Shown: positions 1-48,738 of the stretch, one piece after another
Layout: the number at the start of each line of letters is the position of its first letter
Position numbering within the stretch: the stretch's first letter is position 1
Virus record (IMG/VR): IMGVR_UViG_3300046652_000002
Coordinates: 1 to 48,738 of that record
Direction: 5' to 3' (one strand)
From: a virus
Length of the DNA: 48,738 bases
Made by a program: the position numbers and the translations under genes
The notes under the pieces: model-generated
Seen by the model: the letters and a program-made list of their open reading frames with translations, nothing else
Databases searched by the model: none
What the model was told of the DNA's origin: nothing

Positions 1-160
1 GAGTCCCCTCCTCTCCGCTGGCTTTCTTTTTGGTTTCTTGGTACAATGTGGTCAGGAGATTCTCATGCCATTTCAAAGCGAAGCACAACGTCGTTTCATG
101 TATGCTAATGAGCCAACTATTGCTAAACGCTGGGAAAAGGAAACACCAAAAAAGAAGCTT
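1..160. repeat. Terminal direct repeat, left copy
   Basis: Bases 1-160 recur at 48579-48738 with a single difference, G at 33 against T at 48611. The repeat begins inside the loop of the terminator at 48571-48609 and ends inside the first small gene. This shows either a circular or permuted genome with redundant ends, or short direct terminal repeats. Because the repeat cuts both a terminator and a gene, an arbitrary break in a circular map is a little more likely. Confidence 0.9.
42..64 (+). promoter_or_regulatory. Extended -10 promoter and RBS of the structural arm
   Basis: TGGTACAAT at 39-47 is an extended -10 element (TGN before TACAAT). No good -35 hexamer lies 17 bases upstream, as is tolerated with extended -10 promoters. 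AGGAG at 53-57 is a strong Shine-Dalgarno for the ATG at 65. The promoter lies directly behind the terminator at 48571-48609, so the rightward structural operon is insulated and started here. The single base difference between the two genome ends (33/48611) falls in the spacer upstream of this -10. Confidence 0.55.
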
Positions 161-202
161 CCTAAGCATAAGAAAAAGAAGTCGTTTAAGAAGGGGAAGT
201 AA
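65..202 (+). CDS. Small basic phage protein (45 aa)
   Basis: This short gene opens the structural arm behind a strong AGGAG site. The protein begins MPFQSEAQRRFMYAN, continues AKRWEKETP, and ends in a lysine-rich tail. That pattern (SEAQRRFMYA, then AKRW..ETP) is typical of a small basic protein family often found next to phage terminase genes; no activity is established for it to my knowledge. The basic tail suggests nucleic-acid contact, which is inference. Its TAA overlaps the next ATG by one base, implying coupling with the small terminase gene. The first 32 codons are repeated at the right end of the window. Confidence 0.8.
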   Translation: MPFQSEAQRRFMYANEPTIAKRWEKETPKKKLPKHKKKKSFKKGK

Positions 203-621
203 TGCCTTCGATTTCAAAAGCAGCACACGACGATATTATTGAGAGTCACGAAAAGGGAGAGAGTACCAATAGTATCTCCGCTCGTCTTGGTTTGAAAGAA
301 GATACAGTTCGCCGTCACATTAAGAGTTCTCAGCATTCAACGATTGCAGGTCGAGAACTATCTTATCGTGAAAATCTTAATTGGGCAATCTCTGCTGCCG
401 GTGAACACTCGATAACTCGTATGCACCCAAAGGATTGCCCGAACAACACAGCTTGGTTTCTCTATAAACAAGCGTTGAAAGAACCCAAAGACTTCATGGC
501 GAAGTTCGGACAGGTTGAATCGAAATCAGATAGCGGAGAGAATGATCGTCTGGTTAAGCAAGGTACTAAGCATTCTATTGAAGAGATAGACGCTTTCTTG
601 AAAGGGTTGAAAAATGAGTAG
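202..621 (+). CDS. Putative terminase small subunit (HTH protein, 139 aa)
   Basis: Residues about 6-40 form a helix-turn-helix of the resolvase/terminase type (STNSISARLGLKEDTVRRHI). A mixed middle part and an acidic C-terminus (SIEEIDAFLKGL) follow. Position immediately upstream of the large terminase, length and the N-terminal HTH fit a small terminase subunit that recognises the packaging site and loads the motor. The ATG overlaps the preceding stop by one base. The call rests on position and HTH rather than close family resemblance; a transcriptional regulator is the alternative. Confidence 0.65.
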   Translation: MPSISKAAHDDIIESHEKGESTNSISARLGLKEDTVRRHIKSSQHSTIAGRELSYRENLNWAISAAGEHSITRMHPKDCPNNTAWFLYKQALKEPKDFMAKFGQVESKSDSGENDRLVKQGTKHSIEEIDAFLKGLKNE

Positions 622-850
622 ATTGCGTAAGATAGGTAAGATCAGTAAGAAGACCGCGAAACTTCTTCGGCAACCTGAGTTGGTAACGCAATGCGATAAT
701 CCAGACTGCAAAAAAGACCTTGGCCGAACTTGCGTTCGTACAGATGGTTCCGCAGTGTGTGCGTCAGGTTGCGGCTTATCAATTAAGCGTTATCAGAGTG
801 GTTTGATTAAGTTCTTCTGTTCAAACCATTGTCGTTCCATTGCAAGTTAA
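614..850 (+). CDS. Small cysteine-rich (zinc-binding) protein (78 aa)
   Basis: The basic N-terminus is followed by several cysteine pairs: CDNPDC near residue 27, then C, CASGC and a final CSNHC. This pattern would bind one or two zinc ions. The ATG lies 8 bases inside the end of the small terminase gene behind AAGGG. Its own last 11 bases overlap the start of the large terminase, so the three genes are translationally chained. A terminase-associated DNA-binding accessory role is inferred from position only; I do not recognise the family. Confidence 0.7.
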   Translation: MSRLRKIGKISKKTAKLLRQPELVTQCDNPDCKKDLGRTCVRTDGSAVCASGCGLSIKRYQSGLIKFFCSNHCRSIAS

Positions 851-2648
851 AACACCATTCAATCGACATATACCAAAGACACTCAAAGAGAATCTTGAGT
901 GGCGTAGGGATATTCTACAAGCAGTAGTCGATGATCCTTCAGTAATCGAATTGATTATTGATGCGTGTTCCCAAGACCCGTTATTCTTTATTAACGGATT
1001 CTGCTGGACATACGATCCTCGAAATGAGGAGAATCCAAAGCTACCATTCATACTGTATCCATTTCAAGAGGATGCAGTTATGGATATTATTGCAGCAATT
1101 GGCTCTAACGACTTGCTAATAGAGAAGAGTCGTGATATGGGTGCGAGTTGGATAACAATTGCAGCAATGACATGGTGTTGGAGATTTCGTGATCGTCAGT
1201 CATTCCTGTTCGTTAGTCGTGTTGAAGAGTACGTTGATAAGCCAGGAAACCCGAAGGCTATGTTCTGGAAGTTCGACTTCCTATTGGATAGCCTGGTATC
1301 GTGGTTGCGTCCGCGGGGATATAACAAAGATTGTTATCGTTCAAAGTTACACGTTGAGAATCCAGAAAATGGGAGTGTTATTGATGGTGAATCTACTACT
1401 GGTAATGTTGCTCGTGGAGACCGCCGTACAGCTATATTGCTTGATGAGTTTGCGGCAGTTGTCGAAGGAAACCGTGTCTTATCATCTACTCGTGACGCGA
1501 CAAATTGCAGACTTTTTAACTCTACGCCGAATGGAGTCAATAATGCTTTCTACGATATTAGACAAACGACAATCAAGAAACTCAGACTCCATTGGTCCCA
1601 GCATCCAATAAAGTCAGTCGGTCTTTATACTACTGACGATAAGGGAAATCTGAAACATCTTGATGATGCGATCTTTCCGCCAGATTACCACTTTGTTTTG
1701 GATGGAAAAATCCGAAGTTCTTGGTATGATGGAGAGTGTCAGCGTGCCGGTAGTTCCCAGGAAATTGCCCAGGAACTTGACATTGATTACCTTGGGTCAG
1801 GGTTTCAGTATTTCAATGCAGCAGCAATCGAAACTCAGATTCGCAAGAATGCCCGTCCTCCTCTTCTCGTTGGTGAGTTAGAATATGATGACACCACAGG
1901 AGAGCCCATTCGATTTGTTGAATGTACTAATGGGCATCTTCAGTTATGGTTCTACCTCAATGGGAATGATGAACCACCTAGAGATTCTAAATACTCAGCA
2001 GGGTGCGATGTTTCTGCCGGGACGGGTGCATCCAATTCTTGTCTGGCCGCTTACAATATGACAACATGCGAGAAAGTTATTGAGTATGTCAACTCACGTA
2101 TTAGACCAGAACAGTTTGCAAAGCAAGCAATTGCGATATGCAAATGGCTCGGAAATGCTTATCTCATCTGGGAGTCTGGCGGGCCGGGTAGACAATTCGG
2201 TTCCAGGGTTATCGAATTGGGGTATGGAAACATATATTTTCGCAAAAGGGAAGAGGCGATTTCTGGTAAAGTGTCGGATATACCAGGCATTGTTACGACC
2301 AAGGAAGTCAAGATGTTATTCCTTGGCGAGTACCGATCTTCTGTTGAAAAGGGAGCGTGTATTAACAGATCGAAGGAAGCTTTACAGGAAACACTGGAAT
2401 ATATTTTCGCTCCTGATGGCGGGATTGAGCATTCGAGAACATGCAACCGCGTTGACCCATCTGGTGCGAAAGCCAACCACGGCGACCGTGTTATTGCCGA
2501 TGCTCTCGCATGGAAAGCTTTGCGTGAAAGGAATATCAAGCCAGTCGTTGAAGAAAAAACTATTCCGGTAGGATCACTGGCTTGGCGTAATCAACTTCGA
2601 GAACAGAAACAGAAAGAACTCGCTAACGACGGTTGGAGAAATAACTAA
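840..2648 (+). CDS. terL: Terminase large subunit (TTG start)
   Basis: This is the ATP-driven packaging motor and headful nuclease. An adenine-binding-like YPFQ lies near residue 73. The Walker-A-like EKSRDMGASW is at 95-104, Walker B ILLDEFA at 199-205, the coupling motif NSTP at about 227-230, and the RNase-H-like nuclease opens with GCDVSAGTG (Asp390). At 602 residues it is full length. No ATG is available: the frame is open only from 807 and offers TTG at 840 (used here) or ATT at 828, with no Shine-Dalgarno. The TTG lies 8 bases before the stop of the zinc protein, so reinitiation by a terminating ribosome is the likely mode. Confidence 0.92.
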   Translation: MQVKTPFNRHIPKTLKENLEWRRDILQAVVDDPSVIELIIDACSQDPLFFINGFCWTYDPRNEENPKLPFILYPFQEDAVMDIIAAIGSNDLLIEKSRDMGASWITIAAMTWCWRFRDRQSFLFVSRVEEYVDKPGNPKAMFWKFDFLLDSLVSWLRPRGYNKDCYRSKLHVENPENGSVIDGESTTGNVARGDRRTAILLDEFAAVVEGNRVLSSTRDATNCRLFNSTPNGVNNAFYDIRQTTIKKLRLHWSQHPIKSVGLYTTDDKGNLKHLDDAIFPPDYHFVLDGKIRSSWYDGECQRAGSSQEIAQELDIDYLGSGFQYFNAAAIETQIRKNARPPLLVGELEYDDTTGEPIRFVECTNGHLQLWFYLNGNDEPPRDSKYSAGCDVSAGTGASNSCLAAYNMTTCEKVIEYVNSRIRPEQFAKQAIAICKWLGNAYLIWESGGPGRQFGSRVIELGYGNIYFRKREEAISGKVSDIPGIVTTKEVKMLFLGEYRSSVEKGACINRSKEALQETLEYIFAPDGGIEHSRTCNRVDPSGAKANHGDRVIADALAWKALRERNIKPVVEEKTIPVGSLAWRNQLREQKQKELANDGWRNN

Positions 2649-2649
2649 T

Positions 2650-2730
2650 ATGCACGATGATGCGATAGTTACCATCATAATTGTTGTTAGTTTTTTATTT
2701 ATAGTTTACGGGAAAAGGGGAAATAGGTAA
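2650..2730 (+). CDS. 26-residue membrane peptide between terL and portal
   Basis: The ATG sits one base after the terL stop and the TAA five bases before the portal ATG, filling the gap almost exactly. The peptide has a short acidic N-terminus (MHDDA), a hydrophobic stretch of about 16 residues and a basic end (GKRGNR), the layout of a single-pass membrane peptide. No Shine-Dalgarno is needed if it is coupled to terL. The function is unknown. It could be chance, but the fit between neighbours and its topology argue for a real gene. A GGGGAAATAGG stretch inside its end serves as the portal RBS. Confidence 0.5.
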   Translation: MHDDAIVTIIIVVSFLFIVYGKRGNR

Positions 2731-2735
2731 AAATA

Positions 2736-4475
2736 ATGAAGAACCCACTGAGCGATAAAGAGTGGACCAAACTTGACGCGGCGATTGTTTGGTCAGAACG
2801 GCAGCTTGAGTTCCAGAAACGAAAGAGGCTTCATGCAGTTCAGCAAATGGTTGGTTATCATTATGCTGAGTGCGGTGCAGAACGTAGGAATATCGTTCCT
2901 ATGCTCGCTCTTGCTTTGCAGATTTACACAAGGAAACTCTCTCCGCAGAATCCTCGCGTTTTAATTACTGCTCCAGGCAACGATAGGCTCAAGCCTGTCG
3001 CTGCTAATTTCGAGTTGGCAGTGAATCAGATTCCTGACGAAATTGGCTTGCAGGGAACTCTTCGCCGTATCGTTCTTGAGGCTCTATTCTCGATTGGTGT
3101 CGCAAAGGTTGGCTTGTATGAAGTAGGCCACGCTCTTGACCACAAATACGGCTGTCCATTCGTTGATTGCGTTCCACTCGATAACTACTTCCTTGATATG
3201 TCAGCCAAGTGCCTTGAAGATATTTGCTTTGAGGGAAATCAGTATTGGCTTGACTACGACGAGCTAATGGATAGTGATTGGATTGACGAAGACGAGAAAA
3301 AGGATTTGAAGCCTGACGAATATACAATTGTCGGAGTTGCTGGTGAGCCTCGTGTTGAAGGTATTTCGGCAGATGGTTCAGCAGATCAATATCATGATCG
3401 TGTTCATCTTCGTGATATCTGGCTGCCGAAGGAAGGTCTTGTTGTTACTTGCGGTGCCGAGACAAAGAAGGTTCTTCATGTCTGCGAATGGGATGGTCCT
3501 ACTTGCGGTCCATATTACAAGCTGTGGTTCAACGATGTTCCAGGCAACTTAATGCCTCTTCCGCCGATTGCTTTGTGGCGTGACTTGCATGAGTTGGCAA
3601 ACACTATCTTCCGCAAGCTTGGTGAGGAAGCTGAGTCATACAAGAGGGTTCAAGGGTTCCAGGGCGGCGAAGAGGAGAGCGTAACGAACTTCTCTAAGGC
3701 TCGGGATGGTGAAGGAATTCGATATACTGGGTCGCCTCCTGTTCAACTTGAGGCTGGCGGTGTTCACGCTCCGACACTTGCGTTCTATCTGCAATGCCGT
3801 GATCTGTTCAGTTACTTCGCAGGGAACCTAGATACCCTTGGTGGTCTTGAAAACCAATCTCCTACTCTGGGTCAAGATAAACTTCTTACTGCATCTGCGA
3901 CTGCTCAAATGCAGGACATGGCAGATGCTACGCAGAAGTTCATTCAAGATATTTTCCATGCACTTGCATATTATGAATGGAATGATCCAGTCAAGAAACG
4001 TAATCTTGAAAAGCCGATTCCCGGTACTGATGCAACATTGCCTGTGAAGTGGAACAAGAAAGCGAAGCTGGGAGATTTCGATGACTACGATCTGAAGATG
4101 GATGTGTATTCGTTGCAGGATAACTCTCCGAATGTGCGTCTTCAGAAGTTGCGAATGTTCATGAAGGAATTCGTTACTCCTCTTGAGCAACGAATTCAAT
4201 CTGCTGGTGGTCAAGTTGACTATCAAGAAATTCTCAAGTTGGCAGCAAAGTATTCAGACTTCCCAGAGTTGTCAGATATCGTTAAGTTTGCCGAGACGGA
4301 TCAGAACTTGCAAACGAAACAGCAGGGCCAGGACTACGGCGGCGACAAGACGACCGCGAGAGTTGGACAGCCGGGAATGTCTCGCCACGGTGCTGATTCT
4401 GCGATGACACAACAGCTTATGGGTAGTGGTCTTAAGGAAACTGCTGGTGCTGCACCCGTTACATCTGGACATTAA
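2736..4475 (+). CDS. Portal protein (579 aa)
   Basis: The dodecameric portal through which DNA is packaged and ejected. The call comes from position directly after the large terminase and before the scaffold and capsid genes, the usual length, and portal-like character: an N-terminal helical part listing the residual nucleotide-binding-free wing, a middle region (VDCVPLDNYFLDM, LRDIWLP) typical of podovirus and related portals, and a charged Gln-rich C-terminus. GGGGAAATAGG upstream provides the ribosome site. No truncation is seen. The family assignment is by pattern recognition; an alternative function is unlikely here. Confidence 0.8.
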   Translation: MKNPLSDKEWTKLDAAIVWSERQLEFQKRKRLHAVQQMVGYHYAECGAERRNIVPMLALALQIYTRKLSPQNPRVLITAPGNDRLKPVAANFELAVNQIPDEIGLQGTLRRIVLEALFSIGVAKVGLYEVGHALDHKYGCPFVDCVPLDNYFLDMSAKCLEDICFEGNQYWLDYDELMDSDWIDEDEKKDLKPDEYTIVGVAGEPRVEGISADGSADQYHDRVHLRDIWLPKEGLVVTCGAETKKVLHVCEWDGPTCGPYYKLWFNDVPGNLMPLPPIALWRDLHELANTIFRKLGEEAESYKRVQGFQGGEEESVTNFSKARDGEGIRYTGSPPVQLEAGGVHAPTLAFYLQCRDLFSYFAGNLDTLGGLENQSPTLGQDKLLTASATAQMQDMADATQKFIQDIFHALAYYEWNDPVKKRNLEKPIPGTDATLPVKWNKKAKLGDFDDYDLKMDVYSLQDNSPNVRLQKLRMFMKEFVTPLEQRIQSAGGQVDYQEILKLAAKYSDFPELSDIVKFAETDQNLQTKQQGQDYGGDKTTARVGQPGMSRHGADSAMTQQLMGSGLKETAGAAPVTSGH

Positions 4476-4500
4476 CGAATAATCAGGATATAATGTAACT

Positions 4501-4839
4501 ATGGCGATCTTCGGAAAAATCTTCAGGTATCAAGATGATGCTGGTCGCATCGTTGAAAGATACTTCAGGGTTGCTGAAGTTCCTGAAACGATTGATGTTG
4601 ATGGAACTTTGTATACTCTGGAAAATCACAGTGTAAGGCCATCGAAGAGTCGATTCCCTTATGAATGTGATGTTTCCGGTGTTCACTCAAGTCAGGCTCA
4701 AGAATTGAGGGATTTCTTCGAGAGTCACGGAGAGAAGGGTGTTGAAGTGACTCAAGAGGGTAATCCTGTGTATACCAGCAGGAATCAGCGGAAGCGTTTG
4801 CTGAAGCTGCGAGGTATGGTTGACCGTGGTAGTTTTTAA
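4501..4839 (+). CDS. Hypothetical protein between portal and scaffold (112 aa)
   Basis: I do not recognise this family. The protein has a beta-rich N-terminal half (FGKIFRYQDDAGRIVERYF, VDGTLYTLENHSVRPS) and an alpha-helical basic C-terminus (SRNQRKRLLKLRG). It has no membrane segment or signal peptide. CAGGAT upstream of the ATG is a weak ribosome site. Its position between portal and scaffold suggests a minor head or assembly factor, which is inference only. Confidence 0.65.
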   Translation: MAIFGKIFRYQDDAGRIVERYFRVAEVPETIDVDGTLYTLENHSVRPSKSRFPYECDVSGVHSSQAQELRDFFESHGEKGVEVTQEGNPVYTSRNQRKRLLKLRGMVDRGSF

Positions 4840-4852
4840 CGGAGAAGAGAAA

Positions 4853-5800
4853 ATGCCAGTGACAGATGAACTTGTGGGTGAAATCAATACTGCAATCAAT
4901 ACTTACATCGAAGGTAAGGAATCAGAGAAGAAGCCTCAAGAAGAGAGTATTCCTTTTACTGAAGAGAAGCAAGTAGCGGAAGTAAAAGAAGAGGCTCCTG
5001 TAGTTGATACAGAAGTTAAGTCAGAAGAGAAGACCGAAATCAAGAGCGAAGAGAAGCCTGAAGTCAAGACAGAAGTAAAACCTAAACTTAGTAACGAGGC
5101 GTTGACTCGTGCTATTCGTGCAGGTTTGACTTTTGAAGATGCGAAATCCTTTGCTAACGACGAGGCGTTAAACAGGGTATCCGCCTCCATTGAAAATGCA
5201 CATAAGCCGGTTGAGGAAGAGAACGAAGAGTCTGACGAAGATGATTTGTTTGCACAGATTCCTAATCTCGATCCTGAAGAGTATGAAGAAGGTGTCGTCA
5301 ATACTTTCGAGGCTTTGAAGAAGGTTATTCAGAAGCAGCAAGAAGAGTTGAAGTCAATGAAAGAGTATCAGGCAAGGATTGCTGATGCTGGTCGTCAGAA
5401 TTACGCTAAGGAAACTGAGAAGTGGTTTGATAGTCAGATTTCCGGTTTGGGAGAAGACCTTTCTGAGATTCTGGGAAATGGTGAGTATTCTAAACTTGAC
5501 AGGTCCAGTTCTCAGTTTGCTACTAGGGACCAGATTGCAAATCAAACTGCCATTTTGATCGCTGGATATCAAGCTTCTGGAATTCAGATCGACCGAGATA
5601 AGGCATTTCAGCAGGCGGTGAAATTGGTACTTGGCGATGAAATGGCCAAGGCTTCCGACAAGAAGTTGAATGCCGACCTGGATAAGAGAAGTAAGCAGCA
5701 TATTCAGCGTGCAAATACGAAACAAGCAAAACATAAGGGTGATACCGTGGCAGAAGTGGCCGCGATGTTGGATGAGAAGTTCTTTAGTGGTAAGGCTTAA
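4853..5800 (+). CDS. Putative scaffold protein (315 aa)
   Basis: An acidic, Glu/Lys-rich protein. Residues about 20-80 are a low-complexity EE/KxE stretch (EVKSEEKTEIKSEEK-like), then a helical part with coiled-coil potential (EALKKVIQKQQEELKSM), and a basic C-terminus (KRSKQHIQRANTKQAKHKG). An acidic core and basic C-terminal capsid-binding end located just upstream of the capsid gene are the hallmarks of phage scaffold proteins. The ATG at 4853 is chosen because GGAG at 4841-4844 sits at the right distance. An in-frame TTG at 4820 lies inside the preceding gene and lacks a site. Confidence 0.72.
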   Translation: MPVTDELVGEINTAINTYIEGKESEKKPQEESIPFTEEKQVAEVKEEAPVVDTEVKSEEKTEIKSEEKPEVKTEVKPKLSNEALTRAIRAGLTFEDAKSFANDEALNRVSASIENAHKPVEEENEESDEDDLFAQIPNLDPEEYEEGVVNTFEALKKVIQKQQEELKSMKEYQARIADAGRQNYAKETEKWFDSQISGLGEDLSEILGNGEYSKLDRSSSQFATRDQIANQTAILIAGYQASGIQIDRDKAFQQAVKLVLGDEMAKASDKKLNADLDKRSKQHIQRANTKQAKHKGDTVAEVAAMLDEKFFSGKA

Positions 5801-6411
5801 TGACTAATTCTAAGCTGTGTAGTAAGTGTGGTGTGGAGCAACCGATTGAGAATTTCTCGGTTCGTAGAGATAAAGATCGCAATGGAGTTGTGGTCGAACG
5901 GATGAATCGGGTTTGCAAGTCTTGTGCTTGTAAGAAGCAAAAGGCTTATTCGGAGAATCATCCTGGATTGATTAACAAAAGGGCTAGGAGTAGATATTAT
6001 GAAAATTCCGAAGCCGGGAAGTTAAAGTCTCGTGAATGGCGTAAAAGGAATTCAGATAAGATGTCTGCGAATTACAAGAAGTGGCGAGATAGTAGGGATA
6101 GATTTGAGGTTGCTCTTAAACAATCGCATATTGCTTCGATTGCTGGTGGTTACAAACCATGCAGTGCAACGGTAGAAGAAATCCGAGAGGCATTTACTGG
6201 CAAGTGCTATATTTGTGGCGTAATGGAAAGTGACTGCAACAAGAAGTTGTGTCTAGATCATTGCCACGAAACTGGTGCGATGCGAGGCTGGTTGTGTCAT
6301 AAGCACAACGCCATGCTCGGCTTTGCTAATGAATCCGTTGATATTCTTGAGATTGCATGTGAATATCTCAATAATGCAAAAACAAAAACAATAAACGAAG
6401 CAAATGCTTAG
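5800..6411 (+). CDS. Endonuclease VII-type HNH nuclease (203 aa)
   Basis: Recombination endonuclease VII family (Phage_endo_VII). The catalytic zinc/HNH domain is at about 136-175: C136 and C139, then LDHCHETG (D153, H154, H156) and WLCHKHNAMLGF (C166, H167, N170). A second zinc finger of C7, C10, C39, C42 forms the N-terminus. Such enzymes cut branched DNA or act as freestanding homing endonucleases. Its position, wedged between scaffold and major capsid with ATG overlapping the scaffold stop, is unusual for a resolvase and looks like a mobile insertion. The N-terminal finger resembles the separate 85-residue protein at 36829-37086. Confidence 0.88.
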   Translation: MTNSKLCSKCGVEQPIENFSVRRDKDRNGVVVERMNRVCKSCACKKQKAYSENHPGLINKRARSRYYENSEAGKLKSREWRKRNSDKMSANYKKWRDSRDRFEVALKQSHIASIAGGYKPCSATVEEIREAFTGKCYICGVMESDCNKKLCLDHCHETGAMRGWLCHKHNAMLGFANESVDILEIACEYLNNAKTKTINEANA

Positions 6412-6425
6412 GTAGGTGTACAATA
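6410..6425 (+). promoter_or_regulatory. RBS before a non-standard start of the capsid gene
   Basis: AGGTAGG at 6410-6416 is a good Shine-Dalgarno, six bases before an in-frame ATA at 6423. No ATG, GTG or TTG in the capsid frame lies at a suitable distance. The first is TTG at 6459, which has no ribosome site. This suggests capsid translation starts at 6423, either at a true ATA or at an ATG altered by one base in this sequence. Confidence 0.5.
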
Positions 6426-6458
6426 GGAATTCCTTACTCTTCGATTGATGACGCGGTC

Positions 6459-7457
6459 TTGCTCACACAACAGAATCTCGTGAAGCGTGGTGCCTTTGTT
6501 GATTTGCAAACTGATCTGACCGATCACGTTGCCGTGCGTGAAATGTGGAAGTCCCGCCAAAAGAAATTTAGTGGCGGCAATCCGTGGGAATTCGAGGCTC
6601 AGGTTGACCACAACCATTCGGCTCGTGCAGTTGAACTGTTCGAGACTGATGGTGCTGCGATCAACGATACGATGATTAAGGGCACTGTCGAGCCTCGGCA
6701 CGTCAATGCTTTTTATCTGTACGATCAGCGAGAGCCCGCTTTCCAGCGTGGCGGCGTTAGCATTGTCGATCTGATTCAGACTCGATACACTGCCATGATG
6801 GTCAGCTTGTTCGAGTATCTCGAAGCAGTCTTGTGGGGCAAGCCCACGGATAGCACTGACAAGAAGACTCCGTTCGGCATTGCTTACTGGGTCGTGAAAA
6901 ATGCTAGCGAAGGTTTCAACGGTGGCGATCCTACTGGTTTTACTGCTGGTCGTGCGAACATTACGACTGCTTCCCAAGCCCGTTGGGCGAACTGGTCGGG
7001 TACTTACCACTTGGTAGCTACTGAAGACTTGGTTCGTATGATGCGTCGTATGCACCGAAAGATTCAGTTCCGCTCGGTTGTGTCTCATGCTCAACCTGAC
7101 CTTGGACCGATGAAGAATGGTATCTATACCAACGATACCGTTGTTGGTCTGTTGGAAGAGTTGATTGAGGCCCAAGACACGAATCTCGGATTCGATCTTG
7201 ATAGCCGTGGCGGTCGAGTTGTTTTCAAGGGTACGCCCGTTGTGTACGCTCCGTTCCTTGATAGTGATACCAGCAATCCAGTGTATATGCTGGATTGGAA
7301 CTGGCTGGCCATTGGCGTGCTGGAAGGTTGGGAGAACCAACTGACCGCTCCGTATATGGTTCCTGGCAAGCACTTGGTCCGTCGCGTTGATCTTGATGCG
7401 ACGTTGCAGATGATTTGCACTAACCTGCGTCGTCAAGGCGTTCTGTACCAGTCGTAA
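6459..7457 (+). CDS. Major capsid protein (332 aa from TTG; probably 344 aa from 6423)
   Basis: The HK97-type shell protein by position and character: after scaffold, before a second capsid-associated protein, with an acidic E-loop-like N-terminal part, a long amphipathic spine-like region (GGVSIVDLIQTRYTAMMVSLFEYLEAVLWG), and a C-terminal P/A-domain ending near LDATLQMICTNLRRQG. The frame has no ATG before residue about 29. The listed TTG lacks a ribosome site. AGGTAGG sits six bases before ATA at 6423, which would add IGIPYSSIDDAV to the N-terminus. A frameshift from the endonuclease gene was considered and not favoured. The function is likely, the exact start uncertain. Confidence 0.8.
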   Translation: MLTQQNLVKRGAFVDLQTDLTDHVAVREMWKSRQKKFSGGNPWEFEAQVDHNHSARAVELFETDGAAINDTMIKGTVEPRHVNAFYLYDQREPAFQRGGVSIVDLIQTRYTAMMVSLFEYLEAVLWGKPTDSTDKKTPFGIAYWVVKNASEGFNGGDPTGFTAGRANITTASQARWANWSGTYHLVATEDLVRMMRRMHRKIQFRSVVSHAQPDLGPMKNGIYTNDTVVGLLEELIEAQDTNLGFDLDSRGGRVVFKGTPVVYAPFLDSDTSNPVYMLDWNWLAIGVLEGWENQLTAPYMVPGKHLVRRVDLDATLQMICTNLRRQGVLYQS

Positions 7458-7494
7458 TTAACCTTTGAAACCAACTTAGAAAGAGGATACTGAA

Positions 7495-8319
7495 ATGAGT
7501 GATTTTTCTACTAATGCCCCTTTGCGTGAAGCTGATCGCAAATCCAAGTGGGTTTGGTTTGATGAAATCGTGGCTCTGAAAAAGGGCCAGGGAGTTTGTT
7601 TCTACTGGGATTACTCCCTGGCTGTTGCAACTCCGGCTCATGCTATCGAGACGGCTGCATCAGTCGATTATCAGCGAACGACTCGCGTGAAGTTGCCGAC
7701 CATTTTGAATGCTCCGTACTTCGCTGGTGTCGCCGCTTCCGACTATGCTGCTAGTCCTACTGGACAATTGATTGAAATCAATATCCCCGGTAGCACTTGT
7801 CAAATTCTCACCAAAAAGAATTTGACCATTGGAGTCGGTCGGGTGACTTGTCAGGCTGGTGGAACTTTGGCTGGTTACTTTACCAACGAAGGATTCCAAG
7901 GTCAGGGTTCTGCTGTTCCGTTGCAGACACTTGATACTAGCACAACTCCAGCGAAGACACTTGCATTGCTTGAGGAAGGTCCGCAGTCTGGCTTGCAGGA
8001 GACTCTCGCTGCTAGCACTGCTGGTGGTGCTGTCACCTTGATGGCAACTGGAGTTACTCACTTCCCGACCGAAACGATTTCGGCGAATATCACTAACACT
8101 CCCGCTGCTGGTACTCGCAATGGGCAGAAAAAGCGTTTCGTGATTGATGGTACGCAAACCACTTCCTCTGTTGTCATCACTTACGGTGGCACGGCTATGA
8201 AGTATGACAACAGCACAACGATGGCCTCCCTCACGATGGCTACCGCTGGCTGCGATTCGACGGTTGAATGGGTTGGTTATTGGCACTTGGTTGCTAATCT
8301 GACTTCGACTGTCGGCTAA
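7495..8319 (+). CDS. Capsid-associated (decoration/minor head) protein (274 aa)
   Basis: This gene follows the capsid gene with one of the best ribosome sites in the arm (AGAGGATACTGAA before ATG), indicating high expression. The protein is rich in Thr, Ala, Gly and Val with alternating beta pattern (TVEWVGYWHLVANLTSTVG at the end). It has no catalytic motif or membrane segment. Position and expression signals fit a head decoration or cement protein. A second capsid or tail-related virion protein remains possible. A strong hairpin follows the stop. Confidence 0.6.
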   Translation: MSDFSTNAPLREADRKSKWVWFDEIVALKKGQGVCFYWDYSLAVATPAHAIETAASVDYQRTTRVKLPTILNAPYFAGVAASDYAASPTGQLIEINIPGSTCQILTKKNLTIGVGRVTCQAGGTLAGYFTNEGFQGQGSAVPLQTLDTSTTPAKTLALLEEGPQSGLQETLAASTAGGAVTLMATGVTHFPTETISANITNTPAAGTRNGQKKRFVIDGTQTTSSVVITYGGTAMKYDNSTTMASLTMATAGCDSTVEWVGYWHLVANLTSTVG

Positions 8320-8333
8320 TCAATTAGGTTGAG

Positions 8334-8371
8334 GGCTGGGGCGGTGCTTCTCTTCCGCCGCCCCGGCCTTT
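8334..8371 (+). terminator. Strong GC hairpin after the capsid/decoration genes
   Basis: The arms at 8334-8344 and 8358-8368 pair over 11 bp (one G-U), with a 13-base loop, followed by only three T. A smaller competing hairpin, CGGCC-TTT-GGCCG at 8364-8376, overlaps its 3' arm. It may be a leaky terminator or an mRNA-stabilising structure that keeps capsid messages above downstream tail messages. Confidence 0.5.
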
Positions 8372-8399
8372 GGCCGCGAGCCTGAAAGGCTGCATTGAT

Positions 8400-9383
8400 A
8401 TGAGTGAATCAAGTCTCTCGATTGGTCTGCCTGATCTTCTGTCTGCGGTCGGATTCTTCCTCGGCTTCGGATCGAACTCTCTTAATTGGACAGCTTCTCA
8501 ACTTTCTGAGTTGACTGCGATTGTTCAATCTGGTGTTCGTCGTGTCTATTATCCACCGGCATTAAATGCTCAGGTTGCAGGATACGAATGGTCATGGCTA
8601 CATCCGAATTCTTACATTGATATTGTTGCTCCGTATGCTACGGGCACTGTAACAATTGTCAATGGAGTAGTTACTCTTGTAGGTGGAACATTTCCAACTT
8701 GGGTGAACGATCAGACTCGAATGAGCATTACAGGGGTATCGTATCAAGTTGATACTAGAGATAGCAATAGTCAAGTTACTCTAGTTGACACTTCTGTAAA
8801 CGCTGTTGCTGGAACTATCTATCAGGTAGCTCAATTTGCTTACGATCTTCCTGATAACTTTGGTCGTCTGCTTGGTGGATTCCATTATCCTCCAGAAGCG
8901 TACCGAAGGCCGATTTCAATTATCTCTGCCGGTAGAATTGAGGATTTACAGTCTCAGACTAACTTGACTGGGACTCCTCACGAAGCTGCTGTAAGATATA
9001 AGTCTTCAGACGGAACTACTGGACAGAGACAAGAGGTAATGTTTTATCCTACCTCAAGTGCCCCCTGGACGTTATCCTATGAGTACGAGGCTTATAGTGG
9101 ATCGTTGACTGATACGTTCCCATACCCTCTTGGTGGAATGCAACTTGCTGAGTTGTATATCGAGTCTTGCCTTGCGGTCGCGGAGACTAGGGTAAACGAT
9201 GAAATCGGCCAGCACGCTGCTCAATTCCAGTCATTGCTCATGGATGCGATTGCTAGAGATCGAAAGCGTGGTGCCCAAATGTATGGTCAACTTGGACATA
9301 GAGAACATGATCGAGTTGATGGCGATCATCCAGGTTGGTTCATTCCCCCGTTCCCAATCACATATAACGGACAAATACTATAA
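8400..9383 (+). CDS. Putative head-tail adaptor/connector protein (327 aa)
   Basis: The protein is helical at the N-terminus (TASQLSELTAIVQSGVRRVYYPP) with a beta-rich middle that handles a YEWSWLHP motif, then helices at the C-terminus (AELYIESCLAVAETRVND). This resembles phage adaptor proteins that dock under the portal. It lies right after the capsid block, as expected. The ATG at 8400 is preferred over an upstream in-frame TTG at 8370 that falls in the hairpin region; GAAAGG lies upstream. The call is by pattern and position. Confidence 0.6.
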   Translation: MSESSLSIGLPDLLSAVGFFLGFGSNSLNWTASQLSELTAIVQSGVRRVYYPPALNAQVAGYEWSWLHPNSYIDIVAPYATGTVTIVNGVVTLVGGTFPTWVNDQTRMSITGVSYQVDTRDSNSQVTLVDTSVNAVAGTIYQVAQFAYDLPDNFGRLLGGFHYPPEAYRRPISIISAGRIEDLQSQTNLTGTPHEAAVRYKSSDGTTGQRQEVMFYPTSSAPWTLSYEYEAYSGSLTDTFPYPLGGMQLAELYIESCLAVAETRVNDEIGQHAAQFQSLLMDAIARDRKRGAQMYGQLGHREHDRVDGDHPGWFIPPFPITYNGQIL

Positions 9384-9628
9384 TGCCTGGATATGCAAAA
9401 AGCAAGGTCTCTGGCGATCTTAAGGGAAAAGCCAAGAAGGAACAGCCTGATTGGAGCAAGGCCCCAACTGCTGCCGAAAGGAAGCGGGTCGATGATGACC
9501 AAGCTAAAAAGAAAGCTGGACGCATGGCAGATAAAAAGAAACAGAAGTCGAAACAAGCACCAGCGAAGAAAAAGTCTTCAATGCTCGGTCCTGGATTCGA
9601 TAGATTGACTCAAGTTCTTGGTGGTTAA
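9383..9628 (+). CDS. Small lysine-rich protein (81 aa)
   Basis: A highly basic, Lys/Ala-rich protein (KKEQPDWSKAPTAAERKR, KKKQKSKQAPAKKKSS) with a short hydrophobic end (LGPGFDRLTQVLGG). It starts by one-base TAATG overlap with the adaptor gene, so it is translationally coupled. The composition suggests DNA contact or a disordered virion component; no family is recognised. Confidence 0.65.
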   Translation: MPGYAKSKVSGDLKGKAKKEQPDWSKAPTAAERKRVDDDQAKKKAGRMADKKKQKSKQAPAKKKSSMLGPGFDRLTQVLGG

Positions 9629-9645
9629 AAATAGAATTGTGTTGC

Positions 9646-9690
9646 TTGATGAGTATTTACTAAAGTCTACTATTTCATGTTAGGAGAATC
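9646..9690 (+). promoter_or_regulatory. Candidate internal late promoter and RBS
   Basis: TTGATG at 9646-9651 and TACTAT at 9668-9673, separated by 16 bases, make a reasonable sigma-70 promoter in one of the few gaps of the structural arm. AGGAG at 9682-9686 lies seven bases before a TTG at 9694, which supports that rare start codon for the next gene. Confidence 0.4.
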
Positions 9691-9693
9691 GTT

Positions 9694-10551
9694 TTGCAAA
9701 AGAGAATATGCAAGCTCATAAAGATGGACCCGCCCGCTGTCACTAATCAAGGGCTTTTGTCCGCTAGCGGTTTGACTGTTCCGGTTGATGGTACTGCCGG
9801 ATACCAAACTGGGTGTCTTTTCCAGCATACCGATGGAAGTGCTGGCGATGCTTTCTATGTGAACGAAGGCACGTATACATCTTGCGATTTCGATGCTCTG
9901 GCTCCCGATGCAAATTCGTTGAAGGTCGGAACTTCTGGTTCTCACTCGGCTGATGCTACTTCCGGTGGAAACACAATCGGAATCTTCGTTGATCCCTCCA
10001 GCACTACCGCTGCTCGGTATACTACTGAGGATGTTGAGTCATTGCTTAGCACTCAGACCTTCACTATCCAAGGTGCTGGCTTGTATACCATTCGCGGAGT
10101 TGCCGGTTTGAAAACCGGTGCGACGTATAAGGGTTCCGCTAATCAGGGTTTCCTTGCTGGCGTTCAAGGCAAGCTGACCATGACTTCCACCAGCACTCTT
10201 GGTGACGGCAACTCTGGCGGTATTTATGCCGCCGCCGTTCTCGCTCAGATGCAGTTTACTGCTGGTGCTGCGTTCGGTGCAGATGTCAATATGTCTGGTT
10301 TGTGGATTGACAATCAGGTTGGTGCGGCATTGCCAACTTCTAGCCAGATGTTGAATATCACCAACAACGGCGGTGCAGTGACAACGATGGTACATATGTA
10401 CGGAAACAATGCAGTAACGAATGTGTTTTCATTCGAGACTATGGATGGTTCAGTTAATACTGCTGCGTCGCTTACTGGAACAATCAAGGTTCTGACGTGC
10501 AAGATTGACGGCGTTACTTACTACTTGCCTCTGTATTCGTCGCACACCTAA
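9694..10551 (+). CDS. Virion structural protein, TTG start (285 aa)
   Basis: The protein is rich in Gly, Ser, Thr and Ala with a repeating beta character and no membrane segment. It resembles phage head or tail surface proteins rather than an enzyme (for example GDAFYVNEGTYTSCDFDAL and NSGGIYAAAVLAQMQF). AGGAG is seven bases before the TTG at 9694; the first in-frame ATG, at 9724, has no site, so TTG is the likely start. It is followed by three small related genes. The function is not identifiable beyond virion component. Confidence 0.55.
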   Translation: MQKRICKLIKMDPPAVTNQGLLSASGLTVPVDGTAGYQTGCLFQHTDGSAGDAFYVNEGTYTSCDFDALAPDANSLKVGTSGSHSADATSGGNTIGIFVDPSSTTAARYTTEDVESLLSTQTFTIQGAGLYTIRGVAGLKTGATYKGSANQGFLAGVQGKLTMTSTSTLGDGNSGGIYAAAVLAQMQFTAGAAFGADVNMSGLWIDNQVGAALPTSSQMLNITNNGGAVTTMVHMYGNNAVTNVFSFETMDGSVNTAASLTGTIKVLTCKIDGVTYYLPLYSSHT

Positions 10552-10561
10552 TAGGTGAATA

Positions 10562-10849
10562 ATGTCCTTTAAGGGAACTGCTGCGGTGGGTGCTACGAGT
10601 ACGCTCATAGCACCCGCCAATGTTTATCGTGCGAAGCTGGTTCTTCAGTGTCATTCTATTACTGCTGGATCGGTATCATTGGCGTTTGATGAAGATGCTG
10701 TATACGCAGAGGGTGTTCAATTAACTGCTGCTGGTTCGGTAATTGCAGTTGATGGTGCGTTAGCTCGATCTGCCGTTTACGGAATTTGCACAGGCGCCAA
10801 TTCCGCTGTTGTTGGTTATCAGGAAGCACTTGGAATTTGTAGTTGCTAG
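10562..10849 (+). CDS. Small virion protein, tandem paralogue 1 (95 aa)
   Basis: First of three adjacent homologous genes. The shared pattern is a short N-terminus, PANxYRxKLVxQ, a beta segment with SLAF, DGVQLxxAGSVI, ALARxxVYG and a C-terminal GGYQEALGI. This looks like a small all-beta domain of a kind used as phage capsid or tail decoration. AGGTG precedes the ATG. It is the most divergent of the three in its N-terminal half. The function is unknown. Confidence 0.7.
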   Translation: MSFKGTAAVGATSTLIAPANVYRAKLVLQCHSITAGSVSLAFDEDAVYAEGVQLTAAGSVIAVDGALARSAVYGICTGANSAVVGYQEALGICSC

Positions 10850-10858
10850 GAGAATAAA

Positions 10859-11149
10859 ATGGCATTCAAAGGTGCTTGGTCTGCGACGGACGCTAGTGCA
10901 TCTACAGTTATGATTCCTGCTAACACATATAGGGATAAGCTAGTTATTCAAATGAGAACTAGCAATCCCGTATCCCTTGCTTTTGGAACTGACGAACCAG
11001 CCATATTCTTGGATGGTGTTCAGTTGAGAACAGCCGGGTCGGTAATCATTATCACTGGAGCATTAGCAAGGGAGTCTGTATATGGTGTTTGCGACACTGG
11101 TCAAACTGCTTCTGGCGGTTATCAGGAAGCCCTTGGAATATGCGACTAG
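10859..11149 (+). CDS. Small virion protein, tandem paralogue 2 (96 aa)
   Basis: Second copy of the triplet. It keeps PANTYRDKLVIQM, VSLAFG, LDGVQLRTAGSVI, GALARESVYGVCDTG and GGYQEALGICD. AGGAG lies eight bases before the ATG and overlaps the stop region of copy 1. Conservation of the whole domain and of the gene spacing indicates duplication within the phage lineage rather than chance similarity. Confidence 0.7.
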   Translation: MAFKGAWSATDASASTVMIPANTYRDKLVIQMRTSNPVSLAFGTDEPAIFLDGVQLRTAGSVIIITGALARESVYGVCDTGQTASGGYQEALGICD

Positions 11150-11159
11150 GAGAAGCGGT

Positions 11160-11444
11160 ATGTCTCCGAACGCTTGCGGAAATTGGAATACGACGGATCA
11201 AAGCACACAGCTTGTCCCAGCAAATCCTTACCGGGATAAGTTAGTGTTGCAGATGCGATCTGGCGATCCAGTATCTATGGGTTTTGGTGAAGCTGCCGTA
11301 TTTGCAAACGGTATTCAAATGCGTTCAGTTGGTTCAGTTATGGTGGTAACTGGTTCGCTATCCAGAGAAGCAGTGTACGGTGTGTGTAACACAGGTCTCA
11401 GTGCTGCTGGAGGATATCAAGAGAACCTTGGTATCAATAGCTAA
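11160..11444 (+). CDS. Small virion protein, tandem paralogue 3 (94 aa)
   Basis: Third copy: PANPYRDKLVLQM, VSMGFG, GIQMRSVGSVM, SLSREAVYGVCNTG, GGYQENLGI. The ATG at 11160 is chosen because AGGAG at 11148-11152 precedes it; an in-frame GTG at 11082 would start inside copy 2. Copies 2 and 3 are closer to each other than to copy 1. The stop overlaps the ATG of the collagen-like fibre gene. Confidence 0.7.
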   Translation: MSPNACGNWNTTDQSTQLVPANPYRDKLVLQMRSGDPVSMGFGEAAVFANGIQMRSVGSVMVVTGSLSREAVYGVCNTGLSAAGGYQENLGINS

Positions 11445-12229
11445 TGCTTGAGAGTGTTTTCGGAACTGATGGCGATCCTGTAGCTGGTCCACAGGGAAAT
11501 CCTGGTGCTGCTGCAACAATAGCAGTAGGCTCAACGACTACAGGTACCCCAGGATCGAATGCTATCGTTGCTAATAGCGGCAGTTCATCTGCTGCTGTTT
11601 TGGATTTCACTATACCAAGGGGAAATGCTGGCACTAATGGAACCAATGGAACCAATGGAACCAATGGAACCAATGGTGCTGCTGGTCCAAATAACATAAC
11701 AACCTCAACAACAACTAATCTAACGGGATTCCTAAAGGGTAACGGTTCTGTTGTAAGTGCAGATAATTCAACATATCTGAAAGCTGGGTCTCCAACACCT
11801 GGAACATTTAGGCCAAGTAATCCAGCGGGAACAACGTCTGCTACTTATGTCATGATGGGACTTGGTTCTACTATAGCAATAACAACATCAGCATCATCGT
11901 CAGGAAAGGTACGTCTGACTATATCTTATATTGCAGGTGGTTCAGGATTAAATTCTGCTGGTTTAACAAAATTGGCATATGGAACTGGAACTGCACCAAT
12001 TAACGGTGCTGCCGCTTCTGGAACAGTTGAAGGTGTTGCGTATATTGTTGGTTCATCGTTTGCTATAGGCACTACAATTCCAGTTGTTTCTAGGACTTTG
12101 ATTATAACTGGATTATCTCCGAATACTGCATATTGGTTTGACATTCAGGTAGAAAGAACTGGTGGTATTGGATCAGTGACTACCGGAGTAACTAATGTCG
12201 AGGCAACATTGGAGGAATTACTTTATTAG
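11444..12229 (+). CDS. Collagen-like fibre protein with shared C-terminal domain (261 aa)
   Basis: The N-terminus includes GPQGNPG and, near residues 61-80, a run of five GTN triplets of collagen type, encoded by the tandem repeat at 11632-11676. A linker follows, then a C-terminal beta domain (MMGLG..., YGTGTAPINGAA, GLSPNTAYWFDIQVERT) of about 120 residues. That domain is homologous to the C-terminus of the protein at 14910-17006. The layout (trimerising collagen-like rod plus globular tip) is that of a fibre or head-spike protein that contacts the host surface. ATG overlaps the previous stop by one base. Confidence 0.72.
   Translation: MLESVFGTDGDPVAGPQGNPGAAATIAVGSTTTGTPGSNAIVANSGSSSAAVLDFTIPRGNAGTNGTNGTNGTNGTNGAAGPNNITTSTTTNLTGFLKGNGSVVSADNSTYLKAGSPTPGTFRPSNPAGTTSATYVMMGLGSTIAITTSASSSGKVRLTISYIAGGSGLNSAGLTKLAYGTGTAPINGAAASGTVEGVAYIVGSSFAIGTTIPVVSRTLIITGLSPNTAYWFDIQVERTGGIGSVTTGVTNVEATLEELLY
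11632..11676 (+). repeat. Nine-base tandem repeat encoding collagen-like GTN triplets
   Basis: AACCAATGG occurs four times perfectly at 11641-11676, preceded by a near copy (ACTAATGG) from 11633. Such repeats expand or contract by slippage in multiples of three codons, changing rod length without shifting the frame. Confidence 0.9.
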
Positions 12230-12233
12230 AATC

Positions 12234-12473
12234 ATGGCAAAACAAAACAATATGTTGGTACGTCAGAATTCAAGCGGGACTTATAATGTTTACGATTTGG
12301 ATCAGCAGCAAATTGTATTCGATGGAAGTAAAGACATATCAATACCAATTATTATTTTCATTGGCGACAAAAAGAAGGCTCAGTCCATTTTGGATGACGA
12401 TAATGCTGTGCTTTCAGCATTGCAAACTAAAATGATTTTTGACACTGCAATACTCAACAACCTTCCATCGTAA
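12234..12473 (+). CDS. Small hypothetical virion-region protein (79 aa)
   Basis: The protein starts MAKQNNMLVRQNSSGTYNVYD and contains a hydrophobic beta-like stretch (ISIPIIIFIGDKKKAQ) and an acidic helix. No family is recognised. The ATG at 12234 follows the fibre gene stop; GGAGG at 12211-12215 is rather far upstream, so start by coupling is likely. A small tail or fibre chaperone role is possible from position but is not shown. Confidence 0.6.
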   Translation: MAKQNNMLVRQNSSGTYNVYDLDQQQIVFDGSKDISIPIIIFIGDKKKAQSILDDDNAVLSALQTKMIFDTAILNNLPS

Positions 12474-12477
12474 TCCC

Positions 12478-14910
12478 ATGCCAAGACAACAAGGAAATAA
12501 GCGTCAGATTGAGATTACGTTTCCGGTTGCTGGCTTGAATCGCAAGGCGTCGTACAGACAGCAGCCGCCGTATTCTTCTCCCGATCTTCTTAACGTAAGG
12601 TCAATCGAGACAATTGACCAGCGTGATCGTGGAGGCTCACGACCCGGATTGATGGTATCTCATATCGACAATCTCGGTGGAGAAGTTAGATTGCTATCTC
12701 CGATGGTGTTGTCTCTGGGTGATGGATTCACAAACTTCTCTGATACGTTTAGCGGAAATACAATGTCTACCGGATGGTCTCAGCCATCTTGGGCCACTGG
12801 ATTTCCGAACATTCTGACTAACTTGCCCGCTGCCGAAATTGATTATAGCGTTGCATCAGGCGATGCTGTTCTTTCGGAAGAGATTGACATCAATACCTCT
12901 AAAGTATATTCAGTCGAGGCGTTGATCGTTCCGTGGGCTGGTTCGTTCGCCGGTAATTATAGGCTGTACCTAAGACTTGACGACGTTCCAGATATCACAC
13001 AGAATGGAGTAATAATTGAGTTGGTGGCGAACGATTCAACTGGATCGTATTCTGGAACTGTGACTTCAATTTTTAATGGTGGTGCCCCTACTGTTCAAAC
13101 CTTGACTGGAGGATCACTTGGAACATCTATTCCCGCATGGTTATCTGCTACCGTAGATGGAGATGCCATTACTGTTTATTGGGATGGAATTTCCATATTC
13201 AGCGGGACTGTAGATTCGCAGACTGGATTTAATGTTGGCTTTGGAATGGATTGTACCGTTGCTGGTCTCTTGGCATTGGTTAATGTATTTCGAGTTCAGT
13301 ATTTCTCTACTGGTACAGTTAATCAATTGCGGTCAATGCTGATTGCGTCAGCCGAAGGAAATCTGTTCTATGAATCTACATACGGGAGGCTAACTCAAGT
13401 ATCGACCGCACTGACACTGAATGATGGAGTTCAATTAACAGCCACTCAAGATGGACAGAAATTGTATATCGCTGATTTCGGTGATGTTGTATCAAAAAAT
13501 ATCACTGGTGCAGTTAATGGGACAGTATCCACAGGAAGCGTCAACGGAACGGCATTGACTGATGCCAATGTTTCTGATTGGACTACGCTTGGTATTCTTC
13601 CTGATGATATGGTAGTAGTTGTAAGCAATCCTCTTGGAACTGCGGTTGCTGGAACGTACAAGATCAATACTGTTTCTGCTGGCTCGGTAACTCTGTCATC
13701 TTCTGCTAGTACAAACGCATCTTCTGTATCGTACAGAATTGAAAGAGCACCAAAGATATATGATCCGTTGCTTAACACGCTTTCAATTCTTACGGCAACA
13801 ACGGGCCAAGTTCCCTCTGGGTGCCCACTCATCTGTAGATACTTGGATCGTATTGTCCTTGCTGGTCAGGAGATTGCTCCTCATGTCTGGTATATGGCAC
13901 GAGTGTCAACCCCAACGGACTGGGATTATAGCCAATCTGCATTGGGTGATGTTAGTAGTGCTGTGGCTGGTACGGCTAGTGCTGCTGGTGTTCCTGGTGA
14001 GGCTATTACTGCATTGGTAGCTCACAGCGATGACTATTTAATTATTGGATGCAGAAATTCTCTGTGGAAGATGATTGGCGATCCAGCTAACGGTGGCGTG
14101 TTAGTAAATCTTAGTCATGCGATTGGAATTGTAGGAGCTAAGGCTTGGTGCTTGATGCCAGATGGATCAATGCTATTCTTGTCTATGGATGGATTGTATG
14201 CACTAGATGCTGTTGGTGATGCTTATCCAGTGTCGGTATCTAGGGAGACGTTGCCTAAAGAATTCGACAATTTCGATCCTGATAAAGATACTGTGTCGAT
14301 GGAGTATGACATAAAGGCTGGTGGAGTTCATATCTTCATTACGCCAATCTTTTCAGACGAGTCTCTTCATTTCTTCCTTGATACTGGTATTGACACAAGT
14401 AAGTCTTACGGAGTTGTAAGCACAACTGCAAGAAGGACTTTCTGGCCATTTACTCTAATATCAGATCATGAACCAACAGCTACTTGCACTTTACAATCAA
14501 CAACTATTGAAGACTCAGGTGTTATACTGGGAGGCCGCGATGGATTTCTACGCAAATTTTCGGATTTGGCAGACACCGATTGCGGCTCCACTTTTGATTC
14601 CTACGTGGTAATCGGTCCAATTGCATTGAATTCCGACAATAAAACTGGAACTGTTTTGTCGATGGATGCTGTATTCGCATCTGTTAGTGGTGATGTTGAT
14701 TGGAGTTTGAGCCCTTCACCCACGTTCGAGGGGTCTGTGACGGCTGCGACTTCGGACCAAGGGACTTGGACTGCTGGCTTAAACGCCACGGTTTACCCTG
14801 CTTGCTCAGGACAGGCGTTTACGCTGACCGTGAGCGGGGATGGCCTGAAATGGGCTATGGAGCAAGTAAGCACTGTAATCAAAACTGGTGGCCGTAGGAG
14901 GCTGTCGTAA
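12478..14910 (+). CDS. Large tail protein (tail tubular protein B-like), 810 aa
   Basis: The N-terminus (FPVAGLNRKASYRQQPPYSSPDLLNVRSIETIDQRDRGGSRPGL-type) matches a pattern in podoviral tail or nozzle proteins, in which the polypeptide declares contacts between platform and nozzle. The long body is rich in beta strands with propeller-like repeats (LIIGCRNSLWKMIGDP, MLFLSMDGLYALD, VILGGRDGFLRKF). The middle holds a lectin-like segment. The ATG at 12478 is used; an in-frame TTG at 12439 lies in the previous gene. The role as distal tail tube/nozzle is inferred from length, position and N-terminal pattern. Confidence 0.6.
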   Translation: MPRQQGNKRQIEITFPVAGLNRKASYRQQPPYSSPDLLNVRSIETIDQRDRGGSRPGLMVSHIDNLGGEVRLLSPMVLSLGDGFTNFSDTFSGNTMSTGWSQPSWATGFPNILTNLPAAEIDYSVASGDAVLSEEIDINTSKVYSVEALIVPWAGSFAGNYRLYLRLDDVPDITQNGVIIELVANDSTGSYSGTVTSIFNGGAPTVQTLTGGSLGTSIPAWLSATVDGDAITVYWDGISIFSGTVDSQTGFNVGFGMDCTVAGLLALVNVFRVQYFSTGTVNQLRSMLIASAEGNLFYESTYGRLTQVSTALTLNDGVQLTATQDGQKLYIADFGDVVSKNITGAVNGTVSTGSVNGTALTDANVSDWTTLGILPDDMVVVVSNPLGTAVAGTYKINTVSAGSVTLSSSASTNASSVSYRIERAPKIYDPLLNTLSILTATTGQVPSGCPLICRYLDRIVLAGQEIAPHVWYMARVSTPTDWDYSQSALGDVSSAVAGTASAAGVPGEAITALVAHSDDYLIIGCRNSLWKMIGDPANGGVLVNLSHAIGIVGAKAWCLMPDGSMLFLSMDGLYALDAVGDAYPVSVSRETLPKEFDNFDPDKDTVSMEYDIKAGGVHIFITPIFSDESLHFFLDTGIDTSKSYGVVSTTARRTFWPFTLISDHEPTATCTLQSTTIEDSGVILGGRDGFLRKFSDLADTDCGSTFDSYVVIGPIALNSDNKTGTVLSMDAVFASVSGDVDWSLSPSPTFEGSVTAATSDQGTWTAGLNATVYPACSGQAFTLTVSGDGLKWAMEQVSTVIKTGGRRRLS

Positions 14911-17006
14911 TGGCTCATACACCGAACCCATACAGTGCCCCGGAAGTTAGAAGGGCAATCCAAAAGAATAACGAATTGAATGATCTTCATTTCGGACCTA
15001 ACGGATTGCTTATCGGAGCTAACGTGCAGGATTTAGCACTTACTACAGGTAGGGTAGTTATAGTTGGTGCTAATCATATATTGTCTGATAGTGCAAACTT
15101 GACATTTGACGGAACATCATTAACGTCAAAGAGATTCATTGTAAACACCAACGGGCAGTCGATACCGATCAATTCATTTACTCCGGTTGGAAGCGAAGGG
15201 AATAACATTTTAATTGGCGGTGGTGGAGCAAATGCAGTTTACGTATCAACCACTTTTGATGGGACATATAATGTTTCATTGGGAACTAATGCACTTCAAA
15301 GTGTAACAACTGGTCATCGTAATTTGGCTGTTGGATATAGTGCAATGCAGCTAGCAACGACTGCACAAGATAACTTCGCACTTGGATATTTCTCTCTTGG
15401 AAAGAATGTAGACGGTATCAATAACGTAGCTATTGGTACTATCTCTTTAAGAGAGAGTACACACGGAAGCGATAACGTAGCTCTTGGATATGGATCGTTA
15501 TTGCTTAATGTTACTGGTACTAATAATGTCGCCATTGGAACTGTTGCACTAGAGAGGAATCTTGGTTCTGGAAGCATCGGTATCGGAGCTATTTCTGGAT
15601 ACTACTCAACTACATCAAATCAATTGTTTATTGATTCCGATCCTAATGGAAGGAATAGCGAAGCACAAGAAAAGACTGACTCATTGATTTATGGAGTATT
15701 TGATCCAGTTGTTGTCAATCAAATTTTGACATTCAACGGAAGAACTGGAATTCATATCCCTCCGACTGCTTGGTTTACTTTGTGTGCTGGATCAGCTACC
15801 GCTGGTACTGCACCAATAAAGATGACTTCTGGAGTGTCGTTGACCGCCGCTGAAGTTGGTGCCATTGAGTTCACAACTGATAACTTGTACTTCACTATCA
15901 CAACTGGAGCGGCACGAAAGAATATAACTCTTGATGAAGGTTTAACTTCTGGAAGGGTTCCGTATGTTACAACGAATGGAAGATTGACGGATAGTTCAAA
16001 TATTCGTTATGATGGAACTAATGTCATACTGTCTGGATTGAAATATCCGAATGCAGATGGATCATTAGGTTCATTGCTTCAGACTGATGGATCAGGTAAT
16101 CTGAGTTGGATATCTCCTCAGTTGTTTAACTATGGATCAATGTATGCCGATAACATATCGCAAAGTGTGACAATCTCAGTGGCGGATACACCAGTTCAAG
16201 TTGGTGGAGGTCTTACTGGTGGTTTAACTAACAACTTTACTTTCCAGAACTCAAGGGAACTGAAGTGTTTGGTTGCTGGAAAGTATGTTGTTAATTGGGC
16301 TATGTCTGTTCAGTCGGCTACTGCCTCTCAGGAAATTGAAGGCGGAATCATGGTCGGTGGTACTGCACAACCTAATGGAAATTCTCACACCGAAACCGGA
16401 AACGCTGGTGGAAGTAGACCGGATACTATATGCGGTACAGCTATATTGAATTTGGCTGCTAATGATCTCGTTAGTCTTTATGTTGCTAACCATACCGCAG
16501 TCCACAATATCGTTGTTGTTCACGCATCTCTTACGATAGCGTCTGTAGTTGGATTAAAGGGCGATAAGGGAGATACTGGGAGTATTCCAGTAACTCAAGA
16601 TACATTTTTTAATGCACCTGTTGCTGATCCACTTGGAACTAATAGCATAAATCCAACGTACAAAATGATGGGACTTGGTTCATCTTGGGTTTATACTCCG
16701 ATCTTGACTGGAAAGCTCAAAATCACATTCAGTGGATTTCTTAGGTGCGGTTCCTCTACTGGATCAAGAACTAGACTTGTTTATGGAACTGGTGCCGCAC
16801 CCGCTAACGGAGCCGCATATACTGGAACACAGATAGGAATAGACACTATAGCTCTAACCGTGATAGACCATATCACAAGAGTATTCATCGTTAGTGGGTT
16901 GACTCTGAATACTCAGTATTGGTTTGACTTGCCTTTGTGTGTCAATACAACTGGTGCCGGAACACTAAATGCCTTCAGCATTGTAATCGAAGAGATATTT
17001 AGATAG
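14910..17006 (+). CDS. Tail fibre protein with YadA-like repeats (698 aa)
   Basis: The N-terminal part likely attaches to the tail. Residues about 105-220 hold repeats of NxAxGxxAL type (NVSLGTNALQSVTTGHRNLAVGYSAM and so on), the left-handed beta-roll seen in trimeric autotransporter heads and some fibres. A C1q/TNF-like segment (about 410-545) follows, then a short collagen-like GDKGDTG, and a C-terminal tip (MMGLGSS, YGTGAAPANGAA, TQYWFDLPL) homologous to that of the 11444 gene. This is a likely receptor-binding fibre. ATG overlaps the preceding TAA. Confidence 0.75.
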   Translation: MAHTPNPYSAPEVRRAIQKNNELNDLHFGPNGLLIGANVQDLALTTGRVVIVGANHILSDSANLTFDGTSLTSKRFIVNTNGQSIPINSFTPVGSEGNNILIGGGGANAVYVSTTFDGTYNVSLGTNALQSVTTGHRNLAVGYSAMQLATTAQDNFALGYFSLGKNVDGINNVAIGTISLRESTHGSDNVALGYGSLLLNVTGTNNVAIGTVALERNLGSGSIGIGAISGYYSTTSNQLFIDSDPNGRNSEAQEKTDSLIYGVFDPVVVNQILTFNGRTGIHIPPTAWFTLCAGSATAGTAPIKMTSGVSLTAAEVGAIEFTTDNLYFTITTGAARKNITLDEGLTSGRVPYVTTNGRLTDSSNIRYDGTNVILSGLKYPNADGSLGSLLQTDGSGNLSWISPQLFNYGSMYADNISQSVTISVADTPVQVGGGLTGGLTNNFTFQNSRELKCLVAGKYVVNWAMSVQSATASQEIEGGIMVGGTAQPNGNSHTETGNAGGSRPDTICGTAILNLAANDLVSLYVANHTAVHNIVVVHASLTIASVVGLKGDKGDTGSIPVTQDTFFNAPVADPLGTNSINPTYKMMGLGSSWVYTPILTGKLKITFSGFLRCGSSTGSRTRLVYGTGAAPANGAAYTGTQIGIDTIALTVIDHITRVFIVSGLTLNTQYWFDLPLCVNTTGAGTLNAFSIVIEEIFR

Positions 17007-17007
17007 T

Positions 17008-18243
17008 ATGTCTGGTGCATATACAGCACAACCTCCTGAGCCATTCGTTCCGTTCGTTCCGCCGTTGTGGAATCCGAACTGGTCATTCCCTGGACCGTTG
17101 CCTCCTGGGTACTCATACGATCAGATGTTTCTGTCTGCTGATACTCAGATTGCGATAGGTGGAGTCACAAAGAAGGTGAGCGGTGGCGTGTTGTCACTCG
17201 GTCCAGCACCATCTGGAAATCTCAATTACTCAGCGACGGTGAATGGTAGCCCAAGGCAGATCAGGATAGGTGAGTCAGGTTCGTTCTTTCCGTCTGTAGA
17301 TACGGTGTATAATCAGACAGATGACTTCTATGGGTCAACTCCATCGCTGTCGTTCAACCTTGTAGGTACTGATGCAGGTAAGACTCTAGTTCTTTCTGCA
17401 TCTGGGAGCCCATTCGGTGATTCAATCTCAACAACTGCTAACATAAAGATTCTTGATATTGGTTTCATCGTTGTATCTCCGTCGTCTGGTCTGGAAACTG
17501 ATTCTGGAGGTAGAACTGCGACGTTTCTGGTTGTTCTATTAAAGAAGCCTACTGCTAATGTTTACATTCATTTATCATCTAGTAACACAGCAGAAGGAAA
17601 GATCAGTAAGTCCGATCTTACCTTTACGAAGAACAACTACAGCCATCCGCAGACAGTTACAATTACTGGACAGGACGATGGGATTCCTAGCTCTGACGAT
17701 GTTCTATATTCAATCAATATAGATAACGCAGTAAGTGCAGACCCTAAGTACAGCGGGTATCATATCGGTGACGTGTCAGTAACGAATCACAAGAATCAAT
17801 CTATTACCTTCTCATTGGATGTTGCGATATCTAGTTATGCAATTTCGTTGCCACCTGGGCTTTCGTTCAGTAGTAATGTTGCTTTATATCGAGATTCACC
17901 TGATGATGATCCATCATTTTTTGGTATAGCTCGTGACTTAGATGGCGTCAGGGAGCATATAACATTGAATGACGATGGATTTTTTACTGTTGATGAATCA
18001 GGAGATTTCAACTATCATATAACTGCAAGCCTTTCTCCTGGTCTTTATTTCATTGATGGTCTTCTTGGTTCTGTTGATGACTACTCTGGATTTGGTTCTC
18101 TTCAGTGTTCGATAGACATAACTATCAAGAAGGGTTCCACTACAACGTATAATTTCTCAACAACTTACGATCAGCACGGAAGAAACTTTTCGATTACTGA
18201 TTGGCAAATAGACGGTTCAACTGGGGATGTTACCTTACTATAG
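17008..18243 (+). CDS. Virion protein with Calx-beta-like domain (411 aa)
   Basis: A Pro-rich N-terminus (PPEPFVPFVPPLWNPNW) is followed by a beta sandwich at about 150-245 whose pattern (LETDSGGRTATFLVVL..KPTANVYIHLSSS, then LTFTKNNYSHPQTVTITGQDD) matches Calx-beta/cadherin-like adhesion repeats that are abundant in large surface proteins of Planctomycetes, Cyanobacteria and relatives. The C-terminal third is also beta-rich. It starts one base after the fibre stop. A role in surface adhesion or as a second tail appendage is inferred. The domain is perhaps acquired from a host. Confidence 0.62.
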   Translation: MSGAYTAQPPEPFVPFVPPLWNPNWSFPGPLPPGYSYDQMFLSADTQIAIGGVTKKVSGGVLSLGPAPSGNLNYSATVNGSPRQIRIGESGSFFPSVDTVYNQTDDFYGSTPSLSFNLVGTDAGKTLVLSASGSPFGDSISTTANIKILDIGFIVVSPSSGLETDSGGRTATFLVVLLKKPTANVYIHLSSSNTAEGKISKSDLTFTKNNYSHPQTVTITGQDDGIPSSDDVLYSINIDNAVSADPKYSGYHIGDVSVTNHKNQSITFSLDVAISSYAISLPPGLSFSSNVALYRDSPDDDPSFFGIARDLDGVREHITLNDDGFFTVDESGDFNYHITASLSPGLYFIDGLLGSVDDYSGFGSLQCSIDITIKKGSTTTYNFSTTYDQHGRNFSITDWQIDGSTGDVTLL

Positions 18244-18252
18244 GATGCGATA

Positions 18253-19137
18253 ATGGACGAAGATACAGGATTTTACGAAGTCCCTGGATACAGTGGCGAT
18301 TCTAGTGGTGGCTCCGTAGGTGAATATGGAATGGCACCTGGAGGCAATGATGCGAATTGGGCATTCGGTCCAATGACTGAAAACGGTATTCCGCTGACCG
18401 GCGGTGGTGGCGGTGGTGGTGGATATGATTCCACATCAAGCTGGGGAAGGGGTGGCGGTGGTGCTATTGGTGGTTCTGGTGGTGCTGGTGGTGGCGATCC
18501 ATTTGGTATGCAGAAGCTACAGCTTGCAATGCAGCAGCTTCAAGAGCAACAAAGGGAGTTTAATGTTGGTCAGCAAGCACAACAAACCTCCGCACAACAA
18601 GCTGCGACTGGCGTAACCAATCTCGTCAACGAGTATAACCAAGCCTACGCACAGTCGGTTAATGAGTATACTCAACGATACAATCAAATGATTGGCCTTG
18701 TTGACTCTACGTCTGGTCAGCAAGCCGCTGATATTCGTAGTCAATATCAAAATCAAGCGTCTGCTGGAATGCAGAATCTACAGCGTCTTGGAATGGGTAA
18801 CACGACTCTTGGTTCTAATATGAAGCTAGGTGTTCAAGGTCAACAAAGTGCTGCATTGAATCGCCTTGCTGACATGATGAATCAAACCAAACTTGGAGTG
18901 ATGCAAGGTAAGAAGTCTATGAATGACCTTGCTCCTGATAAGTCACTGCTTCTTGCTGCATTGTCTCAGGGCGGCGGTGCTGCTGGTGCTTACGGTGGCC
19001 AGATCACCCAGGCTCTTGGTGGATTGGACCTTGGTACTTCATTCGGAAATCCAAGTCAAGAAGTTCATCAGGATGTTCCTGCTGCTGGTGCTTCCTATTC
19101 TAGCGTTGGACCCCATCCTAACAATCAATTGTTCTAG
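18253..19137 (+). CDS. Putative internal virion protein, Gly-rich with coiled coil (294 aa)
   Basis: Residues about 50-83 are a polyglycine-rich low-complexity linker. Residues 85-160 form a long Gln-rich amphipathic helix (MQKLQLAMQQLQEQQREF), and the C-terminus is Ala/Gly-rich. The size and the place just upstream of two further large internal proteins recall T7 gp14-like ejection proteins, which are shot into the envelope with the DNA. The assignment is by position and composition. Confidence 0.55.
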   Translation: MDEDTGFYEVPGYSGDSSGGSVGEYGMAPGGNDANWAFGPMTENGIPLTGGGGGGGGYDSTSSWGRGGGGAIGGSGGAGGGDPFGMQKLQLAMQQLQEQQREFNVGQQAQQTSAQQAATGVTNLVNEYNQAYAQSVNEYTQRYNQMIGLVDSTSGQQAADIRSQYQNQASAGMQNLQRLGMGNTTLGSNMKLGVQGQQSAALNRLADMMNQTKLGVMQGKKSMNDLAPDKSLLLAALSQGGGAAGAYGGQITQALGGLDLGTSFGNPSQEVHQDVPAAGASYSSVGPHPNNQLF

Positions 19138-19146
19138 GACTAAATA

Positions 19147-20178
19147 ATGGCTGATGATATCGAAACAGATGATGGCTCGGTTCAGACTGAAGAAGACCAA
19201 TCTCAACCTAGCTGGAAGGCTGCTGGTCATAAATACACAGACCTACAGGGAAACGAAATTTCTCCTGCACAATTTCAGCAGCAGCAGAATCAAGTAAGGC
19301 AACTTGCTCAACAGCACGCACAGCAGTTTGCACAGCAGGAATTACTAAGGAAGCATCCTGAGATTCGTGCTAAGATAATGGAGTATCAAGAGAAGTCTCA
19401 GATTGACAATTTGTATCTTCAGAAGAAGTATACAGATCAGCAACGTATGGAGTATAACCAAAGGCACAGTGCTTTGAATAAGATGAAGTCAAATCCATCA
19501 TTCTCAGATGAAGAGAAGGTTGCATACGAAAGAATGGTTGCTTTGCAAGATGGCAATATGAAGCCAACTGATTTCATGCAGTCTAAGCCTTATCCGAAGG
19601 GTAGGGCTCCTGGCGATGATTTCATTGATCCCAATTCCGGCGATCACGTTCATATTGGAATGGATGGAAACAAAAAGATTCTTTCGCATTTTGAGAAAAC
19701 CAAGGAAGGTCTTTCAATGTCAGCCAAGCACAAACTTGACGAAGACAACCTGAAGCATAAGCGTGAGCAAGAAAAGTTCGTTTGGGAACTTCGTAAAGAG
19801 TTTTCAAAGATGAAGACCGAACCTAATCCCACTACTGGAGAGTTGCCGAGGTATTTGAATTCTCAGGAAATTAACGACAAGATTCAGTCTGTAATGGGCG
19901 TCAAGAAGCCAGACGAAGAAAACAGTCAGGCTAAGGTTGACGAAATGCGTAAGGCTGCTGGACTTCAACCCATGAAGTCTGACCCAAAGGCCGCTGCTGC
20001 CGTTGCGGCACAGCATAGTCAGGCTGGAACTCAAACCATTCATCTTGATAGGTCCGATCCTGATAAGCATTACAATACTTTAGCTCCTGGAACTGTGTTC
20101 ATCGGCCCTGACGGACAGCTTCACCAAAAACCTATTGGACAGCAGCAACCACCTGCTGGACAAGCAGCAGAGGAATAA
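19147..20178 (+). CDS. Putative internal virion protein (343 aa)
   Basis: A mostly helical, charged protein. The N-terminal third is Gln-rich (QFQQQQNQVRQLAQQHAQQFAQQ), the middle is Lys/Glu-rich coiled coil, and near residue 150 there is a short GDDFIDPNSGDHVHIGMDG segment. It has no membrane segment or signal peptide. It is sandwiched between the Gly-rich protein and the 1754-residue protein, so it most likely belongs to the set ejected with the genome. The next gene starts one base after its stop. Confidence 0.55.
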   Translation: MADDIETDDGSVQTEEDQSQPSWKAAGHKYTDLQGNEISPAQFQQQQNQVRQLAQQHAQQFAQQELLRKHPEIRAKIMEYQEKSQIDNLYLQKKYTDQQRMEYNQRHSALNKMKSNPSFSDEEKVAYERMVALQDGNMKPTDFMQSKPYPKGRAPGDDFIDPNSGDHVHIGMDGNKKILSHFEKTKEGLSMSAKHKLDEDNLKHKREQEKFVWELRKEFSKMKTEPNPTTGELPRYLNSQEINDKIQSVMGVKKPDEENSQAKVDEMRKAAGLQPMKSDPKAAAAVAAQHSQAGTQTIHLDRSDPDKHYNTLAPGTVFIGPDGQLHQKPIGQQQPPAGQAAEE

Positions 20179-20179
20179 A

Positions 20180-23100
20180 ATGGGTTGGCAAGATGCTCCT
20201 GTTGTTGATGCACAATCCCAACAACAGGATAGTGATTACGATATGAAGGGTGCAATCGCTGCTGGAGTTAAACCCGACAAACGTGGCCATTGGCCAGACA
20301 CTTATAAGAAGCCAAACCATATTACATTTAGTGATGAAAGTAAGTATTCAAACGAGAAAACTACTGGTGGCAAGTGGAGAAAAGGCGATTCTGGAAAATG
20401 GTCGTTTACTCCGTCTAAATATAATTTATCTGTGACCTCTCCAGATAAAATGAGGGAGTATTTCAAAAAGAATGAGCCTGATTCCGAACTGATCCTTCCT
20501 AACGATAATCAATCTTCCGGCAGTTGGCGTGATGCTCCTGTCGTTTCTTCTATTGATGGTCATCATCAAGATTGGATGGATGCTCCAGTTGTTCAGAAGC
20601 CTAGCAAAGAGCAATGGCATGAGCAACAAAAGGAAGTCGGACAATGGATTCATGGCCTTGCTGAAAAGGGCCAAGAGGATTACAATCCGATCAAGCCAAC
20701 TTCTGAAGCGAAGGGTCAACTTACCGAGAAGGGATTTAAGTCTCAATTCCCTGGTCTCGAATGGAATCCTGCGTATGCTCAGGAATATGTAAAGCACGCT
20801 CAGGCATTCAAGGCTGCCCAGGCGATGGTAGGTTCGTTCACTCCTACTATCGAAGACGCAAAGAAGATAGCACAGTCAGTTCCAAAGGACCGAGAATCTC
20901 GTGAGCGTGTCTTGGAAGCTGTCCATAATGCTGCCGTAAAACAGGCTCAGTCTGGTTCTGGTGCGTCTGGTGAGGGTCTTCTTGGTCGTGCTGGAACTGC
21001 TGCCGCTAAGGGACTCGAAAAACTTTCTGGAGATATAGACGAATGGACTGGCGGCGGTCTTGATGATGATACTGCTAGATTCGCTCGGCAATTATACACT
21101 ATAAGAAATCAAGCTGATCCATTAGCTAGGGCTGATACTCCGTGGTGGGAAAGAGGTATTGTCAATGCTTCTGAAATGGCTGCACCAATTGCTGCATCTG
21201 GTGGTGTCGGTAAGTTGGCTGGTGGTGCAGCTAAATTAGCAAAGGCCGGAGAAGGATTGACTTCTGCCGTGTCTGCCGCTGCTGGCATGACTCCATTCGT
21301 TCCTGGTATGTACGACGAGTCGTATGACAATTTACTTCAGAAAGGTGCTTCACCAAAGGCTGCTAAGATTGGTGCTTGGTTTAGTGCTGGTCTACAAAGT
21401 GCCATCTATGGAGGATTGGCAAAGAAGTTGATTCCATTCAGTGTTCCGAAGGGAATCACCCCTAAGTTTACATCTGAGGTTTTGTCTAAGTATCTGACTC
21501 AGATTCCTGCGGGGTCGTCTGCAATGGCGTTTGCATCGGCTGGGGATCAGGCTATCCAAGAGATAGCGGGTGGAAATCTCAGTCTTAAGAATGTAATGTC
21601 TCGTTGGTGGGATTCGTTTAAGGGTGGTCTTGAGACAATGCCATTCCTTGCTGCACCGGAAGCCATTCGTGGAGTAACTAAGGCTCCAGGAAAAGGTGAG
21701 GGAATTGACGAATTGATGTCTAGGTTCGAAGAGAATGTCAAGACAATATCCGAACATAAAGACGAAATCGTAAAGATGGCAGAAGAGGGCGGAACTCCAT
21801 CTAGGGCTCAGTGGATGGAGTGGGGTCTTTCTGGTGGGAGATCAAAGAGTGATCGTGCCAAGCAACTTCAAGATATTGCTAAGGAACTACAAACGAAACC
21901 TGAAGAATTGCCAGCCAGAAATATCCCTGAGAAGTATGGAATTCAAGAAGGTTTTGTTGACAATCTGAAATCAGAATCATCGAAACTCAAGAAGCCTGAA
22001 GGAAAGACTCTTGAGACCTTGTATCCTGCTGATAGTGATAAGCCAGCTATCACTGGAGAACAGATAGGAACAGTAAACGGCAAGAAGGTAATGGCCGTTG
22101 AGGCTGAGGCTGTCAATAAGAGATTGTTCGATGATCCAAATAAGCCTGACTTTGGTGAGTTCACCAGCGGCGGAACGAAGTCAAGATACAAAGAAATACC
22201 TGAAGATCAGATTTGGATTGACAAGGATTCTACTGACAAAGAGCGTCCTAAGTTCGCTTTGCATGAGGCACTTGAAGATCATCTAATGAGCCAGCATGGA
22301 CTTGAGTACGACAAGTCTACGTCTGAACATCCCGAAGGTGCCCACGATATCGCACAGAAGGTCGAACAGGATTGGGCAAGGGAGTCTCCTGGTGGCGATG
22401 TTAATCTAAATGAGCAGAATACAACTGTAACCAAGGCTGCACCAGTTCCGCCCACTCCAACTATTAAATATCAGAGTCCATCCGTCGTTAAGGGATTCAT
22501 GCACGGATTGATGAAGGTTCTCAATCCAACTGCCATCAAGGCTCCTGGTGTTAGAGAGGCAACTCATATTCTCAATCTCTCTGGTGCAAAGGCTGCTCAG
22601 TGGGATGAAGTGGCGATAGCTCACATTGGAAAACTTGACGATACCTTCTATCGAATGACCCCGAAAGAGAACATTCAATTCGCTTTGGATGTTGATGAAG
22701 GAAAGAAGCATCTGAATCCAGATGGAACTGTAAATGGTCGCCTTACTGCAATAGCAAGGGCTCTTGATGAAGCTCGTGCTGAAGCGTGGGAAAGAGTTCA
22801 AGAACGTCGTGGGTCAGGAGAGTTCATTGAAAATTATTTCCCCCGAATCTTTAAGCGAAAGCCCGGTAGCGATGTTGTTGCCGGAAAGATCATGTCTAAG
22901 GCTTTCAGGAAGTCTGGTTTCCTGAAGCATAGAACCCGTGACTTCCTTCGTGAGAGTCTTGATGCTGGTCTTGAACTAGAAGACGAGAATCCTGTTCATT
23001 TGTATATGAAGCGTATTCACCAGATGAACGAATGGTGTGCAAAGACTGACGCATTTAATTCTTTGAAGCAGTCTGGTCTTGCTCGATTTGTTCCTGCTTC

Positions 23101-25444
23101 GATGGAGAAGGACTATACTCCATTCGGATACAAATTGATTAACGACCCTACTTTCAATGTTCAATCTGGTTCCTCGATGACTATTAAAGAGGCTTACGAC
23201 AAACTTCTTCATGACCAACTTCATGCAGTCGCAGCAAACATTGGAGTCAAAATAAATACTGCAACGAAACTCAAAAAGGGAGTTCTCGGGTTCTCTGTTG
23301 AGGGTGGCAAAGAAGTAACTCGTGCATTCGCAACTCCGTTAGGCACACTAGCACACGAGATAGGCCATCAGATTGGAGATATTTTCGGTCTTGGTAAGTA
23401 TATTGATGGTGTTGGTAAAGCACATCCCGAAATGAAGATCGAAGAAGAATGGACTAAGTTAGCCGCATTGCGTCACGAGGGTCAAGCTGCGTCGGATTTC
23501 TTTAAGGGGTATGTTCAGGAACCAGCAGAACGAGAAGCAGTAATTCTCCAGGCTTGGCTCGATACTCCTGATAAGATGCAGCGTGATGCACCGAACATTA
23601 CTGAGTTGTGGAAGAAGTTTCTTGGAGCTAACGAACCAATCAGCCCACTACTTCACTTGGACCGCTCTGTTGTTCTTGGAACTTCAGAAACAGAATTTGA
23701 ACAGCCTGGGGTTCGAGTTCTTGGCCGGTGGGCACTTCCTGATGATGTGGCTACTCTTGTCGAGAATAACCTATCCCTTGGACTGCGATCTAATCCCAAT
23801 GAGGCTATCAGTGGTGCGTACAGAGTGGCAAGACTGTATGGAAATGCACTCAATCAAGCTAGTCTTGGTTTGTCTGCGTATCATGCGATCTTTACTTCAC
23901 TTGACTCAATCTTCTCTCAGGCTGGATTAGGATTTCATCAGGCCACACGAGGAGAGTTCAAACAAGCCGCAGCCAATATAGCTCAGTCTCCGCTTGCCCC
24001 ATTTTCTCTCTATAAGAGAGGCAAGAAAATACAGACTGTAATGAAGGAAGACTTGGATCAAATTCAAGACCCAGAAATTAGGGAGTTGATTGAACTGGGT
24101 ATGACTGGTGGAATGAGATCATCTTTAGATCAGAGATACTCCAACAATTCCTATCGAGTTCTAAAAGATACATTTTATGACCTGAAGAATCATACTGATT
24201 TCGATAAGGGTCTTGGAGACGAAGCTAAGATTGCTGTCCATAGTATTCTTGGTGCAATCGAACTTGCTGCCGCCCCGATTATGAAGTATCAAGTCCCCAG
24301 GCTGAAACTTGGAGTTGCAAATCTTCTGCTGAAGGATTTGTATAGTCGTGCAGAAAAAACTAACATAGATGATTTTCAAAAGCACGAGCAAGCTACTCAG
24401 ATTGTCAATTCTGTAGAGAACAGATTGGGTCAGTTGTGCTATGATAATCTACATTGGAATCAGTTGATGACTGATGCGTGCCAGTTGGCGTTTAGGTCTA
24501 CTGGATGGAATCTAGGATTCATCAGAGAGTACGGCGGATCAGTATCCGATCTGTTCAGCACTAAGAGTAGGGTTAAGTCTGGTGGTGATTGGGTAACTGG
24601 CCGTCAGGCTTATGTGATTACTGCGATTATTGGTAACGCTTTGATTGGCGGAACTCTACATTACTTAATGAATGGAAAACCGCCCGAGACTTTATACGAC
24701 TATATGTTCCCGAAAACTGGGAATAAGAATCCAGATGGTAGTGACGAGAGGATTGCATTGCCTTCATACATGAAGGATATTGTATCGTATAGTTCTAATC
24801 CACTAAGAACTGTGCAACACAAGTTGCACCCCATGTGGGGATCGGTTCTTGAAATTCTTCGTAATGAAGATTTTTATGGTGGTGAAGTTAGGAATGCAAA
24901 AGACCCAATCATGCAACAGATTGGAGACAGCTTATTGCATCTCGGAAAAGCATTCGTTCCATTCTCCAAAAAGAACTTCGATCAGATGAAGAAGGCTGAC
25001 GATCCAACTTGGAAGGCTGCATTGCTTGGTGTGACTGGAATGACTGCCGCACCGGCATACATCACTCAAACTAAAGCAATCAAACTTGCTAATCAATATC
25101 TAGGTGAACGATTGCCTACGAAGCCAAGAACGAAAGAGCAAGTTGAATCATCACAAAAACATGCTAAGTTAGTTAGAACTCTTCGTACAGGAAAGACTGT
25201 ATCAAAAGAAGACATGAAAGGAATGACTTCGGATCAATACAGTAGAGCGTTAAAAGAGGCGTCAATGAGTCCTCTTTCTGCAAAGGTTGGAAGACTTAGT
25301 CTTGAACAGGCACTTGATGTATATGCAGTTAGCGACAAGGAAGAGAAGAAGCAGTTGTTCCAGGCGGTTATCAATAAGCGTGAGCGTCTCAAGAGCATAT
25401 CGCCTACCCTCCTGAAGTATTATAACGATACTATGTCTAGGTAA
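20180..25444 (+). CDS. Giant internal virion protein with zincin motif (1754 aa)
   Basis: The largest gene. The N-terminus carries three WxDAPVV motifs (W3, W116, W132) and a segment (YDMKGAIAAGV, GHWPDTYKKPNHITFSDESKY) known to me from large internal/ejection proteins of podoviruses. Helical membrane-active-like regions (Ala/Gly-rich, about 330-410) follow. HEALEDH is at 695-701, and a classic metallopeptidase HEIGH is at 1059-1063. The C-terminal half is helical. The length matches T7 gp16-like proteins that form the transenvelope ejection tunnel. The HEIGH suggests a protease or wall-cleaving step. ATG at 20180; an upstream TTG at 20135 lies in the previous gene. Confidence 0.7.
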   Translation: MGWQDAPVVDAQSQQQDSDYDMKGAIAAGVKPDKRGHWPDTYKKPNHITFSDESKYSNEKTTGGKWRKGDSGKWSFTPSKYNLSVTSPDKMREYFKKNEPDSELILPNDNQSSGSWRDAPVVSSIDGHHQDWMDAPVVQKPSKEQWHEQQKEVGQWIHGLAEKGQEDYNPIKPTSEAKGQLTEKGFKSQFPGLEWNPAYAQEYVKHAQAFKAAQAMVGSFTPTIEDAKKIAQSVPKDRESRERVLEAVHNAAVKQAQSGSGASGEGLLGRAGTAAAKGLEKLSGDIDEWTGGGLDDDTARFARQLYTIRNQADPLARADTPWWERGIVNASEMAAPIAASGGVGKLAGGAAKLAKAGEGLTSAVSAAAGMTPFVPGMYDESYDNLLQKGASPKAAKIGAWFSAGLQSAIYGGLAKKLIPFSVPKGITPKFTSEVLSKYLTQIPAGSSAMAFASAGDQAIQEIAGGNLSLKNVMSRWWDSFKGGLETMPFLAAPEAIRGVTKAPGKGEGIDELMSRFEENVKTISEHKDEIVKMAEEGGTPSRAQWMEWGLSGGRSKSDRAKQLQDIAKELQTKPEELPARNIPEKYGIQEGFVDNLKSESSKLKKPEGKTLETLYPADSDKPAITGEQIGTVNGKKVMAVEAEAVNKRLFDDPNKPDFGEFTSGGTKSRYKEIPEDQIWIDKDSTDKERPKFALHEALEDHLMSQHGLEYDKSTSEHPEGAHDIAQKVEQDWARESPGGDVNLNEQNTTVTKAAPVPPTPTIKYQSPSVVKGFMHGLMKVLNPTAIKAPGVREATHILNLSGAKAAQWDEVAIAHIGKLDDTFYRMTPKENIQFALDVDEGKKHLNPDGTVNGRLTAIARALDEARAEAWERVQERRGSGEFIENYFPRIFKRKPGSDVVAGKIMSKAFRKSGFLKHRTRDFLRESLDAGLELEDENPVHLYMKRIHQMNEWCAKTDAFNSLKQSGLARFVPASMEKDYTPFGYKLINDPTFNVQSGSSMTIKEAYDKLLHDQLHAVAANIGVKINTATKLKKGVLGFSVEGGKEVTRAFATPLGTLAHEIGHQIGDIFGLGKYIDGVGKAHPEMKIEEEWTKLAALRHEGQAASDFFKGYVQEPAEREAVILQAWLDTPDKMQRDAPNITELWKKFLGANEPISPLLHLDRSVVLGTSETEFEQPGVRVLGRWALPDDVATLVENNLSLGLRSNPNEAISGAYRVARLYGNALNQASLGLSAYHAIFTSLDSIFSQAGLGFHQATRGEFKQAAANIAQSPLAPFSLYKRGKKIQTVMKEDLDQIQDPEIRELIELGMTGGMRSSLDQRYSNNSYRVLKDTFYDLKNHTDFDKGLGDEAKIAVHSILGAIELAAAPIMKYQVPRLKLGVANLLLKDLYSRAEKTNIDDFQKHEQATQIVNSVENRLGQLCYDNLHWNQLMTDACQLAFRSTGWNLGFIREYGGSVSDLFSTKSRVKSGGDWVTGRQAYVITAIIGNALIGGTLHYLMNGKPPETLYDYMFPKTGNKNPDGSDERIALPSYMKDIVSYSSNPLRTVQHKLHPMWGSVLEILRNEDFYGGEVRNAKDPIMQQIGDSLLHLGKAFVPFSKKNFDQMKKADDPTWKAALLGVTGMTAAPAYITQTKAIKLANQYLGERLPTKPRTKEQVESSQKHAKLVRTLRTGKTVSKEDMKGMTSDQYSRALKEASMSPLSAKVGRLSLEQALDVYAVSDKEEKKQLFQAVINKRERLKSISPTLLKYYNDTMSR

Positions 25445-25453
25445 GGTTTCCCC

Positions 25454-25489
25454 TTGACACCTTGACTCAGATAGGTACAATAAACTTGT
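25454..25489 (+). promoter_or_regulatory. Sigma-70 promoter of the lysis cassette, predicted leaderless
   Basis: TTGACA at 25454-25459, a 16-base spacer and TACAAT at 25476-25481 make a near-consensus promoter. The ATG of the hydrolase gene begins at 25490, eight bases after the -10 box, so transcription is expected to start at or next to the start codon. No Shine-Dalgarno exists in this space. Transcription here would raise late expression of the lysis genes. Confidence 0.65.
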
Positions 25490-26080
25490 ATGAAAAAGCG
25501 AAGAGAAGTCAAGCGAGTTCCATACGCCAAGGCAGAAGATAAGATTCGCACCGGCGATCTTCTAAGCTTCCATCCTAGGTGCAAGTGGTATCAACCTTGG
25601 GGTTGGTTCACTTGGCTTATTGCACTGACTAATCAATATCGCATTTGTCATTCTGCTATGGCGTGCTGGTGGGACAACAATCTTCTTTTGGTTCAAATGA
25701 CGAGTTCTCCAAGTAGGATTATTCTTCTTTCTGATGTTGTTAAACAATGGCCCGGAAAGATAATTGTATCAAGGCCGAACGGTCAATTCCAAGAAGATTA
25801 CGCAACGTCAGTAATGGTTCGCATCACGGAGAAGTCATATGGATGGGTTCGCTTGTTCTTGCTTGGGTTATCTCACACCTTTACCGGTGGCTTATTGTGG
25901 CCCAATCCAATTGACGACGACACCGCTGTATCCGACTTGCCTCCCGTATGTTCTGAATCTTATTCGCGTGCAATGCGTCTCGCAGGCTTTGATCCGGTAG
26001 AGGGAAGACCTGACAGCAAGACTGAGCCACATCATCTGTATGAGAGCCCGAAACTGAAACCTCTTTTCGTATTGGTGTAA
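25490..26080 (+). CDS. Circularly permuted NlpC/P60-like (YiiX-type) hydrolase (196 aa)
   Basis: The permuted papain-like fold is suggested by order: GDLLSF at 22-27, catalytic His54 in ICHSAMACW, then Cys154 in PVCSESYSRAMRLAGF. In this superfamily His comes before Cys when permuted. Members cleave peptides or amides, including peptidoglycan stem peptides, so a lysin or wall-processing role is plausible here at the head of the lysis cassette. There is no signal peptide. It has its own strong promoter with a predicted leaderless start. A lipid-linked or deacylating activity is an alternative for this fold. Confidence 0.6.
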   Translation: MKKRREVKRVPYAKAEDKIRTGDLLSFHPRCKWYQPWGWFTWLIALTNQYRICHSAMACWWDNNLLLVQMTSSPSRIILLSDVVKQWPGKIIVSRPNGQFQEDYATSVMVRITEKSYGWVRLFLLGLSHTFTGGLLWPNPIDDDTAVSDLPPVCSESYSRAMRLAGFDPVEGRPDSKTEPHHLYESPKLKPLFVLV

Positions 26081-26081
26081 C

Positions 26082-26207
26082 ATGGGAACAATTGTTAATG
26101 GTGTCGTGTGGGTTGGCAAGGGTGTCTGTGCCGGGTGTAGTGCCTTGGGTGCCCTGGTGGGTCTCAAGAAGAAAATTAAGGAATCAAAGAAAGGCGATAA
26201 GAAATGA
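26082..26207 (+). CDS. Small membrane peptide of the lysis cassette (41 aa)
   Basis: The ATG follows the hydrolase stop by one base and its TGA overlaps the next ATG (ATGA), so it is coupled on both sides. It has a hydrophobic, Gly/Val-rich N-terminal two thirds (IVNGVVWVGKGVCAGC, ALGALVGL) and a Lys-rich tail (KKKIKESKKGDKK). This layout suits a small holin-like, pinholin-like or membrane-anchored peptide. No family is recognised. Confidence 0.6.
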   Translation: MGTIVNGVVWVGKGVCAGCSALGALVGLKKKIKESKKGDKK

Positions 26208-27223
26208 AGAGGTTTGTTTTTGGTATCATCGCTATTCTGTGTTTGATTTATCTTGTGCCTCAACACAGGCAATCGCTTTTCGAGAACGCAGATTGTAAGT
26301 GCAAATCGAAGTACATGATGTTCTTCCATGCTTCGTGGTGTGGTCCATGTAAGAAAGTCCAGCCTACAATTGACGCCATCAAGAAAGACGGATACAAAGT
26401 TTACGAGATTGATGTTGATATCCAGAAGAACAAATCTCTCGTAGCCAATTACTCAGTGTACTCTTTGCCGACTGTTGTTATTACTGACATTGACGGCAAG
26501 GAATTGTATCGTCACGAGGGTTCAATTGACAAAGAAACAATCGAGAGTGAACTGAAGTCTTGTGGTGACAAGTCTTTTGAAGACACTCGATTCTTCGGTA
26601 GATTTCGTGAGCGATTCAAAAATCGAGGTAGCGACGGAAGGGAAGAAAGGCAGAATCATCGTGATCTGCCTAAAGCCGATTGGAAGAAGTATCCTCAATT
26701 GGTTATCATTGAGAATCAAAGTTCAGGTCAAACAACTTCTATTGTCAGCGGAACAATTGTTGACAGAAATGAAGCGATGGGAGTTGAAATCGTAATTACT
26801 TGTGCCCACGGATACGGTGATGGATGCTCTGAAGAAATCACCATGTATGACGGAAGGAAGTGCGATTCAAGAATCCTTGCGGTGAATCGAGAACTTGATA
26901 CTATGGTTCTCATGATTCCTGATGCAAAGATTCCGCCTTTGCAAATTAAGACTGAGCCATCTAAGGTTGGAGATACCATTAGTATGCTCGGCTTTGCCGA
27001 TGGGAGTATTCTTGTCAGGGTCGAGGGAACGATCCAGGAATTTTCTGCTGACGAGAATATGCTTAGTACCACATGCGATGTTTGGCATGGATGCAGTGGT
27101 GGTCCAGTTGTTGATTCGTCTGGTCGTTTGATTGCTACTGTTACTGGTGGCGTGACTGATGGTGGGTACACTCTCCATAATCTTATTGGACCGTACCTAT
27201 ATCACACATTGCCGCAAATGTAA
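26204..27223 (+). CDS. Thioredoxin-trypsin fusion protein, secreted or membrane-anchored (339 aa)
   Basis: Residues 4-20 are a hydrophobic signal anchor. Residues about 34-120 are a thioredoxin fold with active site WCGPC (C46, C49) and the cis-proline loop SLPT (P89). A charged linker (125-160) follows, then a trypsin-like serine protease from about 165: His202 in TCAHG, Asp232 in ELDTMVLM and Ser298 in GCSGGPV. All three catalytic residues are present, and cysteines are numerous. It would act outside the cytoplasmic membrane, rearranging disulfides and cutting protein. The fusion is unfamiliar to me in phages. It sits in the lysis cassette, coupled by ATGA to the 41-residue peptide. Confidence 0.85.
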   Translation: MKRFVFGIIAILCLIYLVPQHRQSLFENADCKCKSKYMMFFHASWCGPCKKVQPTIDAIKKDGYKVYEIDVDIQKNKSLVANYSVYSLPTVVITDIDGKELYRHEGSIDKETIESELKSCGDKSFEDTRFFGRFRERFKNRGSDGREERQNHRDLPKADWKKYPQLVIIENQSSGQTTSIVSGTIVDRNEAMGVEIVITCAHGYGDGCSEEITMYDGRKCDSRILAVNRELDTMVLMIPDAKIPPLQIKTEPSKVGDTISMLGFADGSILVRVEGTIQEFSADENMLSTTCDVWHGCSGGPVVDSSGRLIATVTGGVTDGGYTLHNLIGPYLYHTLPQM

Positions 27224-27245
27224 TTCCTTTAACCCGGAGAATGTT

Positions 27246-27824
27246 ATGCGATTCGTTTTGACTTGTGTTCTGGTTCTGAGTGTGTTGTTTGTATTTTCTG
27301 GTTTCGCTTGTGCCCAGGGAACTATCGACAAGGATGCTAAGTTGCCTTGGCGTCAGGGAGTTGAGGACAAGGGCGGCGAGATTTCCGATAGCCTGAAGGC
27401 TATCGCTCAAGGACAACAGCAAATCCTCGAAGAGTTGCGTAAGGATAAGCAGGTTGCTCCCCCGGTGGTTGCTCCCCCGGTTGAGAAGGAAAGCTTGAAG
27501 GATAAGTTTGATGCTAAGAAAGAGGAAATAAAGGATGCTTTGCTTGAGAGTCCTTTCTTGAAGCATCTTGTTGTGATCGTCTTGTGTGTGGGTGGCTTCT
27601 TGCTCTGTAAGGCTGTCTATACCAAGTGTCATGCTGACAAGGCTAAGATTGACGAAGACCTGAAGAACGCTCCTGTCCTAAAGGACTTGTTCGACAAGGT
27701 TGATTCGTTCAATACAAGCGTCCACGATAAGCTGGAAACGCTCAAGACTAAGGTGGAGGCTAAAGTGAATCCTCCCGCTACAGTGGCTCCTGACGCGGCT
27801 CCAGTCGCTCCAGTGGCTAAGTAA
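27246..27824 (+). CDS. Exported coiled-coil membrane protein (192 aa)
   Basis: Residues 1-22 are a signal peptide ending in FACAQG. A Gln/Glu-rich coiled coil is at 45-75, a Pro-rich hinge at about 76-85, and a second membrane segment at about 112-132 (HLVVIVLCVGGFLLCKAVY). A charged helix and an Ala/Pro tail follow. This layout suits a holin, spanin-like or periplasmic scaffold component; I cannot place the family. The ATG at 27246 is preferred (GGAG upstream). It ends 20 bases before a strong terminator. Confidence 0.62.
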   Translation: MRFVLTCVLVLSVLFVFSGFACAQGTIDKDAKLPWRQGVEDKGGEISDSLKAIAQGQQQILEELRKDKQVAPPVVAPPVEKESLKDKFDAKKEEIKDALLESPFLKHLVVIVLCVGGFLLCKAVYTKCHADKAKIDEDLKNAPVLKDLFDKVDSFNTSVHDKLETLKTKVEAKVNPPATVAPDAAPVAPVAK

Positions 27825-27843
27825 AGGATTAAACCCATTTGCT

Positions 27844-27883
27844 CCCACTGGATCGGCACGAAGCCTTTCCAGTGGGTTTTTTT
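27844..27883 (+). terminator. Rho-independent terminator
   Basis: CCCACTGG at 27844-27851 pairs with CCAGTGGG at 27869-27876 over 8 bp, with a 17-base loop and seven T after it. It would end or strongly reduce the structural/lysis transcript. The last holin-like gene lies downstream and would be reached only by read-through. Confidence 0.85.
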
Positions 27884-27896
27884 ATGGAGACACATC

Positions 27897-28220
27897 ATGC
27901 CAGTAAAGAAGAAAGTCGCTAGCTCAGGTCGTGGGGTCGCACAGCTTAGGCAAGAAGTCCATGAGTATCACATGGAAGTTACTAAGACGTTATCTGCAAT
28001 GCAAGAGAACTGTAAGCACTGTCATTCAACAGTGCATGACCTAGACTTGCAGATCAACGGAGAGAAGCCAGAGCGGGACAATGCCCCGAGTATGAAGAAT
28101 GATATCTCCTCCCTCAAGCAGTCCAGGGATAGCGTTAGAACTGGCGTTCGCTGGCTCTGGACGGTTGTGGTGGGAGTTGGGGGCTTGCTTATCAGCATCT
28201 TCAGCATCAAAAAGATGTAG
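27897..28220 (+). CDS. Holin-like/hemolysin XhlA-like membrane protein (107 aa)
   Basis: Residues about 15-80 are charged and coiled-coil-like with a CKHCH pair. A single C-terminal membrane segment lies at about 86-104 (LWTVVVGVGGLLISIFSI), with a KKM end. A helical cytoplasmic part plus one C-terminal membrane anchor is the layout of XhlA-type hemolysins and some holins found in lysis cassettes. It is placed after the terminator, so expression may depend on read-through. GGAGA precedes the ATG by 12 bases. Confidence 0.62.
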   Translation: MPVKKKVASSGRGVAQLRQEVHEYHMEVTKTLSAMQENCKHCHSTVHDLDLQINGEKPERDNAPSMKNDISSLKQSRDSVRTGVRWLWTVVVGVGGLLISIFSIKKM

Positions 28221-28422
28221 CTGGCCAGGGAGGTCTTTGATTAGTCCCATAGACATTCGTGAATGCAAAGAAGAAGCGTCTTGACTGCCACACACAGAAG
28301 AGTGAAGCGTAGACAGTTCGATACATTTCCGAACCAAACATAAGCGAGACTGAATCCAACTAGGTTGGATTCAATCTCGAAAAGAAATGACTTCCAGAAC
28401 AGTCTCTTAGTTGGCTTCATGC
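28221..28422. other. Convergent gene-free junction with long hairpin
   Basis: The rightward and leftward arms meet here. The only structure I see is the hairpin at 28345-28379: arms of 16 bases pair with one non-Watson-Crick position around a TAG loop. No T-tract follows on either strand, so it is a poor classical terminator. It could be a transcript-end stabiliser, a collision barrier or a recombination site. No credible gene is present. Confidence 0.6.
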
Positions 28423-28869
28423 TTAACTCTTTAGGATTGCGATTACTGTCTCGATTGCCTCTTCTAATGTCTGGACTCTGAAGCCTGTCGCCTCGTTAAT
28501 CATAGCGTGATGGTGAGGGTTTCCGGACTCTTCAATTGCCATAACAACTGGAATCTGATTATCCCATGCCCATGCGACTTCCATGACTGTTCCGATACTC
28601 ACAGTCTTTGCTCCAATGAAGTTCACTAGGACAATATCGCATCGCGTACAATCCCAATGGTCACGAGTCATAATTCCTCGCGCAGAACTTAATGGGTGAT
28701 TGTATTCATTCCCCATTTCTACAAACGCTTCGAGATAGCTCTTTGCACGCATAGGGTCCAACCCTTCGATATCAAATTCCTTAAGTCGCTCGATTGCCTT
28801 CTTTCTCCAATCGGTGCATCCTTGATAAGTACAACCAGTGATCGGGCCAGCAAGGTAAACACTTTTCAT
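28423..28869 (-). CDS. Nucleoside 2-deoxyribosyltransferase-like protein (148 aa)
   Basis: A Rossmann-like fold of the Nuc_deoxyrib_tr family. YLAGPITG at residues 5-12 forms the first substrate loop, CDIVLVNF the central strand, and SIGTVMEVAWAW carries the expected catalytic Glu. Members swap or hydrolyse the base of deoxynucleosides or nucleotides, for pool salvage or modified bases. It is the last gene of the leftward arm and overlaps the ATP-grasp gene (ATGA), so the two are coupled and probably act together. A 5'-monophosphate glycosidase is an alternative activity in the same family. Confidence 0.75.
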   Translation of the reverse strand: MKSVYLAGPITGCTYQGCTDWRKKAIERLKEFDIEGLDPMRAKSYLEAFVEMGNEYNHPLSSARGIMTRDHWDCTRCDIVLVNFIGAKTVSIGTVMEVAWAWDNQIPVVMAIEESGNPHHHAMINEATGFRVQTLEEAIETVIAILKS

Positions 28870-29822
28870 TTCGTAGAATCCTCTATGATTACTTGGATAG
28901 CTGCATCAAATTCGACACCTGCGAACTTAACTGATTCTGCCCACCACGCATCAGGAGCAAGGAACGATCCAACATTGATATCAATGATGTAAGAATTGTT
29001 ATCCTTGTCTACCCGATAGTCAATCCGACCCCACCCGCATAAATGGAAAAGTTTGATACACTGCTTGCTATTGTATCTGAGGCTTGTAAGCAAGCGTTCA
29101 TCAGATTCAGTAAACTCGAAACGTGATCCTGTGTGTTTGTACTCGAAGGAATCAGGGCTCCACTTCGCTGATTGAGCCAGTATCTTTGGCTTCCCATCTG
29201 GATAGCCTTGATATGTAACTTCAGCAATCGGCAATAGACCTGTTCCAAGGAATGGTACGGTGAATTCTCGTCCTTCAATGTATTGCTCCGCGAATAGTTG
29301 AGACTTCTCTTCCTTCATTCTCTTACGGAGAATCCTCTGAACGAATCTTGTCGTTCCTTCAACAACAGAGTTATCAGACATTGCAAAAGAACCATCGGCG
29401 GCACTTCCCTTGATGATCCACTTTCCACCTTTCTGCTTGTCGGTATCGACAGTGATTTCATTTGGGGTAGGAAGATCATGTTCCCTTAGTCGTTCCTTGG
29501 CTACCAGCTTACGAGTGACATTAGATAGAACAATCGCATCAGGGCCAGTATGCCGAATCCCACAAGCATCAAGGACAGCAATAGGCAAGTGACTAAGACA
29601 ATCCTTGCTGTCCAAAGTATCAAGCAAGTTGAAGCATAGGCGAGGCTTCTCTTGCGTGATTCGGTCCTTAAAAGCCAAGAGGTCGAGAGTGCATGGAACC
29701 AAGACATAATCATGTTGAAGTCTCGTTAGTGTTTCGGTGATGATCTTGACTTGCTGTAGAACGTCCTTGTCGGCAAGTACATCTTCAGGAGAAATCTCGT
29801 CGAAGAGAACAGCTATCTTCAT
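28866..29822 (-). CDS. ATP-grasp ligase resembling D-Ala-D-Ala ligase (318 aa)
   Basis: The protein follows D-alanine-D-alanine ligase order. CFNLLDTLD and GIRHTGPDA mark the N-terminal substrate domain, then KERLREHDLPTP. WIIKGSA, LFAEQYIEGREFTV and the metal-binding GWGRIDYRVD ... YIIDINVG are the ATP-grasp core. The usual E-x-N metal pair is D-x-N here. Such enzymes join a carboxylate to an amine with ATP. The substrate is unknown; amino acids, a peptide or a modified nucleotide are all possible. It overlaps genes on both sides by ATGA, in a cluster with nucleotide-pool enzymes. Confidence 0.8.
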   Translation of the reverse strand: MKIAVLFDEISPEDVLADKDVLQQVKIITETLTRLQHDYVLVPCTLDLLAFKDRITQEKPRLCFNLLDTLDSKDCLSHLPIAVLDACGIRHTGPDAIVLSNVTRKLVAKERLREHDLPTPNEITVDTDKQKGGKWIIKGSAADGSFAMSDNSVVEGTTRFVQRILRKRMKEEKSQLFAEQYIEGREFTVPFLGTGLLPIAEVTYQGYPDGKPKILAQSAKWSPDSFEYKHTGSRFEFTESDERLLTSLRYNSKQCIKLFHLCGWGRIDYRVDKDNNSYIIDINVGSFLAPDAWWAESVKFAGVEFDAAIQVIIEDSTK

Positions 29823-30115
29823 TTGTATTCCTCCAGGTCTCCGTTCGACGCTATTGCTTTGTCTTCGCGCTTTGCCATCAGGCGACGTTCCATTTCCGTC
29901 TTGGCGTCATTGAGAACTGAGACCGCACGAGAGATTGAATGATACGACCAAGGATTCATATTCGGTTTCAAAGCACCTAAGACTATCCTTGACACTACAT
30001 AATTAGTAGGCCCAGGTCGGTCGGAAATGTCAGTAGAAACTCTTCTTATCGCCTTGACAATCTCTTCAATATGAAAGTCAAGATGATTTCTTTGATCTTG
30101 TTTGATGTATGGCAT
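29819..30115 (-). CDS. DUF6899-like small phage protein (98 aa)
   Basis: The start MPYIKQDQRNHLDFHIEEIV and the middle NYVVSRIVL...SYHSISRAVSVLNDAKTEMERR match a small helical family seen by me in phages and bacteria (MPYIK.. LNYVITRL.. VLE.AKLEF), which I associate with DUF6899. No enzymatic function is established. It overlaps both neighbours (ATGA, TAATG-like), so it is co-expressed with the ATP-grasp ligase and MazZ-like protein and may be an accessory subunit. Confidence 0.65.
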   Translation of the reverse strand: MPYIKQDQRNHLDFHIEEIVKAIRRVSTDISDRPGPTNYVVSRIVLGALKPNMNPWSYHSISRAVSVLNDAKTEMERRLMAKREDKAIASNGDLEEYK

Positions 30116-30351
30116 TACTTAATCTCTTTGAAGAAGTGTATTTTTGTTATGGCACTTCTTACGATAGTGTAGCGATCTACATTACTATCGTAAGTTGTAT
30201 TCTTATCTGTGTAGCACCAGCAGTCTACACAGACTGCAACCCTGGATACCTTAGACACCTTTCCATATACGGTGAATCTTGCCGGAACAGAGCCCTTGGA
30301 TACATGATCCAAGAATTCAATTCCAATAAACATTCCGTTGCGAAGATTCAT
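30115..30351 (-). CDS. Small conserved-looking phage protein (78 aa)
   Basis: The sequence runs LRNGMFIGIEFLDHVSKGS, then FTVYGKVSKVSRVAVCVDCWCYTD. It is beta-rich and resembles small phage proteins with an FLDHC-type motif, whose role I do not know. It starts at ATG 30351 and its stop overlaps the next ATG. An overlapping rightward reading frame (30109-30624) is regarded as a shadow, because the leftward chain of overlapping genes is unbroken. Confidence 0.6.
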   Translation of the reverse strand: MNLRNGMFIGIEFLDHVSKGSVPARFTVYGKVSKVSRVAVCVDCWCYTDKNTTYDSNVDRYTIVRSAITKIHFFKEIK

Positions 30352-30357
30352 AGTATA

Positions 30358-30726
30358 TCAATCCCAATTGTTGGCTTCTTCGTTTGGTTGGAATCCAGTT
30401 TGCTTCTTCATCAATTCGTGAAGATATCCCATCGCATTGAAGATAACAGCACAAAGGGATTCTTCAAGAGAGTAAGTTACGTCTCCCACGTTCTCTCTAT
30501 GTTTCATCCAAACATCAAGAAAATGCCGAAACATGCTTTTTATATAAACATCACAGGGAATGCCCTTTTGCCAGTTGTCGCTGTCTCTTACTTTTCCATC
30601 AGCCTGAACGCGATGCTTATGTAGATACTCGCAATATCTCTTGATTACCACAGGAGAAAGAAATCCTTCTGGGTCAAGTTTTGTTGTGTCTGTATCTCTT
30701 GTTGCTCCTGTTTCAAACACTCTCAT
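30358..30726 (-). CDS. dATP/dGTP diphosphohydrolase (MazZ/DUF5664-like), 122 aa
   Basis: FETGATRDTD near the N-terminus, LDPEGFLSPVVIKRYCEYL, NWQKGIP and FRHFLDVW match the family named dATP/dGTP diphosphohydrolase, N-terminal (DUF5664), the MazG-like pyrophosphatases that remove purine dNTPs in phages such as S-2L. The Glu/Asp/His cluster (ESLCAVIFNAMGYLHE) fits an all-alpha NTP pyrophosphohydrolase. The ATG at 30726 is chosen (GGAGG upstream); an in-frame TTG two codons earlier lies within the site. It could shift the purine pool in favour of phage DNA or a modified base. Confidence 0.75.
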   Translation of the reverse strand: MRVFETGATRDTDTTKLDPEGFLSPVVIKRYCEYLHKHRVQADGKVRDSDNWQKGIPCDVYIKSMFRHFLDVWMKHRENVGDVTYSLEESLCAVIFNAMGYLHELMKKQTGFQPNEEANNWD

Positions 30727-31099
30727 TGTCAACCTCCCTTTTGTTCATTAGTCTTTCAATGCCAGATGACAACAATGCGATTGCTCGTTCTGCTTGATTA
30801 CGCTTCGTTTCTGAGATATACGGCCACAAGATTGAGAGTACAAATTCAACATCTGATTTCTTGCATACTAAATACTGATGTTGATTTATTTCCTTCCCCG
30901 TCTTTGTTTTCCGATAAATTTTACCAACGCCCACTGCGTTAATAAATCTAATTAGCGATTCTGAAATTGATCCATCATGCCTATCTTTCTGTCCAATTGA
31001 CAATTGTATTCTTGTATATGGATTTCCGTTGTTGGAAGTACATGAGACCGATCCTTCTCCATCATAGAATCCAGCCGCCCATGCTAATTCTATGTCCAT
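30713..31099 (-). CDS. LAGLIDADG-type homing endonuclease (128 aa)
   Basis: WAAGFYDGEGSV at about 8-19 is the active-site helix and acidic residue of a single-motif LAGLIDADG enzyme, which acts as a homodimer. QKDRHDGSISESLIRFINAVG and YRKTKTGKEINQHQYLV are typical of the rest of the fold. It is freestanding, not in an intron or intein, and is inserted between the metallophosphoesterase and the MazZ-like gene with overlaps on both sides, so it behaves as a selfish passenger that has adapted to the operon. Confidence 0.82.
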   Translation of the reverse strand: MDIELAWAAGFYDGEGSVSCTSNNGNPYTRIQLSIGQKDRHDGSISESLIRFINAVGVGKIYRKTKTGKEINQHQYLVCKKSDVEFVLSILWPYISETKRNQAERAIALLSSGIERLMNKREVDNESV

Positions 31100-32151
31100 T
31101 ATTGCTTCCTCTTTGGTGGAGTCAAGAAGATCGGGAACGCATTGGTAACGCCATAGTCCTTATCGAGAACAATGAACGTCTGTGTTGGGTGCTGCCAGTC
31201 TGCTTTGATTGACAGAGCAAACTCAGTGTACCCCATCAACGACCCACAACAAACCCACTTGGGATAATCCCAACGGAATTGATGGTAGTGACCGAACACA
31301 TCAAGGTCACACATTTCAACCTTGTCCCACTGGCCGATTGCCTTGTTTACGGGAATCGAAATACCGCCAACACCACCCTGGTATCGAATTCCGTCTCCGT
31401 GATGGAATCGGACCTTGCGACCCATGATGTTCTGGATATTAAGGTATCCCTCACCGACTTGGAACGCCACACGCTCATGGCCCTGATACAACTTCTCTAA
31501 TGTCTTATATAAGAGCCATTCATAGCTGTTCTTGGCACTGGTCTTGATACGCATCTTCTGCGTAGTCCGACCGTGGTTTCCATTGCAAGTTGGGATTGCG
31601 ATAGGCAACTTGGTTTCCTTAACCAAGAAGTCGATACCACCGGCAACTTGGTCACGCAAGAAGACGCAAGCCTCAACAGGAGTAAGAGAGTTGGATTCTA
31701 CAAGATCATCATGGAGATATCCTGTCATCAAGTCGCCAAGCAAAGGAAGCCACAGTTCCACCACAGGGGCGAAGTGATTCTGCCATTCAATCAATTCAAC
31801 AATTTTACTGAACAACCTCTTGATACGCTTCTCAGCTTCTTCAAGATCGAACGAATTAAGATTGTGAATCGCAGCAGGGAATACCCTCTCTTCGCAATGC
31901 CAATCAGAACACGGGCATATCACGGCGACACCATCGGGCTTCGACCGTGGCATCTTAACGAATCGCTGCATCGCTGGCTCACCTTGGATAGCCAACAAGG
32001 CATCAAGTTTCTTTTCAACATCAAGTGCATACTTGACGTTTGATTTATCAGACTTCTTCAGTCTGTCAATGTCGCTCTTTGCCTTAGCAAGTTTGATATC
32101 ATAATCAGCTTTTTCGGTATCGTCAACTAACTCAGATGCTTTTCGACGCAT
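31099..32151 (-). CDS. Calcineurin-like metallophosphoesterase (350 aa)
   Basis: After an N-terminal helical part (1-70), the fold shows all metal-binding motifs in order: SDWH, LGDLMTG, CNGNHGR, HHGDG and GHYH. Phage members are often found in replication arms and can be 2',3'-cyclic phosphodiesterases, DNA-end nucleases or RNA repair phosphatases. The N-terminal coiled coil may mediate oligomer formation. Overlaps with both neighbours suggest that it belongs to the replication operon. The substrate is not determined by sequence. Confidence 0.8.
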   Translation of the reverse strand: MRRKASELVDDTEKADYDIKLAKAKSDIDRLKKSDKSNVKYALDVEKKLDALLAIQGEPAMQRFVKMPRSKPDGVAVICPCSDWHCEERVFPAAIHNLNSFDLEEAEKRIKRLFSKIVELIEWQNHFAPVVELWLPLLGDLMTGYLHDDLVESNSLTPVEACVFLRDQVAGGIDFLVKETKLPIAIPTCNGNHGRTTQKMRIKTSAKNSYEWLLYKTLEKLYQGHERVAFQVGEGYLNIQNIMGRKVRFHHGDGIRYQGGVGGISIPVNKAIGQWDKVEMCDLDVFGHYHQFRWDYPKWVCCGSLMGYTEFALSIKADWQHPTQTFIVLDKDYGVTNAFPIFLTPPKRKQ

Positions 32152-32380
32152 GAATCATGTTCCTTAGTGTTTTAGAGACGGTTTCTGGTTGAGTAGTTAT
32201 GTTCAATTCTTTAACCAAAGAATGAGACACACAAAAAACAGAAGCCCCTGCGTTATTTCGCAGTGCGTCAACAACATCATCTACATAAAGCTGGTCCTCT
32301 TCATTAAGTCTACAATACCAGTCTCCTGGTTTTTCTCTGATGGTTTTCAAAACGAGATTTTTGGCGGGAGTTCTAGGCAT
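32132..32380 (-). CDS. Small hypothetical protein, possibly HTH (82 aa)
   Basis: A basic N-terminus (MPRTPAKNLVLKTIRE) is followed by EDQLYVDDVVDALRNNAGASVFCVSHSLVKELN and a C-terminal VSKTLRNMIH. The pattern could be a winged helix or small HTH, but I do not recognise the family. It overlaps RusA upstream and the metallophosphoesterase downstream by about 20 bases, so it is a coupled replication-arm gene. Confidence 0.6.
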   Translation of the reverse strand: MPRTPAKNLVLKTIREKPGDWYCRLNEEDQLYVDDVVDALRNNAGASVFCVSHSLVKELNITTQPETVSKTLRNMIHASKSI

Positions 32381-32777
32381 GATTTTCCTCTGGTGTGTCG
32401 GTTCTGGTAATTCTTAGCATAACTCTAGGGTTCTTCTTGTCAACGTGAAACTCTGTATTTTCTCCCTTCATGTGATGGTAGTCGTCGTCTGCCACTAGCC
32501 CCGCATCCACTATACCGTCATAAGCTGCCTTCAGGCTGCTCTCTGCGTTCCTCTGGTCGCGTCTACGGGCGTCCCTGAAGTAAAATGAGGCTTTGACACT
32601 AACAGCAGTCCAAGGGGCTGTATCGACACGCTCGGCTTCCACGGCTTCCCTGGCCTGACGGCGGTATTTCTTGGTGGAAGTCGCTTTAAGGATTCGACCA
32701 CCAAAACTGCCTGTCATGCAGTTAGGAGATAGCACCTTGTTTGGCAATGGAAGAACTATCGTAATTGACTCACTCAT
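32373..32777 (-). CDS. rusA: RusA-type Holliday junction resolvase (134 aa)
   Basis: LPNKVLSPN near residue 12 and RRRDQRNAESSLKAAYDGIVDAGLVADDDYHH-type spacing (RRRD...N...D...DDD) are the RusA catalytic signature; the acidic residues bind Mg2+ to cut four-way junctions. The family length is normal (about 120-135). It would resolve recombination intermediates generated with the Sak4-like ATPase and Cas4-like nuclease of the same arm. The ATG overlaps the stop of the 24-residue peptide by one base. Confidence 0.85.
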   Translation of the reverse strand: MSESITIVLPLPNKVLSPNCMTGSFGGRILKATSTKKYRRQAREAVEAERVDTAPWTAVSVKASFYFRDARRRDQRNAESSLKAAYDGIVDAGLVADDDYHHMKGENTEFHVDKKNPRVMLRITRTDTPEENHA

Positions 32778-32851
32778 TATCTAATGTTTTCAATGAAAGA
32801 TATAAATCCATATATTGCAAAGAAACACAAAATCAACAATATCAGTTTCAT
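32777..32851 (-). CDS. 24-residue membrane peptide coupled to primase and RusA
   Basis: The ATG overlaps the TGA of the primase gene, and its TAA overlaps the ATG of rusA, so it exactly fills the gap with one-base overlaps at each end. The peptide starts MKLILLILCFFAIYGF and ends with the polar IENIR, a single membrane-spanning helix. Double coupling in a tightly packed arm is strong evidence for translation. A replication-membrane or superinfection role is open. Confidence 0.6.
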   Translation of the reverse strand: MKLILLILCFFAIYGFISFIENIR

Positions 32852-35097
32852 CACTTCTTCTCCAGTTTCTCAACATAGAATTCGGCAGTCCAGAAACGAC
32901 GCGAAACAGTTTTACCACGATTCTCTTTGTCCCACGCTATCTCGCCTCCCTCAACAAGATCATCAATGAACTTGTTTCGATTTTCACGACGCATTTCTTG
33001 AGTCGCCTTCGTTATCTCACATTGGAGAACTCCCTTAGCACCAGACTTCGCAATTACTTTTAGTATCTTGCGTTTATCTGAGTCGGTAGTTCCAGTTACG
33101 ATTTCGGGGGCTATCGTGATACTAAAGTCCATAAGAAGATAACGAATGAGCCTACAGCTATAATCAGCAATTGATGCAGAAATGCACGGTTGCTCGAACT
33201 GTTCGCCGCAAGCAATAATGAGCGAGATACGCCTTGCATTCTCTTCCCCCTTCGCCCACAAACATGACAGCATTTGGTGTTTCTGACCATATTCAATTGC
33301 CTCATTGTCGAATTCAATAAAGATTCGTTCGGCTTCTGGTGTTGTTGGAACTACTATCTGAGTTGGTGGTTGCTGCTGATACCCTGGACCTATGAACGTG
33401 CAGATATTAGGAGTTCCACTATTTGCGATCTGTCTAGTTGCCCACCGCTTGATGGAATCCGATAGTTCTTGGGGAACTGGCACTTCCACTCTACCGCGAC
33501 ATTTGGGTGAAACATTGGGGGAATGGAAAACGAGACACCTACTGAGCCATCCGTCTTGCAGTTCAATCGGAGAGATTCCTGAAGTGAATCTTTCCATTGT
33601 TGAAGTTCCGTATATACAGCAGCAGGGATGGCTAATGATTCGTTGTCGTTGCTGTTCGGCATATTCTTTTCCTAAGTAAATGTTTCCTGCTGCTGAATAC
33701 AACTTCATTAGCAAGGAAACAACCTGTGCGTGATGTTGGCTAATGCCTGATTTGATATGAGCAAGCAAGTGACCAATCTCGTCCCACATGAACAGTGTCG
33801 ATGGCTCACGATAGACCCTATCTTCGATAGCAGAATCAGATGCAATGTCGTCGCCACCAAGCAATGTTGAGCATCCTGAAGATGCTGCAAGGCGACGAAT
33901 CTGATTCATAGCGTGTGCCTTACCGGCAGATGACGGAGCTACACCCATGCAATACAGGTTCGTCCTGCTCCCAAGAGTATCCTTTACCTTCCGTCCAAAT
34001 AAGGCACCAAGAAACGAGAGGGAACACGCCAAAGATAAGAACGGTTGTTCCTTGATTGCTGTTCTGTTGATCCATGAACAAATATCTCCAAGTAGACCTG
34101 TTGGCTTAATCAAAAAGGCATATTCCGAATCTGAAGAAACCTGCACTACTTTCTTAGGTTCGTCTTTTGGTCGTGTAAGGATAGAAGAAACATCAATGCT
34201 ACAACCACTTCCAACATCAGAATTATACGCCCCATCATACAATAACCATCCTTCTGGATTTTGTGGCGTAAGTTTTCTTGCTTCCGAAATCTTACGCTCA
34301 AAATCCTTCTTGTCCTTCGGTGTGCTTAAGTCCCACGGTGGCACACAACGAGGATTGTATTCTCTCTCAAGAAGAGAATACGCATCAGAATCAGACAGAA
34401 GGAATCCGTGAATCAGTGCTGCCGCTGCCCAAAGCAATTTGTTGTGTCCACAGTTACCTTGGATTGCCGGGTCGCAGGTCTCCAAATAACGGCTGGCACG
34501 CAACAGCACATCTGAAGTAGACGCATCCGATTTCGACGCAATAATTGTTTTTGGGGGCGTTACGACATTGGATACTGTCCAAGGTGAACGGCTGGATGGT
34601 CTCAGGAACTCTGGAAACTCCGCTGCTTGAATCTCCCAGGGTGCATTCCTTACTGTCCATTGGTACGTACCTCCATTTGGATGCGTAGAAGGGGGCAAGA
34701 CAATGTAATATCCGTTTCCCCGTACATCAATGCCAGGTCTAAAGCTATTTCGGTTAGCTGGTGCAATAATTGATTTGTATAAGAAGTGCGATCCTCTACG
34801 GGGGGTATCCTGCCGTATTGTCCTTGGCAACTCTGGAAATTCTCTGAGAGAGTCGAAACCATTTATTCCATCCTTTACATCAATATCAACTGCATACAGA
34901 CCTGTTTGCTCACCACACGCAAGACCAATGTTTGCTATAGGCCACTTCGACCACCACTCGCGGATTGTTTCGGAATCAGTAGTTGCATCTTTACAACCGT
35001 GAGGTGTGATCGGAGTTTTCTGTCCTGGTGCAAGTGGGAAAATATACCATCCCAAACTCGCGTAGTATAGGGCGGCTTCTAGTCTTGGATTAGACAT
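32851..35097 (-). CDS. Primase-polymerase with C-terminal ATPase/helicase domain (748 aa)
   Basis: Residues about 8-165 are a PrimPol domain: W17-F20 opening, VDIDVKDG with D71 and D73, RGSHFLYK (H104) and GIDVRGNGYYIVLPPS. A linker (about 180-310) leads to a DUF3987/RepA-like ATPase with the Walker A GVAPSSAGK near 383-391 and Walker B LFMWDE near 433. The C-terminal winged-helix-like end is basic. It primes and unwinds, so this phage needs neither DnaG-type primase nor a separate replicative helicase. The Walker A has S-S-A before GK, unlike classic G-x-x-x-x-GK[ST], because Ala follows the Lys. Confidence 0.8.
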   Translation of the reverse strand: MSNPRLEAALYYASLGWYIFPLAPGQKTPITPHGCKDATTDSETIREWWSKWPIANIGLACGEQTGLYAVDIDVKDGINGFDSLREFPELPRTIRQDTPRRGSHFLYKSIIAPANRNSFRPGIDVRGNGYYIVLPPSTHPNGGTYQWTVRNAPWEIQAAEFPEFLRPSSRSPWTVSNVVTPPKTIIASKSDASTSDVLLRASRYLETCDPAIQGNCGHNKLLWAAAALIHGFLLSDSDAYSLLEREYNPRCVPPWDLSTPKDKKDFERKISEARKLTPQNPEGWLLYDGAYNSDVGSGCSIDVSSILTRPKDEPKKVVQVSSDSEYAFLIKPTGLLGDICSWINRTAIKEQPFLSLACSLSFLGALFGRKVKDTLGSRTNLYCMGVAPSSAGKAHAMNQIRRLAASSGCSTLLGGDDIASDSAIEDRVYREPSTLFMWDEIGHLLAHIKSGISQHHAQVVSLLMKLYSAAGNIYLGKEYAEQQRQRIISHPCCCIYGTSTMERFTSGISPIELQDGWLSRCLVFHSPNVSPKCRGRVEVPVPQELSDSIKRWATRQIANSGTPNICTFIGPGYQQQPPTQIVVPTTPEAERIFIEFDNEAIEYGQKHQMLSCLWAKGEENARRISLIIACGEQFEQPCISASIADYSCRLIRYLLMDFSITIAPEIVTGTTDSDKRKILKVIAKSGAKGVLQCEITKATQEMRRENRNKFIDDLVEGGEIAWDKENRGKTVSRRFWTAEFYVEKLEKK

Positions 35098-35098
35098 T

Positions 35099-36829
35099 CT
35101 ATTGAATCAGTTCGTCTTTTGCTAATGCACCAGGACTATTGTATTCAATGATATCTTCTTGTGTTGGTTTGTTGTAGTCAACTACCTCAAACCATTTACC
35201 CTTCCTGACGACAGTTATAGTCTTAATGGCGTCAAGTAGCTTCTCTGATACAAACAGATCACTAAGGGCTTCGCTTACTGTTGTTATGTGGCCTCTCGGA
35301 ACTGAAATGAAACGACGCCACCACTGCTGAGCCAGTACCCCAGCTGGTCCGGGGTGATCCAAGGTGATCCAGTGGCGTAGCATACGCAGTCCGCTTCTGA
35401 ATTGAACGCGAACGCTATCAGGGCTTCCGGGTTTCTTGTGTCTTGAAACATAAATCGAATCGACTTTCAGAATCTCCGGTTCGTTTGAAAGAATTGATTT
35501 GGTTGATGCAGTCTTTCCGTGCATCCTCTTGTTGCGCTCTACTTCCTCGATCTTGTCTCGCTCTTGCTTTGGAAGAATCCATCCGCAATGTGGGCACGAT
35601 TTCAAAGCACGGGAAAATGTCTCGCGGCATTCTTGGCAGACTGCTAATACAGTGACTTCACCACCAAGTAAATCAATTGGGCCATGTTCATCAATACAAT
35701 TAGCAAAATCCAATACAAGGCAATCAGCCTTCCCTCCACAGATTCTAAGCCCTCTACCAACCATTTGGCTGAACAAGCCAGCAGACAAAGTAGGACGAAG
35801 AAGAACAATACAATCAATACCGGGAGCATCGAAACCCTCCGTTAAGACGTTGACATTGCAAATTGCCGGAATGATTCCGCTACTGAAATCTCTGAGTATC
35901 TTATCTCGGTCAAGATGATGTGTCTTGCTTGTTATCGTTGGTGCGTAGATACCAAAGCTGTTAAGGGCACGAGAGACTTTTGTGCAGTGGTCAATATCGA
36001 CGCAGTAGAAGACGATTGATCTTCGTCTCTCTCCATGAATAATACGAACAGCCTCGGAGACTGCATCGTACACAAGACTTTCCTGATTTGTTGCCTCTGC
36101 AAGGGACTTAGTAATGTAATCTCCGTTTGAATATCTTTTAACGTCTTTGGTGTCTGGTACTGCAATTCCCACCTTGGAGCGTAGTTTTGATAAGTATCCA
36201 TCGTTAATTAAATCCGTGATGTGTGCTTCGTAAACTAGGTGCGTGAGAATATGATCTTTGTGACATAGCTGACCGCCCGCCATGCGGAACGGAGTAGCAG
36301 TCCAACCAACGATACGCAAGTCAGAGTTAAAGCGACGGCAGCCAGAAAGGAAAGTCCTATACTTGCCTTCACCTGAGAACGGAATCCTGTGTGCTTCATC
36401 CACGAAAATGAAATCGAATGGCTCAAAGTCTCCGCTTCTTTTGTAAATTGAGTCGATTGATGCAAATAGGATTGGAGATTCATAATCTTTCTTTCCCAAT
36501 CCTGCGGAGAAGATACCGGCTCCCATAGCATTTCTTGCAAACAGTGTTCCAACTCCATGCGGTATATTTCTTTCTGAGCCTTCATAGCATTCTGAGTACG
36601 CTGCTGTAAACTTATCATGGTTTTGTTGAACCAGTTCCTTTCTGTGTGCAAGGATGCACCCTCGAATTCCAGGAGTCTCTTCTTGCCACTTCTGGATTAA
36701 CATAGCCATTGTCGGAGACTTACCTGAACCAGTTGGCATACTTACACAAGGGTTCCCTTCCCTTGTGCAGATGAATTGATGGATAGCGTCCATCGCTTCC
36801 TGTTGGTATGGTCTGGCTGTAAACCCCAT
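35099..36829 (-). CDS. SF2 DNA/RNA helicase (DEAH box) with zinc ribbon (576 aa)
   Basis: Motif I PTGSGKS at 32-38, motif II VDEAH at 143-147, motif III GWTATPFR and the C-terminal motifs GFDAPGID and QMVGRGLR define a superfamily 2 helicase. A CxxC...CxxC zinc ribbon lies at about 395-420, and a C-terminal dsDNA or RNA-contact domain follows. It resembles phage helicases of the RecQ/UvsW type, which reverse or move branches. ATG overlaps the stop of the zinc-finger gene. It is complete with no truncation. Confidence 0.88.
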   Translation of the reverse strand: MGFTARPYQQEAMDAIHQFICTREGNPCVSMPTGSGKSPTMAMLIQKWQEETPGIRGCILAHRKELVQQNHDKFTAAYSECYEGSERNIPHGVGTLFARNAMGAGIFSAGLGKKDYESPILFASIDSIYKRSGDFEPFDFIFVDEAHRIPFSGEGKYRTFLSGCRRFNSDLRIVGWTATPFRMAGGQLCHKDHILTHLVYEAHITDLINDGYLSKLRSKVGIAVPDTKDVKRYSNGDYITKSLAEATNQESLVYDAVSEAVRIIHGERRRSIVFYCVDIDHCTKVSRALNSFGIYAPTITSKTHHLDRDKILRDFSSGIIPAICNVNVLTEGFDAPGIDCIVLLRPTLSAGLFSQMVGRGLRICGGKADCLVLDFANCIDEHGPIDLLGGEVTVLAVCQECRETFSRALKSCPHCGWILPKQERDKIEEVERNKRMHGKTASTKSILSNEPEILKVDSIYVSRHKKPGSPDSVRVQFRSGLRMLRHWITLDHPGPAGVLAQQWWRRFISVPRGHITTVSEALSDLFVSEKLLDAIKTITVVRKGKWFEVVDYNKPTQEDIIEYNSPGALAKDELIQ

Positions 36830-37086
36830 TACATCGGCAATCCCAATTTAGCTTTCTTACTCAGTGATTCAAGTCTGTCTGCTCTCTTCGGGTCAACCTT
36901 GCGAATGGATTCAAAGAGTGTGCCGTTGCGAATCTTCTTCTTGAGAGCATACTCCACATTCTGTTTATGTTTGCACTTAGTACAAAAACCATAGGGACGA
37001 GGTTTCTGTCCTTTTCTTCTGTAACGAAAAGAGAAGTCGCTTAATGGCTTCTCTTTTCCGCATTTTGTGCAGACTTTCGTTTTCAT
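36829..37086 (-). CDS. Small zinc-finger protein (85 aa)
   Basis: C6-x-x-C9 and C35-x-x-C38 form a zinc finger (VCTKCGKEKPLSDFSF and FCTKCKH). It resembles the N-terminal finger of the endonuclease VII at 5800-6411 (LCSKCGVEQPIENFSV) but has no HNH part. The rest is basic and helical. The ATG at 37086 is preferred because it overlaps the stop of the upstream gene; an in-frame GTG/ATG extension to 37131 lies in that gene. It could be a trimmed endonuclease VII-like relic or a DNA-binding partner. Confidence 0.68.
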   Translation of the reverse strand: MKTKVCTKCGKEKPLSDFSFRYRRKGQKPRPYGFCTKCKHKQNVEYALKKKIRNGTLFESIRKVDPKRADRLESLSKKAKLGLPM

Positions 37087-38381
37087 TACGACACGCCCTC
37101 GCGGATTTCGGCACGCTTTCCATCTTCCCACATGATTGCGATTCGGTCGTGAGGAAACTCGGCTGCTGCATACTCAAAAGACTGACAGTGATTCAACACT
37201 TCCAACTTCGCCATATCCTCACCATAAATCTCTTTCCATTTCGCAATCAGTTGATCGGCTGGACCTGTCCAGATTGTACGAGAGTCGGATTCGGGATACT
37301 TGGATAGCAAGTCAGGTCCATAGTCAACGATGGTAACACCGAACTCTTCTTTAACTTCTCCAACAAGATTGTTAGTTAATCCATTAACTGGAAGCTTCAT
37401 AAGTTCTTTTGTTGAGAAACCACCCTTGCCAGTTCTGAATGATACATCTTCAAAAACGAAATCAATCCAGTCTTCTCCGCATTCCGATGGAACGAAATCA
37501 TGCATGATCCCAGGAAGAATCAAATGATCGTCACATGCTTTCCGCTGGTCTTCAATCGAGAGTCCACGCTTATGCTTCTCACATTGCCAGCAAGCATGAC
37601 CGTCCATAGTAGGAGTAGCATGGCAACACTGACGGCAGTTGATTGATACTATCGTAAGTGTCGGGTCTTCACTTCCTCCACCCCAACACAATTTGTGTGC
37701 TGCACACCAAGAGCAAATATAGTAGTCTTCTCTTGTCGAAACTCGTTCAGGAGGAGTGTTTGAAGTGATGATGAACTCAGCATCGCAGATAAGTTTCTTA
37801 CAGAAAGACTTATCGTATCGAACACGCTCGGAATATAAAGAGTCGTCGTCTTTGTTTTTGGCAAGATACAATGCACGAGTAATTCCCGATAAGTGCATAT
37901 ACATCTGCATTTGAACGTAATGTTGAGGCTTTGCTTTCTGTACGCCTTCTTTCTTCAGCTTGTTGAAAGACTTGTTGTTGTGAGTCTTGAATTCGAGAAC
38001 GTGCCAAGTCTTCGGTGCTTCAGGAATCCCCAGGGAACAGCCGTCCATGTGGCCTGATAGGTGCCCACCTATCGCAGACACGGCAAATTGATTGCCACTC
38101 TCGTCGGCCTCGTGGACGGTGCAGCCGATAGCCCGCAAATCATTTACAAATCGTGCTTCCTCGTGATTTCCTGTGTCGAATAGTCGGTACGTCCTGCCAT
38201 CTATCGACTCTTTGACACAACCGCGAAACTTGTACCACAGGTATCTAGGACAATCGTGCCCCAACTCTGAACACCCCAAGTAACCTCGGTCTGGCTCGGA
38301 ATCCCCTCGTTGCTTGTATTGTGCATAGATAGCCTGTACTGTCTGTGAGTCAGTCGGAACGTGTTCGAGTATATCGCTCAT
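37086..38381 (-). CDS. Cas4/RecB-like PD-(D/E)XK nuclease (431 aa)
   Basis: An N-terminal Cys-bearing CSELGHDCPRYLWY, then the nuclease core: GGHLSGHMDG (Asp), HVLEFKTHN (E-x-K) and QHYVQMQMYM (Q...Y). Further Cys (ICSWCAAHKLC, INCRQCCHA, CWQCEKHK) are fit for an iron-sulfur cluster and an additional zinc ribbon. Such enzymes act as 5'-3' exonucleases that make single strands for annealing. Co-location with Sak4, DUF669 and RusA supports recombination. The C-terminal 130 residues are an unrecognised additional domain. Confidence 0.78.
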   Translation of the reverse strand: MSDILEHVPTDSQTVQAIYAQYKQRGDSEPDRGYLGCSELGHDCPRYLWYKFRGCVKESIDGRTYRLFDTGNHEEARFVNDLRAIGCTVHEADESGNQFAVSAIGGHLSGHMDGCSLGIPEAPKTWHVLEFKTHNNKSFNKLKKEGVQKAKPQHYVQMQMYMHLSGITRALYLAKNKDDDSLYSERVRYDKSFCKKLICDAEFIITSNTPPERVSTREDYYICSWCAAHKLCWGGGSEDPTLTIVSINCRQCCHATPTMDGHACWQCEKHKRGLSIEDQRKACDDHLILPGIMHDFVPSECGEDWIDFVFEDVSFRTGKGGFSTKELMKLPVNGLTNNLVGEVKEEFGVTIVDYGPDLLSKYPESDSRTIWTGPADQLIAKWKEIYGEDMAKLEVLNHCQSFEYAAAEFPHDRIAIMWEDGKRAEIREGVS

Positions 38382-38779
38382 TTAGGTTCCTTTACTGAGA
38401 CAGAAACTTTCTTGGGTGTAACTGTAACGAAAGAGGAAATGAGATTGAAAGCATCCTCGTCATTCTCTCGATACCATTCATATCCCTTTTCGTCAAGTTC
38501 ACGAGTGGTCTTTACTTTCACTGGTGCCGGTCGGTCAAGTGGTCTCATTGCTGCTTCGATCATGTCACAAGCTGCTTTGTAGTTGAATCCACGTTCAACT
38601 GTGACCTTGCTGCCGTCAGGAAGCGTAACTGTCTTCTGGCCCTTTTCGGGTCCAGGAACGAGGACTGCAATCTTCTCTTCAATCTCTATACGCTTCGACT
38701 TGTCCTTCTCTTCAGCTTTCTTTGCGTGAATAAGCTGACGACATAGACAGGCGAGAGTGTCAAGTTCTTGAGGTTCCAT
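38378..38779 (-). CDS. DUF7173-like phage protein (133 aa)
   Basis: The N-terminal helix (EPQELDTLACLCRQLIHAKKAEEKDKSKRIEIEEKIAVLV) followed by GQKTVTLPDGSKVTVERGFNYKA resembles a small phage family I associate with recombination cassettes (DUF7173-like), where a basic beta hairpin follows a helical start. Function unknown. The ATG at 38779 is chosen because TGGAG precedes it by seven bases; an upstream in-frame start lies inside the leader hairpin. The leader has a 22-bp hairpin and the 11-mer CACCCCTGGAG shared with another gene. Confidence 0.62.
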   Translation of the reverse strand: MEPQELDTLACLCRQLIHAKKAEEKDKSKRIEIEEKIAVLVPGPEKGQKTVTLPDGSKVTVERGFNYKAACDMIEAAMRPLDRPAPVKVKTTRELDEKGYEWYRENDEDAFNLISSFVTVTPKKVSVSVKEPK

Positions 38780-38785
38780 GATTAA

Positions 38786-38876
38786 CTCCAGGGGTGCAAG
38801 CGGGTGAATCATTAAAGTGCGAAGGCTTTACATCCATACGCAACTTGCTAGCAAAATGACTCACCCGCTCGCATCC
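38786..38876 (-). promoter_or_regulatory. Leader hairpin with CACCCCTGGAG element
   Basis: The arms 38792-38813 and 38855-38876 are complementary at 19 of 22 positions with a 41-base loop containing the palindrome TTGCTAGCAA. In the leftward mRNA the hairpin ends just before the ribosome site. The sequence CTCCAGGGGTG (38786-38796; CACCCCTGGAG in mRNA) recurs only in front of the gene starting at 41662, which also has a hairpin. This suggests a shared translational control element. Confidence 0.6.
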
Positions 38877-38948
38877 ATGCTAGCGATTGACCTTATAGCT
38901 TTCCGCTACGCATATCCGATTATGCGGGGAATATTCAGGCCAGTGATT

Positions 38949-39464
38949 CTATCGAGCCCAAGGCGGCTTGCCAGCGGCGGCAGTCGGTGCCGGTTGGGTT
39001 TGCTGCTGAGTCTGCGGCTGCGTAGTAGGTGTGTACGGTGGTGCTGTCTGTGCAGGACCGCATTGATTTCCACCGCACACACTGTACGTGCGAACGCTGT
39101 TATTTTCTCCGTCAACCTTGACGTGAGCAATACACACCTTGTTAAGAAGTTGGCTGGTATCTGAAACAGAAGCCAACCCTACCGCAAGACCGAGAGCGGC
39201 AAGGGAACGCAATCCGATTTCGACGCATTGCTGGGAAGGATTTTGAATGTTAATCCTATCCCAAACCTTTCGGTTCTTCGCAGGTCCATCAAGGATGGAA
39301 AGTTGCAGTTCAATGTAATGTCCGTCGCCCTTCTTGGTTTGCTTCACTTCGGCCTTCTCGATCACAACAGGATACTTTCCTGGAGGAACGGCGGCGAAGT
39401 CCTCGGCAGGCGGAACGGAACCAGTGTCGAAACCATTACCGAAAATCTGTTGCAGATCACTCAT
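38949..39464 (-). CDS. DUF669-type ssDNA-binding-like protein (171 aa)
   Basis: PPGKYPVVIEKAEVKQTKKGDGHYIELQLSILDG-type pattern, then KVWDRINIQNPSQQCVEIG and a helix, define DUF669, the family often replacing SSB next to Sak-type proteins in phages. The C-terminus is a Gln/Pro/Thr-rich disordered tail ending PPWAR. It binds ssDNA or supports annealing. It lies two genes from the nuclease and directly after Sak4. AGAGAGG is the ribosome site. Confidence 0.8.
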   Translation of the reverse strand: MSDLQQIFGNGFDTGSVPPAEDFAAVPPGKYPVVIEKAEVKQTKKGDGHYIELQLSILDGPAKNRKVWDRINIQNPSQQCVEIGLRSLAALGLAVGLASVSDTSQLLNKVCIAHVKVDGENNSVRTYSVCGGNQCGPAQTAPPYTPTTQPQTQQQTQPAPTAAAGKPPWAR

Positions 39465-39477
39465 TGAAACCTCTCTT

Positions 39478-40260
39478 CTATTGTTGAGAAACTTTCGTTA
39501 CTGCGTCCATGAAACTTCCCCAGTTAAGCGGCAACTCTGCCGGTAACTGACCAAACACTCCACGCCCACCGCTTGGATAGGCTGGGTTCTTCCTTGTATA
39601 AAGGAAACGCTGACCACCGCTAATGTCGATAGCCTTCCCTTTCTCTTTTCCGAAGCCGATATCCTCTTTGCGAACGACTATCTTGGTGTTGCAGAAGAGG
39701 ATTACATCGGCCCAACGATACAAAAGCGAAGATGCCTTCTCGTTAATGTCCCATTGCCATGAGTCATAAGATGCACCATCCGGCGAGTCGCAACGCTTTA
39801 CCTTAACGTGACCGATAAGGATAGAAGCCATATTGCGATCATTCCTAAGTGCATCAAGTGCCTCAGTAAGTTTACGCCAAACATTGACTGCTTCAGTGTA
39901 TCCTTTTGCATACCCTCCACCTACCTTTTCGATAGAGTCAACTTGACCATTACGTTGGCAAACATCGGCAAACACCAATGCTTCCAACGCAGAAACAGAA
40001 TCAATGCACACTGTTGAGTATCCATGCTCACCAGAGTACAGAGAGTACAGACATTGCATTGCATCAGATAGGCTCATGCAAGTCGGGAACTGAGCAACCG
40101 GAATAGAGTCGATACCCTCTTCTCCCTTAACAGGAATAAAAATCGGAGAATCCGATTGAGAAGCGAATGTACTCTTCCCGATTTTTTCAGTCCCCAGCAA
40201 GATGATTCTCGGGGCACGCAATCTCTTCTCAGAAGAGATTGACGAAAGATCAAAAGCCAT
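39478..40260 (-). CDS. Sak4-like RecA-fold ATPase (260 aa)
   Basis: A single RecA-like AAA_24 domain. Walker A GTEKIGKST is at 23-31 followed by ...FIPVKGEEG, Walker B-like STVCIDSVSAL and a later NEKASSLLYRWADVILFC segment. Sak4 proteins stimulate single-strand annealing with SSB. It lies immediately upstream of the DUF669 gene (13 bases), a combination known from other phages, so the two probably act together. Confidence 0.82.
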   Translation of the reverse strand: MAFDLSSISSEKRLRAPRIILLGTEKIGKSTFASQSDSPIFIPVKGEEGIDSIPVAQFPTCMSLSDAMQCLYSLYSGEHGYSTVCIDSVSALEALVFADVCQRNGQVDSIEKVGGGYAKGYTEAVNVWRKLTEALDALRNDRNMASILIGHVKVKRCDSPDGASYDSWQWDINEKASSLLYRWADVILFCNTKIVVRKEDIGFGKEKGKAIDISGGQRFLYTRKNPAYPSGGRGVFGQLPAELPLNWGSFMDAVTKVSQQ

Positions 40261-40267
40261 GATTCAC

Positions 40268-40480
40268 CTATTGGATGATTTCGATTGTGATAACTTCCGT
40301 GTTGTGTTCCGGGTCTGGGTCAGAAGCAATAGAAACTGCCGCATCGTAGATCAGATTCATCAATTCAATTCTTATCTCGTTTGCGTGAATCAATGGATCA
40401 TCAACAAGATGCTCGAACTTCCCAAGGAAGATCGTTTCGTCGCCAAGAGTGGCGTACAGGCCGGGTGATTTTCTCTTCAT
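40268..40480 (-). CDS. Small acidic hypothetical protein (70 aa)
   Basis: The sequence starts MKRKSPGLYATLGDETIFLGKFEHLVDD and is otherwise acidic and helical (ANEIRIELMNLIYDAAVSIASDPDPEHNTEVITIEIIQ-like). No family is recognised. It lies seven bases from the Sak4 gene. Its start codon is only six bases downstream of a -10 box, so the gene may be leaderless; AGGA overlaps the -10 end. Confidence 0.6.
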   Translation of the reverse strand: MKRKSPGLYATLGDETIFLGKFEHLVDDPLIHANEIRIELMNLIYDAAVSIASDPDPEHNTEVITIEIIQ

Positions 40481-40515
40481 AATCCTACCCTACAAAGTGA
40501 GAAAACCTCTGTCAA
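40481..40515 (-). promoter_or_regulatory. Sigma-70 promoter of the recombination genes, predicted leaderless
   Basis: On the leftward strand, TTGACA (40515-40510), a 17-base spacer and TAGGGT (40492-40487) precede an ATG at 40480 by six bases. The -10 box is weaker than the other promoters. It would separate expression of the Sak4/DUF669/nuclease genes from the recombinase gene upstream. Confidence 0.5.
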
Positions 40516-41189
40516 GAGGAAACCTTGGATTTTTCTCTGGCAATGATTCTTCGGACTGTTCGGGCTGACCAAGGCTTTTTGCGACAAGGGAGGTAATACT
40601 TATTCAAGTCACTTGCTATGCAATTTGAAGCATGATGGCAGTTACGCATTATGTAACGGATAGCTTGCTGCTCTTTTACATCTTCCTCAAGTTCGTCTTT
40701 TCCCTTAACTTTTCGGTATCCTATCGGCGGTCGCCCACACCATACACCGTCACGCTTCTTCTTTGCTAGCCCGCTCTTGGTACGCTCTGAGAACTTTTCT
40801 CGCTCGAATTGAGCGAACGACGCCAAGATGTTTTGGAACAACCTTCCTTCCGGCGTGCAGCGAAGCGGAGAGCCATCAGCGAACTCGATTGTGCAACCTT
40901 TCGATTCTACTTCGTGATGTATCGTGAGAGCAACAAGCATGTCCCTTGCGAGTCGGTCGTTCCGGTCAACAACCAAAACCATTCCATTCTCAAGAAGCCC
41001 AAGAGCAACTTGAAGCATCGGCCTATTGACAGTCTTTCCTGATACATTGCGATCAGGGAAATATCCAACAACTTCATATCCACGATTGTCACAATACAAT
41101 CTGCATCTTTCCTCTTGCTTCTCGCAGGAATCGCAATCCCTTGCATTTGGACGCGGCGAAAATCGAGTGTAGATAATAGCCTTAGTCAT
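40512..41189 (-). CDS. Small serine recombinase/resolvase (225 aa)
   Basis: The N-terminal resolvase domain has catalytic Ser11 in YTRFS, the loop DRNDRLARD (75-83) with its arginines, and FEREKFSERTKSGL at 129-141. A C-terminal DNA-binding part with HTH-like WSARTVRRIIARE follows. Length 225 fits small serine resolvases/invertases rather than large integrases. CDSC and other Cys pairs are present near the N-terminus. It could resolve dimers, invert a segment or integrate; no att or res site is evident to me. ATG overlaps the preceding stop by eight bases. Confidence 0.85.
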   Translation of the reverse strand: MTKAIIYTRFSPRPNARDCDSCEKQEERCRLYCDNRGYEVVGYFPDRNVSGKTVNRPMLQVALGLLENGMVLVVDRNDRLARDMLVALTIHHEVESKGCTIEFADGSPLRCTPEGRLFQNILASFAQFEREKFSERTKSGLAKKKRDGVWCGRPPIGYRKVKGKDELEEDVKEQQAIRYIMRNCHHASNCIASDLNKYYLPCRKKPWSARTVRRIIAREKSKVSS

Positions 41190-41451
41190 GAATGAACTTC
41201 CTTATTACTCTGCCATTTCGTTCAAGTCCAACGACATGAGCGGCTGGATAGTCCCTTGCATTATGCGAAACTGGAATAGGGTTACTGTATCCACGCTTGT
41301 AGTGAGGATTCTCTGTTTCCCGTATGACTTCATGCGGATATTTGCTGCCATTTTCAAAGTAGCATGACATACAAGGCATTTGCACCATGCCGCCACAGCA
41401 GGGACACCGAACCATTGGACCGCTAGGCTCAACTATCTTTACTGGATTCAT
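41182..41451 (-). CDS. Small zinc-binding protein upstream of the recombinase (89 aa)
   Basis: CPCCGGMVQMPCMSC near residues 16-30 gives four cysteines of a small zinc ribbon. The rest is charged, with a HVVGLERNGRVIRKFIHD end. It has no catalytic motif. Its reading frame overlaps the recombinase start by eight bases and the preceding gene stop, so it is coupled to both. It may be a recombinase accessory, inferred from proximity. Confidence 0.6.
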   Translation of the reverse strand: MNPVKIVEPSGPMVRCPCCGGMVQMPCMSCYFENGSKYPHEVIRETENPHYKRGYSNPIPVSHNARDYPAAHVVGLERNGRVIRKFIHD

Positions 41452-41662
41452 CAGTAATCTCCTCCCATTTGCAACCTTTCATGCAATAACCGTATGCTGC
41501 CGAAAGAGTTTCCAGTATGTCATCTGCATCAATTTCACATTTGCTTGTGAACTTAACTTCATTCGGCAATCCAAGTGAAGATGCAGACAACGGACCATCT
41601 GGACCATCGTTGTCATCAGAAGTGTCCCACTCGATATCGAATGCACGATAACGCTTCGTCAT
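41429..41662 (-). CDS. Small acidic protein with RNA-leader control (77 aa)
   Basis: The protein begins MTKRYRAFDIEWDTSDDND and is acidic, with a helix EIDADDILETLSAAYGYCMKGC. No family is recognised. The ATG at 41662 is selected because TGGAG lies seven bases upstream, directly after a leader hairpin. An in-frame ATG at 41758 would begin inside the leader palindrome and has no ribosome site. It shares the CACCCCTGGAG element with the gene starting at 38779. Confidence 0.6.
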   Translation of the reverse strand: MTKRYRAFDIEWDTSDDNDGPDGPLSASSLGLPNEVKFTSKCEIDADDILETLSAAYGYCMKGCKWEEITDESSKDS

Positions 41663-41669
41663 GGTCTTT

Positions 41670-41765
41670 CTCCAGGGGTGATAGAGAGGAAACCGTGTCG
41701 GCCTACTGCTCCCCACTGTAAAGAAGAACAACAGCACGGTTTCCGCTCTATCATCCATGATAGAG
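41670..41765 (-). promoter_or_regulatory. Leader with mutually exclusive hairpins
   Basis: The sequence TGATAGAG occurs at 41679 and 41758, and its complement CTCTATCA at 41746. The middle copy can pair either with the adjacent copy (8-bp stem, TCCA loop, 41746-41765) or with the distant one as part of a 19-base stem (41679-41697 with 41735-41753, one mismatch). Only one can form at a time. The long form ends next to the ribosome site. This is the arrangement of a switch or attenuator. CACCCCTGGAG follows. Confidence 0.6.
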
Positions 41766-41773
41766 GGAACAGA

Positions 41774-42115
41774 CTACAACAGGGCATTCAGTTCGTCCAC
41801 GTTGATCGTGGCGTGCTTTCTGGCGTATGGCACAAGTTTGACACCGGCTTTTCGCAACTTGAACGCTAGTACCTTGACGCTAGAAACTGCCATCCCGGTC
41901 GCCTTAGCAAGATCGGCATAGCTAGTACAATCCTTATACGCCAAGACAAAATCCTGACTAGAAACCCGATTTTTCTTCGGATTCATTCCAGGTGGCACTG
42001 GTGGGTCTGTTTCATCGCCAACAACAGAAACGCCATCGACTGTATAATCGGTAGTCGCAATTGGAACAACCGACTCGCCCTCAACAACTTGACTACCACG
42101 ATTCTTTTTTGACAT
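41774..42115 (-). CDS. HTH regulator, paralogue of the 48285 gene (113 aa)
   Basis: The C-terminal 65 residues (SYADLAKATGMAVSSVKVLAFKLRKAGVKLVPYARKH) form an HTH that aligns with the protein at 48285-48542 (SVEELATATGLTKASCQCRANKLRKAGVPLPKYAKAK). The N-terminus is a disordered Val/Pro/Asp-rich extension with PPVPPG. The ATG at 42115 is used, as AGGAG precedes it by eight bases; an in-frame GTG at 42124 abuts the site. It is likely a DNA-binding regulator of the leftward arm. Confidence 0.65.
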   Translation of the reverse strand: MSKKNRGSQVVEGESVVPIATTDYTVDGVSVVGDETDPPVPPGMNPKKNRVSSQDFVLAYKDCTSYADLAKATGMAVSSVKVLAFKLRKAGVKLVPYARKHATINVDELNALL

Positions 42116-42126
42116 TCTCTTCACTC

Positions 42127-42345
42127 CTAAAAATTGACAACGGTTGCAGTGACGCCATGATGGGTGTACTCTAGCACTTCTGCACCCATCAGCCGCAAAA
42201 ACTCAACAAGAGTGTACGGCAATTTTCCACCTAGTTCGGCAGTCCTTAGACCGCTCTTGGGATTTACGAAAGAAATGTAAACCTCGGGAAAGTAACCCCT
42301 AAGAGCATTTACGATTTCAACTTGCTGGTATGGGTTTGTTATCAT
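42127..42345 (-). CDS. Small hypothetical protein (72 aa)
   Basis: The protein starts MITNPYQQVEIVNALRGYFPEVYISFVNPK and ends MGAEVLEYTHHGVTATVVNF: an alpha/beta mini-domain, unrecognised. The ATG overlaps the stop of the preceding gene (ATGA), which sets the start. It lies ahead of the HTH regulator. The function is unknown. Confidence 0.6.
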   Translation of the reverse strand: MITNPYQQVEIVNALRGYFPEVYISFVNPKSGLRTAELGGKLPYTLVEFLRLMGAEVLEYTHHGVTATVVNF

Positions 42346-42542
42346 CGGTGACAGTACCCCTCGTTGATAAGACTCATTGCAGTCCGACCATAGAAACCTT
42401 GTAAACACCAGGCGTGCCCGTTGTCGATCAGGTGTTGAAAACCGTCAATGATATCCTCTTTCGATAGCTCCCCACCCTCGAACGACATGATAAAGTCTAG
42501 CTCGTTCCAAGTCTTTTCATCTTGTTGTAGCGTGCTGTCCAT
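42342..42542 (-). CDS. DUF7417-like small protein (66 aa)
   Basis: The pattern IMSFEGGELSKEDIIDGFQHLIDNGHAWCLQGFYGRTAMSLI is a phage-associated family in which a short helix is followed by FQxLIDxGxAWxLQGxYGR; I associate it with DUF7417. It is a small alpha-helical protein of unknown role, often near regulator genes. ATG at 42542 overlaps the end of the preceding zinc protein by about 26 bases. Confidence 0.65.
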   Translation of the reverse strand: MDSTLQQDEKTWNELDFIMSFEGGELSKEDIIDGFQHLIDNGHAWCLQGFYGRTAMSLINEGYCHR

Positions 42543-42783
42543 GTTTGCTGTACCTCAATTCGCTGTGTCGGTGATAGCTTTGCTTCGGAATGATCGGATT
42601 CGGCCATTGAAAGTCATCAAGATGAGTCTTGTTGACGTGCATTGATGGCTTCCTTTGCAAGTCTTCCAACTTTACGCCTTTCGACTTGCTAATTGTTTTG
42701 CATGTCTCAGAGCAAAAGTCTTTGCTCTTCTCCGGCCTTTCTTTTTCCATTGGGCCAGTACAGATATCGCAGTAGCACTTCAT
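42517..42783 (-). CDS. Small zinc-finger protein (88 aa)
   Basis: CYCDICTGPM and later CSETCKT give four spaced cysteines of a zinc finger. The remainder is basic with DFQWPNPIIPKQSYHRHSELRYSK. The ATG at 42783 is preferred, with GGAGGG six bases upstream; an in-frame extension to 42834 would begin in the promoter leader. It is the first gene after the promoter at 42903-42930. Confidence 0.62.
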   Translation of the reverse strand: MKCYCDICTGPMEKERPEKSKDFCSETCKTISKSKGVKLEDLQRKPSMHVNKTHLDDFQWPNPIIPKQSYHRHSELRYSKHGQHATTR

Positions 42784-42902
42784 TGCAGTCCCTCCATTAA
42801 AACAGCAGGATAAACAGAATGAGCAACTCAACAACAGTCTCGGTCAAGTCGCACCCGTCTAAGTCACTGATTCCTGTAATGAAACTCCATTCTGACATAT
42901 CA

Positions 42903-42930
42903 ATCCTACAACTTTCTATCCGATTGTCAA
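42903..42930 (-). promoter_or_regulatory. Sigma-70 promoter for the middle of the leftward arm
   Basis: On the leftward strand TTGACA (42930-42925), a 16-base spacer and TAGGAT (42908-42903) lie in a 165-base gene-free gap, 120 bases upstream of the zinc-finger gene. Both boxes are close to consensus. It would drive the regulator, recombinase and probably the replication genes. Confidence 0.6.
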
Positions 42931-42948
42931 GTGATTACAACTGGATTT

Positions 42949-43161
42949 TCAATAGCCACGTTTGCAGCGAACCTCAAAATCGTTCATTGCGTTATCAATG
43001 GAACAACGATGATAGTGCACCCAATCGCAAGATTTCTCACATCCATCTGGAAAGTAAGCCCAAGTGACGTATTCATTTCCGTATCGTGCTAAAACAACAC
43101 AACCATCCCACATTAGAGGGGTGGCTCCGTTTCTTAGTCTAGGCGGGTCAATTCTCATGGT
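42949..43161 (-). CDS. Small hypothetical protein (70 aa)
   Basis: The protein starts MRIDPPRLRNGATPLMWDGCVVLARYGNEYVTWAYFPDG, with CEKSCDWVHYHRC Cys/His cluster and a basic C-terminus. The ATG at 43161 is preferred because GAGG is found nine bases upstream; a start at 43212 would add 17 residues without a site. No family is recognised. The Cys/His part could bind zinc. Confidence 0.5.
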   Translation of the reverse strand, partial: TMRIDPPRLRNGATPLMWDGCVVLARYGNEYVTWAYFPDGCEKSCDWVHYHRCSIDNAMNDFEVRCKRGY

Positions 43162-43226
43162 ATCAAACCTCAAACACGCCTTTCGGAACGCAACCTGAGC
43201 GATTCTACACATGCCATTTTGGCAGT

Positions 43227-43451
43227 CTATAGCTTTGCATCCAGATAATCTGTTATGCCCTGTTCTTTCGCTACAACACGCAACGCTTGCTTCACTTGGG
43301 GATAGCAATATGGATTGCTATGCTTGTCGCAACCGGTCGCCCAGCGGAGCAACTCAAGCAACGCTTCATACACTTCTTTCTTATTCGGTTTACTTCTTTC
43401 TACAGCGTCACGGACTGCCTTCGCACTAGCAACATAATCTATTTTATTCAT
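43227..43451 (-). CDS. Small hypothetical helical protein (74 aa)
   Basis: A helical protein (IDYVASAKAVRDAVERSKPNKKEVYEALLELLRWATGC) with a C-terminal YPQVKQALRVVAKEQGITDYLDAKL. Two Cys and a Gly-rich turn are present. The ATG overlaps the end of the preceding gene by eight bases. Unrecognised; likely an early protein. Confidence 0.6.
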   Translation of the reverse strand: MNKIDYVASAKAVRDAVERSKPNKKEVYEALLELLRWATGCDKHSNPYCYPQVKQALRVVAKEQGITDYLDAKL

Positions 43452-44097
43452 TTTCGCTGTCCTTTACCCAAACAGAAAATCCGATATCGAATTGTCCAGT
43501 GTAGTCAAGCTTGAAGATGTATCTTTCGTGGCCCAACTCTGCAACGAGTTTCTTCGCTATCTTTTTGGGGTCTGCATTCTGCCCCTCATGCCAACCTGCT
43601 TCATGGTCGCCTGAGTACAGTTGATATCCATATTTCGTCAAGTCTATATCAAGTGTAACTGCACGATTAGGATTTCCCTCACATAATTCCAGATACCACT
43701 CTGGATTTTTCTTTATGCAATCACCGCATGATATCTCGCCGCTGTATTCTGCATAGTATGCTTGCCAACTGTAACTGTCCGGTTGACAGCGGACTGCTTT
43801 GTTGCATTCCCCGCAGATATACCATTCATCTTCCAACTCGCAACTATATCCCATCTTCTCAAGCAACACTCTCAACCGTGGCATCGTTTCGTCTGTAGTT
43901 GTATACCGATGGGTTTCTGGGTCATAGTGCGACCGACTATTCCAGTTTGCTAGAGCAACGGGCTTATCGTCGTATCCTGGCTCGGAGCAACCGTCTGTAA
44001 ACTGGATATCATATCCCATCTTCTCTGCTATATCGCAGATAACTTGCAACCGACTCCGCGTAACATGCTCTGTGTCAATGAGGTTTAGCTGTGTCAT
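43444..44097 (-). CDS. Large early protein with zinc-ribbon-like centre (217 aa)
   Basis: The centre has ICGECNKAVRC and SCGDCIKKN, spaced Cys pairs of a treble-clef or ribbon. The N-terminus (VTRSRLQVICDIAEKMGYDIQFTDGCS) is alpha/beta, and the C-terminus is acidic. No enzyme motif is seen. It has a good GGAGG ribosome site and its ATG overlaps the stop of the 37-residue frame (44094-44207). It also contains GTCGGTTGC at 44046-44054, the repeat of the surrounding region. Confidence 0.65.
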   Translation of the reverse strand: MTQLNLIDTEHVTRSRLQVICDIAEKMGYDIQFTDGCSEPGYDDKPVALANWNSRSHYDPETHRYTTTDETMPRLRVLLEKMGYSCELEDEWYICGECNKAVRCQPDSYSWQAYYAEYSGEISCGDCIKKNPEWYLELCEGNPNRAVTLDIDLTKYGYQLYSGDHEAGWHEGQNADPKKIAKKLVAELGHERYIFKLDYTGQFDIGFSVWVKDSENE

Positions 44098-44207
44098 TGT
44101 GCAACCCTCCGATAAAGCTTACAACATTCTACTGATAAGTCAACTCCCATCCCGTAGATAATGCCCTGCGGGATGTGACGATTGTACGCTTGAGGCATAT
44201 TCCGCAT
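44094..44207 (-). CDS. Candidate 37-residue early peptide
   Basis: An open frame starting ATG 44207 fills a 130-base gap and its TGA overlaps the ATG of the 217-residue gene (ATGA). The peptide reads MRNMPQAYNRHIPQGI ... LSVECCKLYRRVAQ: basic, with a Cys pair. A second ATG at 44198 is possible. The GTCGGTTGC repeat is directly upstream and no ordinary ribosome site is present. A 7-bp hairpin (CATCCCG/CGGGATG) lies within it. The case rests on coupling only. Confidence 0.42.
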   Translation of the reverse strand: MRNMPQAYNRHIPQGIIYGMGVDLSVECCKLYRRVAQ

Positions 44208-44229
44208 AGCAACCGACTATTGCAACATA

Positions 44230-44433
44230 CTATTCACACACCACCATCATAAGCAGTTCTTCCGCACCGTATACTGACGGCTGTCCGCACTCATCGCAAG
44301 TGTACTTGCGGGCGTCAGGTTCGCAACCCGACTGCTCGTTTCCGCATTCCGTGCAGTAGCCGAGATATTCTCCACTCTCGATAGCTTCCATCAATTCATC
44401 CAAGTTTGGCAACACTCTTGCAAGTTTCGACAT
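44230..44433 (-). CDS. Small zinc-ribbon early protein (67 aa)
   Basis: CTECGNEQSGCEPDARKYTCDEC gives two CxxC pairs in a zinc ribbon, then a C-terminal EELLMMVVCE. The ATG at 44433 follows GAAAGGGAAATGCT, the ribosome site of the early leader type. An in-frame start at 44457 lies in the leader. It is likely a regulator or host-takeover protein; no family is recognised. Confidence 0.6.
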   Translation of the reverse strand: MSKLARVLPNLDELMEAIESGEYLGYCTECGNEQSGCEPDARKYTCDECGQPSVYGAEELLMMVVCE

Positions 44434-44461
44434 AGCATTTCCCTTTCGCGTTAGCAACCGA

Positions 44462-44659
44462 CTATTCCCTGTGATGCCGATAAATTACCCAACTCTCGTC
44501 ACGGTCGTAACCCTCCAACCTAATAGTATCATAATAGGTGCCATAATCGCCCTTTATGATATCATCGAAAGCTTTGCTTGCAACCGACAAACCAGTGCAG
44601 GAGTGCAATATCGTGCAGCCCTCATAATTCGTGCAACCGGAAATGATGTAAACAGGCAT
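44462..44659 (-). CDS. Small hypothetical early protein (65 aa)
   Basis: An alpha/beta protein (MPVYIISGCTNYEGCTILHSCTGLSVASKAFDDIIKGDYGTYYDTI) with three Cys. The ATG at 44659 has a GGGGG ribosome site. Its coding sequence contains the GTCGGTTGC repeat (44580-44588). The family is unknown. Confidence 0.6.
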   Translation of the reverse strand: MPVYIISGCTNYEGCTILHSCTGLSVASKAFDDIIKGDYGTYYDTIRLEGYDRDESWVIYRHHRE

Positions 44660-44668
44660 TGCAACCCC

Positions 44669-44986
44669 CTATTCTGCCCTGATAAAATCGACATTGGTTT
44701 GTTGGTACTCGAAATAGATACTTTCCTGACGCAAGATGATAGCAACCGACTTGGCCCACTCCCTTAGTCGATTCAGCAAGCTATCGTCGCATACCACGAA
44801 AACGGGCGTACAGTCGTCGTGAGCGATATCTCCGCTGTCCATTGTGTAGCATCCATGCACAATCCCGCCGACTGTGTAGCCCCCTGTAATCTCGCGTAGA
44901 GAATTGAGAATACAGACAAGCTTGGATTGCCCAATTGGCAATCCGCTGTTGTAGTTACACGGCAACAACACATTGATTCTCAACAT
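44669..44986 (-). CDS. Hypothetical early protein (105 aa)
   Basis: An alpha/beta protein beginning MLRINVLLPCNYNSGLPIGQSKLVCILNSLREITGGYTVGG, with an acidic C-terminal end. No family is recognised. GAGGGGATT is the ribosome site. GTCGGTTGC lies inside the coding sequence (44742-44750). It overlaps the upstream zinc-ribbon gene by about 30 bases. Confidence 0.6.
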   Translation of the reverse strand: MLRINVLLPCNYNSGLPIGQSKLVCILNSLREITGGYTVGGIVHGCYTMDSGDIAHDDCTPVFVVCDDSLLNRLREWAKSVAIILRQESIYFEYQQTNVDFIRAE

Positions 44987-45113
44987 AATCCCCTCCCTCT
45001 TCTAGTTCCATTGTGCAATCACAATCTGGACACACTGGCCCATTGGGGCCAGTGTAATCGTAGTAGTACCATTCTGCATATCCGCAAAGCGGACATTCCC
45101 ATTCCCCTAGCAT
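44955..45113 (-). CDS. Rubredoxin-like zinc ribbon (52 aa)
   Basis: CPLCGYAEW ... VCPDCDC is the two-knuckle zinc ribbon of rubredoxin-like or early-phage regulators. An acidic tail (MELEEGGDYVENQC) follows. The ATG at 45113 follows AAGGGGATTATC, the shared early leader; an in-frame extension to 45248 overlaps the neighbour. Length 52 is normal for a one-ribbon protein. Confidence 0.65.
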   Translation of the reverse strand: MLGEWECPLCGYAEWYYYDYTGPNGPVCPDCDCTMELEEGGDYVENQCVVAV

Positions 45114-45123
45114 GATAATCCCC

Positions 45124-45318
45124 TTACGCATGTTGTGAGAGAATACGCTCATTGCATCTTGCCATGTTGTCGAGCATGGCCGTTTGTCGCAAGTCGTATT
45201 CCATGTTGTAGTATCGCTGGTGCTGCCCTGCCCAAAATCGAAACTCACAATCTGTCTTAGCTGTCATCATTAGTCGAAACGATTTCGCAACCATTATCAA
45301 CGCAGTTTGATGTGACAT
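45124..45318 (-). CDS. Small hypothetical early protein (64 aa)
   Basis: The protein begins MSHQTALIMVAKSFRLMMTAKTDCEFRFWAGQHQRYYNMEYDL: helical, with aromatic/basic residues and one Cys pair. The ATG at 45318 follows GAAAGGGGACCGTGCT; an in-frame start at 45348 lies in the leader. No family is recognised. Confidence 0.55.
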   Translation of the reverse strand: MSHQTALIMVAKSFRLMMTAKTDCEFRFWAGQHQRYYNMEYDLRQTAMLDNMARCNERILSQHA

Positions 45319-45344
45319 AGCACGGTCCCCTTTCGTGTTGTGTG

Positions 45345-45503
45345 TCAAGATCGGTTACTAAATACAGTTCGGCAGTCATGCGTATCGTACACATAACATG
45401 CCATTGTAAGCTTGCAGCATAATCGGATAGCTTCCCCGCATGACGATAAGCTTGCGATACGCTTATGCCCATTTTCTACGCTGATAATCGAATAACGCAG
45501 CAT
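45345..45503 (-). CDS. Small hypothetical early protein (52 aa)
   Basis: The protein begins MLRYSIISVENGHKRIASLSSCGEAIRLCCKLTMACYVYD, with four Cys/His-rich positions and a helix. The ATG at 45503 follows the clearest form of the early leader, GAAAGGGGATTATC. It sits directly downstream of the promoter at 45539-45566. An overlapping frame at 45257-45472 on the same strand is rejected. Confidence 0.55.
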   Translation of the reverse strand: MLRYSIISVENGHKRIASLSSCGEAIRLCCKLTMACYVYDTHDCRTVFSNRS

Positions 45504-45538
45504 GATAATCCCCTTTCGGTGTTGTGTGTCCCCAGTGA

Positions 45539-45566
45539 AGTATAACACATTGTAGCATGATAGCAA
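45539..45566 (-). promoter_or_regulatory. Sigma-70 promoter of the small early genes
   Basis: On the leftward strand TTGCTA (45566-45561), a 16-base spacer and TATACT (45544-45539) lie in the gap after the twin hairpins. A TACAAT also lies nearby as an alternative -10. It restarts transcription after the terminator at 45565-45599. Confidence 0.55.
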
Positions 45567-45623
45567 ATGAAAATAGTCCCCACAGTCGAGCGGGGACTAA
45601 AGCTTACGTTATCGTCGTAAGCT
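45565..45623 (-). terminator. Twin hairpins including a leftward terminator
   Basis: Two perfect 8-bp stems lie in tandem: TAGTCCCC/GGGGACTA at 45574-45599 and AGCTTACG/CGTAAGCT at 45601-45623. Leftward, the TAGTCCCC stem is followed by TATTTTCATTT, a fair T-rich tail. It follows the second copy of the duplicated early gene, and an equivalent pair follows the first copy at 45951-45995. Confidence 0.7.
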
Positions 45624-45631
45624 ACGGGGGA

Positions 45632-45907
45632 TTATCGGTTTTTCCACTCTTCCCCGTCGATATCGCTTTCTGGACGATTACGGGTGATGATATCGTCGAT
45701 AGTGTCGCAATCGTCGATTTTCGTGATATGCTTGCGAAATTCCACTTCGGCAATTATCACCTTAAGGCAATCTTGCAGTTTCCTTGCGTCCAATTCGCCG
45801 TATGTTGGCCCCCGTTCAAGCATGCGGATAAGATCAGATTTCGATTCGGCAAGCTTGCTCCACGCTTGCTCCCTCTCGTGTCTTAGTACCGTCTCTTTCT
45901 GTGTCAT
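45632..45907 (-). CDS. Duplicated early protein, copy 2 (91 aa)
   Basis: The protein begins MTQKETVLRHEREQAW and continues with KSDLIRMLERGP, then KLQDCLKVIIAEVEFRKH, an acidic end DIDGEEWKNR. The pattern (helix, GP-turn, helix, E[FY]RKH) is shared with the 118-residue copy at 46008-46364. AAGGGGAAACATC precedes the ATG at 45907. No known function. A twin-hairpin element follows the stop. Confidence 0.62.
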   Translation of the reverse strand: MTQKETVLRHEREQAWSKLAESKSDLIRMLERGPTYGELDARKLQDCLKVIIAEVEFRKHITKIDDCDTIDDIITRNRPESDIDGEEWKNR

Positions 45908-45950
45908 GATGTTTCCCCTTGCGTTAGTATGTTGTTTCGATTCCCCGGAT

Positions 45951-45995
45951 AGCCCCACTTCACTAGGGGCTATTTCGACCGATAGCGAATCGGTC
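45951..45995 (-). other. Twin hairpins after duplicated early gene copy 1
   Basis: AGCCCC at 45951-45956 pairs with GGGGCT at 45966-45971, and GACCGAT at 45977-45983 with ATCGGTC at 45989-45995 (perfect 7 bp, five-base loop). The order and sizes mirror those at 45574-45623 after copy 2, though the sequences differ. They may be attenuators or RNA processing sites. Confidence 0.6.
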
Positions 45996-46007
45996 TCATC
46001 GGCGGGG

Positions 46008-46364
46008 CTAGTCGTCCGTCTCATCATCCCACGGGGCGTCGTCGTCGTCGTCATGCGGATTATCTCCGCTGGTCAATTCTCGGAGCAAATCGGCCATTCC
46101 GCTCTCTGCTTGTTCTTTGCGGAAGTCGTTCAAATCAATTCCCAACGCTTCCGCCATTTCACGCGGGTTCGCGGGGCATTGTGTGTCGTTTTCATGCTTG
46201 CGGTACTCGCATTCGCCCAGAAGCATGGCGACTGCATTCTGAAACAATTGTAGGTCGCAATCGCTCTGTGGCCCACAGATCAGAAGCTTGAGAAAATCGG
46301 ATTCATGCTCAGTCGCTAAATCATACGCTTTCTCACGAATTACCTTAACTTTACTGGTCAACAT
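46008..46364 (-). CDS. Duplicated early protein, copy 1 (118 aa)
   Basis: The protein begins MLTSKVKVIREKAYDLATEHESDFLKLLICGPQ, with LFQNAVAMLLGECEYRKHEND and an acidic C-terminal extension ending DDDDDAPWDDETDD. It is the first gene after the main leftward promoter. AAGGGGAAACATC precedes the ATG at 46364, as for copy 2. The acidic tail recalls DNA mimics or host RNA-polymerase-binding phage proteins, but that is inference. Confidence 0.65.
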   Translation of the reverse strand: MLTSKVKVIREKAYDLATEHESDFLKLLICGPQSDCDLQLFQNAVAMLLGECEYRKHENDTQCPANPREMAEALGIDLNDFRKEQAESGMADLLRELTSGDNPHDDDDDAPWDDETDD

Positions 46365-46450
46365 GATGTTTCCCCTTGCTTTAGTGTTGTGTTGTAAACC
46401 CCTCGATTCTCCACACTTCCCCGCTGATGTTGTTTCCCCCTTTCGATTAA

Positions 46451-46478
46451 AGCATACATCATTGTCGAGTAAAGTCAA
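46451..46478 (-). promoter_or_regulatory. Main leftward promoter of the early/replication arm
   Basis: On the leftward strand TTGACT (46478-46473), a 16-base spacer and TATGCT (46456-46451) precede the first early gene by about 80 bases. A perfect 19-base palindrome, GACCATATACTATATGGTC, lies at 46491-46509, 13 bases upstream of the -35 box: a probable operator. Confidence 0.65.
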
Positions 46479-46490
46479 ATTGGAATTGTT

Positions 46491-46509
46491 GACCATATAC
46501 TATATGGTC
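46491..46509. promoter_or_regulatory. 19-base perfect palindrome, candidate operator
   Basis: GACCATATACTATATGGTC has nine-base arms with one centre base. It lies just upstream of the -35 box of the main leftward promoter and could be an activator or repressor site, possibly for the HTH proteins at 41774 or 48285. Confidence 0.6.
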
Positions 46510-46713
46510 GCAAGATCGGTCGATTTCGCAGGTCTCAGAATACGACCTGACCGCTCGGAACGCTTCAGCGACGCTGCTAGAGTGTCGCCATTGTGGGGGA
46601 TCACTTGTATGCTGAGTCGTCATGACCACTACCTGTAGTGGACACCCATTGTGATGGTACAAGATATGGTGTTCGATAGGCTATGGCATACAAGCTGTGG
46701 GGGCTAACTACGC

Positions 46714-46732
46714 ATCGTGCAAATTGCACGAT
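46714..46732. promoter_or_regulatory. 19-base perfect palindrome in the control region
   Basis: ATCGTGCAAATTGCACGAT has nine-base arms around one A. It has the same size as the palindrome at 46491 but a different sequence, implying a separate regulator or a replication-protein site. ATCAGCA direct repeats lie 20 bases downstream (46750-46768). Confidence 0.6.
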
Positions 46733-47548
46733 TCCGCATTAGAATGCAGATCAGCAAATCAGCAGATCAAACACGCGGACAAAACCGGGTCGATTATGGC
46801 CACTATGTAGCCCATTGCTTATAGATAGAATAATTGCAACGAATAAAGGGGGCCCCAAACCCCGATAATCAGAACGACCCCACCCCGTCGATCCGAAGAC
46901 GCCAGTGATAGTAGCCCCCCTCCGCCTATTCGTCACTTTCAAAACCCCACCTTTGCTAAGGTACTACTTACGGGCTATCCAATAAGGTGTCAGATTCGAG
47001 AGCTTGAAATAGAGTCCCCCATTAGAGTATAGAACAGAATAGAATTATAGAAGTGTTGTAGAATCGACTAGAAGATTCAAGAAGCAATTTGAGGAGCATC
47101 TTGAAAGTATTATCTCGTTACGCACTAACGACTTAGATAATGATTCTATGCTGTCAATCTGCCTACAATCAAGGAAAAATCAAGGTTAGGATAAAAGAAA
47201 AAAGATACCTTTTTATTGTCACAGTATAACTCTATATCAAATCCCCAGAAAATTCAAATCCCCTTGAAAGTACAACAGTTCTAGTGAGATAACTCTTTTT
47301 TCTAATAATAATATATATATAATATATATATAAAACCCTTACCCATAAGCACTTACGTCCGATCCCGATATAATACTTATCTAACTGAAACATTGTACTC
47401 GGCCATCTTGAAAGTATCTGAAAGTACTGAACGCATCGCTCAACACCTTTGGGTGGTATGTCTTTTTGGTGCTGACCGATCCGACCTCCCAGAGTGGTTT
47501 TCGATATTGGACAGCTAGCCAAGTACAACTGTACTGGAAGGAATTCAC

Positions 47549-47583
47549 TTGACGATATTTCGTCACTACGGTAGAATGGGATT
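47549..47583 (+). promoter_or_regulatory. Rightward early promoter, predicted leaderless
   Basis: TTGACG at 47549-47554, 17 bases and TAGAAT at 47572-47577 are followed only six bases later by the ATG at 47584, so the transcript is expected to begin at the start codon. It is the divergent partner of the main leftward promoter and starts the short rightward regulatory group. Confidence 0.62.
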
Positions 47584-47787
47584 ATGAACATTATAGTACA
47601 ACACCATAACGACGAGGAGGGACTTCGTGACGCACTGAGAAACGGACACGCTTGGTATCTAAATGGAAAGAAACCAGCACGAAAGGCATCAAGAGAAGAT
47701 AATAGAATTCAATACCGGAAAAGAATAACGAAAAGGAAATTGAACGATGAAATGCTTAATCAATGGATGCGAGAGAAATTCAGCTAG
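47584..47787 (+). CDS. Small basic protein of the regulatory group (67 aa)
   Basis: The protein begins MNIIVQHHNDEEGLRDALRNGHAWYLNGKKPARKASRED and is basic in the C-terminal half (RKRITKRKLNDEMLNQWMREKF), suggesting nucleic-acid binding. It has no ribosome site; the promoter is only six bases upstream, so translation is likely leaderless. Its last 41 bases overlap the next gene. Confidence 0.6.
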   Translation: MNIIVQHHNDEEGLRDALRNGHAWYLNGKKPARKASREDNRIQYRKRITKRKLNDEMLNQWMREKFS

Positions 47788-48196
47788 TAGGGGTCTCTGT
47801 TGGCCGTGCTATCAACGTGCATTGCGATACATTCAAAAGGGACAGACAACTTGGAGCGAACTTGAATCTCTTGGATTTGCTAATAAGGCAGCAAGACATG
47901 CTCCAGGAAGTAATCCGCTATCGGTAATGCTCGATCCGATTATTGTCAAGAAGTTGGCGAAGCAGGATGAATTGAAACAAGAGCATTCTAAACGCGGACT
48001 GAAATGCGACAATATCAATCATGAGCAACTGTATCAGGCGCCGTCTTTTGTGGAACCACAGATCACAACCATTGCCGCCGAGCAAGCAAAAGGAAGCATG
48101 AATCCATTGCTCGTTCCAATTGCAGAGACTAAGCACGATCTGGTGAATGGTCTGACTCCTACTATCCAACGAACGAAGGCACCCTGGGAAAAGTAA
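47747..48196 (+). CDS. Zinc-finger regulator-like protein (149 aa)
   Basis: The N-terminus CLINGCERNSASRGLCWPCY holds the Cys of a zinc finger (C3, C8, C18, C21) followed by RYIQKGQTTWSELESLGF, a pattern seen in small phage/host DNA-binding proteins. The rest is a mixed charged region with a Pro-rich end. AAGGA lies upstream of the ATG in the previous gene. It is probably a regulator of the early switch. Confidence 0.65.
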   Translation: MKCLINGCERNSASRGLCWPCYQRALRYIQKGQTTWSELESLGFANKAARHAPGSNPLSVMLDPIIVKKLAKQDELKQEHSKRGLKCDNINHEQLYQAPSFVEPQITTIAAEQAKGSMNPLLVPIAETKHDLVNGLTPTIQRTKAPWEK

Positions 48197-48205
48197 AGAT
48201 TTATC

Positions 48206-48234
48206 TTGACGACCAAAAAGAACTATGATACACT
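48206..48234 (+). promoter_or_regulatory. Sigma-70 promoter for the HTH regulator gene
   Basis: TTGACG at 48206-48211, a 17-base spacer and TACACT at 48229-48234 lie in the 88-base gap before the HTH gene. Unlike the promoter at 47549, it leaves a normal leader of about 44 bases with GGAG before the ATG. Confidence 0.6.
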
Positions 48235-48284
48235 TCAATCGTCTAAGGTGTTTGATTTGTAAGTTTTACCCCGGAGAGAAAAGA

Positions 48285-48542
48285 ATGTCCGACAAAAAGA
48301 AGGCAGTTCGCGTTTCGGATACTGCGTTCGTGACTGCGTGCGTTGCTGCGAAGTCCGTCGAAGAGTTGGCTACCGCTACCGGCTTGACGAAGGCCAGTTG
48401 CCAATGTCGTGCGAATAAGCTGCGTAAGGCTGGCGTGCCGCTTCCTAAGTACGCCAAGGCAAAGAAGGCTCTTGACGTTGCCGGTCTGTCGGCAATCGTT
48501 GCTGATGCAACCAAGCCCGCTGGGACGACTGGAACGTATTAA
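48285..48542 (+). CDS. HTH regulator, paralogue of the 41774 gene (85 aa)
   Basis: The protein begins MSDKKKAVRVSDTAFVTACVAAKSVEELATATGLTK; its HTH (ELATATGLTKASCQCRANKLRKAGVPLPKYAKAK) matches the C-terminal domain of the 113-residue protein at 41774-42115. The C-terminal VADATKPAGTTGTY is disordered. It has its own promoter and a strong terminator, so it is expressed alone. It likely binds an operator in the control region. ATG at 48285 follows GGAG. Confidence 0.7.
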   Translation: MSDKKKAVRVSDTAFVTACVAAKSVEELATATGLTKASCQCRANKLRKAGVPLPKYAKAKKALDVAGLSAIVADATKPAGTTGTY

Positions 48543-48570
48543 ACGATACCTATGGTGGTCGGGTGCGATA

Positions 48571-48609
48571 AGCCAGCGGAGTCCCCTCCTCTCCGCTGGC
48601 TTTCTTTTT
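48571..48609 (+). terminator. Strong rho-independent terminator
   Basis: AGCCAGCGGA at 48571-48580 pairs with TCCGCTGGCT at 48592-48601 (perfect 10 bp), with an 11-base loop followed by TTCTTTTT. It ends the HTH-gene transcript just before the structural-arm promoter. The redundant end of the window begins at 48579 inside its stem. Confidence 0.9.
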
Positions 48610-48738
48610 GTTTTCTTGGTACAATGTGGTCAGGAGATTCTCATGCCATTTCAAAGCGAAGCACAACGTCGTTTCATGTATGCTAATGAGCCAACTATTG
48701 CTAAACGCTGGGAAAAGGAAACACCAAAAAAGAAGCTT
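48579..48738. repeat. Terminal direct repeat, right copy
   Basis: This is identical to bases 1-160 except T at 48611 for G at 33. It repeats the promoter, ribosome site and first 32 codons of the small basic gene. Collapsing the two copies gives a unit of 48578 bases. Confidence 0.9.
48643..48738 (+). CDS. Partial second copy of the small basic phage gene
   Basis: This is the first 32 codons of the gene at 65-202, cut by the window end. It is not a separate gene: it continues at position 161 when the ends are joined. Confidence 0.85.
   Translation, partial: MPFQSEAQRRFMYANEPTIAKRWEKETPKKKL

Follow-up and report, generated by a model that had tools for sequence, protein, structure and literature searches.

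The canonical phage lysis cassette (endolysin, holin, Rz/Rz1) places a hydrolase without a signal peptide and small transmembrane (TM) proteins near the structural genes, and in well-studied Gram-negative phages the late weakening of the envelope is the job of the spanins. The virus genome analysed here, an entire IMG/VR record of 48,738 bases classed as linear and hereafter called the window, has the same kind of arrangement, but adds a protease and a thioredoxin (Trx), both exported, lacks a clear spanin, and encodes a C92/YiiX-type hydrolase in place of a classical endolysin. The added protease and Trx domains are joined in one protein, P0001. DegS/HtrA-type proteases, MarP among them, resemble it in their trypsin-like fold, His-Asp-Ser triad, N-terminal anchor and periplasmic placement (predicted in the case of P0001), whereas P0001 has no PDZ domain, carries Trx between anchor and protease, and is phage-borne. 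TlpA, DsbE, ResA and thioredoxin resemble the other half in their thioredoxin fold with CxxC and their membrane tether; unlike TlpA, DsbE and ResA, P0001 has the WCGPC of reducing thioredoxins and is fused to a protease. In SAR endolysins such as P1 Lyz, lysis chemistry is tied to periplasmic thiol/disulfide exchange, but there the endolysin itself is switched, whereas the window encodes a separate Trx domain. SAR endolysins have been discussed elsewhere (PMC3556154).

P0001 is a single intact frame of 339 amino acids (window 26204-27223, + strand). Hydropathy shows one N-terminal hydrophobic anchor at residues 1-19, followed by the Trx domain (residues 26-118, DNA 26279-26557), a basic linker (about 119-160) and a trypsin-like region (about 165-316), of which residues 182-311 are encoded by 26747-27136. 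Both domains lie well above Pfam curated cut-offs (Thioredoxin PF00085, residues 26-118, 53.9 bits against 23.5, E 2e-14; Trypsin_2 PF13365, residues 182-311, 67.3 bits against 27.6, E 3.1e-18), and PHROGs agrees (thioredoxin 2.5e-10, protease 4e-6). The Trx site reads W45-C46-G47-P48-C49, and the protease triad consists of H202 in TCAH, D232 in ELDTMV and S298 in GCSGGP, all three invariant in the protease alignment. Pfam detects no PDZ domain, and the chain stops 41 residues past S298. The original prediction, which had read a Trx and a trypsin-like domain in one protein, was thus correct in its frame, coordinates, anchor, C46/C49, His202, Asp232 and Ser298.

Structure prediction, proposed at the outset as a check, supports both folds. 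An AlphaFold model built on a 12-sequence alignment spanning both domains has a mean pLDDT of 77.5, with ten-residue blocks at about 76-96 in the confidently modelled Trx domain and for the most part at 85-93 in the protease, and values below 50 at 129-148 in the linker and at 317-339; an earlier run with Trx homologues alone gave a good Trx part and a poor remainder, protease included. The top PDB fold match (Foldseek) is the DegS protease domain at E 1e-12. Two BFVD models (A0A2H4KIR0 and A0A8S5MFA3) align with P0001 over more than 250 columns, at an rmsd of about 21 A. P0001 does not reach the cut-offs of the described equivalogs: it scores 16-28 bits against the NCBIfam DegS/DegP/HtrA models, whose cut-offs exceed 400, and its Trx domain falls below the equivalog cut-offs of TlpA/DsbE/ResA-type models.

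The gene lies in a compact cassette. Upstream is a 1769-aa protein (20135-25444, +) that we take as a virion protein, with a partial homologue in contig L005 and no Pfam or PHROG match. It is followed by a C92/YiiX-type permuted papain-like hydrolase (25490-26080, +), the endolysin candidate, which has neither signal peptide nor TM segment and no Pfam match by itself, and is assigned by homology: it is 36% identical to a protein of contig L096 that scores as PF05708, the C92 hydrolase profile matches PDB 3kw0 at 9e-13, and H54 and C154 are invariant in the alignment. A 41-aa peptide (26082-26207, +) with one weak hydrophobic stretch (residues 8-26), a Lys-rich tail and no family above cut-off comes next, its stop codon overlapping the ATG of P0001. 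Downstream are an exported protein that combines a signal peptide with an LPWR motif, a coil and a second TM (27246-27824, +; the likely start is 27246, the first in-frame ATG being at 27159) and an XhlA-like coil with a C-terminal TM (27897-28220, +), which has homologues in the same block of contigs L008, L020, L029 and L011 (E 5e-9 to 4e-3) and a weak Pfam XhlA score of 0.063. Overall, LPWR is rare (56 of 22,289 ORFs), and it recurs in exported TM proteins of relatives. A nucleoside 2-deoxyribosyltransferase-like gene (28423-28869, -), also with a relative in L005, marks the far edge of the cassette; beyond it, an ATP-grasp protein (28866-29822, -) resembles D-alanine--D-alanine ligase (PF07478 3e-8; NF002378 1.2e-17, below its curated cut-off).

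Holin/XhlA family scores of the small TM proteins are weak (0.06-0.1), as are the Rz-like PHROG scores in the cassette (0.033 and 0.036), and among the window proteins scanned there is no further peptidoglycan-hydrolase family, no classical endolysin family and no clear spanin. Exported members of the cassette carry signal/anchor or lipobox-like N-termini; the C92 hydrolase carries none. The hydrolase, short peptide and signal-peptide protein named originally as neighbours are where they were placed, and the description of a lysis-like neighbourhood, in which a hydrolase lacking a signal peptide is grouped with small TM proteins and an exported protease and Trx, stands.

The fusion is not confined to the window. 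Four further viral contigs carry both domains fused: L095 (3300044991_001983), L096 (3300044991_001606), L142 (3300033067_000643) and L083 (IMGVR 3300017971_000072). The first three, which came from a broader scan, each encode an anchor, Trx with WCGPC, trypsin with an intact triad, and a long tail with a TM segment. P0001, L095 and L096 also share an interdomain motif, FRE[KR][LF]K[SN]RG, and because of it these three fusions probably descend from a common ancestor; the linker of L142 is shorter. L083, from a relative of the window, has a lipobox-like start and the opposite order, trypsin (73-213) then Trx (241-317), and is best read as an independent event. The window's terminase finds no match in the records of L096 and L142, and the fusion thus also occurs outside the window's phage group. 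Since Trx-then-trypsin proteins recur in other contigs, and two of these have the linker motif as well, P0001 is neither an assembly error or frameshift joining two genes, which had been named as what would refute the prediction, nor a unique oddity. Between L095 and L096, dN is about 0.10 and dS about 0.75 (dN/dS about 0.13), with 0.10 and 0.98 for the Trx domain and 0.08 and 0.78 for the trypsin domain; both domains are under purifying selection.

The claim that no described phage protein joins these folds agrees with the annotated phages searched; the four viral contigs above show that the fusion is not unique. Across 50,697 annotated phage records no locus reaches 80% coverage of the fusion, and each of the matches listed touches one P0001 domain or little more; plasmids give the same picture. 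In 388 Verrucomicrobiota genomes, with at most three candidates scored per genome, none of the matches listed spans both domains.

Component profiles recover a conserved order, kept in relatives and in other lineages: virion protein, C92 hydrolase, a Cys-protease-like lipoprotein (pap) or trypsin, LPWR/TM protein, TM134, Trx and XhlA-like protein, sometimes with an extra trypsin. Because the profiles draw in part on these same sequences, what they document is distribution; independent support for family membership comes from Pfam, for Trx, trypsin and C92. Using TM134, a small TM gene that is neither protease nor Trx, as an anchor, we find a Trx-profile ORF adjoining it in 26 of 36 loci and a trypsin present in 12, the 36 including near-duplicates and truncated loci. 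By Pfam, among the related contigs, separate exported trypsins stand in the cassette block of L003, L020 and L021, and separate exported Trx proteins in that of L007, L008, L022 (just under the cut-off) and L038. The block of L084 has one gene each for trypsin, Trx and pap. In the window P0001 occupies the usual place of pap and the LPWR protein. The element made of signal peptide, LPWR, coil and TM is the separate next gene there (from 27246) and part of the same chain as the fusion in L096; in L020 the C-terminal LPWR/TM element carries a trypsin domain in place of the other exported domain that it bears elsewhere.

Some proteins of these blocks deserve mention in their own right. The pap lipoproteins (e.g., L038:20084-20716 and L029:14447-15043) have no clear Pfam match, are absent from annotated phages, and have invariant C79, H154/H160 and D170/N171; they are possibly a new papain/C39-like protease family, an assignment resting on the invariant residues only, as no PDB match was obtained. 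LPWR-containing 'trx2' proteins look Trx-like by eye, but with an hhalign probability of 2% they are not taken to have a Trx fold. A tyrosine-recombinase-like gene lies beside the cassette in L007, L008, L011, L029, L038 and L083.

The window's terminase and capsid have weak or no relatives among annotated phages, and queries of viral contigs with P0001 and the 1769-aa protein found no close relatives. The prim-pol, used as a query, retrieved a set of uncultured contigs, the longest of about 52 kb, and, among bacterial genomes, matches in a Lentisphaerae MAG and in Cerasicoccus frondis (Puniceicoccales, Verrucomicrobiota). The C. frondis match belongs to a provirus (contig JAVDPC010000005.1; L082, L085-L088) with structural and replication genes, an integrase-like gene and host genes at its ends. 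It is the nearest host-linked relative of the window, with shared proteins that include terminase (47% identity), portal-like protein (46%), capsid (68%), helicase (49%) and AAA protein (57%). A serine recombinase (window 40512-41189, -; PF00239 1e-33) is conserved in relatives and in this provirus, and a LAGLIDADG homing endonuclease-like ORF (30713-31099, -; PF00961 1.2e-6) lies among the early genes of the window. Beside the virion protein, the expected place, the provirus has no recognisable exit cassette, and the host link is therefore indirect.

A proteinaceous, disulfide-rich envelope, as in Planctomycetes, had been suggested as one possible target. The Cerasicoccus provirus favours a PVC-type host, but not a wall of protein alone. 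C. frondis is called peptidoglycan-less in the title of Yoon et al. 2010, as cited in PMC5303756; its genome encodes MraY (E 7e-110, above cut-off) and two penicillin-binding transpeptidases, and peptidoglycan has been found in subdivision-4 relatives (PMC5303756), so that a purely proteinaceous wall is not supported.

We tentatively favour, at somewhat less than an even chance, a reading of P0001 as a periplasmic, inner-membrane-tethered reductase-protease that serves a phage exit cassette and weakens the envelope late in infection. P0001 would be exported, its Trx domain would open disulfides in envelope or secreted proteins, and the tethered protease would then cut the proteins so opened, with the C92 hydrolase as probable endolysin and the small membrane proteins as holin candidates acting on the envelope alongside it. 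Electrons for the Trx domain would have to come from a host DsbD/CcdA-type reductant. This reading is favoured by the domain and residue evidence together with the fused homologues in L095, L096, L142 and L083, by the low dN/dS of both domains, by the conserved cassette order with Trx adjoining TM134, by the placement of the L020 trypsin on an LPWR/TM element, by the export signals of the cassette members next to a hydrolase that has none, and by the lack of another peptidoglycan-hydrolase family among the window proteins scanned. Against it stand the weak holin, spanin and XhlA resemblances (E 0.03-0.1), the Cerasicoccus provirus with its missing cassette, and the fact that cytoplasmic thioredoxins with other uses are common in phages.

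An anchored, exported protease and oxidoreductase would be equally fit for remodelling the envelope before lysis, and P0001 might instead be a periplasmic host-takeover factor, acting in superinfection exclusion, in receptor removal or in shielding phage proteins that are exported. In keeping with such a role, relatives L005 and L007 encode additional trypsins (L003 type) close to their replication genes. The constant place right behind the virion protein and C92 hydrolase, beside small TM proteins, speaks against it, and we consider this unlikely, if the nearest contender. The L003-type trypsins form a second group, in or near replication genes of relatives (L005:2619-3503, L007:7322-8239, L023:4821-6044).

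Alternatively, the exported Trx could serve as a thiol switch that keeps the cassette's cysteine enzymes (the C92 hydrolase and, in relatives, pap) reduced at the active site, and so active, in the oxidising periplasm, and in this way times lysis, while the protease only processes cassette proteins. The invariant His and Cys of the hydrolase, and the pairing of Trx with pap in most relatives, speak for this, but in the window and the other fusions Trx is joined to a protease of the serine type, which requires no reduction, and the pap fold lacks PDB-profile support; such a switch seems about as unlikely as the host-takeover role. That the Trx domain controls its own protease is suggested by GCSGGP and TCAH, which put cysteines next to both catalytic residues (C297 near S298, C200 near H202), and by the score of the protease domain against MarP, which is disulfide-stabilised, although that score is far below NCBIfam cut-offs. 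In the other Trx-trypsin fusions the serine motif is GDSGG and the histidine motif TANH or TAAH, with no flanking Cys, and this redox gating seems very unlikely. Equally hard to credit is a role in the virion or in ejection, with P0001 packaged together with the large upstream protein to cross the envelope at entry, for although the gene is immediately downstream of the structural block, the signal anchors, lipobox-like N-termini and C-terminal TM of the homologues fit export better than packaging.

Each of the two domains is ordinary alone; it is their fusion in phage, in two orders, that is apparently undescribed, and neither the fusion nor the wider cassette was found in annotated phage records or in the literature searched. 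That literature yielded nothing on how phages breach Verrucomicrobiota hosts, and the report of the first lytic phage of Verrucomicrobiota is silent on lysis and on any holin, endolysin or protease (PMC4642752). The pairing of exported Trx and protease, and their fusion in both orders, points to one shared envelope task, and the recurrence of the pair in one conserved block suggests that these phages attack the host envelope in a way not yet described. It is possible, though on balance doubtful, that this amounts to an exit system of Verrucomicrobiota phages in which an exported disulfide reductase and a protease, fused or neighbouring, replace spanins at the outer envelope and work with a C92-type endolysin. 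If this is true, a redox-plus-proteolysis step would join the known ways in which phages leave the cell, and the cassette supplies genes with which it can be tested directly.
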